Below, piece by piece: positions 1 to 64,000 of a DNA stretch of 64,000 nucleotides. The translations under genes and the position numbers were made by a program. Every line of letters starts with the position of its first letter. The stretch's first letter is position 1. Under the pieces are notes generated by a model. That model was not told where the DNA came from. It saw nothing but the letters and a program-made list of their open reading frames with translations, and did not search any database. Source of the DNA: an uncultured Lachnospiraceae bacterium (GTDB taxonomy: Bacteria > Bacillota > Clostridia > Lachnospirales > Anaerotignaceae); assembly GCA_944383855.1 (NCBI GenBank), contig CALWRB010000053.1, positions 1-64,000 on the forward strand. Reading direction: 5' to 3'.

Positions 1-1
1 T

Positions 2-241
2 AAGCAGATTGTAATCTGTGGCGTCAGAGTTTGTCAGGGAGATTTGGTATATGGCGACGACGATGGTGTTGTAGTTGTCCGCAGAGAGGACGCGGAAACT
101 GTATTAAAAACGGCTTTGGAGCGGGAAAAGAATGAAGAAAAGCTTTTGCAAGATATTTTAGAAGGCAAAGCAACCACGTTCCAGATGTTTGAAAAAAATT
201 ATTTGGCATTGGGGTTGGCGGAAGAACCCGATTTGGACTGA
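2..241 (+). CDS. RraA-family protein, C-terminal part (gene cut by window start)
   Basis: The open frame enters from the left edge and ends with TGA at 239-241, so only about 79 C-terminal residues are visible. The stretch CQGDLVYGDDDGVVVV followed by a helix rich in E and K is the typical end of the RraA / 4-hydroxy-4-methyl-2-oxoglutarate aldolase (HMG/CHA aldolase) fold. Family members in catabolic operons cleave or decarboxylate oxo-acids; RraA itself binds RNase E. The next gene follows with a 14-bp gap, and the operon holds a dehydratase, dehydrogenase, aminotransferase and symporter, so an aldolase or decarboxylase role is more likely than RNase inhibition. The active-site half is outside the window, so this cannot be settled here. 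Confidence 0.8.
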   Translation, partial: KQIVICGVRVCQGDLVYGDDDGVVVVRREDAETVLKTALEREKNEEKLLQDILEGKATTFQMFEKNYLALGLAEEPDLD

Positions 242-255
242 TGGGAGATGAAAAC

Positions 256-1434
256 ATGAAAATCACTAAGATCACACCGTATTTGTTTTTTCCCGGGCAG
301 GCAAAAAACTTATTTTTGTGCAAAGTAGATACGGACGAAGGTATTTACGGCTGGGGAGAGGCTTATGTAGTGCAGGGAAAAGAAAAAGCGGTTCAGGTAT
401 ATGTGGAGGCGATGGCACCTTACATTATCGGCAGAAGTCCGTTTGATATCAAGCATACCGGCATGGCGATGTTTGATGATTTTGCGATTCGAAGAAGCAG
501 CTGTGATTTCTACGCAGCTTGGAGTGCTATCGAGATCGCGATGTGGGATATTGTCGGCAAAGCTTGCGGACAGCCGATTTATAATCTGCTTGGCGGCAGA
601 TGCAGAGAAAAAATCCGGGTATATGCAAACGGTTGGTGGGGTGGCGCGCAGTCGATCGAAGAAGTTGCGCAGCGCGCTTTAAAAGTAAAAGAAAAAGGAT
701 TTACCGCGATGAAATGGGATCCTTTCCAGGGGTATTGGAGAAATTCCATCACGAAAAAACAAGAAGATTATGCCGTTGATTGCGTCAAAGAGGTGCGTGA
801 TGCGGTAGGAAAAGATGTAGACCTTTTGATCGAAGTACATCGCAGACTTTCTCCCTATCATGCGATCCACTTTAGTGAACGGATTGAAGCCTATGACCCT
901 TATTGGATAGAGGAGCCTTGCTTGGCGGATAATATTGATTTGGTCGCGCAGGCGCACAGTCGGATCAAAGCGCCTGTAGTAACAGGGGAAACATTATACA
1001 GTAAATTTGATTTTGTTCCGGTATTTGAAAAACGGGCGGCAGAGATCATCAATCCGGATATCTGTGTTTCCGGTATCAAAGGAACGACAGAGATCGCCGC
1101 AATGGCAGAACCTTACAATGTTTTGGTCAGTCCGCATAATTTCAACAGTACGCTGATCGGCATGGCTGCGATGCTTCATATTTCAGCTGCGATCCCTAAC
1201 TTCCTGATCGGAGAAATGTTCTTGACTGTGCAGGAAGGCTCGGACGAGATCGCTGTAGAGCCGATCCGGATCGAAAACGGTTTTGTTGCACTGCCGGAAG
1301 GTCCCGGTTTGGGTGTAGATGTCGATATGGAAGCTTTGGCGAAAAAGCCATATAAAGTATTTGAAAGAAAATTCCCGTTCAAAGGGGCTGCATATTATTA
1401 TGATGAATTTCCAAAAGAATCAGATTTTTCTTAA
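256..1434 (+). CDS. Mandelate racemase/muconate lactonizing enzyme family dehydratase
   Basis: A 392-residue enolase-superfamily protein. The N-terminal capping domain has DTDEGIYGWGEA and ends near residue 110. The barrel carries K153 (AMKWDPF), E193-V-H195-R, E219 (WIEEP), E245 (VTGET), D268 (INPDIC) and H294 (SPHN). K153 and the H/R after strand 3 resemble the sugar-acid (galactonate/arabinonate-type) dehydratases, which remove water from an alpha-hydroxy acid to give a 2-keto-3-deoxy acid. The first metal ligand is usually Asp and is Glu here. ATG at 256 is preferred over ATG at 241 because GGGAG at 243-247 sits correctly before it and the N-terminus then matches the family. The substrate is unknown. 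Confidence 0.85.
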   Translation: MKITKITPYLFFPGQAKNLFLCKVDTDEGIYGWGEAYVVQGKEKAVQVYVEAMAPYIIGRSPFDIKHTGMAMFDDFAIRRSSCDFYAAWSAIEIAMWDIVGKACGQPIYNLLGGRCREKIRVYANGWWGGAQSIEEVAQRALKVKEKGFTAMKWDPFQGYWRNSITKKQEDYAVDCVKEVRDAVGKDVDLLIEVHRRLSPYHAIHFSERIEAYDPYWIEEPCLADNIDLVAQAHSRIKAPVVTGETLYSKFDFVPVFEKRAAEIINPDICVSGIKGTTEIAAMAEPYNVLVSPHNFNSTLIGMAAMLHISAAIPNFLIGEMFLTVQEGSDEIAVEPIRIENGFVALPEGPGLGVDVDMEALAKKPYKVFERKFPFKGAAYYYDEFPKESDFS

Positions 1435-1455
1435 AAGAAAGGAGGGAAAAAAGAG

Positions 1456-2331
1456 ATGAAAAATATTGCTGTGATCGGTTTGGGTGAAGTTGGAAGTTAC
1501 TATGCATTGGGATTGGCACAGGGAGGTGCAAATGTAAAGGCATTCGATATTTTGATGCTGAAAGATCCCGAAAATAAACATTTTTCTGAATTACGGGAAC
1601 AGGGGATTCATTTAGCGTGGTCCATGGAAGAATTGCTGCAGGATTGCGATATGGTGCTGGCGCTGACAACGGCAAATGCTGCAGTTGTCACTGCGGAATC
1701 CGCAAAACCATATCTGAAGGCAGGGCAGATTTATGTGGAGTTTAATTCCGCAGTTCCTGCGATAAAAGAAAAGATCCAGGGGCTTTTAACAGGGATCGAT
1801 GTTGTGGACGGGACCACAATGGCATCTGCTAAACAGCTGCGGCATAAAACACCGGTGAACATTTCCGGAGAACGTGGCAAAGAGGTCAGTGAAACACTGA
1901 ATCAGTTTGGAATGTATACATCATATATCGGGGACAAAGTCGGACAGGCTGCAGCTTTGAAAGTTTTGCGCAGTATTTTTATGAAGGGGTTTGAAGCGTC
2001 CTTGATGGAATGCTTGATTTCCGCGCAGGCTTACGGAATTTCTGAGCAGATCATGGATTCGATCCTCGAATTTTTCGAAACAAAGCCGATGGAAGATCTG
2101 CTGAATATGTTTGTGACAACGGACGTAGTACATGCGGCAAGACGAGGCGAGGAAATGGATGCGATTCAAGCCATGCTGGAAGAAAAAGGTCTGAACTGTG
2201 TCATGACTATGGCTTCCGCGCAAAAATTACATCAGATTGCTGACTTGGGAACGGAAGAATATTTTGATCATCTGCCGCCTGTCACATGGCAGAGTGCACT
2301 AAAAGGCATCGAAACATTAACTGCGAAGTAA
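1456..2331 (+). CDS. NAD(P)-dependent beta-hydroxyacid dehydrogenase-like protein (DUF1932 C-terminus)
   Basis: A 291-residue protein with an N-terminal Rossmann fold (VIGLGEVGSYYALGLAQGG, residues 6-24) and a helical C-terminal half with KVLRSIFMKGFEASLMECL, which resembles the DUF1932 domain paired with 6-phosphogluconate dehydrogenase-type NAD-binding domains. K169 sits where the beta-hydroxyacid dehydrogenase catalytic lysine is expected. The family oxidises 3-hydroxy acids such as 3-hydroxyisobutyrate or threonate with NAD(P). GAAAGGAGGG lies just before ATG 1456. It is the third gene of the catabolic operon and probably oxidises or reduces an intermediate made by the neighbouring dehydratase or aldolase. 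The exact substrate cannot be read from the sequence. Confidence 0.8.
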   Translation: MKNIAVIGLGEVGSYYALGLAQGGANVKAFDILMLKDPENKHFSELREQGIHLAWSMEELLQDCDMVLALTTANAAVVTAESAKPYLKAGQIYVEFNSAVPAIKEKIQGLLTGIDVVDGTTMASAKQLRHKTPVNISGERGKEVSETLNQFGMYTSYIGDKVGQAAALKVLRSIFMKGFEASLMECLISAQAYGISEQIMDSILEFFETKPMEDLLNMFVTTDVVHAARRGEEMDAIQAMLEEKGLNCVMTMASAQKLHQIADLGTEEYFDHLPPVTWQSALKGIETLTAK

Positions 2332-2351
2332 CAGATTGAGGGGTGTGAAGC

Positions 2352-3521
2352 ATGAGAGATTTTGAAACAAAACGAATGAAACGCTGCGAAGGATCACCTA
2401 CTGTAAAATTGATGAATAAAGGAAAAGAAATGAAGCAAAGGGGGGAAGATGTCTTACTCTTTACGATCGGCGAACCCAACTTTAACAGTCCTGACCCTGT
2501 AAAGCTTGCCGGTATCAAAGCGATTACAGAGAATCAGACTTATTATACGATAGCGGCAGGGACGATCGAGCTGCGTGAAAGGATCGCACAAAAGTTGCGG
2601 GAAGAAAACGGCATGGAAGTAGATCCCAAAACAGATATCATTGTGACCCCCAGCGGCAAGTTGGCTTTTTTCCAGGCGGCAATGGCATTTCTGGAAGAAG
2701 GCGATGATGCTATGCTGTTGGAACCCAACTGGATGACTTATAAAGATATCATTATCATGACAGGAGCAAATTGTATTTCTGTTCCGTTAACGATTCAAGA
2801 CAATTTCTTGGTAACGAAGGAAAAATTAGAAAAATATGTTACGGATAAAACAAAAATGCTGGTAATGTGCAATCCTTGTAATCCCACCGGCAGAGTGTTC
2901 AGCAAAGAAGAAATCGACGCGATCGCTGACTTTGCTTGCGAGCATGATATTTTGGTAGTATCCGATGAAATCTATGAAAGATTGGTATTTGACGGCAGAA
3001 AACACATCAGTATCGGCTCGTTGCCGCAGATGAAAGATCGTGTGATCACATTGAACGGTTTGTCAAAAAGCCATGCGATGATGGGTTGGCGCTTGGGTTA
3101 TTCCGTTGCAAATGCGCAGTTGACCAAAATTATGATGAAAATGCAAGAAAGCACAGTCACGACATCTAACTCCATCAGCCAGGCGGCAGCAGTGGTGGCT
3201 TACGACTGTAACGATTATGTGCAGTATATGCTCGAGGAATATCAAAAACGCAGAGATTACCTATATAAAGGGTTGAATGCGATACCTTGCATCACCTGCC
3301 CGGAACCGGAGGGAACTTTCTATATGTTCTTCCGTGTAGACTATAAGGGAATGAATTCTTTTGAGTTAGTGGAATATATGCTGCAGGAAGCAAAAATCTT
3401 GGCGGTTCCCGGTGAGGTATATGGTCAAGGCGGCGATAAATGTATCCGTTTTTCTTTCGCAACCTCTATGGAAGATATCGTCAAAGCGGTAGAAAGATTG
3501 CAGAAAATTTTTGCCCAATAA
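2352..3521 (+). CDS. Pyridoxal-phosphate-dependent aminotransferase, class I/II
   Basis: A 389-residue fold-type I aminotransferase of the AspC/PatA type. It has the substrate-contact region FTIGEPNFNSPDP (38-50), CNPCNPTGRV (173-182), DEIYERLVF, and the Schiff-base lysine K239 in NGLSKSHAMMGWRLGY. Length is normal for the family. GGGGTG precedes ATG 2352. Members move an amino group between an amino acid and a 2-oxo acid in the cytoplasm. In this operon it could convert a 2-oxo acid made by the dehydratase/aldolase into an amino acid, or release a 2-oxo acid from an amino-acid substrate. Substrate preference cannot be predicted. Confidence 0.88.
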   Translation: MRDFETKRMKRCEGSPTVKLMNKGKEMKQRGEDVLLFTIGEPNFNSPDPVKLAGIKAITENQTYYTIAAGTIELRERIAQKLREENGMEVDPKTDIIVTPSGKLAFFQAAMAFLEEGDDAMLLEPNWMTYKDIIIMTGANCISVPLTIQDNFLVTKEKLEKYVTDKTKMLVMCNPCNPTGRVFSKEEIDAIADFACEHDILVVSDEIYERLVFDGRKHISIGSLPQMKDRVITLNGLSKSHAMMGWRLGYSVANAQLTKIMMKMQESTVTTSNSISQAAAVVAYDCNDYVQYMLEEYQKRRDYLYKGLNAIPCITCPEPEGTFYMFFRVDYKGMNSFELVEYMLQEAKILAVPGEVYGQGGDKCIRFSFATSMEDIVKAVERLQKIFAQ

Positions 3522-3566
3522 TCAGTGGATAAAACAGAGAAGCAAACAGAAAGCGAGGGGTGAAAA

Positions 3567-4808
3567 ATGGCAGGAGTAGTTAAAAAATGGAGAGAAATAC
3601 CGTTCGTTTATAAAATGTTGGGCGCACTGGTTTTGGGCGTCATTGCAGGTCTTGTGTTTGGAGAAAGAGTGACAGTGATCTCTTGGATCGGTACATTGTT
3701 TATCCGTTTGCTGCAAATGGCGGCTATGCCGTTGATCTTTTTCAGCTTGATTTCCGGTGTGGCGTCGCTGGACGATCCGCAGTTGCTGGGTAAGATCGGT
3801 ATAAAGATCATGGTCTACTATATTAGCACAACTTTGATCGCGGCTATCGTTGGCTGTGTGGCTGCGACTCTGATTTCTCCCGGCAGCAGTCTTGTGCTTT
3901 CAGGTGCGTTTTCCGCTGATGAAGCCGGACAAATGACCAGCATCGGAGAAACGCTTTTGAGCATGATCCCGACAAATATTTTTGAGGCACTTTCTTCCGG
4001 TACTTTGGTTGCGGCGATCGTTTTTGGTACATTTGCCGGAATCGGTATTGTTTTAATGAAGGACAGAGAAGCGCAGATCCGCTTGAGAAACGGCGTAAAG
4101 GATATTGCGGATATGCTGCTTCGCATCGTAGAGATGATCATGGGATTGGCACCGTTTGGCGTATTTGCCCTGATCGCGAATACAGTAGGTACAAACGGAT
4201 CAAACGTTATCGGATTTATCGGAAAATATGTATTGACTCTGTATAGCTGCTTGATTTTCATGGTCCTGCTTTACAATGTAGTGATATTTTTGTTTACCAG
4301 AATCGGACCTGTCAAATTTATGAAGAAAGCGGCACCGTCCTTTATTACAGCTTTCAGTACCTGCAGCAGCCTTGCAAGTATGCCTGTAAACTTAAAGACG
4401 GCAGAATCCTTCGGACTTCCCAGAAAGATTTATGGTTTTACCATTCCGCTCGGTGCACAGATCAATAAAGACGGTACAGCAATTTTGATCACAACATCTT
4501 GTTTGGCAGCGGGACAGGCGGCAGGTATGGTGCTTGGCCTTGGGGAGCTTGCACAGATGATCATTACTGTTTTGATCATTACAACAGGTATTGCCGGTGT
4601 TCCCGGTGGTACTGTCGTACTGCTGACACTGTTCAGCACCACTTTTGGATTCCCGACAGAGGTTGCAGCGGTTATCATGGGCGCATTTGCGATCATGGAA
4701 ATGGGTATTACCGCTTCCAATATCGTTGGCGACTTGGCAGGTACGGTAGTGGTATCCTATCCTGAATGTAAAGATACCGAGGAATTCAAAAAAGCGATGT
4801 CTTCCTAA
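3567..4808 (+). CDS. Dicarboxylate/amino acid:cation symporter (DAACS family)
   Basis: A 413-residue membrane protein of the GltP/DctA family. The sequence shows the hydrophobic segments of the family, the serine-rich hairpin STCSSLASMP and the binding motif IPLGAQINKDGTA. The family couples uptake of glutamate, aspartate or C4-dicarboxylates to Na+ or H+. ATG 3567 has GAGGGG a few bases upstream. It is the last gene of the operon and is followed by an intrinsic terminator at 4890, so it probably imports the substrate of the upstream enzymes; the substrate should then be a small carboxylate. Confidence 0.9.
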   Translation: MAGVVKKWREIPFVYKMLGALVLGVIAGLVFGERVTVISWIGTLFIRLLQMAAMPLIFFSLISGVASLDDPQLLGKIGIKIMVYYISTTLIAAIVGCVAATLISPGSSLVLSGAFSADEAGQMTSIGETLLSMIPTNIFEALSSGTLVAAIVFGTFAGIGIVLMKDREAQIRLRNGVKDIADMLLRIVEMIMGLAPFGVFALIANTVGTNGSNVIGFIGKYVLTLYSCLIFMVLLYNVVIFLFTRIGPVKFMKKAAPSFITAFSTCSSLASMPVNLKTAESFGLPRKIYGFTIPLGAQINKDGTAILITTSCLAAGQAAGMVLGLGELAQMIITVLIITTGIAGVPGGTVVLLTLFSTTFGFPTEVAAVIMGAFAIMEMGITASNIVGDLAGTVVVSYPECKDTEEFKKAMSS

Positions 4809-4889
4809 AAAACATTGCGTGATTTTGGCTCTTTGATTGGGGAAATTTTATTCTGCAAGGAATGAAAAAAATGAACGGGTTTACAGAAG

Positions 4890-4917
4890 CTCCAAACCGG
4901 TATGGTTTGGAGTTTTC
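4890..4917 (+). terminator. Intrinsic terminator after the catabolic operon
   Basis: CTCCAAACC (4890-4898) pairs perfectly with GGTTTGGAG (4904-4912), loop GGTAT, followed by TTTT. It lies 82 bp after the symporter stop. Confidence 0.75.
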
Positions 4918-5019
4918 TGCTGCCTGCCGGTAGTTTGCGCAATAGGAGCTGCGCAAAAAGTGAAAAAGAAGAAATATTAGACGAAAATTAAAAATTGGAG
5001 TGTTTTTTTAGAGATTTTA

Positions 5020-5048
5020 TTGCGCTGCAGCTGAAAAATCAATATAAT
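5020..5048 (+). promoter_or_regulatory. Sigma-A-type promoter for the yicC cluster
   Basis: TTGCGC (5020-5025), a 17-bp spacer and TATAAT (5043-5048). It lies about 50 bp upstream of the yicC start and downstream of the preceding terminator. Confidence 0.6.
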
Positions 5049-5099
5049 AACAACAAATTGTTTCGCTCGGGAAAGGATCGCAGGAAAGGGAATGATACG

Positions 5100-5987
5100 A
5101 TGGATCGAAAAATAAAAAGTATGACGGGATACGGAAAGGGAGAATTTATTGCCAACGACCGCAGGTTTACGGTAGAGATGAAATCGGTCAACCACCGTTA
5201 TAACGATATTTCCATTAAAATGCCGCGTTCCCTGATTTCTTTGGAAGATGCTGTGAAGAAAAGAATTATGGCAGATGTCTTTCGCGGCAAGACAGATGTA
5301 TATATCAATTATGAAACATTTTCCAAGGACGATGTGGAAGTAAGGCTGAATACAGTTTTGGCAGATGCTTATCTTGAAAAATTACATGAACTCAGTCAAA
5401 CCTTTGCGTTGGAAGAAAAAGACGTATTCGGCTTGACAGCGAGATTTCCTGATGTCATTACCGTGGAAAAAGCGCAAAGCGAAGAAAGTATCATCTGGGA
5501 AACACTGCTGCCTGCGTTAGAAGAAGCGATCACGCGCTTTGTGCAGATGCGCTGCACAGAGGGAGAAAACTTAAAACAGGATATCTTGCAAAAAAGAGAA
5601 TCTATTATTTCTTTGGTTGCGCAGATCAAAGAACGCGCGCCTTTGGTCGTGCAGGAGTATAAAGAAAAATTAGAAAACAGACTGCAGGAGCTGCTTGGCA
5701 ATGTGCAGATCGATCCGCAAAGAGTGGCGATGGAAGTCGCGGTTTTTGCAGATAAAGGCTGTATCGATGAGGAAATCACCAGATTGGAAAGTCATTTGAC
5801 ACAGCTGCAGGAGATTTTGCAAGAAGGCGGTCAGGTAGGCAGAAAGCTGGATTTTTTGGTGCAGGAAATGAACCGAGAAACCAATACCATTGCCTCGAAA
5901 GCAAATGATATCAAAATCGTGCAGACAACGATCGCCTTAAAAAGTGAGATCGAGAAGATCAGAGAACAAATTCAAAATCTGGAGTGA
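5100..5987 (+). CDS. yicC: YicC family endoribonuclease-like protein
   Basis: A 295-residue protein beginning [16 protein letters not shown], the conserved start of YicC/YloC proteins, with [10 protein letters not shown] and the C-terminal [16 protein letters not shown] and [11 protein letters not shown]. YicC-family proteins are reported to be endoribonucleases that act on RNA. The frame is open upstream to 4995, but ATG 5100 follows AGGAAAGGG and matches the family N-terminus. It heads the cluster yicC-remA-gmk-rpoZ-priA-def-fmt; yicC-remA-gmk-rpoZ order is common in Firmicutes. Confidence 0.92.
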
Positions 5988-5992
5988 TTTGT

Positions 5993-6238
5993 TTGGAAAA
6001 AATACAGTTTCTGAATATCGGGTATGGCAATGTAGTTTCAGCGAACCGAATCATTGCGATCATCAGTCCCGATTCCGCACCGATCAAACGTATCGTACAG
6101 GACGCAAAAGAAAAAAATACACTGATCGATGCAACATACGGAAGAAAAACAAGATGTGTGATCATCATGGATGACGGACATGTCGTCCTTTCGTCCAATA
6201 TGCCGGAAACCATAGGGGGAAGACTTTCGGCGGAATAA
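5993..6238 (+). CDS. remA: RemA family (DUF370) DNA-binding regulator
   Basis: An 81-residue protein with [21 protein letters not shown] and the later [24 protein letters not shown], diagnostic of RemA/DUF370. In Bacillus subtilis RemA is a multimeric DNA-binding protein that activates biofilm-matrix genes. TTG 5993 is chosen because GGAG at 5981-5984 is eight bases upstream and the N-terminus then has the usual length. A GTG at 5984 overlapping the yicC stop is an alternative that adds three residues. What it regulates here is unknown. Confidence 0.88.
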
Positions 6239-6260
6239 AAAGAACAAAGGAGTAATTTTT

Positions 6261-6869
6261 ATGGGGAAAAACGGAATTTTAGCCATTATTTCAGGCCCCT
6301 CAGGTTCCGGAAAAGGAACGGCTGTGGAAAAGTTGCTGCAAAAGGGGAACTATGCGCTTTCCATTTCTGCTACGACCCGCTCGCCAAGAGAATATGAGGT
6401 GCCGGGTGTACATTATTTTTTCTACAGCAAAGAGCAGTTTGAGGAAATGAAGAAAAACGGTTTGTTATTGGAGTGTGCCGAGTTTTGCGGAAACTATTAC
6501 GGCACGCCGAAGGCTTATGTAGAAGAACAGCTGCAAAGCGGGAAAAATGTAATTTTGGAGATCGAAGTGCAGGGTGCACTGCAGGTCAAAAAAATATATC
6601 CCTCTGCGGTTTTGATTTTCCTGATTCCGCCAAATCTGGAGGAATTGGGACGACGTTTGGTGCAAAGAGGAACGGAAGATAAGGAAACGATCAATAAACG
6701 TATGCACCGCGCGATTGAGGAGATGGAATTTGTGGATGATTATGATTATGTTGTCATTAACGATTCCATTGATACCGCTGTGGAAGATATCGATATGATC
6801 CTTCGCGCGGAATCTATGAAATGCAGCAGAAATAAAGATATTAAGAAAGTATTCAAAGGAGAGATTTGA
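6261..6869 (+). CDS. gmk: Guanylate kinase
   Basis: A 202-residue P-loop kinase with GPSGSGKGTAVEKLLQ, the GMP-binding segment SATTRSPREYEVPGVHYFF, and LEIEVQGALQVKK followed by IFLIPP. It phosphorylates GMP to GDP with ATP in the cytoplasm. AAAGGAG lies before ATG 6261. Its stop is immediately followed by rpoZ, so the two are co-transcribed and probably translationally coupled. Confidence 0.96.
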   Translation: MGKNGILAIISGPSGSGKGTAVEKLLQKGNYALSISATTRSPREYEVPGVHYFFYSKEQFEEMKKNGLLLECAEFCGNYYGTPKAYVEEQLQSGKNVILEIEVQGALQVKKIYPSAVLIFLIPPNLEELGRRLVQRGTEDKETINKRMHRAIEEMEFVDDYDYVVINDSIDTAVEDIDMILRAESMKCSRNKDIKKVFKGEI

Positions 6870-6871
6870 TT

Positions 6872-7177
6872 ATGTTACGTCCGTCTTATACAGATTTATT
6901 GAATGTAATGTCCCAGACTAATGATGATGTTACCATTGCCAGCAGATATACTATTGTTATTGCTGCGGCAAAGCGTGCCAGACAGCTGGTTGACCATGCA
7001 GAACCACTGACAGATAAGATAAAAGTAGATAAACCCGTATCTATTGCTGTAAACGAACTGTACGAAGGAAAAATCAGAGTTCGTGCCGGAAAAACAGAGG
7101 AAGAATGTCAGCAGGAAGAAGAACAGTTGCTCGCTGAGGAAATGACTGAAGAAAATCAGGCAGAGGAAGAGGCGTAA
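6872..7177 (+). CDS. rpoZ: DNA-directed RNA polymerase omega subunit
   Basis: A 101-residue protein beginning MLRPSYTDLLNV with SRYTIVIAAAKRARQLVD, the conserved omega core that clamps the beta-prime subunit. The C-terminal third is acidic (runs of E and Q), an extension seen in clostridial omegas. ATG 6872 follows AAAGGAGAG; a TTG at 6866 is less likely. gmk-rpoZ adjacency is typical of Firmicutes. Confidence 0.93.
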   Translation: MLRPSYTDLLNVMSQTNDDVTIASRYTIVIAAAKRARQLVDHAEPLTDKIKVDKPVSIAVNELYEGKIRVRAGKTEEECQQEEEQLLAEEMTEENQAEEEA

Positions 7178-7346
7178 GCAAAGCAAATGATGTATCCAAT
7201 GACCGAAACGGGGTTGCAAAGCGGTTTTCATTATGAACGGAATGCGGATATACGGCATACCGTTTGTAGAGTATGGACCCAATACAGGCAATGCCGTGCG
7301 GTCATTTTTTCTTTATTTGATTCTCTGGGGAAAAGAGGTGGTTTGG

Positions 7347-9785
7347 TTGGCACAGTATGCGAAAGTGATTTTAGATATTCCGCATAGCGCGTTAGATCGG
7401 ATCTTCGATTACTGTATTCCGCAATGTTTTTTGAATAGGATTCAAACGGGTGTGCGCGTTGTTGTACCGTTTGGCAGAAGAAATCAAAAAACGGAGGGAT
7501 ATGTGATATCGGTTAGCGACGAAACAGAGGTACCGCAGGATAAGCTGAAAAACATTTTGCAGCTTTTGGACGACGGTGTGCCGATTTTTACCGCGCCTAT
7601 GATGCAGTTAGCCTTTTGGATAAAAGATACCTATTTTTGCACACTAAGTCAGGCGTTACAAACTGTGATGCCGCCGGGAATACGAACCAAACAGGAGCGT
7701 TATCTGCATTTGCGGGAGGTAGAGCAGGAGCAGCAGCTTACACCGCTTCAGGAGCAGATCATTTCCGCTTTGCGTTTGCATGGCGGCAGTATGCGATTAA
7801 AAGAGGTACAGCTTCTTTTTCCGCAGGCGGAGCAGGAAATCCGTAATTTACAAAAGAAACGCATTTTGCAGATAGACAGCCAGATTTTTTACCATACCCA
7901 TCAAAAAGAAAGATCCGTGTATTTTTTGCAAAAAGAACATCCGCTGTTGCAGCAGGCAGTGCAAAAAGCGCAAAAGGATTCCAGACTGGAAGGGCAAAGA
8001 AAGATTTTTGCCGCCTTGGAGAAGGAAACAGAATTGACAGAGGAGCAATGTAAAAGCATTGGTATCTCACCTTCCGCAATTCGGACTCTGATGAAAAAGG
8101 GAATCTTGCTGTGCAGAAAAGAGCAGATGTATAGAACGGTCGCTGATTGGGAAACAGTGGAGAGAAGCGAACCGTTTTTGCCTACGGAAGAACAACGGGC
8201 GGCAATGGAGCAGATCCTTGCAGAATGCGCAAAGCCGAACCCAAGACCGATCTTGCTGCACGGTGTTACCGGCAGCGGAAAGACAGAGATTTATTTACAG
8301 TTGATCGCAAAGACATTGCAGGAAGGAAAACAGGCGATCGTTTTGGTGCCGGAGATTTCGCTGACACCGCAGATCTTGAAACGTTTTCTTTCGCGTTTTG
8401 GACAGAGGGTTTCTGTGACGCACAGCAGACTTTCGGTTGGCGAAAGACTGGACCAGTGGAGAAAGGCAGCAGCGGGAGAGATTTCTGTGATGATCGGACC
8501 GAGATCAGCACTGTTCATGCCATTTCAAAATCTTGGCATGATTATTGTAGATGAGGTGCATGAAAATGGATATCGTTCCGATACCACACCCAGAATAGAC
8601 GCAAGAAAAGCCGCTGTCGCGTTGGCGCATATCACAGGCGCTGTACTATTGATGGGAAGCGCAACGCCGCCGGTTTCTCTGTATTATCACGCCATGGAGA
8701 GGAAGTATCTTCTGGTGCGTTTGTTAGAGCGCGTACAGGGGAGAAAATTACCGGAAGTGGTGATTGCCGATATGCGTTTGGAACTGGAAGCAGGAAATCG
8801 CTCTGTCTTTAGCCGGGGATTGGAGGCGGCAATTCGTGAAAATCTTGAGAAGAAACAGCAAACCATGCTTTTGCTGAACCGCAGGGGATATGCGACATTT
8901 GTTTCCTGCAGGAGTTGTGGGCATGTGATGACTTGCCCGGATTGCAACCTATCCTATACATATCATGTAGGAAAGGAGAAGCTGGTTTGTCACTACTGTG
9001 GTCGAGAAGAAGCACTTCCGAGGACTTGCCCGAACTGTGGTTCAAAATATATCAAATATTTTGGAACAGGAACGCAAAAAATAGAAGCAGCGGCAAAAAA
9101 AATGTTTCCAAACGCTGTGATACTGCGTATGGATTCCGATACGACAAGCAGAAAAGGAAGTCATGAAAAAATATTAGCCGCATTTGAGCAAAAAAAAGCA
9201 GATATTTTGATCGGAACACAGATGATCGCAAAAGGGCATGACTTTGGCAACGTCACATTGGTAGGTATCTTAGCGGCAGAAAGCGCTCTGTATCAAAACA
9301 GCTATGCCGCGGCAGAGCAGGCATTTCAGTTGATGACACAGGCTGCGGGACGTGCCGGGCGGGATCAGACGGAAGGAAGAGTCTATATCCAAACCTACCA
9401 ACCGGAGCACCCTGTGATACAAATGGCACAAAAGCAGGATTATACTGCATTTTACGAGATGGAAATTGCTTTTCGCCGCTTGATGGAATACCCGCCGTTT
9501 ACGAAAATATATGCGATCATTTTCAGCGGGAAGGAAGAAAAAGCTGTCTGTGATGCGGCAGATGCCTGCGCAAATCAGTTGAAAATGTCTTTGCCGGAAG
9601 GGATCCTGTTTGGTCCTTCCGCTTTGGGAAGCGGAAAACGAAAGGGAGAATATCGCATGCATTTGCTTTTGCGCGGTAAGGAGGAAGAAAAATTGTCATC
9701 TGCCGTGCAGGAGGCGGTAAAGAAAGTGATGGCGGAGTATGAGGAAAATGTGTATTTTACGATATTGCCGGATCAGGAGCTTTAA
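7347..9785 (+). CDS. priA: Primosomal protein N' (replication restart helicase PriA)
   Basis: An 812-residue superfamily 2 helicase. The N-terminal 3'-DNA-binding domain starts AKVILDIPHSALDRIFDY. Walker A is GVTGSGKTEIY, the DExH box reads VDEVHE, and the zinc-binding insert has the pairs CRSCG, CPDCN, CHYCG and CPNCG. Motifs QMIAKGHDFGNVTLVG and QAAGRAGR complete the core. It reloads the replisome at stalled forks. TTG 7347 is chosen because AGAGGTGG lies just upstream and the family N-terminus begins there; GTG 7338 is possible, and the open frame reaches 7233 without a good site. coaBC, often between rpoZ and priA, is absent. Confidence 0.93.
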   Translation: MAQYAKVILDIPHSALDRIFDYCIPQCFLNRIQTGVRVVVPFGRRNQKTEGYVISVSDETEVPQDKLKNILQLLDDGVPIFTAPMMQLAFWIKDTYFCTLSQALQTVMPPGIRTKQERYLHLREVEQEQQLTPLQEQIISALRLHGGSMRLKEVQLLFPQAEQEIRNLQKKRILQIDSQIFYHTHQKERSVYFLQKEHPLLQQAVQKAQKDSRLEGQRKIFAALEKETELTEEQCKSIGISPSAIRTLMKKGILLCRKEQMYRTVADWETVERSEPFLPTEEQRAAMEQILAECAKPNPRPILLHGVTGSGKTEIYLQLIAKTLQEGKQAIVLVPEISLTPQILKRFLSRFGQRVSVTHSRLSVGERLDQWRKAAAGEISVMIGPRSALFMPFQNLGMIIVDEVHENGYRSDTTPRIDARKAAVALAHITGAVLLMGSATPPVSLYYHAMERKYLLVRLLERVQGRKLPEVVIADMRLELEAGNRSVFSRGLEAAIRENLEKKQQTMLLLNRRGYATFVSCRSCGHVMTCPDCNLSYTYHVGKEKLVCHYCGREEALPRTCPNCGSKYIKYFGTGTQKIEAAAKKMFPNAVILRMDSDTTSRKGSHEKILAAFEQKKADILIGTQMIAKGHDFGNVTLVGILAAESALYQNSYAAAEQAFQLMTQAAGRAGRDQTEGRVYIQTYQPEHPVIQMAQKQDYTAFYEMEIAFRRLMEYPPFTKIYAIIFSGKEEKAVCDAADACANQLKMSLPEGILFGPSALGSGKRKGEYRMHLLLRGKEEEKLSSAVQEAVKKVMAEYEENVYFTILPDQEL

Positions 9786-9958
9786 AAGAAGCAGAGGGAA
9801 AGCTGATAACGCAGTTGTTTCTGCCATAGATTTATGGTATGATAACCGCAAGCAGAATTTTTGCCGCACAAAAAGAATTTGGTTTTTGCTGCGACTGCTC
9901 GAAGCTTTTGGGGTAAATATACGGCAGATGTTTTGTCATTAGATACAGGAGGCTAATT

Positions 9959-10435
9959 ATGGCAAAAAGAAATATCAGAACTAATTCAGACGAAATATTG
10001 AGAAAAACCTGCAAACCTGTCAAAGAGATCACACCGAATATTTTGACCTTGTTAGACGATATGGCAGAAACGATGTATCGGGCAAACGGTGTTGGATTGG
10101 CAGCGCCGCAGGTGGGTATATTAAAGCGTATCGTAGTTATTGATATTGGAGAAGGACTGGTCGAAATGATCAATCCGGTTATTTTGGAAACGGAAGGAAC
10201 ACAAACAGGAGAGGAAGGCTGCCTGAGTATTCCCGGTGCGACAGCGGTCGTAACGCGGCCTAACTATGTGAAGGCGCAGGCGACGGATCGCGACGGCAAT
10301 TTATTTGTAATCGAAGGAGAAGAACTGATGGCGCGTGCGATTTGTCATGAGTTGGATCATTTGGACGGTGTGCTGTATACAGATAAAGCACAGCCGGGTA
10401 CATTTCGTGAAAACGGAATGATGGAAGCAGAGTAA
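9959..10435 (+). CDS. def: Peptide deformylase
   Basis: A 158-residue metalloenzyme with all three motifs: GVGLAAPQVG, EEGCLSIPG (Cys metal ligand) and HELDHLDG (HExxH). It removes the N-formyl group from nascent proteins. AGGAGG sits seven bases before ATG 9959. It is followed directly by fmt, which adds the formyl group to initiator tRNA; def-fmt pairing is widespread. Confidence 0.96.
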   Translation: MAKRNIRTNSDEILRKTCKPVKEITPNILTLLDDMAETMYRANGVGLAAPQVGILKRIVVIDIGEGLVEMINPVILETEGTQTGEEGCLSIPGATAVVTRPNYVKAQATDRDGNLFVIEGEELMARAICHELDHLDGVLYTDKAQPGTFRENGMMEAE

Positions 10436-10460
10436 ACACAGAGAGAAAGGAGATGTGCAG

Positions 10461-11390
10461 ATGCGTGTGGTTTTTATGGGAACGCCGGAGTTTGCGGTAC
10501 CCACATTGGAAGCGCTGTTAGATGCACATGAAGTAGTGGCTGTCGTATCACAGCCGGATAAACCGAAAGGCAGAGGGAAAAAAATGCTGCCGCCTGCTGT
10601 AAAAGAATGTGCGCAAAAACATGGAATCACTGTTTTGCAGCCGGAAAAAGTGAAAGATCCTGCCTTTATAGAGCAGCTGGCATCGTACGCGCCGGAATTG
10701 ATCGTTGTGGTCGCATTTGGTCAGATCTTGCCGATAGAAATTTTACAGATGCCGCAATACGGCTGTGTTAATGTGCATGGTTCTCTCTTGCCTGAGTATA
10801 GAGGTGCCGCACCGATGCAATGGTCTGTAATTGACGGCAAAAGTGTGACCGGCATTACTACGATGTATATGGCAAAAGGGCTGGACAGCGGAGATATGCT
10901 GCTGAAAAAAGAAGTGCCGATTTTAGCGGAAGATACCTACGGGTCGTTATATGAAAAAATGAGCCATGTCGGTGCAGAGCTTTTGATAGAAACAGTTCAG
11001 GGATTGCAAAACGGCAGCATTACGCCGATCCCGCAGGATCATACTGCCGCAACCTATGCACCCATGATCACAAAAGAAACCGGGCATATTTCCTGGGAAA
11101 AATCAGCACAGGAGATCGTGAATCTGATTCGTGGTCTTTCTCCTGCGCCGGGAGCTTATACCACTTACGAGGGAGAAACTTGGAAAATTTGGTCCGCTCG
11201 TAAAACGGATTTTACCGCGGAAGATGCCGCTTGCGGCGAGATCGTGGATTGTGGCAAAAAAGGAATTGCCGTGCGGGCGGCGGACGGCTGTGTATTGATC
11301 GAGCAGATGCAGGCAGGCAGCGGGAAGCGTATGGCTGCCGATGCATATCTGCGGGGGCATGAAGTAAAGAAAGGTGTTCTTTTGCAGTAA
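10461..11390 (+). CDS. fmt: Methionyl-tRNA formyltransferase
   Basis: A 309-residue enzyme with VFMGTPEFAVP at the start, the folate-site motif HGSLLPEYRGAAPMQWSVI and a C-terminal tRNA-binding domain from about residue 205. It formylates Met-tRNAfMet using 10-formyl-THF. ATG 10461 follows AAAGGAG at good spacing and gives the family start MRVVFMG; a GTG six bases upstream is less likely. Confidence 0.96.
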   Translation: MRVVFMGTPEFAVPTLEALLDAHEVVAVVSQPDKPKGRGKKMLPPAVKECAQKHGITVLQPEKVKDPAFIEQLASYAPELIVVVAFGQILPIEILQMPQYGCVNVHGSLLPEYRGAAPMQWSVIDGKSVTGITTMYMAKGLDSGDMLLKKEVPILAEDTYGSLYEKMSHVGAELLIETVQGLQNGSITPIPQDHTAATYAPMITKETGHISWEKSAQEIVNLIRGLSPAPGAYTTYEGETWKIWSARKTDFTAEDAACGEIVDCGKKGIAVRAADGCVLIEQMQAGSGKRMAADAYLRGHEVKKGVLLQ

Positions 11391-11430
11391 GGATTCAAAA
11401 AAATCGATGATTTGATAGGAGGACACAAAT

Positions 11431-12108
11431 ATGGAATTTGTACTATTATTGATCGCGATCGCGTTTACTTTGGTGGCGCAAACGAAAATACAATCAACTT
11501 ACCACCGTTATTCTCAAGTACGGAACCGTCATGGATTTACCGGAGAACAAGTCGCACAGCAGATGCTGATGAATGCGGGGATCTATGACGTCAGAGTGGA
11601 GCGGATCGGCGGGAATCTGACCGATCACTATGATCCAAGAAACAAGGTGCTTCGTCTTTCTTCGGGTGTATATGACAGCACATCAGTCGCTGCACTTGGG
11701 ATTGCGGCGCATGAAACAGGTCATGCGATACAGCACGATGTGGGATATCTTCCGTTGGTGCTGCGCAGTATGATGGTGCCTGCTACCAATATTTGCTCCA
11801 GAATGGCGATGCCGCTGATCATCATTGGTCTTTTATTCAGCAGCCAAAGCGGAAATGCTCTGATCACAGTGGGTATCCTGTTTTTTGCCGTTGCGGTGCT
11901 GTTTTCATTTGTAACGCTTCCGGTGGAATTTAACGCTTCAAAACGTGCGTTACAGCTGTTGGAAGATTATAATTTCCTGGACGGAGAGGAAATTTACGGC
12001 GCCAAAAAGGTGCTTTCCGCCGCTGCCATGACATATGTGGCTGCCGCTGCGGTTGCCTTGGCTCAGCTTTTGCGTTTACTTGCGATTTTTGGCAGAAGAA
12101 ACGATTAA
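11431..12108 (+). CDS. yugP: Neutral zinc metallopeptidase, YugP family
   Basis: A 225-residue membrane protein. A short N-terminal hydrophobic segment is followed by STYHRYSQVRNRHGFTGEQVA, the zinc motif HETGHAIQH (HExxH) and two or three further transmembrane segments (about 112-165 and 195-215). YugP-like proteins are uncharacterised membrane metalloproteases. AGGAGG lies before ATG 11431. It follows fmt by 40 bp and is likely part of the same transcript, as in other Clostridia where yugP sits beside def-fmt. Confidence 0.88.
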   Translation: MEFVLLLIAIAFTLVAQTKIQSTYHRYSQVRNRHGFTGEQVAQQMLMNAGIYDVRVERIGGNLTDHYDPRNKVLRLSSGVYDSTSVAALGIAAHETGHAIQHDVGYLPLVLRSMMVPATNICSRMAMPLIIIGLLFSSQSGNALITVGILFFAVAVLFSFVTLPVEFNASKRALQLLEDYNFLDGEEIYGAKKVLSAAAMTYVAAAAVALAQLLRLLAIFGRRND

Positions 12109-12146
12109 AGCGGGATTTGTGTTGCGAAACAAAAGGGGAAAATAAT

Positions 12147-12539
12147 ATGGGATTATTTTTATTATGTCCGAAATGCGGTAGATTGGCGATTGCGGCAGTT
12201 AGTCCGAATTGCAGCTACTGCGGTACGCATTTTGTTTCTTTCGAGAGCAAAGTGGCAGAAGAACTGCCGCATACGATGGATACCATGGCGCAAAATCAGA
12301 TCAGATTCGAGTACCAGCCGATGGCAAAATACGATCAGGGCGCATGGGATCATAGAGAACGTATGAATTATTCTCAATATGTGATCGGCAATGGTCGTAT
12401 TCCCAGAGGATTTGACTGGAGCTATGACAAAAAAGCGGAGGTCAGACAATGCCCTCATTGCAAAAGCTATTTTACGAAAAAAGAAAAGACGGACGGTGTG
12501 GAAAAGTGGCATTGTTTCCAGTGTGAAACGGATTTTTGA
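12147..12539 (+). CDS. Zinc-ribbon protein of unknown function
   Basis: A 130-residue soluble protein with an N-terminal CPKCG...CSYCG ribbon and a C-terminal CPHC...CFQC ribbon (CxxC pairs about 20 residues apart), suggesting two structural zinc sites. The middle is rich in aromatic and charged residues. ATG 12147 follows AAAGGGG; an in-frame ATG at 12117 lacks a site. No specific family was recognised. It is the last gene before a strong terminator at 12589. Confidence 0.65.
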   Translation: MGLFLLCPKCGRLAIAAVSPNCSYCGTHFVSFESKVAEELPHTMDTMAQNQIRFEYQPMAKYDQGAWDHRERMNYSQYVIGNGRIPRGFDWSYDKKAEVRQCPHCKSYFTKKEKTDGVEKWHCFQCETDF

Positions 12540-12588
12540 ATGCTGTCCGTTGTAGAAAGAACGGAAAAGAAGGAAAAGACCTGTTTGG

Positions 12589-12612
12589 AAAGACCCAAAT
12601 GGGTCTTTTTTT
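12589..12612 (+). terminator. Intrinsic terminator closing the yicC-fmt-yugP cluster
   Basis: AAAGACCC (12589-12596), loop AAAT, GGGTCTTT (12601-12608), then T residues. Confidence 0.85.
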
Positions 12613-12695
12613 ATGCAGTTTTGTGTGCGACGGTTTTGCTTTGCGCATATAGCATTATCAAAACTTGCGGTGGTAAAAATACGGCACTTAAAAAT

Positions 12696-12753
12696 ACTTT
12701 CGACTGCTGTTTTATCAAATCAGCCGCTTCGGTTGATAAAACGGAGCGAAAGT
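12696..12753. other. Large interrupted hairpin upstream of the XRE regulator
   Basis: GTTTTATCAA (12709-12718) pairs perfectly with TTGATAAAAC (12733-12742), and outside it ACTTTCG (12696-12702) pairs with CGAAAGT (12747-12753). The loop holds a mini-stem CCG/CGG. The other sequence between the terminator at 12612 and the regulator at 12865 shows nothing gene-like. It could be an RNA structure or a paired operator. Confidence 0.45.
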
Positions 12754-12864
12754 CAATTTTTATCGGAATAAATATGACAGACATTCCCTTGTGAGGCAAA
12801 ATCAGCTTTGATATGATAGTATCAGGAAAGGTGATGCAAAATAAAGCACAAGGAGGTTGAAACT

Positions 12865-13935
12865 ATGCCATTGGGAAAAGTGATTCGAAAGTACAGAAAG
12901 GTGCAACATCTCACACAAGAGGAGGTGGCAGAGCGTCTTGGCGTAACGGCTTCTGCGGTCAATAAATGGGAAAATGAAATTTCGTATCCGGATATTACAC
13001 TTTTGGCACCTATTGCCAGGTTATTTGGGATCTCGTTAAATACATTATTATCCTTTCAAGAAGAATTGACGGCTGCAGAGATCGAGCTGATCTTGCGGGA
13101 AGCGAATGAAAAAATAAAAACGATCGCTTATGACGAAGCTTTTCAGTGGGGAAAGAAAAAGCTGGAAGAATATCCGAATTGTGAGCAATTATTGCTGCAG
13201 ATGGCGATGATTCTGGAGTCGGGGCTTATTTTGCAAGACATACCGAAGGAAAAAACGACGGAATATGAAGATTACTTTTGTTCCTTGTATCTTCGGGCAT
13301 TGAACAGTGGGGAAACACCGAGCCGCGTACAGGCGGCGGATCGTTTGGTATCGCATTACATGAAGAAAAAGCAGTACGAAAAGGCAGAAAAATATCTGGA
13401 ATATTTTTCGATTCAAAATCCGGAAAGAAAAAGAAAACAAGCGGAGATTTATGCCAAAATGGGGAGAACAGAAGAAGCCTACCAAGCTTATGAGGAACTG
13501 CTGTTTTCTGACTATCAAAGAGTCAGCTTGGAGCTAAACGGAATCTATATGCTTGCATTGCAGGAAAATAACAAGAAAAAAGCACGCGAAATGGTGGAAA
13601 AACAAAAACAAATGGCAATATGTTTTGAAATGGGGGAATATTATGAATATTCCTGCGAACTTGATTTTGCGACAGTAGAAAAAGACGCTGACCGTGTGAT
13701 CGCAGCAATGGAAAAAATGCTTTCCTGCGTGGAAAGGATCGGGGAATTTAAAAAATCCAAACTATATGAACATATGAATTTTCGTCAGACGGAGGAGAAT
13801 TTTGCGGCGGAGCTGAAAGAAAATCTTTTGCAATGTTTTCGCGATGATGAAAGCTATGGATTTTTAAAACATGATGACAGGTGGATAAAATTGACCGAGC
13901 AAAAGGAAGAAAACAAGACGGATATTCTATCATAG
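12865..13935 (+). CDS. XRE-family transcriptional regulator with TPR-like C-terminus
   Basis: A 356-residue protein. Residues 5-60 are a Cro/C1-type helix-turn-helix (LTQEEVAERLGVTASAVNKWE). The rest is helical and rich in K, E, Y and L (for example KAEKYLEYF, GRTEEAYQAYEELL), resembling tetratricopeptide repeats that in related regulators sense peptides or partner proteins. AAGGAGG lies before ATG 12865. A gene-specific terminator follows at 13973, so it is probably monocistronic. Targets are unknown; the neighbour downstream is spoVA. Confidence 0.85.
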   Translation: MPLGKVIRKYRKVQHLTQEEVAERLGVTASAVNKWENEISYPDITLLAPIARLFGISLNTLLSFQEELTAAEIELILREANEKIKTIAYDEAFQWGKKKLEEYPNCEQLLLQMAMILESGLILQDIPKEKTTEYEDYFCSLYLRALNSGETPSRVQAADRLVSHYMKKKQYEKAEKYLEYFSIQNPERKRKQAEIYAKMGRTEEAYQAYEELLFSDYQRVSLELNGIYMLALQENNKKKAREMVEKQKQMAICFEMGEYYEYSCELDFATVEKDADRVIAAMEKMLSCVERIGEFKKSKLYEHMNFRQTEENFAAELKENLLQCFRDDESYGFLKHDDRWIKLTEQKEENKTDILS

Positions 13936-13972
13936 AGAAAAAAGGATCGGACTTTCCGATAAATGAATGTAT

Positions 13973-14009
13973 GACCTGCTTTTGTATTGCTGCAAAGGCG
14001 GGTCTTTTT
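13973..14009 (+). terminator. Intrinsic terminator after the XRE regulator
   Basis: GACCTGCTTTTG (13973-13984) pairs along its full length, with G-T wobbles, with CAAAGGCGGGTC (13993-14004), followed by TTTTTG. Confidence 0.75.
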
Positions 14010-14039
14010 GTTTTTATATAACTCGATCGCAGATATGCT

Positions 14040-14069
14040 GCATTTTTTTCACAACAAGATGCCATACTA
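14040..14069 (+). promoter_or_regulatory. Candidate sigma-G (forespore) promoter for spoVA
   Basis: GCATT (14040-14044), exactly 18 bases, then CATACTA (14063-14069). The Bacillus sigma-G consensus is GHATR, N18, CATNHTA; only the last base of the -35 deviates. spoVA operons are known sigma-G targets, and the spoVAA start is 20 bp downstream. Confidence 0.6.
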
Positions 14070-14088
14070 CACAAAAAGGGGTGAAAAA

Positions 14089-14709
14089 ATGCAAATTTAT
14101 ATCAAACCCATGAAAAAGGCACAGATCATAGAAACAAAAAGTGTTCGTCTGCAAGATGTTGCCGATGTGTATACAGATAATGAAAAATTGGAGAGTGTAA
14201 AAAATATAGAGGTATTTCGAATATCTCAGGACAAGGAAGAAAGCTATCTTTTGACGGTTCTGGATCTGATCGAAGCTTTGCAGCGACATTTTCCGAAAGC
14301 AGAGATCTGCAATCTGGGGGAAACGGATATTTTATTGGAATATCACCCTAAGGTGCAAAAAGAACTCCCGCTGTGGCAATGGTGTAAAGTAGCATTTGTC
14401 GCGGTCGTTTTGTTTGCGGGTGCGGCAACTACGATTATGTGTTTCCATACGGATAATCAGGTGCCACTTGTCTTTCAGAATTATTATAAGATTTTTTTTG
14501 GTGAAACAGTAGAAACGCCTGCGATTTTGACGATCCCTTACAGTGTGGGTCTGACTTTGGGCATTATCCTTTTTTTCAATCATTTTTCCAAAGTACAGAT
14601 CAGCAAAGATCCTACTCCGATCGAAGTGGAAATGACGACGTATGAAAAAGAAACGGTTGACAGCATGATCGATCGTTTGGATCAGCAAAAAAGGGGGAGC
14701 GGCACATGA
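14089..14709 (+). CDS. spoVAA: Stage V sporulation protein AA
   Basis: A 206-residue protein, the same size as the Bacillus one. The first 110 residues are soluble (MQIYIKPMKKAQIIETKSVR, then DVADVY). Two membrane segments follow (about 99-120 and 152-172), and the C-terminus has DPTPIEVEM, typical of SpoVAA. SpoVA proteins form the forespore inner-membrane channel that moves Ca-dipicolinate during spore formation and germination. ATG 14089 follows AGGGGTG. It overlaps spoVAB by four bases. Confidence 0.9.
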   Translation: MQIYIKPMKKAQIIETKSVRLQDVADVYTDNEKLESVKNIEVFRISQDKEESYLLTVLDLIEALQRHFPKAEICNLGETDILLEYHPKVQKELPLWQWCKVAFVAVVLFAGAATTIMCFHTDNQVPLVFQNYYKIFFGETVETPAILTIPYSVGLTLGIILFFNHFSKVQISKDPTPIEVEMTTYEKETVDSMIDRLDQQKRGSGT

Positions 14710-15125
14710 AAGATGTGATATTGGCATTATTGGGTTTTTCCTCCGGAGTAACGGTAGCAGCCGGCACGTTTGCGTTTATTGCGGCGATCGGGATCGTGCC
14801 GCGTATGGCGCAGCGTACCCATACGAGTCAGTGGATCCGTTTTTATGACGATATTATCGTACTGGGCGGTCTGTTTGGGACAACGACAATGTACCTAAAA
14901 TACAATCTTCCGATCGGTGCCTTTTTGTCTGCTTTGTGGGGTCTTGCGGTCGGGATATTTGTCGGAGTGTTGGCAATGGCATTGGCGGAGGTGCTCAATG
15001 TAATGCCGATTTTGATGCGCAGAGGCAGGCTGAGAAAAGGCATTCCGTTTCTTGTGTTAGCGTTTGCATTGGGCAAAACTGCAGGTACACTGGTCTATTT
15101 TTTTATGCCGGGATTTTACGAATAA
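14706..15125 (+). CDS. spoVAB: Stage V sporulation protein AB
   Basis: A 139-residue integral membrane protein with about four hydrophobic segments and the conserved region SGVTVAAGTFAFIAAIGIVP followed by PRMAQRTHTSQWIRFYDD. Length and order match SpoVAB. ATG 14706 overlaps the spoVAA stop, indicating translational coupling. It belongs to the spore dipicolinate channel operon. Confidence 0.9.
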   Translation: MKDVILALLGFSSGVTVAAGTFAFIAAIGIVPRMAQRTHTSQWIRFYDDIIVLGGLFGTTTMYLKYNLPIGAFLSALWGLAVGIFVGVLAMALAEVLNVMPILMRRGRLRKGIPFLVLAFALGKTAGTLVYFFMPGFYE

Positions 15126-15141
15126 GAAAGGAAGCGAGAAT

Positions 15142-15591
15142 ATGGATACATCACAAGAAAGCAAAAAACAGTATGAAAAAATGGTGGAAACCGTTTCACC
15201 AAACAGTCCTATCTTAAAAAACTGCTTACGCGCATTTTTTTCAGGCGGAGCGATTTGTGCGTTTGGCGAGGGGCTGTATCTGTACTACAGTACATTTTCT
15301 TTTGCGGAAAAGGAGGTATCCTTACTGGTTTCGATTACTTTGATCGCAATTTCCGCTGTTTTGACCGCATTTGGAATTTATCCGAAGTTAGGAAAGCACT
15401 GTGGTGCCGGTACGATCGTTCCAATCACCGGTTTTGCCAACTCAGTAGCATCTCCTGCGATCGAGTTTAAAAAAGAGGGGATGATTCTCGGTATGGGAGC
15501 GAAAATGTTTTTAGTGGCAGGTCCTGTCATTGTTTATGGCACATTAAGTTCCGTTTTGGTGGGGATCGTCTATTATTTTTTGGGAAGGTGA
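15142..15591 (+). CDS. spoVAC: Stage V sporulation protein AC
   Basis: A 149-residue membrane protein beginning MDTSQESKKQYEKMVETVSP, with FFSGGAICAFGEGLY and the conserved GAGTIVPITGFANSVASPAIE. In Bacillus SpoVAC behaves as a mechanosensitive channel in the spore inner membrane. GAAAGGAAG lies before ATG 15142. spoVAC-AD-AE is the core set present in nearly all spore formers. Confidence 0.95.
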   Translation: MDTSQESKKQYEKMVETVSPNSPILKNCLRAFFSGGAICAFGEGLYLYYSTFSFAEKEVSLLVSITLIAISAVLTAFGIYPKLGKHCGAGTIVPITGFANSVASPAIEFKKEGMILGMGAKMFLVAGPVIVYGTLSSVLVGIVYYFLGR

Positions 15592-15595
15592 CAAA

Positions 15596-16624
15596 ATGGA
15601 AACAAAAAGAATCGGAAAACAGACCGTTCGACTGCGGGAACCGGTGGTGATCCGCGCTGCTGCCTCTACAGTGGGACCCAAAGAAGCGGAGGGACCATTG
15701 AGGAAGTATTTTGATGAAACGGTGGAAGATATTTTTTATGGCGAAACAACGTGGGAAAAAGCAGAAAGTCATTTTGTAGAAAAAAATATGCGTTTGGCGG
15801 TGCAAAAAGCGGATTTACTGATGGAAGATATGGATTATATCCTTTGCGGTGATTTGTTGAACCAATGCAGTGGTTCCATATTTGGAACCAGACAATTCAA
15901 ACGTCCGTTTTTTGGTTTGTTTGGAGCTTGTTCTACGATGGGAGAGGCAATGAGCCTTGGTGCGATGCTGATTGACGGCGGTTTTGCAAAATATGTATTA
16001 GCCGGAGCGTCCAGCCATTTTTGCTCTGCCGAAAAACAGTTCCGCGCTCCTTTGGGATTGGGGACACAACGACCGCCGACGGCTTCATGGACAGTGACCG
16101 GAGATGGGGCAGTGGTGTTAGGCAAAGGCGGATATGGTCCGGTGATCACGGAAATTACGACAGGAAAAACGGTAGATATGGGCATTACCGATGCGAATAA
16201 TATGGGTGCCGCGATGGCACCTGCCGCAGCGGATCTCATTTTAGCGCATTTTTTAGATACTGGGAGAAGTTGTGCGGATTATGATGCGATCGTGAGTGGA
16301 GATTTAGGGTGGTATGGACGAGATCTGGTCGTGGAATTACTCGAAAAAGAAGGCTGCCATTTAGATGAACGCTATACTGACTGCGGGATACAGATATTCA
16401 ATCAGCGCCTGCAGGACACACATGCGGGCGGAAGCGGCTGTGCTTGTTCGGCAGTCACATTTTGCGGGTATTACTATAAGATGCTGATGGAACGGAAGAT
16501 CAGACGTATGTTGTTTTTGCCCACGGGAGCGCTGATGAGTCAGACCAGTGCTCAGCAGGGGGAAAGCATACCGGGCATAGCGCACGGACTGGTGATCGAA
16601 TGCCCGCCAAAGGAGGAGAAATAA
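15596..16624 (+). CDS. spoVAD: Stage V sporulation protein AD
   Basis: A 342-residue soluble protein with a thiolase-like fold: the GACSTMGEAMSLGA segment and HAGGSGCACSAVTFCGYYY. SpoVAD binds dipicolinic acid directly. TGGGAAGGTG precedes ATG 15596, four bases after spoVAC. Its TAA shares its last base with the spoVAE ATG (TAATG), so the two are translationally coupled. Confidence 0.95.
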   Translation: METKRIGKQTVRLREPVVIRAAASTVGPKEAEGPLRKYFDETVEDIFYGETTWEKAESHFVEKNMRLAVQKADLLMEDMDYILCGDLLNQCSGSIFGTRQFKRPFFGLFGACSTMGEAMSLGAMLIDGGFAKYVLAGASSHFCSAEKQFRAPLGLGTQRPPTASWTVTGDGAVVLGKGGYGPVITEITTGKTVDMGITDANNMGAAMAPAAADLILAHFLDTGRSCADYDAIVSGDLGWYGRDLVVELLEKEGCHLDERYTDCGIQIFNQRLQDTHAGGSGCACSAVTFCGYYYKMLMERKIRRMLFLPTGALMSQTSAQQGESIPGIAHGLVIECPPKEEK

Positions 16625-16977
16625 TGGAACTGATAAAAGCATTTTGGGTAGGGGGATTGATCTGTGTCATTGGGCAGATTTTGTTGGATAAGACAAAGTT
16701 GACTTCTGCCAGAATTTTGGTTGCTTTTGTTTGTGCAGGTTGCATTTTAGGCGGACTTGGCATTTATGAACCGTTAAAAGAGTTCGCCGGTGCCGGTGCA
16801 ACAGTCCCGTTGACAGGATTTGGAAATAATCTTGCGGCAGGTGTCAAGGAGGAAATCGATGCGATCGGGTGGCTTGGAATATTTACCGGCGGACTGAAAT
16901 CTGCCGCGGGTGGGATCTGTGCTGCGGTAGTGGCTGCATTTTTGGCGGCTGTCTTTGCGGAACCGAAAGGAAAGTAG
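16624..16977 (+). CDS. spoVAE: Stage V sporulation protein AE (AEb type)
   Basis: A 117-residue membrane protein with about four hydrophobic segments and GAGATVPLTGFGNNLAAGV, the same motif as in SpoVAC, as expected for these paralogs. AAGGAGG lies before ATG 16624. This is the short SpoVAEb form; spoVAEa and spoVAF are not present. No obvious terminator follows before the HD-domain gene. Confidence 0.93.
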   Translation: MELIKAFWVGGLICVIGQILLDKTKLTSARILVAFVCAGCILGGLGIYEPLKEFAGAGATVPLTGFGNNLAAGVKEEIDAIGWLGIFTGGLKSAAGGICAAVVAAFLAAVFAEPKGK

Positions 16978-17110
16978 AAAAATAGCACATGATGTTGTTT
17001 ATTTTAAGGAGAATTTACTATATATGCTGAATTTGACAAAAATACAGAGAGAAATTCTCAAAAAAATGTTGTTTTTTTTCACAAAAATATATGTATTTTT
17101 TTCAAATATA

Positions 17111-17119
17111 TGCTATAAT
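17111..17119 (+). promoter_or_regulatory. Extended -10 promoter for the HD-domain gene
   Basis: TGCTATAAT (TG extended -10 plus consensus TATAAT at 17114-17119) lies 39 bp upstream of the start. No good -35 is visible. The region 16978-17157 is AT-rich, with an 8-bp inverted repeat GAGAATTT/AAATTCTC near 17011-17062. Confidence 0.5.
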
Positions 17120-17157
17120 AAATTATGTAAAGTAAACAATAAAGGAGAAGAGACTGC

Positions 17158-17685
17158 ATGATGACAAGAGCCATCGGATCCCGAAAGGATTTTGCTGCAA
17201 TGGAGGAGGATTCACTCCTCTCACAGTACCAAGACTGTGTGTCTGATTTGATTTGCCAGGATATGGTGCAGAAAATGCGCGAATATGTGCAGCATTGCCA
17301 GACCAGCAGACTGCAGCACAGCATCAACGTTTCCTACTACAGTTTTCTGATTTGCTATAAATTGGGGTGGGATTACCGTTCTGCTGCAAGAGCAGGATTG
17401 CTGCATGATTTGTTCTTCTACGATTGGAGAAAAAAATCGAAACTCAGAGGCAACCATGCTGCTTGGCATCCTCGTGTAGCATATGACAATGCAAAAAAGA
17501 TCTGTGAATTGAATGACATTGAGAAAGATGCGATTTTAAAACATATGTGGCCCTGCACACTCGTTCCCCCGAAATATAAAGAATCTTATGTTTTGACTAT
17601 GGTAGATAAAATTTGCGCTGTAATGGAAGCAACTGAGCGCAGCTATCACAGAGTCAGATGGGGAAGAAGTGTTCAGCAAGTTTAA
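17158..17685 (+). CDS. HD-domain phosphohydrolase-like protein
   Basis: A 175-residue protein with the HD-domain signature: RLQHSINVSYYS (first His), AGLLHDLFFYD (HD pair), NHAAWHP and a later VDKICAVME aspartate. Such domains are metal-dependent phosphohydrolases acting on nucleotides or phosphorylated small molecules. AAGGAG lies before ATG 17158. It has its own extended -10 promoter and a strong terminator at 17733. Small HD proteins of this type are common in Clostridia; the substrate is unknown. Confidence 0.82.
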   Translation: MMTRAIGSRKDFAAMEEDSLLSQYQDCVSDLICQDMVQKMREYVQHCQTSRLQHSINVSYYSFLICYKLGWDYRSAARAGLLHDLFFYDWRKKSKLRGNHAAWHPRVAYDNAKKICELNDIEKDAILKHMWPCTLVPPKYKESYVLTMVDKICAVMEATERSYHRVRWGRSVQQV

Positions 17686-17732
17686 ATCAAATACACATCT
17701 TGTCTGTTGTCAGCAAGAAAAGTACGAAAGAA

Positions 17733-17773
17733 AAAAGACGATGTCGGTATCTCTGCCGACATCGTCTTTTTGC
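17733..17773 (+). terminator. Strong intrinsic terminator
   Basis: AAAAGACGATGTCGG (17733-17747) pairs perfectly with CCGACATCGTCTTTT (17756-17770), then T. It ends the HD-domain gene. Confidence 0.9.
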
Positions 17774-17913
17774 GTTTGTCGGTGGTATGACCAACGAACA
17801 GTGTTGTACTCAAGACAGACGTATCTTTACGGCAGTAAGAAAGATCAGGCCGATGATAGTTAATTACTTTTATAATGGAAAACAATTTATCTGCGTGGAT
17901 AAAAGCCGATATA

Positions 17914-17942
17914 AAAAACCGCCGATGATTTCGGCGGTTTTT
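17914..17942 (-). terminator. Intrinsic terminator of degV
   Basis: AAAAACCGCCGA and TCGGCGGTTTTT form a perfect stem with a five-base loop directly after the degV stop; A and T runs make it usable on both strands. The 140 bases between it and 17773 show no gene. Confidence 0.85.
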
Positions 17943-17944
17943 GC

Positions 17945-18826
17945 TCAGCATGAAAGATATTCATATTTTTTGATATAACAGATACCTACAGCGGTAGGAC
18001 CTGCGTGTACGGCAATAGTAACACCAATGACCCATTCTTCGGGGAAAGGGGTGAAGCCAAGGGCTTCTAAGCTCTGACGAATCTCCTGTGCCGCTTCTTT
18101 TCTATCTCCTCGGATAATGACAACGTGATACTGCTCTTTCTGCTCTCCGATTTCCGCGTTGGTCATATCCACAACGGTTTTTAACGCTTTTTTATGCCCG
18201 CGCACTTTGTTTTCCGGAAAAAGTTCTCCGTTTTTTACAACAATGATCGGCTTGATGTTAAGAATCGTTCCTGCCAGAGAGGCAGCTTTTCCGATCCTTC
18301 CGCCGCGCTGTAAATGCTCCAAAGAATCGACGGTAAAATTGATTTTGGAAGTGGTTTTTTGAAGATCGAGTGCTTGTATGAGCTGATCCAGAGAATAACC
18401 GGCGTCCCGCATGCGTGCGGCTTCGTAAACCAAAAGACCTTGTGTTCCGGTTGCGGATATGGAATCTAAAATTTCGATGCGTCTTTCGGGATAGTTTTCC
18501 AAAAGTATGTTTTTAGCATTTGATGCACTTTGATAAGAGCCGCTGAACTTTGCGGTCAAACAAATGCAAAGAACATCAATGCCTTCTTTCAGATAAGGTT
18601 CAAAAATATCAATATAATCCTGGATCGGAGGCAATGAGGTTCTCGGCTGCGCATGAGGATCACGCATTTTTTCATAAAACTCCGCAGGCTGCATTTCTAC
18701 CAATTCCTTTTTGTAGACAACGCCGTCAAAAGAAGAATAGTAGGGGACAAAATCGATCTGCAATTCTTCCATCAGCTGCTTGGGCAAATCGCAGGAACTG
18801 TCAGAAATAATCTGATAACTTCCCAT
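17945..18826 (-). CDS. DegV family fatty-acid-binding protein
   Basis: A 293-residue protein beginning MGSYQIISDSSCDLPKQLME, the DegV start, with PRTSLPPIQDY and SLEHLQRGGRIGKA, all conserved in the family. DegV/FakB proteins bind a fatty acid and present it to the kinase FakA for phosphorylation and phospholipid synthesis. No fakA is in the window. The start has AGGAGGT on the minus strand ten bases upstream; an in-frame upstream start at 18895 lacks a site and would overlap the promoter. Confidence 0.9.
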   Translation of the reverse strand: MGSYQIISDSSCDLPKQLMEELQIDFVPYYSSFDGVVYKKELVEMQPAEFYEKMRDPHAQPRTSLPPIQDYIDIFEPYLKEGIDVLCICLTAKFSGSYQSASNAKNILLENYPERRIEILDSISATGTQGLLVYEAARMRDAGYSLDQLIQALDLQKTTSKINFTVDSLEHLQRGGRIGKAASLAGTILNIKPIIVVKNGELFPENKVRGHKKALKTVVDMTNAEIGEQKEQYHVVIIRGDRKEAAQEIRQSLEALGFTPFPEEWVIGVTIAVHAGPTAVGICYIKKYEYLSC

Positions 18827-18862
18827 AAAAATAGATACCTCCTGTTTTTCAATGTACTCAAT

Positions 18863-18891
18863 AGTATAGTGGAAGTTGATTTTGCTGTCAA
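18863..18891 (-). promoter_or_regulatory. Sigma-A promoter for degV
   Basis: On the minus strand TTGACA (18891-18886), a 17-bp spacer and TATACT (18868-18863), 36 bp upstream of the degV start. Confidence 0.8.
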
Positions 18892-18911
18892 CCAAAGAAA
18901 AAATATCGATG

Positions 18912-18953
18912 AAAACAGAAACAAGAAGACATTTTGTCTTCCTGTTGTTTCTG
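18912..18953 (-). terminator. Intrinsic terminator of the thl-crt-hbd operon
   Basis: CAGAAACAA/TTGTTTCTG and GAAGACA/TGTCTTC form a 16-bp stem with one three-base bulge; on the minus strand it is followed by TTTTC, just after the hbd stop. Confidence 0.75.
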
Positions 18954-18955
18954 CT

Positions 18956-19795
18956 TTAATTTGTATAATCGTAAAAACCTTTGCCTGTTTTTTTGCCGAG
19001 ATGTCCGCCACGTACCATCTTGCGCAATAACGGGTGCGGGCGGTATTTGGGGTCGCCGGTTTCCGCCTGCAAAACTTCCATAATGGCAAGAACGATATCC
19101 AGTCCGATCAGATCGCCCAATGCCAAGGGACCGATCGGGTGGTTTGCGCCAAGTTTCATTGCGGTATCAATTTCTTCCACAGAACTGACGCCATCAGCAT
19201 AAATACCGACTGCCTCGTTGATCATAGGGATCAAAATACGGTTGACGACAAAGCCAGCCGCTTCTTCTACCTGCACAGGTGTTTTTCCAAGGTCTTCTGC
19301 CACTTTTTTAATAGTATCTACCATTTCCGGAGTTGTATTGATGCCTGCAATGACCTCGATAAGCTTCATGACAGGCGCAGGATTGAAAAAGTGCATACCG
19401 ATGACAGGACGATCCAATCCTGCACCGATTTGTGTGATAGAAAGCGAGGAAGTATTTGTAGCAAAAATACAGTCTTTTTTGCAGATGTTTTGCAGTTCAC
19501 GGAACGTTGCCTGTTTGACTTCCATGTTTTCCAATGCAGCCTCTACGATCAGATCACAGTCAGTGCAGATTTCTTTAGTACCGGTCTTGATGCGCCCTAA
19601 AATTGCATCTGCCGCATCTTGATCCATTTTGCCTTTTGCTACACGCTTGGACAATTCCTGCGCAATACGGTTTTTCCCGTTTTGCGCAAACGATTCTTGA
19701 ATGTCGCATAAGTATACTTCATAGCTTTCCACTGTCGCAAATGTTTGAGCGATACCGGAACCCATAGTTCCTGCGCCAATGATGCCAACCTTCAT
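18956..19795 (-). CDS. hbd: 3-hydroxybutyryl-CoA dehydrogenase
   Basis: A 279-residue enzyme with the NAD fold [18 protein letters not shown] at the start, [11 protein letters not shown], the catalytic His region [19 protein letters not shown] and [15 protein letters not shown]. It reduces acetoacetyl-CoA to 3-hydroxybutyryl-CoA (or the reverse). AAAGGAGTG precedes ATG 19795. It is the third gene of a thiolase-crotonase-hbd operon. bcd and etfAB are not beside it, so full butyryl-CoA formation would need genes elsewhere. Confidence 0.94.
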
Positions 19796-19820
19796 TTCTT
19801 TCACTCCTTTTGTCCTGTAT

Positions 19821-20603
19821 TTATTGATTTTTGAATGCATCCGGTTTTCTTTTTTCCAGAAACGCTGTCATCGCGTCTTTTTGATCTTGTGTAGAAAAGC
19901 AGTTGCCAAAATGCTTTGCCTCGACTTTGATCGCTTCCGTGATCGGAAGATCAATGCCTTCGTTGATGGAGGCTTTACACATACGAACGGCAACAGGTGC
20001 GTTTTGGGCGATCTGCTTTGCCATAGTTTCTGCCTGCCCCATCAACTCAGAGGAGGGATAAACGGCATTGACCAGACCGATACGGTACGCTTCCTCGGCG
20101 TTGATATTTTTTGCGGTAAAAATGATCTGTTTTGCCATACCTGTGCCGATGATACGGGCAAGCCTTTGCGTTCCGCCCCAACCGGGAGTGATGCCAAGAC
20201 CTGTTTCCGGCTGACCAAAGACGGCGTTTTCCGAACAGATACGAATATCGCAGCTCATGGCAAGCTCACAGCCACCGCCCAAGGCGTATCCGTTTACGGC
20301 AGCAATGACCGGAATCGGCAAAGTTTCTATTTTGCGGAAAATCTGGTTGCCCCATAAGCTGTAAAGCTCCGCTTCCTCTTTTTGCAGCGGCAGCATTTCA
20401 CTGATGTCTGCACCTGCAACAAAAGATTTCTCTCCCGCTCCGGTGATGATCAGACAACGGATCACGGAAAGATCGATATTGTCCAATGCCGTGGATAATT
20501 CTTCCATTATGGTGCGGTTTAACGCGTTTAACGCTTTGCTTCTGTCTAATGTAAGTATTGCAATTTGATCCTTTACTTCATATCGAATCATTTCCAAAAC
20601 CAT
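19821..20603 (-). CDS. crt: Enoyl-CoA hydratase/crotonase
   Basis: A 260-residue crotonase-fold protein: [15 protein letters not shown], oxyanion-hole region [29 protein letters not shown] with the first catalytic Glu, and [20 protein letters not shown] with the second. It hydrates crotonyl-CoA to 3-hydroxybutyryl-CoA or the reverse. The start at 20603 has AAAGGAG upstream; a start four codons downstream is possible. It lies between thl and hbd. Confidence 0.92.
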
Positions 20604-20627
20604 CAAACTCCTTTCTGCAGTCAGGAT

Positions 20628-20653
20628 AAAAGACAGAGATGACTCTGTCTTTT
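20628..20653 (-). terminator. Terminator-like hairpin between thl and crt
   Basis: AAAAGACAGAG (20628-20638) pairs perfectly with CTCTGTCTTTT (20643-20653), loop four bases. On the minus strand it ends in TTTTATCC. Its place inside the operon suggests partial termination after thl. Confidence 0.6.
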
Positions 20654-20704
20654 TGATACGGTATTGATCGAAACAACAAATAAACGGCTGAAAAAGTGCA
20701 GTTT

Positions 20705-21889
20705 TTATTCCATTTCTACTAAAGTGGAACAACCCATGCCGCCGCCGATACAAAGCGTGGCAAGACCTTTTTTGGCACCTTTTGCCTGCATTTCATGCAG
20801 TAACGTAACCAGAATACGGCAGCCTGATGCGCCTACAGGGTGTCCCAAAGCGATAGCTCCGCCGTTGGGATTGAGTTTGTTTTCATCAATTCCCAATTCT
20901 TTTCCGACAGCCAATACCTGTGCGGCAAAAGCTTCGTTTGCTTCGATCAAATCGATATCTGCCAAATCCCAGCCGGATTTTTGCAAGACTTTTCTGGTAG
21001 AAACGATGGGACCGACACCCATGATCGCGGGATCAACACCGCCCAATGCGCCTGCGACCCAAGTCGCCATCGGCTGAACGCCGAGTTCTTTTGCTTTTTC
21101 TTCGCTCATGACGATGATCGCTGCGGCACCGTCATTGATAGTGGAAGCGTTGCCTGCGGTCACCATACCGCCTTCTTTTTTGAAAGCAGGACGCAGTTTT
21201 GCCAAGCCTTCCATGGTGGTAGCGGGGCGGGGACCTTCATCTTGCGCAAACAGAATGGTTTCTTTTTTCTTTTTCACACTGACAGGAACGATCTCTTTTT
21301 CGAATGCACCGTTTTTCTGTGCGGCAACGGCTTTCATCTGCGAACGATATGCAAACGCGTCCAGATCTTCCCGCTTTAAATTCCATTTTTCGCATACGTT
21401 TTCTGCGGTAATGCCCATGTGGTAGTGGTGGAATGCGTCTGTAAGTGCGTCATTTACCATAGTATCGATCATGGTCGCATTCCCCATGCGATAGCCGTAA
21501 CGTGCATTGGGAATAGCATAGGGACCCATGGACATATTTTCGGTACCGCCGGCAACCACAATGTCCGCATCTCCTGCTAAGATCATGTGTGCAGCCATAT
21601 TGACACAATTCAAACCGGAACCGCACACCACATTGATGGTAACTGCCGGAACTTCCACAGGAAGACCCGCTTGGATAGAAGCCTGTCTTGCGACGTTCTG
21701 TCCCTGTGCTGCCTGAATGACGCAGCCCATATAAACCATATCTACCATTTCCGGTGAAATACCTGTACGATTTAATGCTTCGCGAATGACAACAGCGCCG
21801 AGATCTGCTGCGGGTACTGTGCTAAGTGCGCCGCCCATGCTGCCGATCGCGGTACGGCAGGCGCCTGCCAATACAACTTTTTTTGCCAT
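20705..21889 (-). CDS. thlA: Acetyl-CoA C-acetyltransferase (thiolase)
   Basis: A 394-residue thiolase with the acyl-accepting Cys89 in [16 protein letters not shown], the [17 protein letters not shown] histidine motif and the C-terminal [15 protein letters not shown] cysteine. Biosynthetic-type thiolases condense two acetyl-CoA to acetoacetyl-CoA. GGAGGGAACAC lies before ATG 21889. It is first in the operon thl-crt-hbd, with a consensus promoter about 80 bp upstream. Confidence 0.95.
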
Positions 21890-21970
21890 AGTGTTCCCTC
21901 CTAAGCTTTGTTTGTTCGTTTTATGCTGTTTGCTGAATTATAAGCAATTTTTTCCTTGCATATTGTAAAT

Positions 21971-21999
21971 ATTATAGCATGGAAGAATTTGACTCGCAA
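21971..21999 (-). promoter_or_regulatory. Sigma-A promoter for thl-crt-hbd
   Basis: On the minus strand TTGCGA (21999-21994), 17-bp spacer with a TG extended -10, and TATAAT (21976-21971). Confidence 0.8.
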
Positions 22000-22016
22000 T
22001 CTTTTCCTAAATAAGT

Positions 22017-22457
22017 TTACGAAAGGTTTAATGCTCTCCGTAAGCAGTTTCGAAATGCATTGTCCCAAGATCTGTTTCGTTTTGGAATATGTCCATGGTG
22101 TTTGTGCTGTCTGCGCATTTCTTTTGACAGATGTCGTTCAAACAATAGCCTGTCCATATTTTGATCGGTATAAAAAAATCCGTTCGGGTGGATTACAACT
22201 GCTTCCTTTGCTTGTAACATCGCAGCAAGACCATAATCCGCTGTAATGCAGATATCTCCTTTTTTGGCACGGTTGACTAAAGCAAAGTCCACACTATCCG
22301 CACCTTTTTCGACGACTACAACACGAATCAGATCGGAAGGATAAGAAAGAATATGACTGCTGTCAACTATAAAAATCACCTCTGTCTTTGCGGAAGCGCT
22401 TTCCTCTACGATGATCTCTTTGACAGGGCAGGCGTCCGCATCTACTAATATTTTCAT
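22017..22457 (-). CDS. YaiI/YqxD family protein (DUF188)
   Basis: A 146-residue protein beginning MKILVDADACPVKEIIVE with ADSVDFALVNRAKKGDICITADYGLA, the DUF188 signature; acidic residues of the DADACP and TADYGLA motifs resemble a PIN-like nuclease fold. The function of the family is unproven. AAAGGAGTG precedes ATG 22457; the frame stays open upstream, but that part overlaps the terminator of the next gene and is not coding. The thl promoter lies immediately after its stop. Confidence 0.88.
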   Translation of the reverse strand: MKILVDADACPVKEIIVEESASAKTEVIFIVDSSHILSYPSDLIRVVVVEKGADSVDFALVNRAKKGDICITADYGLAAMLQAKEAVVIHPNGFFYTDQNMDRLLFERHLSKEMRRQHKHHGHIPKRNRSWDNAFRNCLRRALNLS

Positions 22458-22573
22458 TGTCTGTGACACTCCTTTTGCAGATTTTTGGTTTAAGTCCAGT
22501 ATACTATAAAAACGAAACTTTGACAGGGAAAATGATGCTTCTTGCAGTAAAACGAGTTTGAAAAAATCAGTAC

Positions 22574-22612
22574 ACAAAAAAGCGAAACCGGAAGAATTTC
22601 TTTCGGTTTCGC
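22574..22612 (-). terminator. Intrinsic terminator of the binding-protein gene
   Basis: GCGAAACCG (22582-22590) and CGGTTTCGC (22604-22612) form a perfect stem extended by GAA/TTC pairs; on the minus strand it is followed by TTTTTTGTG. Confidence 0.85.
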
Positions 22613-22689
22613 CGGAATAAATCGTGTTCTGCCTGAAAAAAAGGAAGTTTAAAAAGACAGAGGATACAACATGCGTTTGGTTTATAAGA

Positions 22690-23691
22690 TCATTCTGACA
22701 TGACTTTTTTGGCGATGTCTGTATTGACAAAATCATCATAAGGAACTCGTTTGGATAATTCTCCGCCGGCTTCCATAATGTCCTGCAGCAGTTCAAATCC
22801 TTCTTCGGGGAAGTCCGGATCGCTTCTCCAGGTATCCTGTGCCTGATAACGCTCGATGATGGAAGTCAGTGTTTCTTCGTCGCTGTCGGGAAATTGCGGC
22901 AAAATGACCTGTGCAATTTCGGCGGCGCTATGCGTTGCGACCCATTGCTGACCTCTGTAAATGGCGCGCGCAAATGCCTCTGCGACATCGGCGTGTTCCG
23001 TCAGGAAGCTTTCATTTGCCATATAAACGGTGTAGGGGATATAACCGCTTGCTTCTCCCAAAGATGCAACGATATGACCGACACCTTCCTGTTCCAACGC
23101 AGTCGCGGTAGGTTCAAATTCTACGGTGTAATCTCCTACATCTGCGGCGAATGCACCGGCGGTAGAGGTAAATTCGATATTATTGACGATATCCACATCT
23201 TCAAATGGTACCAGTCCGTTTTCTTTCAAAACATATTCCAATACCAATTCCGGCATGCCGCCGACTCTGCCGCCAATGACGGAAGCACCCTTCAAATCAC
23301 TCCAGGAAAAATCAGGCATTTCCTCTCTGGCGATCAAAAAATTGCCTGCCCGCTGTGTCAGCTGCAAAAATGCCTTCGGGCAGTCTTCTTTGCCTTCGTT
23401 GTAAACATAAATGCCTGCCTCCGTTCCAAGCAGGGCGATGTCTGCGGAATCACTCAACAGTGCGACCATCGAAGTGTCCGCGCCGTTGCCGATATCAACG
23501 GTGACATCTAATCCTTCTTCTTCAAAGAACCCAAGTTCCTGCGCGACATACTGCGGCGCATAGAAAACCGAGTGTACCACTTCATTCAGACGTACAGGCG
23601 TCAGCGAGGCTTCTGTTTTGCCGCAACCGCAAAGACTGCCCAAAAGCAGCAAAACGGATACCCCGATCGCAACCGTTTTTTTCTGTTTCAT
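22690..23691 (-). CDS. ABC transporter substrate-binding lipoprotein (SsuA/ThiY/NMT1-like)
   Basis: A 333-residue periplasmic-type binding protein. The signal peptide is KKTVAIGVSVLLLLGSLCGCG with a lipobox ending at Cys. Then come VFYAPQYVAQELGFFEEEGLDV and LLSDSADIALLGTEAGIY, typical of NMT1/SsuA/ThiY-type receptors for pyrimidine precursors, sulfonates or similar. AAAGGGGTTG lies upstream of ATG 23691. It stands alone with its own terminator; no permease or ATPase gene is adjacent, so its partners must be elsewhere. The ligand is unknown. Confidence 0.87.
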   Translation of the reverse strand: MKQKKTVAIGVSVLLLLGSLCGCGKTEASLTPVRLNEVVHSVFYAPQYVAQELGFFEEEGLDVTVDIGNGADTSMVALLSDSADIALLGTEAGIYVYNEGKEDCPKAFLQLTQRAGNFLIAREEMPDFSWSDLKGASVIGGRVGGMPELVLEYVLKENGLVPFEDVDIVNNIEFTSTAGAFAADVGDYTVEFEPTATALEQEGVGHIVASLGEASGYIPYTVYMANESFLTEHADVAEAFARAIYRGQQWVATHSAAEIAQVILPQFPDSDEETLTSIIERYQAQDTWRSDPDFPEEGFELLQDIMEAGGELSKRVPYDDFVNTDIAKKVMSE

Positions 23692-23777
23692 ACAGTCAAC
23701 CCCTTTTTTTATTTTGTTTGGATTATGTTTTTAATGTATGCACACAAAAAAGAAAAGTGCTTTTGCAAAAAAAAAGA

Positions 23778-23806
23778 TTGACGGCAGTGCTAAAATATGG
23801 TATAAG
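23778..23806 (+). promoter_or_regulatory. Promoter of the T-box/trpB2 transcript
   Basis: TTGACG (23778-23783), 17-bp spacer, TATAAG (23801-23806), about 15 bp before the first T-box element. Confidence 0.75.
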
Positions 23807-23819
23807 TATTCCATAAACC

Positions 23820-24092
23820 GATGAGAAAGAGTAGTATTTGGCACAATGTCTTTCAGAGAGCTGCCGTTGGTGGGAGTGCAGCAGGCTAATGTCAAAGAAT
23901 GGACTTTCGAGGGTGAGCAGAACGTACGGTATCCCGTATCAGTATGCAAGACGGAGTGGATCTTCGTTACCAAAACCGATGTGTGTGATGGCACATATCT
24001 GAGAGAGGGTATTTTTAATACCAAGTTGGGTGGCACCGCAGGAATGAACGTTCTTGTCCCTTCGAATAGAGAAGGCGACAGAGCGTTTTTTT
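23820..24092 (+). ncRNA. T-box leader, tryptophan type
   Basis: Elements in order: GATGAGAAAGAGTAGTA (base of stem I with the GA-rich turn), CAGAGAGCTGCC with the distal loop GTTGGTGGGAG, helix TTTGGCA/TGTCAAA (23838-23844 with 23890-23896), then GAATGGAC in the specifier-loop position, giving the Trp codon TGG at 23900-23902. The T-box sequence GGGTGGCACCGCAGG (24028-24042) pairs with uncharged tRNA. A terminator stem follows (CGTTC at 24049 with GAGCG at 24081-24085, then seven T). Trp starvation would allow read-through into trpB2. Confidence 0.92.
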
Positions 24093-24145
24093 ATTTCTGA
24101 AGAAAAGATGAGATGAGAAGCAAAGACTGAAAGGAGAGAAAAGAA

Positions 24146-25531
24146 ATGGAAAGAAAAGAAATCCCCTACAAAATTTATCTGGAAGAAAACGAGATGCCGA
24201 AGCAATGGTATAATGTGCGTGCGGATATGAAGAATAAACCCGCACCCTTACTGAATCCGGCAACGAAACAGCCTATGACAGCGCAGGAACTGGGCGTTGT
24301 ATTCTGTGACGAACTGGTCAAACAGGAATTAAACGATACAGATGCTTATATCGATATTCCGGAAGAAATTTTGAATTTCTACAAGATGTATCGCCCTGCG
24401 CCGTTGGTTCGTGCATATTGTCTGGAGAAAAAATTAGGGACACCCGCGAAAATCTATTACAAATTTGAAGGCAATAATACCAGCGGCAGTCATAAACTGA
24501 ATTCTGCTATCGCGCAGGCATACTACGCAAAACAGCAGGGTTTAAAAGGCGTGACAACAGAAACCGGTGCGGGACAGTGGGGCACAGCGCTTTCTATGGC
24601 ATGTTCTTATTTTGATTTGGACTGCAAAGTATATATGGTTAAGGTCTCCTACGAGCAAAAACCGTTCCGCAGAGAGGTCATGAGAACATATGGCGCCTCT
24701 GTAACACCTTCTCCTTCGGAAACGACGGAAGTAGGCAGAAAGATATTGGCAGAGCACCCGGGAACGACAGGAAGTCTTGGCTGTGCGATCTCTGAAGCGG
24801 TAGAGGTTGCTTGCTCCACAGAGGGATATCGTTATGTACTGGGCAGCGTTTTGAATCAGGTATTGCTGCATCAGTCCATTATCGGTCTGGAAACCAAAGC
24901 GGCTATGGATAAATACGGCATCGTGCCGGATATTATCATTGGCTGTGCAGGCGGCGGCTCCAACTTAGGCGGCTTGATCTCTCCGTTTATGGGAGAAAAA
25001 CTCCGCGGTGAGAAGGATTACCGTTTTATTGCGGTAGAACCTGCTTCCTGCCCGAGCTTTACCAGAGGTAAATTTGCATATGATTTCTGCGATACCGGTA
25101 TGGTTTGCCCGCTTGCGAAAATGTATACGCTTGGCAGCGGTTTCATTCCTTCTCCGACCCACGCAGGTGGTCTGCGTTATCATGGCATGAGCTCTGTATT
25201 GTCCCAGCTGTACCATGACGGCATGATGGAAGCGGTTGCGTTGGAGCAGACTGCTGTATTTGAAGCGGCAGAATACTTCGCAAGAGTGGAAGGCATTTTG
25301 CCCGCACCCGAAAGCAGCCATGCGATCTGTGCTGCGATCAATGAAGCGAAAAAATGCATCGAAACAGGCGAAGAAAAAACAATTCTGTTTGGTCTGACCG
25401 GTACAGGTTATTTTGATATGGTGGCTTATGAAAAATTCCATAACGGACAGATGACAGACTACATTCCTACTGACGCGGATCTGCAGATCGGTTTTGACGG
25501 AATCCCGAAGTTTGAAGGAAATGAATTTTGA
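24146..25531 (+). CDS. trpB2: TrpB2-type tryptophan synthase beta chain
   Basis: A 461-residue fold-type II PLP enzyme, longer than TrpB1 (about 400). The PLP lysine is K117 in NNTSGSHKLNSA; ETGAGQWGTALS and CAGGGSNLGG bind substrate and phosphate. The long N-terminal extension and HAGGLRYHG region mark the TrpB2 branch, which works without the TrpA interface. It condenses indole with serine to tryptophan. AAAGGAGAG lies before ATG 24146. No other trp genes are nearby, so indole salvage is likely. The tryptophan T-box upstream supports a role in tryptophan supply. Confidence 0.93.
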   Translation: MERKEIPYKIYLEENEMPKQWYNVRADMKNKPAPLLNPATKQPMTAQELGVVFCDELVKQELNDTDAYIDIPEEILNFYKMYRPAPLVRAYCLEKKLGTPAKIYYKFEGNNTSGSHKLNSAIAQAYYAKQQGLKGVTTETGAGQWGTALSMACSYFDLDCKVYMVKVSYEQKPFRREVMRTYGASVTPSPSETTEVGRKILAEHPGTTGSLGCAISEAVEVACSTEGYRYVLGSVLNQVLLHQSIIGLETKAAMDKYGIVPDIIIGCAGGGSNLGGLISPFMGEKLRGEKDYRFIAVEPASCPSFTRGKFAYDFCDTGMVCPLAKMYTLGSGFIPSPTHAGGLRYHGMSSVLSQLYHDGMMEAVALEQTAVFEAAEYFARVEGILPAPESSHAICAAINEAKKCIETGEEKTILFGLTGTGYFDMVAYEKFHNGQMTDYIPTDADLQIGFDGIPKFEGNEF

Positions 25532-25570
25532 TCTGGACCAAGCGAAAAAAACAATATTCTGACAGAAAGA

Positions 25571-25597
25571 GAGCATCTTTTTCGATGCTCTTTTTTG
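25571..25597 (+). terminator. Intrinsic terminator after trpB2
   Basis: GAGCATC (25571-25577) and GATGCTC (25584-25590), then six T. Confidence 0.85.
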
Positions 25598-25644
25598 TTT
25601 GCGAAAAAGAGCATTTTTTCAGAGTATGTGAGAGCTGCAGCGAT

Positions 25645-25673
25645 TTGACACGACCTTTGTTTTGCAATATAAT
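25645..25673 (+). promoter_or_regulatory. Perfect consensus sigma-A promoter for polA
   Basis: TTGACA (25645-25650), exactly 17 bp, TATAAT (25668-25673). Both hexamers match the consensus fully. Confidence 0.88.
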
Positions 25674-25706
25674 CTTACTGTAAACAATCAGCAAACCTAC
25701 AGAATG

Positions 25707-25731
25707 AAAAACTGCGGCAAGCGGTTTTTTT
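25707..25731 (+). terminator. Terminator hairpin in the polA leader (possible attenuator)
   Basis: AAAAACTGC (25707-25715) pairs with GCGGTTTTT (25721-25729), one G-T pair, loop GGCAA, followed by more T. It lies between the promoter and the polA start at 25758. Confidence 0.6.
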
Positions 25732-25757
25732 ATTCTGTGATAAATCGGAGGTTTTTT

Positions 25758-28412
25758 ATGTCTGAAAAAATCATGTTGATCGATGGGAACAGTATTGTGA
25801 ACCGCGCATTTTACGGCGTACCTCTTTTGAGTAATGCGGAGGGGAAATATACCAATGCGGTTTATGGATTTTTGAATATATTGTTGAAATTATTGGAAGA
25901 AGAAGAACCTACCTATGTCGCGGTTGCGTTTGATCTGCCGACACCGACATTTCGCCATCAGTCTTACGCGGAATATAAGGCAGGCAGAAAAAGTATGCCG
26001 CAGGAGCTGAGAGAGCAGATCCCGTTGTTAAAAGAAATGCTCACTGCCATGCAGATTTGCCAATATACCGCAGAAGGCTATGAGGCGGACGATATTTTGG
26101 GGACGCTTTCGTTATTGGCAGAGCAACAGGGTATGATTCCCGTGGTGGTGTCTGGTGACAGAGATTTGCTGCAGCTGGCAGACGATGTACTGAAAGTTCG
26201 TATCCCTAAAACCAAAGGCGGACGTACGGAAACGGAAGATTATTATGCTGCAGATGTGGTGAAAAAGTACGGTGTGACCCCGCAGGAATTCATTCAGATG
26301 AAGGCTTTGATGGGAGATGCCTCAGACCATATTCCGGGTGTGCCGGGGATCGGAGAAAAAACAGCGGCAAAAATCATTCAGGAATATCACGATGTCGAAA
26401 CTGCCATCGCGCATGCGGATCAGATCAAGCCGAAAAAAGCCGCCGAAAATCTGGCAGCGTATGCCGATCAGGCAAGAATGAGTCTTTTTCTTGCCAAAAT
26501 CGTCAGAGATGTTCCGATTGCGCTTGACCCGTCTTGTATGGGGATCACGCATATCTATTCCGATGAGGCTTATCAGTTGGCAAAAAAACTGGAGTTTCGG
26601 AATTTTCTTTTGAAATTCGAGAAAAAAGCAACGGTGGAACCTGCAGAGAACAAATATCAAAGAATTACAGACACCGCCGCTGCAAAAGCCTTTTTTGCCT
26701 CTTTACCGAACGGAGAAACGGCGTATATTTTGTATGAGGAAAATGAACAGGTTGCTGCATTGGCACTCTATCACCGCACAACAGGCGGTGTTTTATTAGA
26801 AGTAAATGAGAAGCTGTCACAAGCATCTTTATTTGAGGTCAGCGCAAAGTTTTTTGAGAGTGCGCAGCATCAAAAAATCGGTATCGATGTAAAAAGAGAG
26901 ATCCATTGCCTGCGGAAAAACGGGATCGATCCATCTAAAGTGGTCTTTGATGCCGCGATTGCAGCGTATTTATTAAATCCGTTAAAAAATAGCTATTCTT
27001 TTGATACTATTTCCTCGGATTTTCTGGGGGAAACTTTGCCGACGCAGGAAGAAATTTTAGGCAAAGGAAAGAGCCGAAAGAGTATTTTTTCTCTTTCCGA
27101 AGCGGAACGCACTTCTTTTTTGGTCAAACAGGCGGAAGTGATTTACCGTGCGAAGCCGATCATGCTGGAAAAATTGCAGGAAGAAGATCAGCTTATGCTG
27201 TTTGAAGAAATTGAGATGCCGTTGATTTATGTTTTGGCGGATATGGAAGAATTCGGCATCAGCGTAGACAAAGAGAAAATATTGGAATATCAGGAAATGC
27301 TGAGAAAGGATATTGAAGCGGTGACGGAGGAGATCTATGCGTTATCCGAAACGCCGTTTAATTTGAACTCTCCGAAACAGCTGGGAGAGGTCCTGTTTGA
27401 AAAGATGGGGCTAAAAGGCGGCAAAAAAACAAAGACAGGCTACTCCACCGCAGCAGATGTATTGGAAAAACTGAAAGGCGATCACCCGATCATTGAAAAA
27501 ATACTGTACTACCGCCAATTATCTAAACTGAAAAGCACCTATGCAGATGGGCTGCTTTCCGTGATGGACGAAAAGACTGAAAAAATTTATTCTACGTTCC
27601 ATCAGACCATTACAGCAACGGGACGGATCAGTTCTTCCGAGCCGAATCTGCAAAATATTCCGATCCGATTGGAACTTGGCAGGCAGTTAAGAAAAGTTTT
27701 TGTGCCGCAAAATGAGCAGTACTGTTTTTTAGATGCGGATTATTCCCAAATCGAGCTGCGGGTTTTGGCGCATATTTCGGGAGATGAAACATTGATCGAA
27801 GCATTTCGTACCGGGCAGGATATTCACCGTCTGACGGCATCACAGGTGTTCCATGTGCCGTTTGATGAAGTGACTCCTTTGCAGCGCAGCAATGCCAAAG
27901 CGGTCAATTTCGGTATCGTTTACGGTATCGGTGCATTTAGCCTCAGCCAAGACCTTGGGATCACAAAAAAAGAAGCGGAACGGTATATGGAAGGCTATTT
28001 TGCGAAATATCCCAAAATCAAGACGTATATGCAGGAAACGATTCGAAAAGCAACGGAAGACGGCTATGTTTCCACCATGTGGCACCGCAGACGCCCGATG
28101 CCTGAGTTGCAGAGCAATCAATTTATGCAGCGTGCTTTTGGAGAGAGAGTTGCGATGAATATGCCGATACAGGGCAGTGCTGCGGATATTATCAAAATCG
28201 CAATGGTCAAGGTACACCGCGCTCTGAAAGAAGGCGGTTTCCGTTCTAAGCTGATCTTACAGGTACACGACGAACTGCTTGTGGAAACCTATTTGCCGGA
28301 AAAAGAGGCAGTTGAACGGATATTGAAGGAAAATATGGAACAAGCGGCACAAATGGCGGTACCGTTAGAAGTAGATGTGCATGCCGGTAAAAGCTGGTTT
28401 GAAGCCAAGTAA
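25758..28412 (+). CDS. polA: DNA polymerase I
   Basis: An 884-residue enzyme. Residues 1-290 are the 5'-3' exonuclease (IMLIDGNSIVNRAFYG, GYEADDILGTL, VSGDRDLLQL). Residues about 310-480 are the 3'-5' exonuclease fold, but the DxE active-site motif is absent (YILYEENEQVAALAL), so proofreading is probably lost, as in many Gram-positive Pol I. Residues 500-884 are the polymerase: DADYSQIELRVLAHISGD (motif A), RSNAKAVNFGIVYG (B), LQVHDELLVE (C). It works in Okazaki fragment processing and repair. ATG 25758 follows CGGAGG; the frame is open upstream through the leader. coaE follows. Confidence 0.96.
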   Translation: MSEKIMLIDGNSIVNRAFYGVPLLSNAEGKYTNAVYGFLNILLKLLEEEEPTYVAVAFDLPTPTFRHQSYAEYKAGRKSMPQELREQIPLLKEMLTAMQICQYTAEGYEADDILGTLSLLAEQQGMIPVVVSGDRDLLQLADDVLKVRIPKTKGGRTETEDYYAADVVKKYGVTPQEFIQMKALMGDASDHIPGVPGIGEKTAAKIIQEYHDVETAIAHADQIKPKKAAENLAAYADQARMSLFLAKIVRDVPIALDPSCMGITHIYSDEAYQLAKKLEFRNFLLKFEKKATVEPAENKYQRITDTAAAKAFFASLPNGETAYILYEENEQVAALALYHRTTGGVLLEVNEKLSQASLFEVSAKFFESAQHQKIGIDVKREIHCLRKNGIDPSKVVFDAAIAAYLLNPLKNSYSFDTISSDFLGETLPTQEEILGKGKSRKSIFSLSEAERTSFLVKQAEVIYRAKPIMLEKLQEEDQLMLFEEIEMPLIYVLADMEEFGISVDKEKILEYQEMLRKDIEAVTEEIYALSETPFNLNSPKQLGEVLFEKMGLKGGKKTKTGYSTAADVLEKLKGDHPIIEKILYYRQLSKLKSTYADGLLSVMDEKTEKIYSTFHQTITATGRISSSEPNLQNIPIRLELGRQLRKVFVPQNEQYCFLDADYSQIELRVLAHISGDETLIEAFRTGQDIHRLTASQVFHVPFDEVTPLQRSNAKAVNFGIVYGIGAFSLSQDLGITKKEAERYMEGYFAKYPKIKTYMQETIRKATEDGYVSTMWHRRRPMPELQSNQFMQRAFGERVAMNMPIQGSAADIIKIAMVKVHRALKEGGFRSKLILQVHDELLVETYLPEKEAVERILKENMEQAAQMAVPLEVDVHAGKSWFEAK

Positions 28413-28433
28413 AGACGGGGAAGGGTTTTCAAA

Positions 28434-29033
28434 ATGAAAAAAGTGATTGGTCTGACGGGAGGAACCGGCAGCGGTAAGAGTGTGGTTTCCGATTATCTGC
28501 GGCAAAAACGCGGATTTATCATCGATGCAGATCGGATCGGGCATGAGATCATTAAGCGGGGGCAGCCTGCGTATGATGAAATTATCGATCATTTTGGTAA
28601 GGGAATACTGGATTTGAGCGGAGAGATCGTGCGCAAAAATTTAGGTGCGATCGTCTTTCAAAATCAGCAGGAACTTGCTTTTTTAAATGAATGTACGCAT
28701 AAATATATCAAGCAGGAGATACTTCGCCAGATCGCTTTAGGCAGACAAGACGGACAGAGCCGTTTTATGGTGCTGGATGCGGCGCTGTTGTTTGAAGTGG
28801 CATTGGAATATTTTTGTGACTCGGTTTGGGTAGTGCTTGCAGATAAAGAAGTGCAGCTGCAGCGTATTATGGCAAGAGATGGACTTTGCAGAGAAATTGC
28901 ACATGCCAGAATCAACAGTCAGATGAAAAAAGAAGAATACGCGGCAAAGGCACAGATCCTGTTGGATAACAGTAAAGATCTGCCATGGTTATACGGGCAG
29001 ATCGACACAGCATTGAAAAAAATAACAGATTAG
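28434..29033 (+). CDS. coaE: Dephospho-CoA kinase
   Basis: A 199-residue P-loop kinase: VIGLTGGTGSGKSVVSDYL, then FIIDADRIGHEIIKRGQPAY and LDAALLFEVALE. It phosphorylates dephospho-CoA in the last step of CoA synthesis. The start lies 21 bp after polA; polA-coaE order is common in Firmicutes (there often with mutM between). Confidence 0.95.
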   Translation: MKKVIGLTGGTGSGKSVVSDYLRQKRGFIIDADRIGHEIIKRGQPAYDEIIDHFGKGILDLSGEIVRKNLGAIVFQNQQELAFLNECTHKYIKQEILRQIALGRQDGQSRFMVLDAALLFEVALEYFCDSVWVVLADKEVQLQRIMARDGLCREIAHARINSQMKKEEYAAKAQILLDNSKDLPWLYGQIDTALKKITD

Positions 29034-29045
29034 GGTGGAGAGAGC

Positions 29046-29603
29046 ATGCTCTTTAAACGATTGGGGAAAGCGATCAGAAACGTGATCCTATTGTGTATTG
29101 CGGCGCTTTTCGTATTTTATGTGATTATGCCGAAGGTGTTGCCGAGGGACTATAGTGAATATGTGGAAAAATATGCTTCGGCTTTTGGCGTAGAGCAGTC
29201 TTTGGTCTATGCGGTCATTTTTTGCGAGAGCAGATTTGATGCGCAGGCGGTTTCCTCTGCCGGTGCGGTCGGTTTGATGCAGATCACGCCGGATACCGCA
29301 AAGTGGGCAGCAGGAAAGATTTCTTGGATGGAAGATACAGATCCGGATATGACAGACCCGGAAAATAATATCGCTGTCGGCTGTTGGTATTTAGATTGGC
29401 TTTCGGATCAATTTGCCAATGAAACCAAAACGGTATTGGCGGCTTATAATGCCGGGCACGGTAAAGTTGCCTCTTGGTTGGAAGAACAGGAGCACAGTCA
29501 GGACGGTGTACGGTTGGAAAATATACCGTATGCCGAAACAGACCAATATGTCGCAAAAGTCATATTTGTGGAAAAATTATATCGGATATTATATGGTTTA
29601 TAG
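29046..29603 (+). CDS. Membrane-anchored lytic transglycosylase (SLT domain)
   Basis: A 185-residue protein. Residues 10-30 form a membrane anchor (VILLCIAALFVFYVIMP). The SLT domain has the catalytic Glu in FCESRFDAQAVSSAGAVGLM, then QITPDTAKWAA and VLAAYNAGHGKVASWL. It cleaves peptidoglycan glycan strands to 1,6-anhydro products. GGTGGAGAG precedes ATG 29046, 12 bp after coaE. In many Clostridia this gene follows coaE. Confidence 0.92.
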   Translation: MLFKRLGKAIRNVILLCIAALFVFYVIMPKVLPRDYSEYVEKYASAFGVEQSLVYAVIFCESRFDAQAVSSAGAVGLMQITPDTAKWAAGKISWMEDTDPDMTDPENNIAVGCWYLDWLSDQFANETKTVLAAYNAGHGKVASWLEEQEHSQDGVRLENIPYAETDQYVAKVIFVEKLYRILYGL

Positions 29604-29624
29604 AAACAAACCAAGGAGGTACTC

Positions 29625-31214
29625 ATGAGAAGGAAGCTGTTGTGTATAGTGCTGATGGCTGTTTTTTTCATGTCAGGGTGCAATTCAGCGTCGACGGAAG
29701 GAAATTTTGTTGTTTCCGGCGGCTCACAGCAAACGGAATCAGAAAGTCAGGAAACATTGACGCTTTCCATGCAGATGCCAAAAACACTGCATCCGCTCTA
29801 TAATAAAGATGAAACAGTCGATCGGATCTTAAAATTGATCTATCTGCCGTTGATCGATATTGACGGAAGCGGAAAAGCGCAGCCTTCTATCGCACAAAGT
29901 TGGACATTTTCCGAAGACGGTCAGTCGGTGACGATACAACTGTATGAAGATATTTATTGGCAGGACGGAACAAAGATCACGGCGGATGATGTGATTTATT
30001 CTCTTGGACTTTTGCGGTATGCGGAAGATGATACGGTTTATGGAAAAGTAAAAAACTACGTCGCTTCTTACCGTAAAAATTCCGAAACGTCAGTTACCGT
30101 GTCGTTTTATCATGTGTTTTCCGGCAACCTGTATGCTCTTGCATTTCCGGTCGTGTCCGAAGCATATGACACATCTGCGCAAAACGCACAGATGCAGCCG
30201 ATGGGAAGCGGACCCTATAGCTTTTTATCTTACCAAACTGCTAATACCTTAGAGCTGAGTGCAAATGCGGGCTGTCACACAGGGGTGCCCGCTATCGATC
30301 GGATCACGGTGAAGATACTGAACGGGGAAGAAACCGTTCAAAATGCATTCGAACAGGAACTGATCGATGTTCTTGTTTCAGATGCCATTGATACAGGAAG
30401 GTATGAGGAAAATAACAACTGCAAGGGGTATTCCTACCCTACGATGTATTATGATTTCATCGGATTTAATTTTCAGAATAATCTGTTCTTAGACAGGTCT
30501 ATGCGCGAAGCGATTGCTTGTCTGGTACCGATGGAAAGCATTATGCAGAGCGCTTATCTGGGATATGCCGATGCAGCGGTATCTCCCATTTGCCCTTCGT
30601 CATGGCTTTATGAAGAAAATGTGCAGACCTATACCTATGATATGGAGTATGCGAAAGAGCTGTTGGAAGAAGACGGCTGGCAGGATACGGATAATGATGG
30701 GACCTTGGAACGGGTGACTAATGAGCTGACGGAATATTTGTCGGTCAGCATTTTATGCAATGAAGAAAATGATGTCAGAAAGCAAATCGCGGTCAAACTT
30801 GCGGACGAATTGAAAGCGGCCGGTTTCCGTGCGACGGTGGAATCGGTAGACTATGCAACTTATGCACAGCGTTTGCAGGACGGGAATTTTGATTTGTTTG
30901 TCGGTGGCTGGGAAATGGCATATGTCAGCGATCTGCGTAATTTATTCGGAACGGACGGTACATGGAACTACATTCGCTATTCCGATGAACAGATGGACGC
31001 GCTGTTGGCGGCGGCATACACTGCGGTAGAGGAAAATCAGATGTTACTTGCTTTTAGCCAGCTGCAACAAAAACTTGCAGAGGAATTACCGTATATCAGT
31101 ATTGCGTATCGACGGGAAGCGGTCTTTTGCTCTAACCAAATCGGCGGCGTAGTTTCGCCGACAGCATTTAATGTTTTTGATACGATCGATCAATGGACTT
31201 GGAATCAATCATAG
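29625..31214 (+). CDS. ABC transporter substrate-binding lipoprotein, peptide/nickel type (SBP_bac_5)
   Basis: A 529-residue protein. The signal ends in the lipobox MSGCNSAS (Cys19). The body has LHPLYNKDETVDRILKLIY, PSIAQSWTFSEDGQSVTIQL and DGTKITADDVIYSLGLL, the DppA/OppA fold. Such lipoproteins capture peptides, nickel or other small molecules. AAGGAGG precedes ATG 29625, 21 bp after the transglycosylase. No permease or ATPase genes are adjacent. Beside a transglycosylase, uptake of cell-wall peptides is possible but unproven. Confidence 0.9.
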   Translation: MRRKLLCIVLMAVFFMSGCNSASTEGNFVVSGGSQQTESESQETLTLSMQMPKTLHPLYNKDETVDRILKLIYLPLIDIDGSGKAQPSIAQSWTFSEDGQSVTIQLYEDIYWQDGTKITADDVIYSLGLLRYAEDDTVYGKVKNYVASYRKNSETSVTVSFYHVFSGNLYALAFPVVSEAYDTSAQNAQMQPMGSGPYSFLSYQTANTLELSANAGCHTGVPAIDRITVKILNGEETVQNAFEQELIDVLVSDAIDTGRYEENNNCKGYSYPTMYYDFIGFNFQNNLFLDRSMREAIACLVPMESIMQSAYLGYADAAVSPICPSSWLYEENVQTYTYDMEYAKELLEEDGWQDTDNDGTLERVTNELTEYLSVSILCNEENDVRKQIAVKLADELKAAGFRATVESVDYATYAQRLQDGNFDLFVGGWEMAYVSDLRNLFGTDGTWNYIRYSDEQMDALLAAAYTAVEENQMLLAFSQLQQKLAEELPYISIAYRREAVFCSNQIGGVVSPTAFNVFDTIDQWTWNQS

Positions 31215-31227
31215 GAAGTGAGCGGAT

Positions 31228-32187
31228 ATGTCTGAGTTTCGACAGAATTTTTTGACGGGGGAATGGACCGTTTACGCAGTCGGCAGAAAAAAACGTCCAT
31301 ATGAGTTTGAAAGAATGGTAAAACCGAAATATACGGATACTTCACAGTGCCCTTTTTGCTGCGGAAATGAGGAAAAAACGACGTCTGTCTTATATCAGGA
31401 CCGTCCGGGTGCGGAATGGACAGTTCGTGTATTTCCGAACCTCTACCCGACGGTGTGCCCGACCGATCATTGCGGAAAGAAACAGGAAGGGCTGTTTCAA
31501 GCTGTGGGCGGGATAGGGCAACATGAAGTTTTGGTAGATACCCCTGTGCATACGCAAAGGATCCATTCCTTTGATGCGGGACATTTGAAACGGGTATTGT
31601 CCGCTTTACAGATGCGCAGTGCAAAGATGAAAGAAGAAAAATATATCCGTTATGTGCAAATATTCAAAAACAACGGACCCGAAGCGGGAATGAGCATTTC
31701 GCATTCTCATTGGCAGATCGTTGGGCTTCCGTTGATCCCGTCCAGAGTGGGTGAACTGCAGCGGCATATGCTAAGCGACAAAGGTTGTCTGGTATGTCAG
31801 ATGCTGCAACAGGAGTTGGAAAAACAAGTACGGGTTTGTGCCGAGAATGCGTCATTTGTTGCATTGGCACCGTTTGCTTCCCGTTTTCCGTATGAGGTAT
31901 CCATATTCCCGAAGCAACATCAGGCTTCCTTTTCGCAGGCGGAAGAAGCACAGCTGACTGATCTGGCAAATCTCTTACTGCCGATTTTAACAAAGACTGC
32001 CGCACTGCAAAATGGAGAAACCGGATACAATATCTGCCTGATGGACGCACCGAAAGGAGAAGATTTTCATTGGCATATGGAGATTTTACCAAGGATCGGC
32101 GGCTTTGCCGGCTTTGAATACGCTACTGATACTTACATCAATTCTGTCTTGCCGGAAGAAACGGCACGATATTTTCAAAAAAAGTAA
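31228..32187 (+). CDS. Galactose-1-phosphate uridylyltransferase-like protein
   Basis: A 319-residue HIT-superfamily protein. It has CPFCCGNE (zinc pair), FPNLYPTV, IGQHEVLVDTPVH and the active-site segment SISHSHWQIVGLPLIP in place of the GalT HPHGQ motif, then a second half with CLVCQ and FHWHMEILPRIGG. The family transfers nucleotidyl groups to sugar-1-phosphates through a His; some relatives are ADP-glucose phosphorylases. GGAAGTGAG lies before ATG 31228. No galK or galE is nearby, so the substrate is open. Confidence 0.82.
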   Translation: MSEFRQNFLTGEWTVYAVGRKKRPYEFERMVKPKYTDTSQCPFCCGNEEKTTSVLYQDRPGAEWTVRVFPNLYPTVCPTDHCGKKQEGLFQAVGGIGQHEVLVDTPVHTQRIHSFDAGHLKRVLSALQMRSAKMKEEKYIRYVQIFKNNGPEAGMSISHSHWQIVGLPLIPSRVGELQRHMLSDKGCLVCQMLQQELEKQVRVCAENASFVALAPFASRFPYEVSIFPKQHQASFSQAEEAQLTDLANLLLPILTKTAALQNGETGYNICLMDAPKGEDFHWHMEILPRIGGFAGFEYATDTYINSVLPEETARYFQKK

Positions 32188-32200
32188 AATGATCACATAA

Positions 32201-32237
32201 AGCTGTGTCGGCAAAGAACGCCGGCATGGCTTTTTTT
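32201..32237 (+). terminator. Intrinsic terminator after the polA-to-GalT-like run
   Basis: AGCTGTGTCGGC (32201-32212) pairs along its full length, with wobbles, with GCCGGCATGGCT (32220-32231), followed by seven T. Confidence 0.85.
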
Positions 32238-32318
32238 ATTTCATATAAGATTTTAGGCTGACAGGCAAAAAGATACGTCTTACGGCATATGGTAAATAAA
32301 AAAGGCAGGTGTGTTCAT

Positions 32319-33146
32319 ATGGCGCAAGTACAAAAAAATACTACAGATTGGCAAACAGACTCATTTCCAAATCCGTTGCCAGACGGAACAGGTGATATGG
32401 AATATTTAAAAGAAGTAGAATTGCTGTTTCCCATCGAAGAAGGGGTGGATGAAGAAACAGTAGAACTGGAACTGCCAAACTTACAGGAGGGGACAACATC
32501 TCCCAAGGGATTGGAAAATGTAGGAGGGAACCAACAGACAATTTCTTTTTGTTTCCTGCGTTTTTTTCATGCAAATCCTTCCGTCGGTGCGGTAGATATT
32601 TATATCAATGGCATTAAGGCGGTCAGCGGCATTACCTACCGTAAATTTACGGAATATAAGAAAGCAAGGCAAGGTTATTACCGTATTTCCGTTTATGCGG
32701 CAGGGGACATCAGAAAACCAATTTTTACAGCAAGACTTAATTTGATCGGCGGCAGGATCTACACAGCCGCACTGATCGGAACAGCGACTTCGCCGGGGCT
32801 GGAGTTGATCACGGATAACCAAAGAGTCCTTGGCAGTAATTTTGCATTTGTAAGATTCATTCAATTATCCCAGAATGCGCCGTTATTAGATGTTTATATC
32901 GATCAAAGGCTGAGGATAGAAGATCTGGCTTATCAGGAGATCAGTCGATATCTTTCTTTGCTGCCGGGGTCGCATCAGCTGAAGTTTCTAAACAGCGAAA
33001 CACAGGCAAATATTTTGGAAGACCCCGATATGACACTTCGCCGTGCAAGAGCATATTCGGTTTATATCATTGGAGATTTGGATGACAGAGTCGGTTTGCA
33101 GGTCGTGATCGCATTAGAAGGGGTTTCCTATCTGATTTTTTCTTAA
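32319..33146 (+). CDS. DUF4397 domain protein
   Basis: A 275-residue protein. An acidic N-terminal tail of about 75 residues (LFPIEEGVDEETVELELP) is followed by two related beta-rich units: FLRFFHANPSVGAVDIYING (from about 80) and FVRFIQLSQNAPLLDVYID (from about 185), the DUF4397 repeat. No signal peptide is visible, unlike many secreted DUF4397 proteins. ATG 32319 follows GGCAGGTG; an in-frame ATG at 32289 has no site. It is monocistronic, between terminators. Function is unknown; the fold suggests a structural or surface role. Confidence 0.78.
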   Translation: MAQVQKNTTDWQTDSFPNPLPDGTGDMEYLKEVELLFPIEEGVDEETVELELPNLQEGTTSPKGLENVGGNQQTISFCFLRFFHANPSVGAVDIYINGIKAVSGITYRKFTEYKKARQGYYRISVYAAGDIRKPIFTARLNLIGGRIYTAALIGTATSPGLELITDNQRVLGSNFAFVRFIQLSQNAPLLDVYIDQRLRIEDLAYQEISRYLSLLPGSHQLKFLNSETQANILEDPDMTLRRARAYSVYIIGDLDDRVGLQVVIALEGVSYLIFS

Positions 33147-33162
33147 CACAGATAAACACAGA

Positions 33163-33194
33163 AAAAGGCGGGACCAAAAAGTCCGGCCTTTTTT
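33163..33194 (+). terminator. Intrinsic terminator after the DUF4397 gene
   Basis: AAAAGGCGGGAC (33163-33174) pairs with GTCCGGCCTTTT (33181-33192) with one G-G mismatch, then T. Confidence 0.8.
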
Positions 33195-33222
33195 ACATTT
33201 AATTTAAGATATTATTTTAATA

Positions 33223-33251
33223 TTGACTTTAATAAAATTAAAGTATATATT
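33223..33251 (+). promoter_or_regulatory. Promoter with overlapping palindrome (operator) for the DUF2089 gene
   Basis: TTGACT (33223-33228), 17-bp spacer, TATATT (33246-33251). A perfect inverted repeat ACTTTAAT (33226-33233), AAA, ATTAAAGT (33237-33244) overlaps the -35 and spacer, the usual place for a repressor site. Confidence 0.65.
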
Positions 33252-33285
33252 TAATATAATAAAACAATTAGAAGGAGGGCGGAAT

Positions 33286-33612
33286 ATGTCTATATCGGTA
33301 TTGCCTCCCTGGATAGAAGGATTGGAGGAAGAAGATCTGAATTTTATCAAAAAATTCGTATTGGCGTCCGGTTCCTTGAAAGAGATCGCCTCGATCTACG
33401 GAGTTACTTATCCGACTGTACGATTGCGGCTAGATAAACTGATCCAGAAGATCCAGTTAAATGAATCGGAAGAACAGGAGCCATATATCATGCTGATCAA
33501 GCGTTTGGCGATCAATGAAAAGATCGACTTGGAAACGGCAAAACAGTTGATTCAGGCATATCGGAAAGAAAAAAAGAAGGAGGAGAATGACAGGTATGTC
33601 AATGGTAGGTAG
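33286..33612 (+). CDS. DUF2089-family helix-turn-helix protein
   Basis: A 108-residue protein: LPPWIEGLEEEDLNFIKKFV, then SGSLKEIASIYGVTYPTVRLRLDKLIQKI, a clear helix-turn-helix that matches DUF2089. The C-terminus is charged (KEKKKEEN). Likely a small DNA-binding regulator. AGGAGGGCGG precedes ATG 33286; a start at 33223 would fall in the promoter. It overlaps the next gene by 17 bases. The palindrome in its promoter suggests self-regulation. Confidence 0.82.
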   Translation: MSISVLPPWIEGLEEEDLNFIKKFVLASGSLKEIASIYGVTYPTVRLRLDKLIQKIQLNESEEQEPYIMLIKRLAINEKIDLETAKQLIQAYRKEKKKEENDRYVNGR

Positions 33613-33790
33613 TTTTCTGATAATCGGCTATTTGATTTTTTTTGTTTTTTTGATTGCGATTGCAGGTGTTGTTATTTACTTAGCGATAAAAGCATTGCGT
33701 AATTATAACAGACGCTGCGAGATGGAACTGCAACAGCATAAGCCAAAAGAAGAAAAAGAAATGAAACAAATGAAAATAGATGATCTGTAA
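33596..33790 (+). CDS. Small single-pass membrane protein
   Basis: A 64-residue protein with one long hydrophobic helix (residues about 5-32, FLIIGYLIFFVFLIAIAGVV) and a basic then acidic cytoplasmic tail (NYNRRCEME, KPKEEKEMKQMK). It overlaps the end of the DUF2089 gene, so the two are co-expressed and translationally linked. ATG 33596 has AGGAG ten bases upstream; ATG 33587 is too close to the site. The pair resembles regulator plus membrane partner sets, but no function is known. Confidence 0.6.
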   Translation: MSMVGSFLIIGYLIFFVFLIAIAGVVIYLAIKALRNYNRRCEMELQQHKPKEEKEMKQMKIDDL

Positions 33791-33877
33791 GACTGGAATG
33801 AGATTCCCTGTAGCAAAATGTTCTGATTTATGCTACCATAAAATACAGAACAACAGAAAGCGGGGGCTTGGAATTAA

Positions 33878-34927
33878 ATGGAAAAGAAAAAAATTGCGGT
33901 CGGCATGTCCGGCGGTGTTGATAGTTCTGTGACTGCTCTTTTACTGCAGGAGCAGGGATATGAAGTGGTTGGCATTACCATGCAGATGTGGGACAGTGCA
34001 CAATCTCCTGCGGAAGATGCCAAGAGGGTTGCAGAACAGTTAGGGATACAGCATGTGGTATTGGATTTTCGGAAAGAATTTCGAAAGGAAGTAGTTGATC
34101 GTTTTATTGCGGATTATGAATCCGGAAGAACTCCAAATCCATGCATTGTCTGCAATCGGAAGATCAAATGGGCAGCTTTGTTGGAACAGGCAAAGAAAAT
34201 GGGGATCCCGCAAATTGCGACAGGTCATTATGCAAAAGTTGTGCAGCACCCTGTGAGCGGACGATGGACCATTGAAACAGCCGATGCCCTGCAAAAAGAC
34301 CAGACCTATGTACTTTATCAGCTGACACAGGAACAGTTGGCGGCAACACAAATGCCGTTAGGAAGTTATGATAAATCCGAAGTACGCAAGATGGCTGAAA
34401 AAATCGATCTTCAGATCGCGTCCAAACCGGACAGTCAGGATATTTGCTTTATTCCAAATGGAGATTATATCGGTTTTATTCGCAGTCAAACGAATCAAAC
34501 TTATCCGGAAGGAGATTTTGTGGATCTTTCGGGGCAGGTTTTGGGACGGCATCAGGGAATGATTCGTTATACTGTTGGTCAGCGAAAGGGATTGGGAATT
34601 GCTTTTGGCAAACCGATGTATGTGCATCATCTGGATGCGGAGCATAATCGGGTGGTATTGTCTGAAAATCAAGATCTGTTCCAAAGCACGTTGTACGCAG
34701 ATCAGCTTTGCTGTATGGCAATAGATCAATTTGAAAGCGGAATGCGTTTGCAGGCAAAGATACGCTATAGCCATCAAGCGGCATGGTGTACTATCACTTG
34801 TCTGTCAGATGGCAGACTGCAGTGTGTGTTTGATCAGCCGCAGCGCGCGATTACTCCCGGACAGTCAGTTGTTTTTTATGACGGTCCTTATTTGGCGGGG
34901 GGCGGCGTTATTTTATCCGCAGAATAA
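33878..34927 (+). CDS. mnmA: tRNA-specific 2-thiouridylase MnmA
   Basis: A 349-residue enzyme with the PP-loop KIAVGMSGGVDSSVTALLLQ, catalytic cysteine in NPCIVCNRKIKW, second cysteine in DSQDICFIPNGDYIGF, and VGQRKGLGIA. It thiolates U34 of Lys, Glu and Gln tRNAs using sulfur from a cysteine desulfurase. GAAAGCGGGGG lies upstream of ATG 33878. It stands alone, with a shared terminator behind it. Confidence 0.95.
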   Translation: MEKKKIAVGMSGGVDSSVTALLLQEQGYEVVGITMQMWDSAQSPAEDAKRVAEQLGIQHVVLDFRKEFRKEVVDRFIADYESGRTPNPCIVCNRKIKWAALLEQAKKMGIPQIATGHYAKVVQHPVSGRWTIETADALQKDQTYVLYQLTQEQLAATQMPLGSYDKSEVRKMAEKIDLQIASKPDSQDICFIPNGDYIGFIRSQTNQTYPEGDFVDLSGQVLGRHQGMIRYTVGQRKGLGIAFGKPMYVHHLDAEHNRVVLSENQDLFQSTLYADQLCCMAIDQFESGMRLQAKIRYSHQAAWCTITCLSDGRLQCVFDQPQRAITPGQSVVFYDGPYLAGGGVILSAE

Positions 34928-34932
34928 TCAAA

Positions 34933-34974
34933 AAAACTCTTGCATTTTGATTTATGCAAGAGTTTTCTTTTTTG
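34933..34974. terminator. Bidirectional terminator between mnmA and the thioredoxin-like gene
   Basis: AAAACTCTTGCAT (34933-34945) pairs perfectly with ATGCAAGAGTTTT (34954-34966), with A and T runs on each side; both convergent genes end at it. Confidence 0.9.
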
Positions 34975-34976
34975 GT

Positions 34977-36014
34977 TTAGTTTTCAGATTCCAATGTTTG
35001 CAGTGTTTTTTCCATTTCGCTCAGGTAAACGTCCGCACTTTGTACGCCTTCGATGCGATCTCCAACGACATTTCCGTTTTTGTCAACAAAAATAGTGGTA
35101 GGAAGCCCCTCTAAGTTGGAAACGATCCAGTTGCCCAGGGTTGCATTTGGCATGATAGATTGGAAGGTCGCTCCTGCTTCTGTTAGAGCGTCTTTGGCGA
35201 CCTGTTCATTATTTTCGTCCGGTGTATCGATAACGACCTGCAGGAAATTCACATTGGGATAAGACGATTGCAGTTGCTGATAAAGCAATTCCAGCTGATC
35301 CAGATCGTTGATGTCCGGATAACAGTAAGATGCCCAAAATTCAACGATCGTCAGATCATATTCTGAAAATACGGTAGAGTCTATATATGCACCGTCCAAT
35401 GTGGAAGTTGCAAATGAAATATCACCGTTTGTAACAGTTTCGTTTTCATCTGATTGCGACTGTTGTTCGGCAAGAGATTCATCGGGTTGATAGGTTTGGA
35501 TGCTTTTTTCCAGATCAGGCAGTTTTTTCAGCAAATCCTGATAGACAGAGATCTGTTCTTCTGTGAAGCGTTCCATCGGTTCATACCAGTCGGTCAGATA
35601 ATAGAAGTGAAATCCTTCCGCTGCGGGCAATTCCGTAACCGTTTCAAAACGGTCCAGTTCATTCTCAATCGCATCACTATCTACCATTTCTTCCCGTACT
35701 ACAAGAATTTCAAATAATCCTGCCATCAGTTCGTCTAATGGAATATCGGAAGAAAGATCATTCAGCTCGTCCATATGATCTTCCGGTGCGTAGTAGTACG
35801 CAATTTGTCCATAAATCTCACCTTCCGGGTTTAAAGTGGATATCGGGATCAGGTTTGCTTCTGTTTGCAGTGTCCAAACTTCCGGAATGACAAAGGAAAC
35901 ACCGCAGGCGTCCAGCGTGACTTGTTCGCCCTTTACCGTATTATCGGAAGCGCAGCCGGCGCAGATTGCCATAACTAAAAAGACAGCTAACAATTGCTTT
36001 ATCATATGTCGCAT
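34977..36014 (-). CDS. Thioredoxin-like (TlpA-type) lipoprotein with a degenerate active site
   Basis: A 345-residue lipoprotein; the lipobox AICAGC puts the lipidated Cys at 21. Residues 30-180 are an acidic domain of unknown type. A low-complexity QQSQSDENE linker precedes the redoxin domain (about 200-345) with TIVEFWASYCYPDIN and LPTTIFVDKNGNVVG. In TlpA/ResA proteins the motif is WCxxC; here it is C231-Y-P-D234, so the resolving cysteine is missing. GGAGGT lies eight bases before ATG 36014. It may bind rather than reduce its partner. It is divergent from a two-component system. Confidence 0.82.
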   Translation of the reverse strand: MRHMIKQLLAVFLVMAICAGCASDNTVKGEQVTLDACGVSFVIPEVWTLQTEANLIPISTLNPEGEIYGQIAYYYAPEDHMDELNDLSSDIPLDELMAGLFEILVVREEMVDSDAIENELDRFETVTELPAAEGFHFYYLTDWYEPMERFTEEQISVYQDLLKKLPDLEKSIQTYQPDESLAEQQSQSDENETVTNGDISFATSTLDGAYIDSTVFSEYDLTIVEFWASYCYPDINDLDQLELLYQQLQSSYPNVNFLQVVIDTPDENNEQVAKDALTEAGATFQSIMPNATLGNWIVSNLEGLPTTIFVDKNGNVVGDRIEGVQSADVYLSEMEKTLQTLESEN

Positions 36015-36255
36015 AAAATATTACCTCCAGTTTTCAAAAAGCTCTTTTCATTTTACGCAAGTTTTTTTCTGCCTGCAATGAAAAGATTCCTAAATTTTGT
36101 TTTCACTTTGATTTTCTGTCTTTTCTAATTCTATTCTAATGCGGAAACAATACCTTTTTAACAGACCAAAGCTATACTGAAAAAAATAACAGACAAAACA
36201 GGATATAACTGTTATAATGGGAAAAGAGATTTGAATTTATGCGGAGTGAGCGAAC

Positions 36256-36939
36256 ATGAATGGGAAAAAAATACTTTTGATTGAAGATGAAGTTAAACTT
36301 GCTCGTTTCATCGAGCTTGAACTGAAATATGAAGGATATGACATAACCGTTTGTCACGATGGCAGGGAGGGCATGACGGCGATCAATCAAGGTGATTTTG
36401 ATATGATCTTGCTGGATTTGATGCTGCCCGGTCTGACAGGAATTGAAATTTGCCGCAGAGTCAGAAAATTTTCTCGTGTGCCGATCATTATGTTGACTGC
36501 AAAGGACGAAGTCATGGATAAAGTTGCTGGATTGGACAGCGGTGCGGACGATTATCTCACAAAACCGTTTGCTATTGAGGAGCTGTTGGCAAGAATGCGT
36601 GTCGCTTTCAAGCATTGCGGCGGTGGCGAGATCAAAAAAAGCATTTTGCAGGTACAGGACTTGACCATTGATGTGGAAAAACGGGTGGTCAAGGTTGGAG
36701 ATAATCTTGTGGAATTAACCAAGAAAGAATATGATCTTTTGCTTTATCTGGTGCAGAATAAAGATATTGTCCTGACTCGTGAGCAGATACTCAATCAAGT
36801 GTGGGGTTACAGTTATATCGGAGAAACCAATGTGGTGGACGTTTATATTCGTTATTTGAGAGCCAAAATAGACGAAACCTATCAGAAAAAATATATACAT
36901 ACCATTCGAGGGGTTGGATATTATGTCAAAGACGAATAA
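36256..36939 (+). CDS. OmpR-family response regulator
   Basis: A 227-residue regulator: receiver domain with LLIEDEVKLARFIE, phosphoacceptor Asp in MILLDLMLPGLTG, TAKDE and the KPFAIEELLAR lysine; then a winged helix (KEYDLLLYLVQNKD, TIRGVGYYVK). It binds DNA when phosphorylated by the kinase encoded next, which overlaps it by 17 bases. A TATAAT with a weak -35 lies about 40 bp upstream. Targets are unknown; the neighbouring redox lipoprotein is a candidate. Confidence 0.93.
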   Translation: MNGKKILLIEDEVKLARFIELELKYEGYDITVCHDGREGMTAINQGDFDMILLDLMLPGLTGIEICRRVRKFSRVPIIMLTAKDEVMDKVAGLDSGADDYLTKPFAIEELLARMRVAFKHCGGGEIKKSILQVQDLTIDVEKRVVKVGDNLVELTKKEYDLLLYLVQNKDIVLTREQILNQVWGYSYIGETNVVDVYIRYLRAKIDETYQKKYIHTIRGVGYYVKDE

Positions 36940-38482
36940 AGGGATTTTTTTTGGGAAATGGTCGAGTATGACCATTGCAAAAAAAACAACGCTGTTATAT
37001 GGCGGGATTTTTTCCCTTTCTCTTTTGGCGGTCAGCCTGTTTGTGCTCTTAAATGTGAACGATCTGCAAAGAAGCAGTATTCGCAGGGAGCTTTATCAGA
37101 CGATCAGCAATATCGAAAGTTATGTGACAGAGAACGATTCGATTGATGATCAAAAATTGACGGAGTTATTGGATAATAAATATGTTGAAGTCGGTGTATA
37201 CGACACAAAAGAGAAAAAAATGTATACCAGTTATATTGGTGAAGTTCCTCTTTTTATGGAAGGAGGAGGGAAATTTAATTTTCCTCCGGAACCTATGCCG
37301 GGAGATATGGAAAATATACCGGAAGATTTTCGGAATGACTGGAAAGATTATCTGATTGATCGCGGATATCGCGTTTATCAAGAACAAAGCGGTCAGGAAG
37401 AAAGTGTGACTTTTACGGCTGAAGGTGAAACAGGACAGCAACTTATGCTGTCATTTAAACGTGTGCATACAAATGAAAATGAATATTTGATTATGGCATT
37501 CAAGATGTTAAGCGGAAATACTAACGCCTATTTTTTTAGAACATTTTTGCTGAAATTGGTTGCAGTAGATATTATTGGTATTTTCTGTGCTTTTTTAGTG
37601 GGACGTTACATCAGCAGAAGAATACTGATGCCTATGGAGCGGATCCGTTCCATGGCAGAACGGATCAGTATCGAAGATTTAAGCCAGCGTTTAACAACAG
37701 ATGGTCCGGATGATGAAATGAAAGAGTTAACAATCACGTTTAACTCAATGATCGAACGACTGGATGCTTCTTTCCAAAAACAGAATCGTTTTGTTTCCGA
37801 TGCTTCACATGAACTGCGGACACCAATCTCTGTAATTCAGGGCTATGCAAATTTGATCAACCGTTGGGGCAAGAGTGATTCCAATATTTTGCAGGAATCG
37901 ATCGATTCGATTCTGAGCGAAACGGAGCATATGAGTGCACTGATTAAGCAGCTGCTGTTTTTGGCAAAAGGCGACCAAAAGAAGGTCATCTTCCAAAAAA
38001 CAGAAGTTTCATTGACAGAAGCGGCAGGAGAACTCTATAAAGAGCTGGAACTATTGGATGTCAATCGTGAGATTACCCTGGAAGCACAAGAGGATGTCAA
38101 TGTATATGCAGATGCGGATTTGCTGAAGCAGCTATTTTGGATTCATGGAGAAAATGCGGTCAAATATACTTCGGAAGGCGGAAAAATTCAAATTAAAGTT
38201 TGGAAGGACAAAAAATATGCGTATTTGTCTATTCAAGACGATGGAATCGGTATTTCCGAAGAAAATCTTTCCTTCATTTTTGACCGATTCTTCCGTGCCG
38301 ATAAATCCAGAAACAAAGAAATTCCCGGGACTGGGTTAGGTCTTTCCATCGCGAAGTGGATTATGGATTGTCATGATGGTGAAATTTTAGTTTCCAGCAA
38401 AGAAGGAGAGGGGACTTGTTTTACCGACAGATTTTATCTTCCTTTCACGGAAGAAGCCAAAAAAGGCAAAAAGAAATCATGA
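36923..38482 (+). CDS. Sensor histidine kinase (HAMP-HisKA-HATPase)
   Basis: A 519-residue membrane kinase. Membrane segment 1 is at about 24-45 (LLYGGIFSLSLLAVSLFVLL), an extracytoplasmic domain at about 46-200, and segment 2 at about 203-225. A HAMP region (SRRILMPMERIRSMAERIS) follows, then the phosphoaccepting His in SDASHELRTPISVIQGY and ATP-site motifs GENAVKYTSEGG, DDGIGISEEN and GTGLGLSIA. ATG 36923 is chosen over TTG 36914; GAGGGG lies upstream. It is the partner of the preceding regulator. The signal is unknown. Confidence 0.93.
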   Translation: MSKTNKGIFFGKWSSMTIAKKTTLLYGGIFSLSLLAVSLFVLLNVNDLQRSSIRRELYQTISNIESYVTENDSIDDQKLTELLDNKYVEVGVYDTKEKKMYTSYIGEVPLFMEGGGKFNFPPEPMPGDMENIPEDFRNDWKDYLIDRGYRVYQEQSGQEESVTFTAEGETGQQLMLSFKRVHTNENEYLIMAFKMLSGNTNAYFFRTFLLKLVAVDIIGIFCAFLVGRYISRRILMPMERIRSMAERISIEDLSQRLTTDGPDDEMKELTITFNSMIERLDASFQKQNRFVSDASHELRTPISVIQGYANLINRWGKSDSNILQESIDSILSETEHMSALIKQLLFLAKGDQKKVIFQKTEVSLTEAAGELYKELELLDVNREITLEAQEDVNVYADADLLKQLFWIHGENAVKYTSEGGKIQIKVWKDKKYAYLSIQDDGIGISEENLSFIFDRFFRADKSRNKEIPGTGLGLSIAKWIMDCHDGEILVSSKEGEGTCFTDRFYLPFTEEAKKGKKKS

Positions 38483-38514
38483 ATGCGCAGTACAAAGCGT
38501 ACTGCGTATTTTTT
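38483..38514 (+). terminator. Intrinsic terminator after the two-component system
   Basis: ATGCGCAGTAC (38483-38493) and GTACTGCGTAT (38499-38509), then T residues, starting right after the kinase stop. Confidence 0.88.
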
Positions 38515-38647
38515 AAACTTTTGAAATTTGAACAGACTATAAATAGCTTGTATGGTTTCTTCGGTTGTGCTTCATGGAAAAATATGGTATTCTTGTATTT
38601 GTATTTTGGAAAAGAGAAGATGTTTGAGATATAAGTGAGGAATAGAA

Positions 38648-39565
38648 ATGAAGGATAGAAAGAAAGTCATTTTTTATGGACTGACAACAATTCTGATTTG
38701 GGCAACGGCATTCCCGTTGACGAAAGTATCACAAGATACTTTTTCGCCGGAAGTGTTGGGATTTATACGATGTAGTGTTGCGGCGGTCTTTTTGCTTTTG
38801 ATCGGAAAGAAAACGCACATTCGTCCGCTCCAAAAATCACAAGTGCCTATTTTCTTATTAGGCGGATTCGTTGGTTTTTCCGGCTATATGATCGCTTTTA
38901 ATACCGGATTGAAAACTTTGCTTTCCTCTACGTCCAGTGTTATCATTGCGCTGACACCTATTTTAACGGCGATCGCAGCCTATGTGTTGTACCGCGAAAA
39001 AATCAGTGCGGTTGGTTGGACTACGATCGGAGCCGCTTTTGTGGGCGTTTTGGTACTGCTGCTTTGGGAAACGGGACTTTCCATCAATATCGGTGCGATC
39101 TGGACTTTAGCGGCATCTTTCCTGTTCTGCTGGTATAATATTTTGACGCGGGTTTTGTCTGCAAGAGGATTCTCCGCGTTAGAAATCGTGACGTACTGTA
39201 TGCTCTTTGGCGCGATCGAGTTGATCTTTGCACTGCCGACTGCTGTAGCACAGATACAACATGCTCCGATAGAGGATATCCTTGCAGTCATTGCAATGGG
39301 TCTGCTGCCCAGTGCAACAGCATATTTGTCTTGGGGCAAAGCCATGACATATGCGGAAAAAACGAGTGAAGTGACAAATTTTTTGTTCTTGTCTCCGCTG
39401 ATGGCAACGATACTCGGTTTTGTTTTGTTAGATGAAGTGCCGAATGCAGGTACATTTATCGGAGGAGGCATGATCATTCTTTCGCTGGTTATTTTTAACA
39501 CGAAGGGGCGTGCGCAATCGGTTAAAACCAGTACTTTATCACAGGATAAGGTATCTGCAAAATAA
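38648..39565 (+). CDS. EamA/DMT family transporter
   Basis: A 305-residue protein with ten hydrophobic segments in two EamA repeats (first from FYGLTTILIWATAFPLTKVS, second from AIWTLAASFLFCWYNILTR). DMT exporters move amino acids, purines or other metabolites. GTGAGGAATAG lies upstream of ATG 38648. It is monocistronic, with a strong terminator at 39586. The substrate cannot be predicted. Confidence 0.88.
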   Translation: MKDRKKVIFYGLTTILIWATAFPLTKVSQDTFSPEVLGFIRCSVAAVFLLLIGKKTHIRPLQKSQVPIFLLGGFVGFSGYMIAFNTGLKTLLSSTSSVIIALTPILTAIAAYVLYREKISAVGWTTIGAAFVGVLVLLLWETGLSINIGAIWTLAASFLFCWYNILTRVLSARGFSALEIVTYCMLFGAIELIFALPTAVAQIQHAPIEDILAVIAMGLLPSATAYLSWGKAMTYAEKTSEVTNFLFLSPLMATILGFVLLDEVPNAGTFIGGGMIILSLVIFNTKGRAQSVKTSTLSQDKVSAK

Positions 39566-39585
39566 AACGATATGGCATAAATGTG

Positions 39586-39625
39586 AAAAAGCTTACATTC
39601 CAATTTAAGAATGTAAGCTTTTTTA
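39586..39625 (+). terminator. Intrinsic terminator after the EamA transporter
   Basis: AAAAAGCTTACATTC (39586-39600) pairs perfectly with GAATGTAAGCTTTTT (39609-39623), then T. Confidence 0.92.
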
Positions 39626-40084
39626 ATGTTGGAATTTTATATTGGAAACATATTGGAAAACCAAAATAACATTATCTTCTACAGAATATGGTTGCTTTTA
39701 CCTAATTTAATATAAAAATATGTTTTCTTTCGGTTATTTTTTGATCTCTATCGAGGAAAAGTACCAAACAAAAAGAAAAAAAAGAAAAAAGTTGAAGGAA
39801 ATAAATCGTTTCTTAAACTCTTTGCACAAATTAGTTTCCAAAAACTATATTTTTATGGGAGAGTTTTCTGCGTGATATATTTTTAGAAAATAAAGAAATA
39901 TTTTTGTTTATTATACATTTATTATGATATATAATACTTTTTATTCAAAAATGAATTCCTCTTATTTTTTTTAAAATAATTTTGAAGATAGATTTTCGTT
40001 TTTTTATAGACTTCAAACCATACAGTAAGTGAACAGTTTTTTATCATTTTCTGAAACAAATTTTGAACTTAAAAAAACTCACTA
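39626..40084. other. AT-rich intergenic stretch
   Basis: About 460 bases, strongly AT-rich with many A and T tracts, between the EamA terminator and the APC permease promoter. No open frame with a ribosome binding site was seen. A CATTTTCTGAAACAA sequence at 40045-40059 resembles the CodY box (11 of 15 positions). Confidence 0.6.
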
Positions 40085-40112
40085 TTGACTGTCCCTTTGC
40101 GGTATGTAGTAT
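40085..40112 (+). promoter_or_regulatory. Promoter of the APC permease leader
   Basis: TTGACT (40085-40090) and TAGTAT (40107-40112) with a 16-bp spacer; TATATT three bases later is an alternative -10. It implies a leader of about 300 bases. Confidence 0.5.
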
Positions 40113-40124
40113 ATTAAATCCAGA

Positions 40125-40235
40125 TTATAAAATATCACAAATTAAGCGCATAACATTTATGTTTTATTATCTAACATTTTGATTGTTATGTGAAAAACAG
40201 ATATTTCCGCGGGTGTTTGTAGTGATATTTTATAA
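40125..40235 (+). ncRNA. Structured leader RNA of the APC permease, unassigned class
   Basis: TTATAAAATATCAC (40125-40138) and GTGATATTTTATAA (40222-40235) form a perfect 14-bp helix. Inside it CGCATAACA (40147-40155) pairs with TGTTATGTG (40184-40192). Immediately after, GAAGAC/GTCTTC (40238-40243 with 40255-40260) forms another hairpin. About 190 bases of leader follow to the ATG. No known riboswitch was recognised. Alternatively the two arms are inverted regulator sites in DNA. Confidence 0.55.
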
Positions 40236-40426
40236 AAGAAGACGTGTTTTTTCTGTCTTCATTATTGTTTTTATTGACTGGATTGAAAAACATTTTTCAG
40301 TAAAAAAAGAACAAAGAAACTGATGAATAACGGCAGGGTTCAGGAAGTTTCAGAAGGCATCTGTTGGTGAACGGGTGTCTATCGGCAATCATTCATTTAA
40401 GTTATTTCATGATAGGAGGATAGCTT

Positions 40427-41863
40427 ATGTCTGAACAACAACAACAAGGTAGTTTTAAGAAGGATTTGCGTAAGATAGATATTTGGGCGCTTGCGCTTGG
40501 TGCAATTATCGGTTGGGGCTGTTTCGTAATGCCCGGTACATCTTTCCTACCTAAAGCGGGTCCCGTTGGTTCCATGCTGGGTTTGATTTTAGGTGGTGTC
40601 ATTATTTCCATCATTTCCGTCAGCTATGGGTACTTAATTCAGAAGTTTCCTCTTTCGGGCGGTGAGTTTGTTTATGCGGATGCTGCGTTTGGTAAAGTAC
40701 ATGCGTTTATTTGCGGTTGGATGATCGTTCTCGCATACTGGTCCTTGATTCCGCTGAATTCTACAGCTTTGGCAATGGTATCTCGTTATATTCTGCCCGG
40801 TTCGCCTTTGCAGATTGGTTATTTGTATACGATTGCAGGTTGGGATGTATATGTCGGTGAGATTGCCCTGGCTTACCTGTTTATCATTGGTTTGGGTATA
40901 ATGAATATTAAAGGCATCAAATCTGCCGGCTGGTTCCAGACATTGGTTGCAGTAGCGCTGTTTGGCTCTGTGTTATTCGTATTTATTGGCGTTTTGCTGA
41001 CAAAACCTGATTTTACAAACCTGCAGCCTTACTTCCTGGAAGGACAGTCTAAATTCTCCAGCATTCTTGCAATTATTGCATTTACACCTTACTGTTTCGT
41101 TGGTTTTGACTGTATCCCGCAGGCAGCGGAAGAATACAACTTCTCTCACAAAGCTGCGCTTGGTCTGATGATTGGCGCGATTATGGTTGGTGCGTTTATC
41201 TATGCGGCAGTTGTATTTGTAACATCCGTTGTAGATCCTTGGCAGCCTATGCTGGCTTCTAACCCTGACTGGGCAACCGGCGAAATGATTCTGAAATCTA
41301 TTGGCTATATTGGTGTATTCTTCATTGGTATCGCAATGCTGTGTGCGGTTGTTTCCGGTATGAACGCGTTCTATATCGCTTCTAGCCGTCTGATCTACTC
41401 CATGGCTTATGCAGATGCTCTGCCTGGAAAATTTGCAGTTTTGACTCCTCAGGGTACACCGAAAAGAGCGATTTTGTTTATGATGATCTTGGCTTTGATC
41501 GCTCCTTGGTTCGGTCGCCAGGTATTGAGCTGGATCGTAGATATGACATGTGTAGGCGCTGCGATGGGCTTTATCTATACTTGTGCTTCCGCAACCGTTC
41601 TTTCCAAGAGAAATGGTGATACAAAACAGACTGCAATCAGTGCCCTCGGCGTAGCGGTTGCATCTATCTTCCTGATTATCACCTTTATTCCTGGTATGCC
41701 CGGTTTCCTGTCCGTACCTTCTTTCATTATTTTAGGTATCTGGATTGTCATTGGTATCATCTTCTTCTTTATCATTAAACATGATTATATCAATGGTAAA
41801 TGGAAGGGTGTTTCCGTAGAAAAGATCTTGCTGTCTAAGATGGAACAAGATGGCAGACTGTAA
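40427..41863 (+). CDS. APC superfamily amino acid permease
   Basis: A 478-residue protein with about twelve hydrophobic segments. The start IDIWALALGAIIGWGCFVMP is the conserved first helix of the family, with the GxG substrate loop; later GEFVYADAAFGKVHAFICGW and IAFTPYCFVGFDCIPQAAEE are typical. It takes up an amino acid or amine by proton or antiport coupling. AGGAGGATAG lies before ATG 40427. A KdpD/KdpE-like pair is convergent downstream. The substrate is unknown. Confidence 0.9.
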   Translation: MSEQQQQGSFKKDLRKIDIWALALGAIIGWGCFVMPGTSFLPKAGPVGSMLGLILGGVIISIISVSYGYLIQKFPLSGGEFVYADAAFGKVHAFICGWMIVLAYWSLIPLNSTALAMVSRYILPGSPLQIGYLYTIAGWDVYVGEIALAYLFIIGLGIMNIKGIKSAGWFQTLVAVALFGSVLFVFIGVLLTKPDFTNLQPYFLEGQSKFSSILAIIAFTPYCFVGFDCIPQAAEEYNFSHKAALGLMIGAIMVGAFIYAAVVFVTSVVDPWQPMLASNPDWATGEMILKSIGYIGVFFIGIAMLCAVVSGMNAFYIASSRLIYSMAYADALPGKFAVLTPQGTPKRAILFMMILALIAPWFGRQVLSWIVDMTCVGAAMGFIYTCASATVLSKRNGDTKQTAISALGVAVASIFLIITFIPGMPGFLSVPSFIILGIWIVIGIIFFFIIKHDYINGKWKGVSVEKILLSKMEQDGRL

Positions 41864-41944
41864 ACAAAGAAGCGGAAAAATTTCTGCAATACGAAAAAAG
41901 AAAATAACCTCCTAAAACAAAACATGTTGTTTGTACTTTACCTT

Positions 41945-41974
41945 AGGGACTGCTGTTTATCGGCAGTCCCTTTG
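41945..41974 (+). terminator. Terminator after the APC permease
   Basis: AGGGACTGC (41945-41953) and GCAGTCCCT (41963-41971), followed by only TTT. Confidence 0.65.
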
Positions 41975-42279
41975 CAATGCGCAAAAAAATGATACACGCG
42001 AAGGAAAGAAAGTCTTTTTGGAGAAAGTTTTTTTTGCATGATGAGGATCGCAACTGTTTTTTTGCGTGAAATAGGGAGATGATAGGAAAAATAGGGGGGC
42101 AATGCGAAAAAAGAAGAAAACCACTTGCAATATGTAAGAAGATATGCTTTTGCATTCCGTCAGCAAAAGAAAAATGAAAAAGCTCTTAGAAGCAAGTGGC
42201 ATCTTTTACGGTAAAAAACAAGATAAATAGATAGATACAGGTGCAAAGACGGCATAGCCGCAAATACCTTTGATACAAA

Positions 42280-42311
42280 ATAAAAGTGACAGAAAGATCG
42301 TTCTGCCACTT
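42280..42311 (-). terminator. Likely terminator of the KdpDE-like operon
   Basis: AAGTGACAGAA (42284-42294) and TTCTGCCACTT (42301-42311), one mismatch; on the minus strand it is followed by TTATTTTG. It lies about 140 bases after the response-regulator stop. Confidence 0.55.
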
Positions 42312-42452
42312 ACGGTGATAATATTTCAATATCCGATTTTTTTTGTTGTATCACATGGTGATTCTGTTCTGCAAGCTGCTTTTTTAAAAGCAAGCAGAGG
42401 AGTGACAAAAGCATGGTGACGAATGGATCCGATAAACAGACAACACATTTGG

Positions 42453-43148
42453 TTACTCCTCGATCATTCGATAGCCAACACCGACCTCTGTAAAGATATA
42501 TTGCGGCGCGGCAGGGTTTTTTTCAATTTTTCTGCGAATGTTTGCCATATTCACTCTTAAAATCTGATTATCCTTTACTGCGTACGGTCCCCAAAGCTCT
42601 GTGATGATATGATCATACGTCATAACTCTGCCGGCGCTCTTTGCAAGTAAAGATACAATTTTAAACTCAATTTGTGTCAAATGAACTTCGTTCCCATCAA
42701 CGGTAACCAAGCGTTTGCCAAAATCGATCGTAAGCCCTTTGGCAGAAAACACTTCTTCTTGTACGCCTGCACCTCTTTTCAGGTTATGACGTAACGCTGT
42801 GCGGATTCTTGCTAAAAGTTCAGAAGTACCAAATGGCTTTGTGATATAATCGTCCGCACCAAGATCAAGAGCTTTCACTTTTTCTGTTTCATCTCCTCTG
42901 GCAGAAACAATAATGACAGGAATCGAGGACCATTCACGGACAGTTTCCAACACTTCCACTCCATCAATATCGGGAAGACCGAGGTCTAATAAAATCAGAT
43001 CCGGACAGTGAGATGAAACCATTGTCAGGGCTTCTTTTGCCGTTTTTGCCAATACGGTGATATAGCCGTTAGACTTCAGTGTGGTTGCAATAAAATTGCT
43101 GATAGCATCTTCGTCTTCTACAATTAGTATTTTGATTTTATTGGTCAT
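42453..43148 (-). CDS. KdpE-like response regulator
   Basis: A 231-residue OmpR-type regulator: KILIVEDEDAISNFIA, phosphoacceptor Asp in LILLDLGLPDIDGVEVLE, KPFGTSELLARIRTALRH, then a winged helix with ELWGPYAVKDNQILRVNMAN and VGVGYRM. These features closely match KdpE. It overlaps the kinase gene by 11 bases. No kdpFABC genes are in the window, so its targets may be distant or different. Confidence 0.88.
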   Translation of the reverse strand: MTNKIKILIVEDEDAISNFIATTLKSNGYITVLAKTAKEALTMVSSHCPDLILLDLGLPDIDGVEVLETVREWSSIPVIIVSARGDETEKVKALDLGADDYITKPFGTSELLARIRTALRHNLKRGAGVQEEVFSAKGLTIDFGKRLVTVDGNEVHLTQIEFKIVSLLAKSAGRVMTYDHIITELWGPYAVKDNQILRVNMANIRRKIEKNPAAPQYIFTEVGVGYRMIEE

Positions 43149-44688
43149 GCTGATTTACTCCTTTCAGTGGCAAAGAGAAGGTGAATGTGGAACCACCTTC
43201 CGAATTGTTTTGTGCATTGATCTCTCCATCATGGGCCAAGATAATCGATTTACAAATCGTTAGACCGATACCAAGCCCACGGCTGGAATCACTGATCTCC
43301 TGTGTTGATTTTCCATCAAATATATTTGCGAGTTTTTCCGGGGGAATACCTTTTCCATGGTCCCGTACGGAAAAATATGCGTTCTTTTTGTCTTTGGAAA
43401 CAGATACAAGCAAGGGTTTTGTATCCCCGGAATGATGAATCGCATTTTCCAATAAATTGATCAGTACCTGTTCGATCAAAGTAGCGTCCATTGGTACAAT
43501 CAAAAGTTCCTCAGGAACTGCCACCTGAATTTTTGCCTGTGGAAATCTGCTGTATACACGGCTGATTGCTTCCGCGACAACTTCTTCCACTAATTCTTCC
43601 TGTTTTTTCACTTTTGCGGTATGGTCGCTGATACGTGTGACAGAAAGCAGATTTTCCACCATATGAATCAGCCATCCGGCATCGGATTGAATATCGTTTA
43701 AAAGTTTATCACCGTTTTCCGAGTAAATAAGGTCTTTATTGTCCTGCAGGGTCGCACTTGCGCCAAGAATACAGGTTAGTGGTGTTCGTAAGTCATGAGA
43801 TACAGCTCTTAAAAGGTTGCTGCGCATTTTTTCTTTCTCTTTTTCCAGCAAGATCTCTTGTGATTCCGAAAGAATATTTTGTCTTTCAATGGCAAGGAAA
43901 AGCTGCGAAGTCATAAAAGAAATGAATGTCAACATTTCAGTAGTAATCCATTTAGAATGAGGAAATAAAATTCCAATTACACCGTAAGTAACTTGATTCC
44001 CCATAATGGGAAAGTATGTGCCAAGACAATTATGCTGACCTTCTTCTGTTGCGGCGCCATATGCTTGATTGCTGTTGAAGGCTTTGTGCGCAATTTGGCG
44101 TTCCAGCATACTTGTAAAAATTCCCTCATCTCTTTCATTTTTACAACGGAAAATAATTTTTTGCGGTTTTATGGGATCACCAAGGCATAAAAAAACGCTG
44201 CTTTGATTTGCGGAATAGAAGTGATCCGCTCCAATATTCAAGATTTCATCTATACTTTGCGCGCTCAGCAGATGTTTGATCATATTATTGATGCTGTCTG
44301 TTCTTTTTTCTCGCAATGCAGAAAGTTGAGCTTCTTTTTTTACCTTTGCTGTCATGGCACTGGAAATGATCGACATCAGCAAAAGGATCGCAAATGTGAT
44401 GGGATATCCTGCCATGGTAAAGTTGATCGCGAAATACGGATAGGTGAAAAAATAATTGATACTGACAACACCGGCTATAGAGGACAAAATCCCCCAAAAA
44501 TAGCCTTGCGTCAGGATCGATACCAACGCGACGGAAAGCATATATAGTCCGAAAATATTGTCACTGATGAAACTTGCTTTGATCAACAAAAACGCCAATA
44601 ACGTAGCGATAATAAAAATGGCGATTGTCTTTAACAAATCCAATATAAATACAATAGGTTGAAAATTACTTTTTTCAAGACGGTTCAT
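43138..44688 (-). CDS. KdpD-like sensor kinase lacking the KdpD N-terminal domain
   Basis: A 516-residue kinase. It begins with four membrane segments of DUF4118 type (about 15-110; YFFTYPYFAINFTM is typical of KdpD), then a GAF-like domain, then RAVSHDLRTPLTCILGASATLQ with the phosphoaccepting His, and NLLENAIHHSGDTKP plus RGLGIGLTICKSI of the ATPase. Full KdpD has a 350-residue KdpD/Usp region before the membrane part; it is missing here. ATG 44688 has GAGG five bases upstream; GTG 44694 is an alternative. Confidence 0.88.
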   Translation of the reverse strand: MNRLEKSNFQPIVFILDLLKTIAIFIIATLLAFLLIKASFISDNIFGLYMLSVALVSILTQGYFWGILSSIAGVVSINYFFTYPYFAINFTMAGYPITFAILLLMSIISSAMTAKVKKEAQLSALREKRTDSINNMIKHLLSAQSIDEILNIGADHFYSANQSSVFLCLGDPIKPQKIIFRCKNERDEGIFTSMLERQIAHKAFNSNQAYGAATEEGQHNCLGTYFPIMGNQVTYGVIGILFPHSKWITTEMLTFISFMTSQLFLAIERQNILSESQEILLEKEKEKMRSNLLRAVSHDLRTPLTCILGASATLQDNKDLIYSENGDKLLNDIQSDAGWLIHMVENLLSVTRISDHTAKVKKQEELVEEVVAEAISRVYSRFPQAKIQVAVPEELLIVPMDATLIEQVLINLLENAIHHSGDTKPLLVSVSKDKKNAYFSVRDHGKGIPPEKLANIFDGKSTQEISDSSRGLGIGLTICKSIILAHDGEINAQNNSEGGSTFTFSLPLKGVNQHDQ

Positions 44689-44935
44689 ACGCACCTCGTT
44701 ATCTCGTTATTTGATATTGATTGTATAACTTTTATGAAATACAGTGTGTCACAAAAAACTATAGCAAAAATAGAAAAAACAAAATTCAATCAGAATTTGC
44801 ATTTTTCATAATATTATACCATAAAGGAAGAGAAAAGGAAAAGAAATGTGTTGCAAAAAAGCGGAAAATTTGGAAATAAATTGAAAACTTCTTTTTTAAG
44901 AATACAATGCATAAAAGTCGTTACCCTTTGGGGTC

Positions 44936-44964
44936 TTGCATGTCACTTAGATTTCTCCTATAAT
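44936..44964 (+). promoter_or_regulatory. Sigma-A promoter for the histidine phosphatase gene
   Basis: TTGCAT (44936-44941), 17-bp spacer, TATAAT (44959-44964), 39 bp before the start. The remaining intergenic bases 44695-44930 are AT-rich with no gene. Confidence 0.75.
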
Positions 44965-45003
44965 AAAAAGTTAGAAGAAGTGAAGCGAAAGAGGGAGAAG
45001 CAT

Positions 45004-45645
45004 ATGGCAAAAGAAAAAACCAGGTTTTATCTTATACGGCACGGTCAGACAGATTGGAATCAGGAAGGGCGCTACCAGGGATGGACGGACATTCCTCTTT
45101 CCGAGGAAGGCAAAAGGCAGGCTGCCGCACTGGGGGAACGCTTCCGTCGTCTGCCCTTAGATGCGCTTTATGTTTCTCCTTTAAAACGTGCACAGCAGAC
45201 CGCTATGCCAATTAGTGAGATAACGGGAGTCCCGATCAGAACCGAGGAGCATTTTAAAGAAATCAACTTCGGCAGTTGGGAGGGGCATACCATTGCGGAA
45301 TTGGAAGAAAAATTTCCAAACGAGTATCGTTCTTTTTATTTAGATCCTTTTTCGTCGGTATTTCCCGGGGAAGGTTCGTTTCAGGCGGCGGCAAAAAGAG
45401 CGGTAGAGGGATTCCGAGAATTATTGGAAAAACACAAAGGGAAGACCATTGCAGTTGTGTCCCATGGCGGACTGCTTCGTGTCATGTTGGTTTCTTTATT
45501 GGAAATGGACACTTCCTTTTACCGTAAAACTTGGATGAGCAATACATCTATCACAACAGTAGACGTTTTGCCGGACGGTAAGATCATGCTGTTTGGTTTG
45601 AATGATAAAGCGCATTTGGATGCACTGTATCATAAAGAAAGGTGA
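45004..45645 (+). CDS. Histidine phosphatase family protein
   Basis: A 213-residue protein with the phosphohistidine motif LIRHGQTDWNQEGRYQGWTD, Arg at VSPLKRAQQTA, Glu in EINFGSWEG and the second His in VVSHGGLLRVML. The family includes phosphoglycerate mutases and alpha-ribazole phosphatase; this one most resembles the CobC/GpmB-type phosphatases. ATG 45004 sits next to the family start; the upstream open frame runs across the promoter and is non-coding. The flavoprotein gene follows within eight bases. Confidence 0.9.
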   Translation: MAKEKTRFYLIRHGQTDWNQEGRYQGWTDIPLSEEGKRQAAALGERFRRLPLDALYVSPLKRAQQTAMPISEITGVPIRTEEHFKEINFGSWEGHTIAELEEKFPNEYRSFYLDPFSSVFPGEGSFQAAAKRAVEGFRELLEKHKGKTIAVVSHGGLLRVMLVSLLEMDTSFYRKTWMSNTSITTVDVLPDGKIMLFGLNDKAHLDALYHKER

Positions 45646-45652
45646 CAGAAAG

Positions 45653-46879
45653 ATGGCGAAAGTGATTGTGATCGGTGCAGGAGCTGCCGGATTGATTGCA
45701 GCAGGACACGCAGCGCAAAGAGGACACGAAGTACAATTATTTGAAAAAAATGATAGAATCGGAAAAAAGATCCTGATTACCGGAAAAGGTAGATGTAATT
45801 TGACCAACGACGGGGATCTGGACGTCTTTTTGGACAATATCCCGGGGAATCCTTATTTTATGTATAGTGCGTTTTCCTATTTGGATAGTGCGGCGACCAG
45901 AGAATTTTTCCGCTCCTTGGGGTTGGAAACAAAAGTAGAAAGAGGCAATCGCGTTTTTCCCGTTTCTGACCGTTCCCAGGACGTGGTAAAAGCTCTGGAA
46001 ACATATATTTTTCAAAATGGAGTAAAGCTGCATTTGAATAGTACCGTATCAGGACTTCTCATCGAAGCAGGTGCAGTCAAAGGAATTGTTTTACAAAATG
46101 GAAAAAAGATATCTGCGGATGCAGTGATTGTTTGCACAGGCGGACTTTCTTATCCCGGAACCGGTTCCACCGGCGACGGATACCGCTTTGCCAAAGAAGC
46201 AGGGCATCATGTAACGCCTTTGCACCCTTCTTTGGTACCGCTTCGCACGGCGGAAAGTTGGTGTAAAGACTGCATGGGTTTAAGTTTGCGCAATATCGCA
46301 GTCAAGATCAAAGATCAAAAAGGGAAAAAGCTCTACGAGGATTTTGGGGAATTGATGTTTACGCATTATGGTGTATCCGGTCCTGTGATATTGAGTGCAA
46401 GCAGGCATATCGCACAGGCACAGGGACAAAGTTTCTCTTTAACGATCGATCTGAAGCCGGCGCTTGATGAAAAGACACTGGACGCAAGGCTGTTGCGTGA
46501 TTTTGAAAAGTACAGTAACAGGAATTTTGCCAATGCATTGGACGATCTTTTGCCAAAAAAGTTGATTCCGACGATCGTTTCATTATCCGGCATCGACCCG
46601 AAGAAAAAAATCAATGCGGTCACAAAAGAAGAACGGAAAACGCTGTTACACTTATTAAAAGCTCTGCCGCTTACTATCACGGGCGTTACGGGGTATCACG
46701 AGGCGGTGATCACCTGTGGCGGAGTTGAAACGGACGAGATCGACCCGTCTACCATGCAAAGCAAATTGGTGCAGGGGCTTTATTTTGCGGGAGAAGTGTT
46801 GGACGTAGACGGATATACAGGTGGTTTTAATCTGCAGATCGCTTTTTCGACTGGATTTACAGCGGGAGAAGCAGTATAA
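45653..46879 (+). CDS. BaiN/HI0933-family NAD(P)/FAD-dependent oxidoreductase
   Basis: A 408-residue flavoprotein: FAD fold VIVIGAGAAGLIAAGHAA at the start, then KKILITGKGRCNLTND, LSYPGTGSTGDGYRFAKEAG, and the C-terminal FAD motif VDGYTGGFNLQIAFSTG. BaiN, a relative, reduces bile-acid intermediates in gut Clostridia, but most members are uncharacterised. ATG 45653 follows GGTGACAG. It precedes cmk, as in many Clostridia, so it is probably a conserved housekeeping-linked gene rather than a bile-acid enzyme. Confidence 0.88.
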   Translation: MAKVIVIGAGAAGLIAAGHAAQRGHEVQLFEKNDRIGKKILITGKGRCNLTNDGDLDVFLDNIPGNPYFMYSAFSYLDSAATREFFRSLGLETKVERGNRVFPVSDRSQDVVKALETYIFQNGVKLHLNSTVSGLLIEAGAVKGIVLQNGKKISADAVIVCTGGLSYPGTGSTGDGYRFAKEAGHHVTPLHPSLVPLRTAESWCKDCMGLSLRNIAVKIKDQKGKKLYEDFGELMFTHYGVSGPVILSASRHIAQAQGQSFSLTIDLKPALDEKTLDARLLRDFEKYSNRNFANALDDLLPKKLIPTIVSLSGIDPKKKINAVTKEERKTLLHLLKALPLTITGVTGYHEAVITCGGVETDEIDPSTMQSKLVQGLYFAGEVLDVDGYTGGFNLQIAFSTGFTAGEAV

Positions 46880-46892
46880 AAAGGAGAAAGCT

Positions 46893-47573
46893 ATGAAACA
46901 TTTTACCATTGCGATCGATGGACCGGCAGGTTCCGGAAAAAGCACTGTGGCAAAAAAAGTTGCCGCTGCTTTAGGCTTGATTTATATGGATACCGGGGCG
47001 ATGTACCGTACGGTTGCTTATGCCTGTCTGAAACAAGAGATAAATTTAGAAGATGAAACGGCAGTTTGCGCGTCCTTACAGAATTTGAAGATGGATATTA
47101 TCCTGAAAGATGGAAAACAGAGGATCTGTTTAGACGGGGAAGATGTGACCGAATTGATCCGCAGCCCACAGATCGGTAAAGGCGCCTCTGCTGTAGGAAA
47201 GTATTTGCCGGTCAGAGAATATCTTGTTCGCTTGCAGCAGTCTTTGGCAAAAGGCAACGATGTGATCATGGACGGAAGGGACATTGGTACGAAGGTTTTA
47301 CCGGAAGCGTCTTTAAAAATTTATCTGGACGCCTCTGTGCAGGAACGCGCGAAAAGGCGAATGGGTGAGCTTGACGCAATGGGAAAAGATACACCTGCCT
47401 TTGAAGAATTGTGTAAGCAGATGCAGCTGAGGGACAAGCAGGATATGGAACGAGAGCACAGCCCTTTGGTGCGTGCGGAAGATGCTGTCTATCTGGATAC
47501 CACCGGGTTAAATATAGAGCAGGTGACAGAACAGATTTTGCAGATGGCAAAAAAAATCAGAAATGAGGTGTAA
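46893..47573 (+). CDS. cmk: Cytidylate kinase
   Basis: A 226-residue P-loop kinase: FTIAIDGPAGSGKSTVAKKV, YMDTGAMYRTVAYA, IMDGRDIGTKVLPEA and the LID region RAKRRMGELDAMG. It phosphorylates CMP and dCMP. AAAAGGAG precedes ATG 46893. The order flavoprotein-cmk-plsC-ispH-rpsA is characteristic of Clostridia. Confidence 0.95.
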   Translation: MKHFTIAIDGPAGSGKSTVAKKVAAALGLIYMDTGAMYRTVAYACLKQEINLEDETAVCASLQNLKMDIILKDGKQRICLDGEDVTELIRSPQIGKGASAVGKYLPVREYLVRLQQSLAKGNDVIMDGRDIGTKVLPEASLKIYLDASVQERAKRRMGELDAMGKDTPAFEELCKQMQLRDKQDMEREHSPLVRAEDAVYLDTTGLNIEQVTEQILQMAKKIRNEV

Positions 47574-47579
47574 GGGATC

Positions 47580-48170
47580 ATGTTGTATCCGATCGTGAAG
47601 AATTTCTTTAAATTATATTTTAAGATCGCATTTCGTGTGCAGGTAGAAGGGAGAGAGAATATCCCGAAAACAGGGGCAGCGGTGCTTTGCTGTAATCATA
47701 CCAGTAATTATGACCCGATCGGTATGGCGATTTATATTGATCGACTGCCGCGTTACATCGCGAAAAAGGAGTTATTTGAAAATCCCATTATGAATAAAGC
47801 ATTACTGGACTTAAAGGCTTTCCCGATCGACAGAAGCGCTGCGATGGATATGAAAGCGTTTAAAAAAGCGGTCAGCGTTTTAAAAGAAGGAGAAATGCTC
47901 GGCATTTTTGCGGAAGGCAGACGAGTTAAGGAAGGCGAAAAAGCAGATGCCAAAGGCGGTGTAGCATTATTTGCGCTCAAAGGCAATTCGCCCGTGATTC
48001 CGGTGGCGATCAGCAGCAAATATAAATTCCGCAGCAAGGTCGTCGTACGCTATGGCAAGCCTATTTCTTTGGAGGCTTATCAGGGCAAAAAAGTGGACGC
48101 TGCAATGCTGCAGGAAATTGCAGATATGATCATGGAAAAAATTGAAGAACTGAAGGAGAAAACAATATGA
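47580..48170 (+). CDS. plsC: 1-acyl-sn-glycerol-3-phosphate acyltransferase
   Basis: A 196-residue membrane-associated acyltransferase with the catalytic HxxxxD in CCNHTSNYDPIG and the phosphate-binding GIFAEGRRVKEG (EGxR). It adds the second acyl chain to give phosphatidic acid. AGGTGTAAGG lies before ATG 47580, six bases after cmk. It overlaps ispH-rpsA by four bases. Confidence 0.92.
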   Translation: MLYPIVKNFFKLYFKIAFRVQVEGRENIPKTGAAVLCCNHTSNYDPIGMAIYIDRLPRYIAKKELFENPIMNKALLDLKAFPIDRSAAMDMKAFKKAVSVLKEGEMLGIFAEGRRVKEGEKADAKGGVALFALKGNSPVIPVAISSKYKFRSKVVVRYGKPISLEAYQGKKVDAAMLQEIADMIMEKIEELKEKTI

Positions 48171-50173
48171 ATCTGACAGTTGCGCCCTCTGCCGGGTTTT
48201 GCTTTGGCGTAAAAAGGGCGATCGATATTGCTTACAGTCAAACAGGCAAGCAGGAGCCCGTGGCGACATTGGGTCCGTTGATCCATAATAAGACCGTTAC
48301 GGACGATTTGGCGGCAAAAGGTGTCGGGATCATTGAAACACCGGAAGAAATGGATAGTGGCACTGTCATTATTCGTTCTCATGGTGTCGGTAAGGAAATT
48401 TATGAACGCTTGAAACAAAGGGGACTGCATGTTTTAGACGGAACCTGTCCGTTTGTCAAAAAAATTCATCAGTTGGTCGCAGATGCGCATGAAAAAGGAA
48501 ACCGTATCATTATAATCGGAGATGAGAAACACCCGGAGGTAATGGGGATCAACGGCTGGTGCGATTCTTCGGCATTGATACTGAATGAGCCTGCGCAGGC
48601 GGAATGCGCGCAGTTATCCGCAACGGAACCATATACTGTGGTGGTACAAACGACATTTCGCCATTCCAAATTTCAAAATATTGTTGCGATATTAAAGGAA
48701 AAAGGGATCACACTGCAAATCCATGATACGATTTGTTCCGCAACGGAAAAGCGGCAGAGGGAAGCAGTGGAATTATCCGCTAAAGTGGACAAAATGATCG
48801 TTATTGGAGATCGTAAAAGTTCCAATACGCAAAAATTAGTAGAAATTTGTGCAAAAAATTGCCAAAATACATACCATATTGAAACAATTCGTGATTTAGT
48901 GTTGAATAATTTCGACAAAGATGATAAAATAGGCTTAACTGCGGGCGCGTCAACACCGCCTGCGATAATTAAGGAGGTAATTGTTACTATGAGCGAAGCA
49001 TTCGACAATGCAGTACAAAATGCAGGAGGAAGTGAGGAAGTTTCTTTTGAGCAGATGCTGGAAGAATCTCTTGTGACTCTGCACACAGGTGATATTGTAA
49101 AGGGTACAGTCATCAGCGTTTCCAACGAGGAAGTATCCGTAAATCTGGGCTTTAAGTCCGATGGTATCATCTCCAGAGATGAGTTCAGCAGCGATAAGAG
49201 CGTGATCCCCAGCCAGACAGTAAAACCCGGCGATGAGATCGAAGTTTTTGTTGTTCGTGTCAACGATGGCGATGGCAATGTTCAGCTTTCCAGAAAACGT
49301 ATCGAAGCACAGAAAGGTCTGGAAGAGATCGAAGCTGCTTACAACGACAAGACTGTTGTGACCGGTACCGTAACCGATGTGGTAAAGGGCGGTTTGATCG
49401 CAGTTGTAAACGGTGCGAAGGTATTTATTCCTTCTTCCCAGGTTTCCAACAAATTTATCGAAGATCTGAGCGTTTTCAAAGGCAAAGAACTGGATTTCAA
49501 TATCATTGAGCTGGATCGCACAAAACGTCGTTTTATCGGCGGCAGAAAAGCAATGATCGAGAAAGAGATCGCAGAAAAGAAAGCTGCTATCTTTGCTACT
49601 TTGGAAGCAGGCACAAAGCGCATGGGTACAGTAAGCAGACTGACCGATTTTGGCGCATTTGTTGACTTGGGCGGTGTAGACGGTCTGATTCACATTTCCG
49701 AAATGAGCTGGGGCAGAATTTCCAACCCCAGAGAAGTACTGAAAGAAGGACAGGAAGTCGAAGTTATCGTTCTGGATGTAGATAAAGAAAAAGGCAAAAT
49801 CAGCCTTTCCTTGAAAGACAGTGCAAAGAATCCTTGGATGACAGCTTCCGAGAAATATGCTGTAGGTTCTATTGTAGAGGGTAAAGTTGTTCGTATGGTA
49901 CCTTTCGGCGCTTTTGTAGAACTGGAGCCCGGTGTGGACGGTCTGGTACATATTTCCCAGATCGCAAACAAACACGTTGTAAAACCCGAAGATGAACTGA
50001 AAGTTGGAGAGATCATCAACGTGAAGGTTCTGGAAGTAAATCCTGAACAGAAAAAGATCAGCCTTTCCAAAAGACAGGCTGATGCACCTGTAGAAGAAGC
50101 AGCTGCAGCTGAGGAAGCTCCTGCTGCTGAGGAAGCTCCTGCTGCAGAAGAAGCAGCTGCAACAGAAGAATAA
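48167..50173 (+). CDS. ispH-rpsA: IspH-ribosomal S1 fusion (HMBPP reductase and S1-domain protein)
   Basis: A 668-residue fusion. Residues 1-275 are IspH: iron-sulfur cysteines C12 (FCFGVKRA), C94 (DGTCPFVKK) and C190 (HDTICSATEK), with H40, H72, H122 and E124; it makes isopentenyl and dimethylallyl diphosphate. Residues about 300-640 hold four S1 RNA-binding domains (for example KGTVISVSNEEVSVNLGF, GAFVDLGGVDGLIHISEM, GAFVELEPGVDGLVHISQI). The tail is an EEAPAAEEA-type repeat. The fusion is known in Clostridia. An AAGGAGGTAA site at 48970-48979 precedes an in-frame ATG at 48989, so S1 could also be made separately. Confidence 0.95.
   Translation: MNLTVAPSAGFCFGVKRAIDIAYSQTGKQEPVATLGPLIHNKTVTDDLAAKGVGIIETPEEMDSGTVIIRSHGVGKEIYERLKQRGLHVLDGTCPFVKKIHQLVADAHEKGNRIIIIGDEKHPEVMGINGWCDSSALILNEPAQAECAQLSATEPYTVVVQTTFRHSKFQNIVAILKEKGITLQIHDTICSATEKRQREAVELSAKVDKMIVIGDRKSSNTQKLVEICAKNCQNTYHIETIRDLVLNNFDKDDKIGLTAGASTPPAIIKEVIVTMSEAFDNAVQNAGGSEEVSFEQMLEESLVTLHTGDIVKGTVISVSNEEVSVNLGFKSDGIISRDEFSSDKSVIPSQTVKPGDEIEVFVVRVNDGDGNVQLSRKRIEAQKGLEEIEAAYNDKTVVTGTVTDVVKGGLIAVVNGAKVFIPSSQVSNKFIEDLSVFKGKELDFNIIELDRTKRRFIGGRKAMIEKEIAEKKAAIFATLEAGTKRMGTVSRLTDFGAFVDLGGVDGLIHISEMSWGRISNPREVLKEGQEVEVIVLDVDKEKGKISLSLKDSAKNPWMTASEKYAVGSIVEGKVVRMVPFGAFVELEPGVDGLVHISQIANKHVVKPEDELKVGEIINVKVLEVNPEQKKISLSKRQADAPVEEAAAAEEAPAAEEAPAAEEAAATEE
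48970..48991 (+). promoter_or_regulatory. Internal ribosome binding site at the IspH/S1 junction
   Basis: AAGGAGGTAA at 48970-48979 lies nine bases before the in-frame ATG at 48989 (codon 275 of the fusion), giving an S1 protein of 394 residues. Confidence 0.6.
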
Positions 50174-50187
50174 TTTCAGATGAAAAG

Positions 50188-50214
50188 AGTGCCGAATGTA
50201 TCGGCACTTTTTTA
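50188..50214 (+). terminator. Intrinsic terminator after ispH-rpsA
   Basis: AGTGCCGA (50188-50195), loop ATGTA, TCGGCACT (50201-50208), then six T. A second stem, CTTTGTTCCCC with GGGG and AACAAAG (50232-50259), follows. Confidence 0.9.
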
Positions 50215-50434
50215 TTATGTTTTGCGATTACCTTTGTTCCCCAAAAGGGGATAACAAAGATTTTAAAGAGAAAGCTTTTCTTTTTGTATACAATTTACAA
50301 TCATAAAAAAGAAAACAATATATAGTGTCTTAAATACAAAAAATACATACATTTAGTATGAAGTTCTATAGCGATTTTAGAAATATCCGACGAGAACTCT
50401 CGCGGGGAAGGGAAACAGAAACAAGAAATATGGG

Positions 50435-50463
50435 TTGACAAGCGTTGTAAGTCATGTTACCAT
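50435..50463 (+). promoter_or_regulatory. Promoter of the ZTP riboswitch-pflAB transcript
   Basis: TTGACA (50435-50440), 17-bp spacer, TACCAT (50458-50463); a full-consensus -35 with a weaker -10. Confidence 0.6.
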
Positions 50464-50469
50464 CTAAGC

Positions 50470-50572
50470 GTAGATTATATGACTGACGGAACCGTGGATT
50501 CACCACATGGAGTATAATCGTTAACCAAGCCGACCGTCTGGGCAAGAAAAGGCCCGGACGTGCGGCTTTTTC
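50470..50572 (+). ncRNA. ZTP/ZMP riboswitch (pfl motif) with terminator
   Basis: P1 GATTATA/TATAATC (50473-50479 with 50513-50519) encloses GACTGACGG, the GTGG/CCAC hairpin and ATGGAGT, matching the pfl-motif consensus; the second domain GCCGACCGTCTGGGC (50529-50543) carries the conserved CCGNCTGGGC. It also forms the left arm of a terminator with GCCCGGACGTGCGGC and T5. The class senses ZTP/ZMP, signals of low 10-formyl-THF, and ligand binding prevents termination. Its place before pfl genes is the association that named the motif. Confidence 0.92.
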
Positions 50573-50607
50573 TATTGCGTGAAAACTGAATAGAAAGAGG
50601 TGATGAT

Positions 50608-51339
50608 ATGACTGTAGGGAGAATTCATTCGGTAGAGTCGATGGGACTGGTCGATGGACCCGGGATCCGAACGGTATTGTTCTTTCAGGGCTGTGATCTT
50701 CGCTGTAAGTACTGCCACAATCCAGATACTTGGCAAAAAAACGGTGCGAAAGAAATGACGGTTGCTGAAGTGATGAAAATGCTGAAAAGATACCGTCCGT
50801 ATTACGGGACAAACGGCGGCGTGACCTGCTCCGGCGGGGAAGCGTTATTACAGCTGGATTTTCTGACAGAACTTTTTCAGGCGTGTAAGCAGGAAGGAAT
50901 TTCTACCTGTCTGGATACGGCAGGATATGCGGAAGGTCCGTTTGATCAACTCCTTGAGGTGACAGATTTAGTGCTGTTTGATGTGAAGCATTTCGAAAAA
51001 AATGCTTATCGTACCTTATGTGGCGGAGATATTTCCGTACCGACTCGGTTTTTGAACGAAGTACAAAAACACAATGTCCCTCTCTGGATCCGTCATGTCG
51101 TTGTTCCGGGTATCACTGACAGTATCGAGCATATACAATGGCTCGGTCGCTACTTGAGAGGTATCTCAGGGGTGGAAAAAATTGAATTGCTTCCGTACCA
51201 CACCTTAGGCGTGGGAAAATACGACACGATGGGAATTCCGTATGCTTTCAAAGGAATACCGCCGATGGACAAAAGCAAATTAGAAAAATTACAAGAATGT
51301 TTAGAGAAAATTGTTTCCGAAACGGAAAGAAAGGATTGA
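50608..51339 (+). CDS. pflA: Pyruvate formate-lyase activating enzyme
   Basis: A 243-residue radical-SAM protein. The cluster motif is C29xxxC33xxC36 in [18 protein letters not shown], followed by [13 protein letters not shown] and [11 protein letters not shown]. It abstracts hydrogen from the PflB glycine to make the active radical. GAAAGAGGTG precedes ATG 50608. It lies directly before pflB and after a ZTP riboswitch, tying formate supply to the one-carbon state. Confidence 0.95.
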
Positions 51340-51343
51340 TACC

Positions 51344-53575
51344 ATGAACACAGCGGCTTGGCAGGGATTTGTACTTGGAAAATGGACAGAAGAAATCGAC
51401 GTTAGAAATTTTATTCAAAAAAACTATACTCTGTATGCGGGAGATGACTCTTTTTTAGAGGGCACTACCGAAAGAACACAGAAATTATGGAATAAATGCC
51501 ATGAATTGATCGTAGAAGAAATGAAAAAAGGCATTTTGGACGTGGAAACGGATATTATTTCCGGGATCGACAACTTTGCGCCCGGCTATATTCAAAAAGA
51601 GAACGAGGTCATTGTTGGTTTGCAGACAGATGCGCCTTTAAAACGTATCGTAAACCTTTACGGCGGCATGAAGATGGCAAAAAGCGCTTTGGATCAATAT
51701 GGCTATCAATTAAATCCGCAGGTGGAGCATGATTTCCATGCGTATCGTAAAACACATAACGAAGGTGTATTCGACGCATATCCGAAAAGAACCAAAGTGG
51801 CAAGACATGTAGGTCTTTTGACCGGATTGCCTGATGCCTATGGCAGAGGTCGTGTGATCGGCGACTACAGACGTGTTTCTCTGTACGGCGTAGATTTCCT
51901 GATCGAACAAAAAGAGGTGGAACTGGATAATCTGGACGGCGCAATGACAGATGAAAGAATCCGTTTAAGAGAAGAGATCCGTATGCAGATCAAAGCGCTG
52001 GAAGAAATGAAATCCATGGCTTCTAAATACGGTGTAGATCTCAGCAAACCCGCTGCGAATGCAAAAGATGCGGTTCAGTTCTTATACATGGCTTATCTGG
52101 CAGGGGTAAAAGAGAATAACGGTGCTGCAATTTCTTTGGGACGTACTTCCACATTCTTGGATATTTATATCGAAAGAGATCTGAAAAACGGTGTCATCAC
52201 AGAAAAAGAGGCGCAGGAACTGATCGACCAGTTTATCATTAAATTAAGATTGGTTCGTCACTTGAGAACACCGGAGTATAACGAACTGTTCGGCGGTGAC
52301 CCCACTTGGGTAACAGAGGCGATCGGTGGTGTTGGGATCAACGGCAAGCCTTTGGTTACAAAGAACTCTTTCCGTTATCTGCACACATTGACCAATCTGG
52401 GCACAGCACCGGAACCGAATATGACTGTGCTTTGGAGCAGAGATCTGCCGCAGGCTTTTAAAGAATACTGTGCGAAAATGAGTATCGAAACAGATTCCAT
52501 TCAGTATGAAAATGATGATGTGATGCGTCCGCTTTACGGTGACGATTACGCTATCTCCTGCTGTGTATCCGCGATGCGTGTCGGAAAGCAGATGCAGTTT
52601 TTCGGTGCAAGAGCTAACCTTGCAAAATCTTTGCTGCTTTCCATCAACGGCGGTTTAGATGAACTGCAAAAAGTTGCAGTCGTTCCCGGTATCAAACCGA
52701 TGCAGGACGAAGTGCTGGATTATGATACGGTAATGAACAGCTACAAAAAAGTTTTGGATTATGTGGCTGAACTGTATGTGGATACGATCAACATCATTCA
52801 CTATATGCATGATAAATACGCTTATGAAGCAAGCCAGATGGCACTGCATGATGCGAATGTAGAGCGTTTGACTGCTTTCGGTATGGCGGGTATCTCCGTA
52901 GTTGCGGACTCTCTGTCTGCGATCAAATATGCGAAAGTGACACCGATCCGTGATGAATATGGTGTAACAGTTGATTTTAAAGTAGAAGGAGAATTCCCGA
53001 AATATGGTAACGACGATGATCGTGTGGACGATATTGCGGTAGAAGTTGCGACATATTTCTCCAATGCATTGAAAAAACACCCGATTTATCGTGGTGCAAA
53101 ACATACTTTGTCCGCTTTGACGATCACCAGCAACGTCATGTACGGCAAAAAGACAGGAACTACCCCCGATGGCAGAAAGCACGGAGAGCCTTTGGCACCC
53201 GGTGCAAACCCGATGCATGGCAGAGATGAAAACGGCGCTTTGGCATCTTTGAACTCTGTGGCAAAAATTCCTTACAGAAATGTATGCCAAGACGGTGTTT
53301 CCAACACATTCTCTATCGTGCCGGACGCTTTGGGAAAAGATGAAAAACAAAGAGTGGATAATTTGATCCATATTCTGGACGGTTACTTTATCCAGGGTGC
53401 GCATCATTTGAATGTAAACGTAATGCATCGTGAAGTTCTGATCGACGCAATGGAACACCCCGAAAAATACCCGACACTGACCATTCGTGTTTCCGGATAT
53501 GCGGTCAACTTTAACAGACTTTCCAGAGAACAGCAGCAAGAAGTGATCATGCGTACATTCCATGAGGCAATTTGA
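51344..53575 (+). CDS. pflB: Formate C-acetyltransferase (pyruvate formate-lyase)
   Basis: A 743-residue enzyme. Active cysteines are C406-C407 (ISCCVSAM) and the radical glycine is G718 ([11 protein letters not shown]), both conserved. It cleaves pyruvate with CoA to acetyl-CoA and formate. GAAAGAAAGG lies before ATG 51344, five bases after pflA. Codon use is highly biased, as expected of a highly expressed fermentative enzyme. Confidence 0.97.
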
Positions 53576-53661
53576 GAAAATTGCGATCGGAAGTCAGTTG
53601 ATTTTTGAAAGTACAAAAGAAAAAAACAGAGGGATCTCCCGATAGAAAATGAAACCAAAAG

Positions 53662-53709
53662 AGCAGCGAATATTTGGGCTTCCATTGCCGATGATTCGCT
53701 GCTTTTTTA
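53662..53709 (+). terminator. Intrinsic terminator after pflB
   Basis: AGCAGCGAAT (53662-53671) and ATTCGCTGCT (53694-53703), 22-base loop, then T6. Confidence 0.8.
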
Positions 53710-53818
53710 TTTTTTTACGGTTTTGAAGCGTCGGTAAGAGATATGCTTTGTCACTTGTGTGTAGATAAGCGAAAAAAGTGTTTTCTGATCTTAAAAAAGA
53801 AAACGGAAATGAAATTGT

Positions 53819-53828
53819 ATGATATAAT
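53819..53828 (+). promoter_or_regulatory. Extended -10 promoter for the TraX gene
   Basis: TGATATAAT (TATAAT at 53823-53828) with no clear -35. The rest of 53710-53984 shows no gene. Confidence 0.45.
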
Positions 53829-53984
53829 GTCTACATCTGTATGAAAAACGATGGATTCAGAGAGATGCATGGCGGTGATACATTTCAATTTATATACTTT
53901 TGAAAGAAAGAATCCCTGCAAAAAAGGTACTATGCCTATTTTCAGCAAGTGCACCCGTCGTTTTGTAAGGAAAGGAGAGAGGAA

Positions 53985-54746
53985 ATGGAGATCGTTTTAG
54001 AAAGAAGGGGATTTCAACTGACAGCATTTCATCTGAAAGTGATCGCTATGGTTGCAATGCTGTTGGACCATGCCTATAAAGTTACGGGAATTGGCGGCGT
54101 TTGGATGACATATGTCGGTAGATTGGCGTTTCCGATCTTCGCGTTTCAACTGGTAGAAGGTTATTTTCATACGAAAAATTATAATAAATATTGCAAAAGG
54201 ATTTTGTTGTTTGCGCTCGTTGCCGAGATCCCCTTCAATCTTGCGGTAGGCACAGGCGGTTTATTTTACCCGTTTCATCAAAATGTGCTTTGGACGCTTT
54301 TGATCGGGCTGATCGCGGTGCAAAAAATAGATAAAGTTTTATTCTGGGGCGGCGCACAGAATATTTACAGTGCCTTTTATGCCGCCGGCTATGCGATATT
54401 AGCCTATATTGCAGGCGCTTGCCTGATGGTAGATTACGGCGGATGGGGCGTTTGGATGATACTGTTGTTTTATATGGGAAAAAGGCTGCCGCAGCATGGC
54501 AGAGAGCTGGAACTGCTGGGAATGATTTTTTTGAATCTTGCATTGGGTGGGACCTGCATGGTCTTACCGCTGTTTGGCAGGGAATTTTTGATCCCCATAC
54601 AATGCTTTGCGATACTTTCTTTGTTTATCATTTGGTTATATAAAGGAGAAAAAGGGTACAGCGGTGAGGCGTGGACAAAATTTTGTTATTGGTTTTACCC
54701 ACTGCATTTGATGGCACTGAGGCTGATCGCTGCCGGGATCAGTTAG
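53985..54746 (+). CDS. TraX family membrane protein
   Basis: A 253-residue protein with about seven hydrophobic segments and the family marks LTAFHLKVIAMVAMLLDHAY, VGRLAFPIFAFQLVEGYFHT and the C-terminal FCYWFYPLHLMALRLI. TraX proteins of conjugative plasmids acetylate pilin; chromosomal versions in Firmicutes have unknown acyltransferase-like roles. GGAAAGGAG precedes ATG 53985. No other conjugation genes are present, so mobile origin is not indicated. Confidence 0.88.
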   Translation: MEIVLERRGFQLTAFHLKVIAMVAMLLDHAYKVTGIGGVWMTYVGRLAFPIFAFQLVEGYFHTKNYNKYCKRILLFALVAEIPFNLAVGTGGLFYPFHQNVLWTLLIGLIAVQKIDKVLFWGGAQNIYSAFYAAGYAILAYIAGACLMVDYGGWGVWMILLFYMGKRLPQHGRELELLGMIFLNLALGGTCMVLPLFGREFLIPIQCFAILSLFIIWLYKGEKGYSGEAWTKFCYWFYPLHLMALRLIAAGIS

Positions 54747-54748
54747 TG

Positions 54749-55528
54749 TTACCCCAAGGCAACGTCCAGAATCATCATCAGAACAAAACCCGCGGCAAAG
54801 CCGAGCGTTCCTAAGTTGCTGTGGAAGCCTACTGCCGATTCCGGGATCAGTTCTTCCACAACAACATACACCATAGCCCCTGCCGCAAATGCGAGCAGGT
54901 AAGGGAGAAATGGCAGAAGTTGTGCGGAAAGAAGAAAGGTAATGATCGCCGCGATCGGTTCTACAATGCCGGAAAGGGTGCCAAACAGAAAAGATTTTTT
55001 TCTGGATATGCCGTTTTCGGAAACCAAAGGGAGAGAAATGATGGCGCCTTCCGGGAAATTTTGGATCGCAATACCGATAGATAATGCCAAAGCAGTACTG
55101 AAGGTAACCATACCATCTGTGCCTGCGATCCCTGCGAATATCACTCCAACTGCCATTCCTTCCGGTATGTTATGCAAAGTAACAGCCAATAAAAGCATGG
55201 CGGAGCGAGAAAGTTTACAGGGCATTCCCTCCGGCGAAAGGCTTTGCATGTGCAGATGTGGGATCAGATGATCCAAAAGCAGCAAAAATAAAATGCCGCC
55301 GATAAACCCCACTGCCGCAGGAACAAAAGCGAATTTTTCCATTCCTGCAGAAAGATCCATTGCCGGGATCAGCAGTGACCAAACAGAAGCAGCGATCATA
55401 ACGCCTGCGGCAAAGCCAAGCAATGTTTTTTGCAAGGTATCCTGCAGATGATCTTGGATAAAAAAGACGCAAGCCGCGCCGCATGCGGTGCCGATAAAAG
55501 GTAAAAGAAATCCAATAGCCAGTCCCAA
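54749..55528 (-). CDS. ZIP family metal transporter
   Basis: A 259-residue membrane protein with eight hydrophobic segments and the ZIP metal motifs LHNIPEGMAVGVIF and QNFPEGAIISLP; a His/Ser-rich loop LIPHLHMQSLSPEG lies between segments 3 and 4. It imports zinc or another divalent metal. TTG 55528 is chosen because AGGAGGG is seven bases upstream; the ATG at 55624 lacks a site. It converges with TraX two bases away. Confidence 0.88.
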   Translation of the reverse strand: MGLAIGFLLPFIGTACGAACVFFIQDHLQDTLQKTLLGFAAGVMIAASVWSLLIPAMDLSAGMEKFAFVPAAVGFIGGILFLLLLDHLIPHLHMQSLSPEGMPCKLSRSAMLLLAVTLHNIPEGMAVGVIFAGIAGTDGMVTFSTALALSIGIAIQNFPEGAIISLPLVSENGISRKKSFLFGTLSGIVEPIAAIITFLLSAQLLPFLPYLLAFAAGAMVYVVVEELIPESAVGFHSNLGTLGFAAGFVLMMILDVALG

Positions 55529-55849
55529 TTCGTTTCCCTCCTGAGTTTGCTTTTTTGTTTCTAATTTACGTTGTTTTGTTTGGAATGTCAAATCAAACAG
55601 ACGCTTTTTTCTGTGAGGCGGCACTCTTAGATCAAGTGAAAGTAAGATATCGTGAAAAATATGGCTGTTTTTTTACGATCGACGTGAGGAACCTCTCCAA
55701 ATAAAAGAATAAACTTTTTATTTTGGGGGAAAACATGGATAAGAGCTTGTAAAACATCATTTCTATATTTTGTAAAAAACGTAAAAAAAACGCATTTGTG
55801 CTGTAAGAATTTGTGTAGAAATGTAGAGATAATTTTTGCGAAATAGCTA
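55529..55849. other. Divergent intergenic stretch before acpP
   Basis: AT-rich, no gene seen on either strand. The ZIP gene reads leftward from 55528 and the acp promoter reads rightward from 55850. Confidence 0.6.
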
Positions 55850-55878
55850 CTGACAAACAGCATGAAATAGAGTATATT
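55850..55878 (+). promoter_or_regulatory. Sigma-A-type promoter for acpP-rnc
   Basis: CTGACA (55850-55855), 17-bp spacer, TATATT (55873-55878), 50 bp before the start. Confidence 0.65.
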
Positions 55879-55927
55879 ATTAAAAGAAAAATGAAACATG
55901 AAAGTAATGCGGGGGAGGCATATCAAT

Positions 55928-56158
55928 ATGGACGAAGCAACAGTGATGCGTATTATTGCCGAGCAGATCGGAATACCGGAGGACAGCCTAAGTGAAGATA
56001 CTGTGTTTTCCGATATCGGAGCGGACTCTTTAGATATTTTCCAAATCGTTTCCGCTTTGGAAGAAGAATATGACATTGAATTTGACATTGAAGAAACCGA
56101 ACAGTTAAAAACGATCGGTGACGCAATGGAGTATATTAAGGCGGCATTGGAGAATTGA
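55928..56158 (+). CDS. acpP: Acyl carrier protein
   Basis: A 76-residue acidic protein with the 4'-phosphopantetheine serine in IGADSLDIFQIVSALEEEYD. It carries growing acyl chains in fatty-acid synthesis. ATG 55928 is preferred over 55898, as GGGGGAGG lies upstream and the length is normal. It abuts rnc as in many bacteria, but plsX and fab genes that often precede it are absent. Confidence 0.93.
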   Translation: MDEATVMRIIAEQIGIPEDSLSEDTVFSDIGADSLDIFQIVSALEEEYDIEFDIEETEQLKTIGDAMEYIKAALEN

Positions 56159-56159
56159 T

Positions 56160-56855
56160 ATGAATTATTTTAATCTGGAAGAATTTGAACGAAAAATTGC
56201 ATATTCTTTTTCAGACAAAAGCCTGTTGATGTTAGCGCTGACACACAGCTCCTATGCCAATGAGATCAAAAAAGGCAGTCACGAAAATAACGAACGGTTG
56301 GAGTTTTTGGGCGATGCGGTATTGGATATGGTAGTCAGTGAATACATGTACCGTACTTTTCCGAAAATGCCGGAGGGGGAATTGACTAAGCTGCGTGCGG
56401 CTGTAGTTTGCGAATCTTCTTTGGCATCTCTTTCCAGAAAACTTGGACTTGGACGCTGCCTGCTTTTGGGAAAAGGGGAGGAGAGCACGGGGGGCAGAAA
56501 CCGTGACTCTATTTTGGCAGATGCTTTTGAAGCGGTGATCGGTGCGGTTTGTATCGATGGCGGGATCGAGGCGGCTTCGGCTTATGTGATGCACTTTATG
56601 CAGGAACAGATTTCGCAGACGAAAACGAATTTCCGTTCTATGGACTGCAAAACTCATTTGCAGGAAGTGATTCAAAAAACGAGTAAGATCCCGCTGCATT
56701 ATGCGATTGTGAACGAATACGGACCGGATCATAACAAAGTATTTGAGTCGGAAGTCACACACGATGGACATGTTTTGGGCAGAGGGCAAGGCAAGAGTAA
56801 AAAAGAAGCGGAACAAAATGCTGCTAACGATGCATTGGAAAAGATGAAGAAATAA
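56160..56855 (+). CDS. rnc: Ribonuclease III
   Basis: A 231-residue enzyme: signature NERLEFLGDAVLDMVVSEYM with the catalytic acidic residues, second acidic cluster DAFEAVIGAV, and a C-terminal dsRNA-binding domain (KTHLQEVIQKTSK to KKEAEQNAAND). It cuts double-stranded RNA in rRNA and mRNA processing. ATG 56160 lies one base after the acpP stop, so translation is coupled. Confidence 0.96.
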   Translation: MNYFNLEEFERKIAYSFSDKSLLMLALTHSSYANEIKKGSHENNERLEFLGDAVLDMVVSEYMYRTFPKMPEGELTKLRAAVVCESSLASLSRKLGLGRCLLLGKGEESTGGRNRDSILADAFEAVIGAVCIDGGIEAASAYVMHFMQEQISQTKTNFRSMDCKTHLQEVIQKTSKIPLHYAIVNEYGPDHNKVFESEVTHDGHVLGRGQGKSKKEAEQNAANDALEKMKK

Positions 56856-56859
56856 TCGG

Positions 56860-56901
56860 ATACCGAGAGAAAAGCGATGTGCCGACTCTTGGTATTTTTT
56901 A
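56860..56901 (+). terminator. Intrinsic terminator after rnc
   Basis: ATACCGAGAG (56860-56869) and CTCTTGGTAT (56886-56895), one wobble, then T6. Confidence 0.8.
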
Positions 56902-56932
56902 TTTTTGAAGAATGCCAAAAGGAGAATGGAAA

Positions 56933-57439
56933 ATGGAGTGCAAAAGCAGTCTGCAGATCGAACAGCTGACAGAACGGGAGCCAAAGGCGCTAAAGCAGAT
57001 CACGGAGTGGATGTATGACTGGTGGGGCAAGAAAGAAGGATACAGGAAAGAGGCTGTGTACCATATGATGTCACACAGTATTTGTACCAGCAGAATCCCG
57101 CAGACTTATCTTGCGAAGAAAGCGGGGATATTGGTCGGTATGTTTCAGATCTCTGTCCATGACTTGGATTGTAGACCGGATCTGTATCCTTGGTTATGCA
57201 ATGTATATGTTGCAGAAGAATACCGTGGGCAAGGTGTTTTTTCGCAAATGATGCGCTTTTTGCCGAAATGCTTGCAGACGCTTGGAATACAGAAGCTTTT
57301 TTTGTTCACCGAGCATGATGGATTATATGAAAGGTATGGTTGGGACTTTGAGGAAAAAATCGAAACATTTTTGCCGGATGCGCATTGGCAAAGGTTGTAT
57401 TCTCTCTCAATAAAATCAGATGAATTTATGAAACCGTAA
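56933..57439 (+). CDS. GNAT family N-acetyltransferase
   Basis: A 168-residue protein with the GNAT core: LYPWLCNVYVAEEYRGQGVFSQMMRF carries the acetyl-CoA-binding RGQG, and LFLFTEHDGLYERYGWDF is the C-terminal strand. It acetylates an amine on an unknown small molecule or protein. AAAAGGAG precedes ATG 56933. It is monocistronic, between terminators. Confidence 0.87.
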   Translation: MECKSSLQIEQLTEREPKALKQITEWMYDWWGKKEGYRKEAVYHMMSHSICTSRIPQTYLAKKAGILVGMFQISVHDLDCRPDLYPWLCNVYVAEEYRGQGVFSQMMRFLPKCLQTLGIQKLFLFTEHDGLYERYGWDFEEKIETFLPDAHWQRLYSLSIKSDEFMKP

Positions 57440-57443
57440 AAAT

Positions 57444-57486
57444 AAAAACACCCGATTCTTTTATCAAAAAGAGTGGGTGTTTTTTC
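57444..57486. terminator. Bidirectional terminator
   Basis: ACACCC (57448-57453) and GGGTGT (57475-57480) extended by CTTTT/AAAAG pairs, with T and A runs; GNAT and the convergent hydrolase gene both end nearby. Confidence 0.8.
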
Positions 57487-57503
57487 GTTACAGTCTATTT
57501 TTT

Positions 57504-58202
57504 TTACGTTTGCGGCAAAGCCGATTCTTTTAGAAAGTGCAAAACTTCCTCACAAAAAGCCTTCGGCTGTGCAACGGCGATAAAATGATCTCCATGCAGA
57601 AGGGAAAGCGTACTGTTTGGAATAGAGCGAAATATCGCAATCGTATGCGCATTCCGTATCATATCATGCGTGCCGGCGATTACCAGTGTCGGCATAGGCA
57701 GAGCGTGAAGCCGTTGTTTCCGAATCCACGGTTCCTTTACCATCAGTGCAAATAACTCCTGTTTTTTTCTAAACTGCGGGCAGACAGGCGCAAAAAGCGA
57801 AAAAGCTGCATATGCACTATATAAAAGAAAAATTTCTTTTGCTTTCAGCCCGAAGGGGGAAAGATTTGCTCCGTTTAAAATCAAAGAACGAACCGCGTAA
57901 GGATAGCGCAGTGCAAATAACAGTGCGATATTTGCGCCATCGCTGAAGCCAAGTAAATGCGCCCGTTGAATATTTCTCTTTTTACAAAAATAATGCAGAT
58001 CCAAGGCAAATTGTTTCAGGCAAAAGGGTGCGGTCCCTCTGGGGGTTTTTCCATGACCTCTGGTATCAATGGCAATGACATGATAATGTTTCGCCAAAAT
58101 CGGAATAATATCCCGAAAATAGGAGGAGTCTTCTCCGTTACCATGCAGCAAGATCAAATCTTCTCCTTGACCTTGTTCCTGTGTATGCAGTGTAATGTCC
58201 AT
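57504..58202 (-). CDS. Alpha/beta-fold hydrolase
   Basis: A 232-residue hydrolase: oxyanion HG in LILLHGNGEDSSYF, nucleophile Ser in LLGFSDGANIALL, Asp in VIAGTHDMIRN and His near the end in LLHGDHFIAVAQPKAF, a complete catalytic triad. Substrate unknown (esterase or lipase type). GAAAGAGGTTG precedes ATG 58202. It lies 20 bp after pyrG on the same strand and is probably co-transcribed with it. Confidence 0.88.
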   Translation of the reverse strand: MDITLHTQEQGQGEDLILLHGNGEDSSYFRDIIPILAKHYHVIAIDTRGHGKTPRGTAPFCLKQFALDLHYFCKKRNIQRAHLLGFSDGANIALLFALRYPYAVRSLILNGANLSPFGLKAKEIFLLYSAYAAFSLFAPVCPQFRKKQELFALMVKEPWIRKQRLHALPMPTLVIAGTHDMIRNAHTIAIFRSIPNSTLSLLHGDHFIAVAQPKAFCEEVLHFLKESALPQT

Positions 58203-58222
58203 GTTTCAACCTCTTTCCGCGA

Positions 58223-59872
<1,650 letters not shown>

Positions 59873-59898
59873 TTAAAAAAATTTATAAATAAAAAAGA

Positions 59899-59927
59899 AT
59901 TATAATCAAAAAAACGTCAGCTTGCAA
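59899..59927 (-). promoter_or_regulatory. Sigma-A promoter for pyrG
   Basis: On the minus strand TTGCAA (59927-59922), 17-bp spacer, TATAAT (59904-59899), 66 bp before the start. No terminator hairpin was seen in the leader. Confidence 0.75.
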
Positions 59928-60039
59928 GTAGTATTTTGCTGAAAAAATGGATTTTTTTTGCAATTTTTTTTACAGTGGATTTTCATGATCCATCATGGTA
60001 TAGTTGAATAGAATAGAGTGGAAAGAAAGAAGGTATTAT

Positions 60040-60924
60040 ATGCTTTCGCAAAAGCAAAAAGGAATTTGTTGTTTAGTTGCATCTGCGTTTTGCTTTGCGT
60101 GGATGAGTGCGTTTGTTCGTTTATCAGGTGATCTGCCATCTGTTCAGAAAAGTTTTTTTCGTAACTTTGTGGCGATGATTTTTGCCGCGCTCATTTTGCT
60201 GCAGGAAAAACCGGAAATTAAGCTGGACAAAAAAAGCGGAACAGATCTGCTGATTCGTTCGTTTGCCGGAACAGTGGGTATTTTATGCAACTTTTATGCG
60301 GTGGATCATCTGGTGCTGGCAGATGCATCTATGCTGAATAAGATGTCACCGTTTTTTACGATTCTGTTCAGTGCCTTATTATTAAAAGAAGGAATTACGG
60401 TATTTCAATTCAGCGCGGTCTGTACTGCATTTGCAGGAGCTTTGTTTATATTAAAACCAACCGGGTTTTCCGCTGATTTGTTTCCTGCTGTAATTGGACT
60501 GCTGGGTGGTTTGGGTGCTGGTCTTGCGTACACAATGGTACGTGCTTTGGGAAAAAGAGGGGTAAAAGGTCCTTTTATCGTGTTTGTATTTTCTGCTTTT
60601 TCCTGCATTGTTACACTGCCTTTTTTGATTTTTTCCTATACCCCAATGTCGATGCAGCAGATTTTGATTCTGCTGATGGCTGGATTGGCTGCCGCAGGCG
60701 GTCAGTTCTCAATCACAGCGGCATATTTTTACGCTCCGGCGGCTGAGATCTCGGTTTATGATTACAGTCAGATCATTTTTTCTGCGGGACTCGGATTCTT
60801 TTTGTTTCACCAGACGCCGGATCTATTCAGCTGGCTTGGCTATGTCATCATTTGCGGTGCGGGAATAGCGGTATTTTTACACGATAGAATGCAGCTGCAA
60901 AAGCATACAAAAGTGCAGATCTAA
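60040..60924 (+). CDS. EamA/DMT family transporter
   Basis: A 294-residue protein with ten hydrophobic segments in two EamA repeats (GICCLVASAFCFAWMSAFVR; VIGLLGGLGAGLAYTMVRA). It is the RhaT/S-adenosylmethionine-type DMT exporter class; substrate unknown. AGAAGGTATTAT precedes ATG 60040; an in-frame ATG at 60004 has no site. A terminator follows. Confidence 0.88.
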   Translation: MLSQKQKGICCLVASAFCFAWMSAFVRLSGDLPSVQKSFFRNFVAMIFAALILLQEKPEIKLDKKSGTDLLIRSFAGTVGILCNFYAVDHLVLADASMLNKMSPFFTILFSALLLKEGITVFQFSAVCTAFAGALFILKPTGFSADLFPAVIGLLGGLGAGLAYTMVRALGKRGVKGPFIVFVFSAFSCIVTLPFLIFSYTPMSMQQILILLMAGLAAAGGQFSITAAYFYAPAAEISVYDYSQIIFSAGLGFFLFHQTPDLFSWLGYVIICGAGIAVFLHDRMQLQKHTKVQI

Positions 60925-60940
60925 ACATATGAATAAAAGG

Positions 60941-60971
60941 AAACAGCCGGAAATTTTCCGACTGTTTTTTT
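60941..60971 (+). terminator. Intrinsic terminator after the EamA transporter
   Basis: AAACAGCCGGAA (60941-60952) and TTCCGACTGTTT (60956-60967), one mismatch, then T. The small minus-strand gene ends three bases later and may use the same stem. Confidence 0.8.
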
Positions 60972-60973
60972 CT

Positions 60974-61141
60974 TTACTTTGCGCAGGAAGCAGCAAAGTT
61001 TCTAAGCTGTGACATGGTATTGATGTTTTTTCCGTCCTTGGATATAGTAAGCTGAACTTCATCGGGCAGAGATTTATAAAAAGCCTGCGCACGTTCATTG
61101 TTTAACAGCAGATCAGCTAAGTCTTGGTAAGAGCTTGCCAT
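60974..61141 (-). CDS. Small protein of 55 residues, unknown function
   Basis: ATG at 61141 on the minus strand with AAAGGACG nine bases upstream, ending TAA at 60974. The product begins MASSYQDLADLLLNNERAQA and contains FYKSLPDEVQ, SKDGKNINTM and QLRNFAASCAK. It is soluble and helical, resembling small clostridial proteins with a FESLPxxVQ-type motif. No function can be given. It is divergent from the adenine deaminase leader. Confidence 0.6.
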   Translation of the reverse strand: MASSYQDLADLLLNNERAQAFYKSLPDEVQLTISKDGKNINTMSQLRNFAASCAK

Positions 61142-61282
61142 AAAAAATCGTCCTTTCTATCGTAAGTTTTGATTAGTATGCGAAAATGTGTCTGAAAGCA
61201 TACATCAAAATACGAATAAAGAAAAAGGAAGAGAAGAAAATGAAAAAATGGCAGAAACTATGGCAAAAAACAGATGTTTTTC

Positions 61283-61310
61283 TTGACTTTTTTGTCAGAT
61301 ATGGTACGAT
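61283..61310 (+). promoter_or_regulatory. Promoter of the adenine deaminase leader
   Basis: TTGACT (61283-61288), 16-bp spacer ending in TGG, TACGAT (61305-61310). It predicts a start near 61317 and a leader of about 165 bases. Confidence 0.6.
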
Positions 61311-61316
61311 GAAAAC

Positions 61317-61427
61317 AAACAAAATAGTAATGTATCGAAATTCTATTGGCAACCGGTTTTCCGGCACCAATACCGATTTTATGCATTCGGGACGGGAAAC
61401 CTGGTCGTTACAAACCGGGTTTTTTTT
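61317..61427 (+). ncRNA. Structured leader with terminator before the adenine deaminases, unassigned class
   Basis: A two-part hairpin ATTGG/CCAAT (61345-61349 with 61367-61371) and CCGG/CCGG (61353-61356 with 61361-61364) is followed by a terminator: AAACCTGGT (61397-61405) with ACCGGGTTT (61414-61422) and T8. CCGGTTT (61353-61359) can instead pair with AAACCGG (61412-61418) of the terminator, an antiterminator-like alternative. The purine-riboswitch core was looked for and not found. Confidence 0.6.
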
Positions 61428-61482
61428 GTGGAAAAATACCGACACAGAAAAAACGAATCAGACAGGACAGAAAGGAGAAATT

Positions 61483-63264
61483 ATGGAACGGACAGTGGCT
61501 ACATTAAAGGAAAGAATTCGTGCAGGCAGTGCAAAGATCCCTGCGCAAAAAGTGATCAAAGGGGGTATACTGGTCAATGTTATGTCCAGTGAGATCTATC
61601 CTGCCGATATCGCGATCTATAAGGATATGATTGCCGCAGTGGGCGATGTGGAGCCTTATATCGGACCGGAAACAGAGATTATTGATGCGGAAGGAAAATA
61701 TCTCGTACCCGGCATGATCGATGGGCATATCCACAGTGAGTGCAGCAAACTGAGCATCACAAGCTATGCAAAAGCAGTCGTACCGCATGGAACGACCAGT
61801 ATGATCTCAGGTCTGGACGAATATATTTCCGTATCCGATTTAGACGGATTGCGTGAAATTTTAGATGAAGTAAAGAAAAGTCCCTTAAAGGTATTCTGGG
61901 GCGCGCCTTACAAAACACCTTATACCGTGCCGCAGTCAACAGTATCTTTTAATTTCAACAAAGATGTCCACGAAACAGTTCAGCAGTGGCCGGAATGCTA
62001 TGGTGTGTGGGAAACCGTAACGGAGTTCGTGCAGGAAGAAGACGAAGATACTTTGAGTGCGATTTCCCAGGCTTTCCATAATCGTCTGCCTGTTTTTGGC
62101 TGCGCGCCAATGGCAAGGGGAACAAAATTGAACGGATACCTTTGCAGTGGTGTACGTCTGGATCACGAAAGCTATGACCACGAGGAAGTAGTAGAAAAAA
62201 TGCGTAAAGGTATGCATATGTTGATCCGTGAATCGTGCGTGACACATTTTCTGGCGGAAAATATCCGTGCCGTGACAGAAGTGAATCCCGCTTTTGCCCG
62301 CAGAGTCAGCTTCTGTACCGATGATGTGACCGCAACGGATATCCTTTCTAAAGGACATATGGATCATGTGGTTCGTCTTGCGATCGCAGCAGGGGTAGAC
62401 CCGATGACAGCGATTCAGATGGCAACGATCAACAGTGCGGAGGCGTACCGTATCGACCATTTGGTCGGCTCTATCTGCCCCGGCAGAATCGCAGATATTT
62501 TATTTGTAGACAGTTTGGAAGATTTTAAAGTATCTAAAGTTATGACAAACGGACAGATGGTTGCGGAAGATCATCATATTACTTATGATCTGAAAGCACC
62601 GAAAAGAAGCCCCATCTTCCAAGGTCCTCTGAAATGCAAGAAAACGACGAAAGAAGATTTCGAATATAAAGTACCGATTCAAAACGGAACCGCAAAAGTT
62701 CTTTCCATGGACGTACAGGGACCTTTTGTCCGCAAGAGAAGGGACGTTGTGCTTCGTGTAGAAAACGGAGTTGTTCAGCCCGATACAGAACAAGATGCGA
62801 TCATGGTTTCTGTTTTGGAACGCTTTGGCAAAAACGGCAATCGTTCTTTGGCATTTTGCTCCGGCTGGAAATTGAAAAACGGCGCGATGGCATCTACCTG
62901 TGCGCCGGACGATAATAATTTGGTTGTCATGGGCTCCTCGGCAGAAGATATGTCGATCGCAGTGAATTATTTGATCGAGCAAGGCGGCGGTCAGGTCGTT
63001 GTAGAAAATGGTAAGGTTCTGGAATTTTTACCGCTTCCTGTCGGCGGCATCGTCAGCGATGCGGAACCGGAAGAAATTGCCGCAATGGAAAAGAAGATCG
63101 ATGAAGCGGCAAGAAAAATCGGCTCAGATCTACCGAATCCTATGATGTATATGTTCTTCCTACCGATCACAGCTATTCCCGATTATGCTTTGACAGACGT
63201 CGGACCTGTGGATTATCGTGCGCTGACAACTTATGATCCGATTTTGGAACTGACAGAGGAGTAA
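61483..63264 (+). CDS. Adenine deaminase family protein, divergent paralog
   Basis: A 593-residue amidohydrolase. After KVIKGGILVNVMSSEIYPAD comes PGMIDGHIHSECSKLSITSY and VPHGTTSMISGLDEYISVSD; the C-terminal half has TDDVTATDILSKGHMDHVVR and GVDPMTAIQMATINSAEAYR, all Ade-like. The usual DPHEIVNV after the HGTT motif is replaced by GLDEYISV, and GHSPGLSG is CAPMARGT, so substrate or metal handling probably differs. ATG 61483 follows AAAGGAG; the frame is open upstream through the leader to 61186. A canonical adenine deaminase follows 17 bases later. Confidence 0.85.
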   Translation: MERTVATLKERIRAGSAKIPAQKVIKGGILVNVMSSEIYPADIAIYKDMIAAVGDVEPYIGPETEIIDAEGKYLVPGMIDGHIHSECSKLSITSYAKAVVPHGTTSMISGLDEYISVSDLDGLREILDEVKKSPLKVFWGAPYKTPYTVPQSTVSFNFNKDVHETVQQWPECYGVWETVTEFVQEEDEDTLSAISQAFHNRLPVFGCAPMARGTKLNGYLCSGVRLDHESYDHEEVVEKMRKGMHMLIRESCVTHFLAENIRAVTEVNPAFARRVSFCTDDVTATDILSKGHMDHVVRLAIAAGVDPMTAIQMATINSAEAYRIDHLVGSICPGRIADILFVDSLEDFKVSKVMTNGQMVAEDHHITYDLKAPKRSPIFQGPLKCKKTTKEDFEYKVPIQNGTAKVLSMDVQGPFVRKRRDVVLRVENGVVQPDTEQDAIMVSVLERFGKNGNRSLAFCSGWKLKNGAMASTCAPDDNNLVVMGSSAEDMSIAVNYLIEQGGGQVVVENGKVLEFLPLPVGGIVSDAEPEEIAAMEKKIDEAARKIGSDLPNPMMYMFFLPITAIPDYALTDVGPVDYRALTTYDPILELTEE

Positions 63265-63281
63265 GAAGCGAGGTTTTGCAT

Positions 63282-64000
63282 ATGAAAAAAGAAGAACTGA
63301 AAAAACTGATTTTGACAGGAAAAGGTGAGATAGAGGCGGATCTTGTCATTAAAAACTGCAAAGTCGTAAATGTATTCAGCGGAAAAATCGAAGAAGGCGA
63401 TATTGCCATCAGCGGAAATCAGATCGCGGGCGTTGGTTCCTATCATGGTAAAAAAGAAATCGATGCTGCGGGAAGATATGCAGCCCCCGGTTTTATCGAC
63501 AGCCATATACATGTGGAGTCCTCTTATGTATCACCGGAAGAACTGGGCAGACTTCTGGTCCCGCATGGCGGTACAACGATCATTGCGGACCCGCATGAGA
63601 TCGTCAATGTTATGGGGATCAAGGGTTTGGATTACATGATGGAAGCCGCAAAAAATACTAAAATGGATATTAAATTTATGCTTCCTTCCTGCGTTCCCGC
63701 AACACCTTTTGAACATGCTGGACTTGTTCTTGGTGCGGATATGATGGAAGAACCCATCAAAAGAGAAGATATTCTTGGTTTGGGTGAATTTATGAATTAT
63801 CCCGGTGTGATCCAAGCAGATGAGGATTCTTTGGATAAACTGATGGTAGCAAAAGAAGCAGGAAAGCTGATCGATGGGCATTCTCCCGGACTTTCCGGCA
63901 AGGATTTGACGGCGTATGCCTGTGCCAGAATTCAAGGTGACCACGAATGCTCTACTGTAGAACAGATGCAGGAACGTCTTTCACTTGGTATGTATGTGCT
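63282..64000 (+). CDS. ade: Adenine deaminase (N-terminal part, cut by window end)
   Basis: About 239 residues are visible, from ATG 63282 with GCGAGG upstream. They include VIKNCKVVNVFSGKIEEGD, the metal motif DSHIHVESSYVSPEELGRL, PHGGTTIIADPHEIVNVMG, LPSCVPATPFEHAG and GHSPGLSGKDLTAYA, all canonical for Ade. It deaminates adenine to hypoxanthine in purine salvage. It follows the divergent paralog within the same operon and the same leader-controlled transcript. The C-terminus is outside the window. Confidence 0.93.
   Translation, partial: MKKEELKKLILTGKGEIEADLVIKNCKVVNVFSGKIEEGDIAISGNQIAGVGSYHGKKEIDAAGRYAAPGFIDSHIHVESSYVSPEELGRLLVPHGGTTIIADPHEIVNVMGIKGLDYMMEAAKNTKMDIKFMLPSCVPATPFEHAGLVLGADMMEEPIKREDILGLGEFMNYPGVIQADEDSLDKLMVAKEAGKLIDGHSPGLSGKDLTAYACARIQGDHECSTVEQMQERLSLGMYV

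Follow-up and report, generated by a model that had tools for sequence, protein, structure and literature searches.

A conserved structured leader RNA before adenine deaminase genes in Clostridia, probably a terminator-linked ON riboswitch

Two adenine deaminase genes, ade1 and ade2, stand at the end of the window, a stretch of 64,000 nucleotides from contig C53 of a 2.0-Mb genome of an uncultured Lachnospiraceae bacterium whose closest relatives with the ade1 gene include Anaerotignum species. What, if anything, does the leader before them regulate, and by which means? A first-pass annotation made from the letters alone had read a promoter, an upstream hairpin and a terminator in this leader, together with a 7-bp alternative pairing that would break the terminator, and had proposed a new purine-related switch or a protein-dependent attenuator. 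Our data indicate that the leader is almost certainly a conserved, structured cis-regulatory RNA. We put the probability at roughly 0.6 that, as sequence comparison suggests, it is an uncatalogued element, most likely a metabolite riboswitch acting as a transcriptional ON switch.

The leader and its conserved core

The promoter, the upstream hairpin (here P2) and the terminator were all recovered at this locus (Table 1). Transcription would be expected to start near 61317, and -35 and -10 boxes resembling those of the window are also found in Anaerotignum relatives. The 200-nt leader is more stably folded than shuffled versions of it (z -3.23, 1/200). Divergent from ade1, on the minus strand at 60974-61141, we also observed a small open reading frame of 55 aa (MASSYQDLADLLLNNERAQAFYKSLPDEVQL...) with a possible ribosome site.

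Table 1. Positions of the leader and operon features in the window
Feature	Position	Strand	Evidence
Sigma-70-type promoter, TTGACT-16-TACGAT, TG before the -10 box	61283..61310	+	similar boxes in L003-L005
P1 5' strand, GUAAUG-U-AUCG, partner 61402-61411 (UGGUCGUUAC)	61327..61337	+	base pairs listed; duplex permutation test
Invariant core box 1, AAAUUC	61338..61343	+	18/18 leaders and all six Anaerotignum-type leaders
P2 hairpin, UAUUGG..CCAAUA with CCGG/CCGG tip; insert specific to Anaerotignum-type elements	61344..61372	+	compensatory pair in L056
Invariant core box 2, the P3 hairpin, GG-ACGGGAAA-CC	61390..61401	+	alignment of leaders; P3 covariation
Intrinsic terminator, stem 61397-61404 / 61415-61422 and T tract 61420-61427 (T8)	61397..61427	+	
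P1 3' strand	61402..61411	+	base-pair listing
Shine-Dalgarno sequence of ade1, AAAGGAG	61471..61477	+	sequence
ade1, adenine-deaminase-like amidohydrolase, 593 aa, controlled gene	61483..63264	+	Pfam Amidohydro_1 and Adenine_deam_C
ade2, adenine deaminase, ~575 aa, runs beyond the window end; second gene of the operon	63282..64000	+	TIGR01178

The alternative pairing fared differently. Its letters are present (CCGGTTT at 61353-61359, AAACCGG at 61412-61418), but at least one such 7-mer pair occurs in 83% of 1000 dinucleotide shuffles of the region, and the two pairs observed compare with a shuffle mean of 2.6. Moreover, CCGGTTT comes from the tip of P2, and each of the five Anaerotignum relatives aligned has other sequence there. 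The annotation had itself named a lack of conservation of the pairing as refuting its proposal, and the pairing is absent from these relatives. We therefore rejected it as the switch. The proposal of a purine-related switch or attenuator keeps the support of its gene context and gains that of strong leader conservation, and loses the pairing on which it had been based.

What the annotation had overlooked is an invariant core of two parts, AAATTC at 61338-61343 and GGACGGGAAACC at 61390-61401. By nucleotide search, the leader was traced in five related genomes (L003-L007), ahead of the same gene; three of the matches reach E 1e-12 or better. A search with the ade1 protein extended the set to 38 loci, nearly all of them in Clostridia. 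The full core, AAATTC followed by GGACGNGAARCC, precedes ade1 in 22 of the 36 loci with upstream DNA and is missing in 13; a locus from a Coriobacteriales bin (L059) has both boxes, split by a longer insert. In an alignment of 18 leaders (A1), made without the Anaerotignum type, 16 columns are invariant, namely AAAUUC and GGACGNGAANCC, while most other columns drift and the flanks are unalignable. Divergent Clostridia thus share, in their ade1 leaders, AAAUUC and the hairpin consensus GG-ACGNGAAR-CC, and the ade1 proteins beside core-bearing leaders are 72-91% identical. In most genera ~9-18 nt separate the two boxes; in the window the insert is 46 nt, and in the nearest relatives it is likewise much longer, with the P2 hairpin. 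Because of this long insert, a covariance model built on other Clostridia scores the window at only 18.9 bits (E 0.11). On one Anaerotignum contig we noted two near-perfect inverted repeats with CTGAAATCC-like arms (L033:6559-6614 and L033:1577-1632), perhaps members of a dispersed palindromic repeat family.

The element is associated with ade1 only. Pattern scans covered 58, 391, 24 and 397 genomes, and the genome of the window was searched by pattern, model and similarity. A pattern match stands at the ade1 leader in 16 of 24 genomes carrying the gene, and each genome with the leader has one such locus. The covariance model matched 2 of 398 genomes of the phylum, both times before ade1. The 397 genomes of the large sister family gave ~50 pattern matches, part of which were read in context (a second match in G604 was outside those read). 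Matches in G604 and G611 were checked and proved to be ade1 leaders; those in G809 and G672 are taken as such from coordinates identical to the matches in the genomes of L040 and L035. The others read lie in coding frames or have no terminator context. Every convincing match in the large genome scans thus precedes ade1, and copies before other genes were discarded as a possibility among the matches read, which were ade1 leaders or coding and chance matches. A stricter pattern found none in viral contigs. The element is kept by many gut Clostridia before the same adenine deaminase genes.

Stems, terminator competition and tandem copies

The GG/CC-closed P3 hairpin extends by up to three further pairs that vary on both sides, with a covariation score that was reached by 2 of 500 shuffles. 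In most other genera, an outer stem encloses P3, beginning a few bases past AAAUUC; each arm pairs much better with its true partner than with permuted ones (0/5000). In most of these genera the outer stem is followed by a U tract, which identifies it as the terminator. A flanking helix, P1, encloses the core in the window (10 pairs, one bulge) and in L034, L036, L052, L053 and L058. A duplex permutation test with free register supports P1 across leaders (p 0.008; p 0.015 in a thinned set), and a fixed-column test on A1 gave no excess pairing. P1 is weak or absent in Lachnospiraceae-type members, and we rejected it as a universal helix, its support coming with free register only and mainly from outside that type.

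We infer that UUC of box 1 pairs with GAA of the P3 loop (61396-61398 in the window) as a pseudoknot. The putative pairing has no covariation support because UUC and GAA never vary. An extension by the base after UUC was dropped, as a hand check of A1 gave no consistent pairing with the variable loop position N.

Could the conserved letters instead mark a DNA-binding site or a peptide, with the leader an ordinary terminator, a DNA operator or a translated leader peptide? Hairpin terminators are common, and the leader of the window can be read in an open frame that continues into ade1. However, the loops of ordinary terminators are not conserved across genera, and P3 and the outer stem keep their pairing through compensatory changes that an operator would not need. 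The leader frames differ among relatives (SGRETWS versus FGTGNLV) and thus encode no conserved peptide, so the peptide was rejected. We regard this group of explanations as very improbable.

In the Anaerotignum type, CC of P3 and the 3' strand of P1 both lie within the 5' arm of the terminator, AAACCUGG. The conserved structure that can form in place of the terminator is the core hairpin together with the P1 3' strand (CCUGGU, 61400-61405), which the terminator arm consumes. Terminator and core fold are therefore mutually exclusive. The overlap takes other forms elsewhere: in L051 the terminator arm takes AGG of P3, and in the Lachnospiraceae type the terminator loop contains P3. Since core folding competes with completion of the terminator, core formation would turn the gene on. 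When the pseudoknot is left out, the terminator fold is favoured (-20.2 versus -16.7 kcal/mol for the compared elements), and the core would thus need to be stabilised by a ligand or a protein. The element very probably works through this competition with its terminator. The Clostridium-type members (L053, L061, L062, L133 and the gene-proximal copy of L138) are an exception to the terminator model, as they keep the outer stem and have no U tract. The leader ends of L053, L061, L062 and L133 were seen to run as an AT-rich stretch directly into the ribosome site, e.g. TATTTATTGGAGG.

Our model for the window is as follows. Without ligand, the nascent RNA would fold the intrinsic terminator (61397-61422), and transcription would stop before ade1-ade2. 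With ligand present, AAAUUC and GG-ACGNGAAR-CC would fold together, probably through the UUC/GAA pseudoknot and closed by P1 in some members. This fold would withhold the CCUGG strand and let the polymerase read through; in other genera, where the hairpin sits within the terminator stem, it would withhold that stem, with the same outcome. The letters expected to respond to the ligand would be AAAUUC and ACGNGAAA.

Several leaders carry the element in tandem. The L138 leader holds four modules before ade1 (535-1000); three of them are spaced at ~73 nt, their stems being followed by U-rich stretches. Two hairpins are present in L058 and three in L052, where two AAAUUC boxes are complete. The three upstream copies in L138 are near-duplicates of one another, and the gene-proximal copy is divergent and ends without a U tract.

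Such complete modules in tandem, each with a terminator-like stem, are typical of riboswitches, and they weigh against the main rival reading, in which an RNA-binding antiterminator protein, responsive to purine status, would bind the ACGNGAAR hairpin and AAAUUC and so prevent termination. A compact, sequence-conserved core before a single gene would also suit a protein site, as would its occurrence at one locus per leader-bearing genome. However, no consistent extra gene stands beside the operon when neighbours, not all of them annotated, are compared by size and position. The hairpin also lacks the form of an ANTAR-protein target: such targets consist of two adjacent hairpins with six-base loops that have A at position 1 and G at position 4, whereas the leaders have one conserved hairpin with the eight-base loop ACGNGAAR, in which position 4 is variable. 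Control by an antiterminator protein therefore seems unlikely to us. The riboswitch reading is preferred, and it is likely that the RNA senses a small molecule directly; both direct ligand binding and the ON polarity are suggested by the architecture described above.

Comparison with known RNA families

No Rfam family matched the window's leader at the gathering threshold, and at E<=10 there were only two chance matches to miRNA families. Scans of 24 relative loci returned nothing relevant, and at ade1 loci that lack the core no known riboswitch was found in its place. Known RNA families were rejected on these grounds. Elsewhere in the window, two ordinary elements were recognised: a T-box at 23812-24064, before a TrpB-like gene (24146), and a ZTP riboswitch at 50469-50550, before activase-like and formate-lyase-like genes (50608, 51311), all three genes being named by eye.

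The first-pass annotation was right that the conserved purine aptamer core is absent. The three-way-junction aptamer of the purine riboswitch was found neither in the leader nor in 19 further loci, its covariance model giving no match. The purine (guanine/adenine) and NMT1 xanthine riboswitches are alike to the ade1 element in controlling purine genes and probably in having a purine ligand, but differ from it in core sequence and fold.

Three classes come closer in design. In guanidine-IV (GGAM-1/mepA) and its variant Gd4v, conserved terminator nucleotides are joined upstream by a pseudoknot or kissing loop, and the RNA is an ON switch (PMC7736828, PMC9788692). In the HMP-PP riboswitch (thiS motif), the aptamer lies in an intrinsic terminator with an unusually conserved loop and a proposed pseudoknot, again with ON logic (PMC6478431). 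A core that competes with the terminator has been reported for HMP-PP (PMC6478431) and guanidine-IV (PMC11611296, PMC8632094). The ade1 element shares this common plan, and it could be a divergent member of one of the three classes. Their published descriptions and gene contexts differ from it, for Gd4v without deciding the matter. ACG is invariant in 18 of 18 ade1 leaders, whereas GGAM-1 is described as lacking a conserved ACG trimer (PMC7736828), and guanidine-IV was set aside on this account. Guanidine-IV and Gd4v are built of two hairpins, pseudoknotted in the published description of Gd4v, whereas the ade1 element has one hairpin and a single-stranded box. Their genes also differ: sugE or mepA exporters and other transporters for guanidine-IV, and transaminases or GNAT acetyltransferases for Gd4v, as against the adenine deaminase genes that follow every convincing instance here. 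HMP-PP elements precede thiS, HET-P or other thiamin genes, and the ade1 element is distinguished from them by AAAUUC, an additional invariant box that precedes the terminator stem. The negative Rfam result points the same way, subject to the reservation that the presence of guanidine-IV, Gd4v and thiS models in the library was not established. Membership in a known terminator-linked class is thus a remote prospect. A full-text literature search turned up no report of a motif associated with ade; its scope did not extend to supplements or to several motif catalogues, and a prior listing as an orphan motif is possible.

The controlled genes and the probable ligand

The two genes stand together in nearly every locus whose contig is long enough to show it. 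The ade2 protein scores 627 bits with TIGR01178, above the cut-off of 472.5, whereas ade1 scores 378.6 bits, below it; the best solved relative of ade1 is adenine deaminase 2 (3nqb). An alignment (A4) places GCAPM in ade1 proteins where the canonical deaminase ade2 has GHSPG. A histidine is hence replaced in all aligned ade1 members, and it may be a catalytic or metal-binding residue. As ade1 and ade2 travel together, they may form a complex or divide a function between them.

The third gene often encodes a membrane protein of ~400 aa (L036:6555-7775, L053:5413-6630 and orthologues) or an ABC transporter ATPase; neither follows ade2 in the window's genome. The membrane protein family has no Pfam match, and its L036 member has none in NCBIfam either. 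A structural model of low confidence (mean pLDDT 58) resembles the SLC26, UraA and UapA transporters. This well-conserved family after ade2 is, on the strength of that model, a candidate new family of purine permeases. The operon thus points to purine uptake and deamination. Adenine deaminases, accompanied in many relatives by a UraA/SLC26-type or ABC transporter, make adenine the likeliest ligand, followed by another purine base or nucleoside. A single type of controlled gene gives little leverage on the ligand, and we name adenine tentatively, from gene context only.

Taken together, the element probably activates adenine breakdown in response to an abundant purine, for instance adenine. Judged from sequence, it may represent an undescribed riboswitch class whose ligand is adenine or a close purine and which has no relation to the classic purine aptamer; this fuller reading is plausible at somewhat less than even odds. 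It would be a very small sensor, AAAUUC docking into an eight-nucleotide loop inside a terminator, and would serve gut Clostridia as an ON switch by which the substrate induces adenine catabolism, with up to four modules in an array. Should the element prove to be a riboswitch, it would form a new orphan class whose core is compact and testable and whose candidate ligands are few, and would provide a second, structurally unrelated RNA answer to the sensing of purine bases. It would also add one more terminator-embedded aptamer, a kind expected to be commoner than is recognised (PMC8632094). The four-copy array offers a natural case for the study of tandem switches. The genes come from gut Clostridia, and bacterial purine breakdown may bear on the purine and urate levels of the host.
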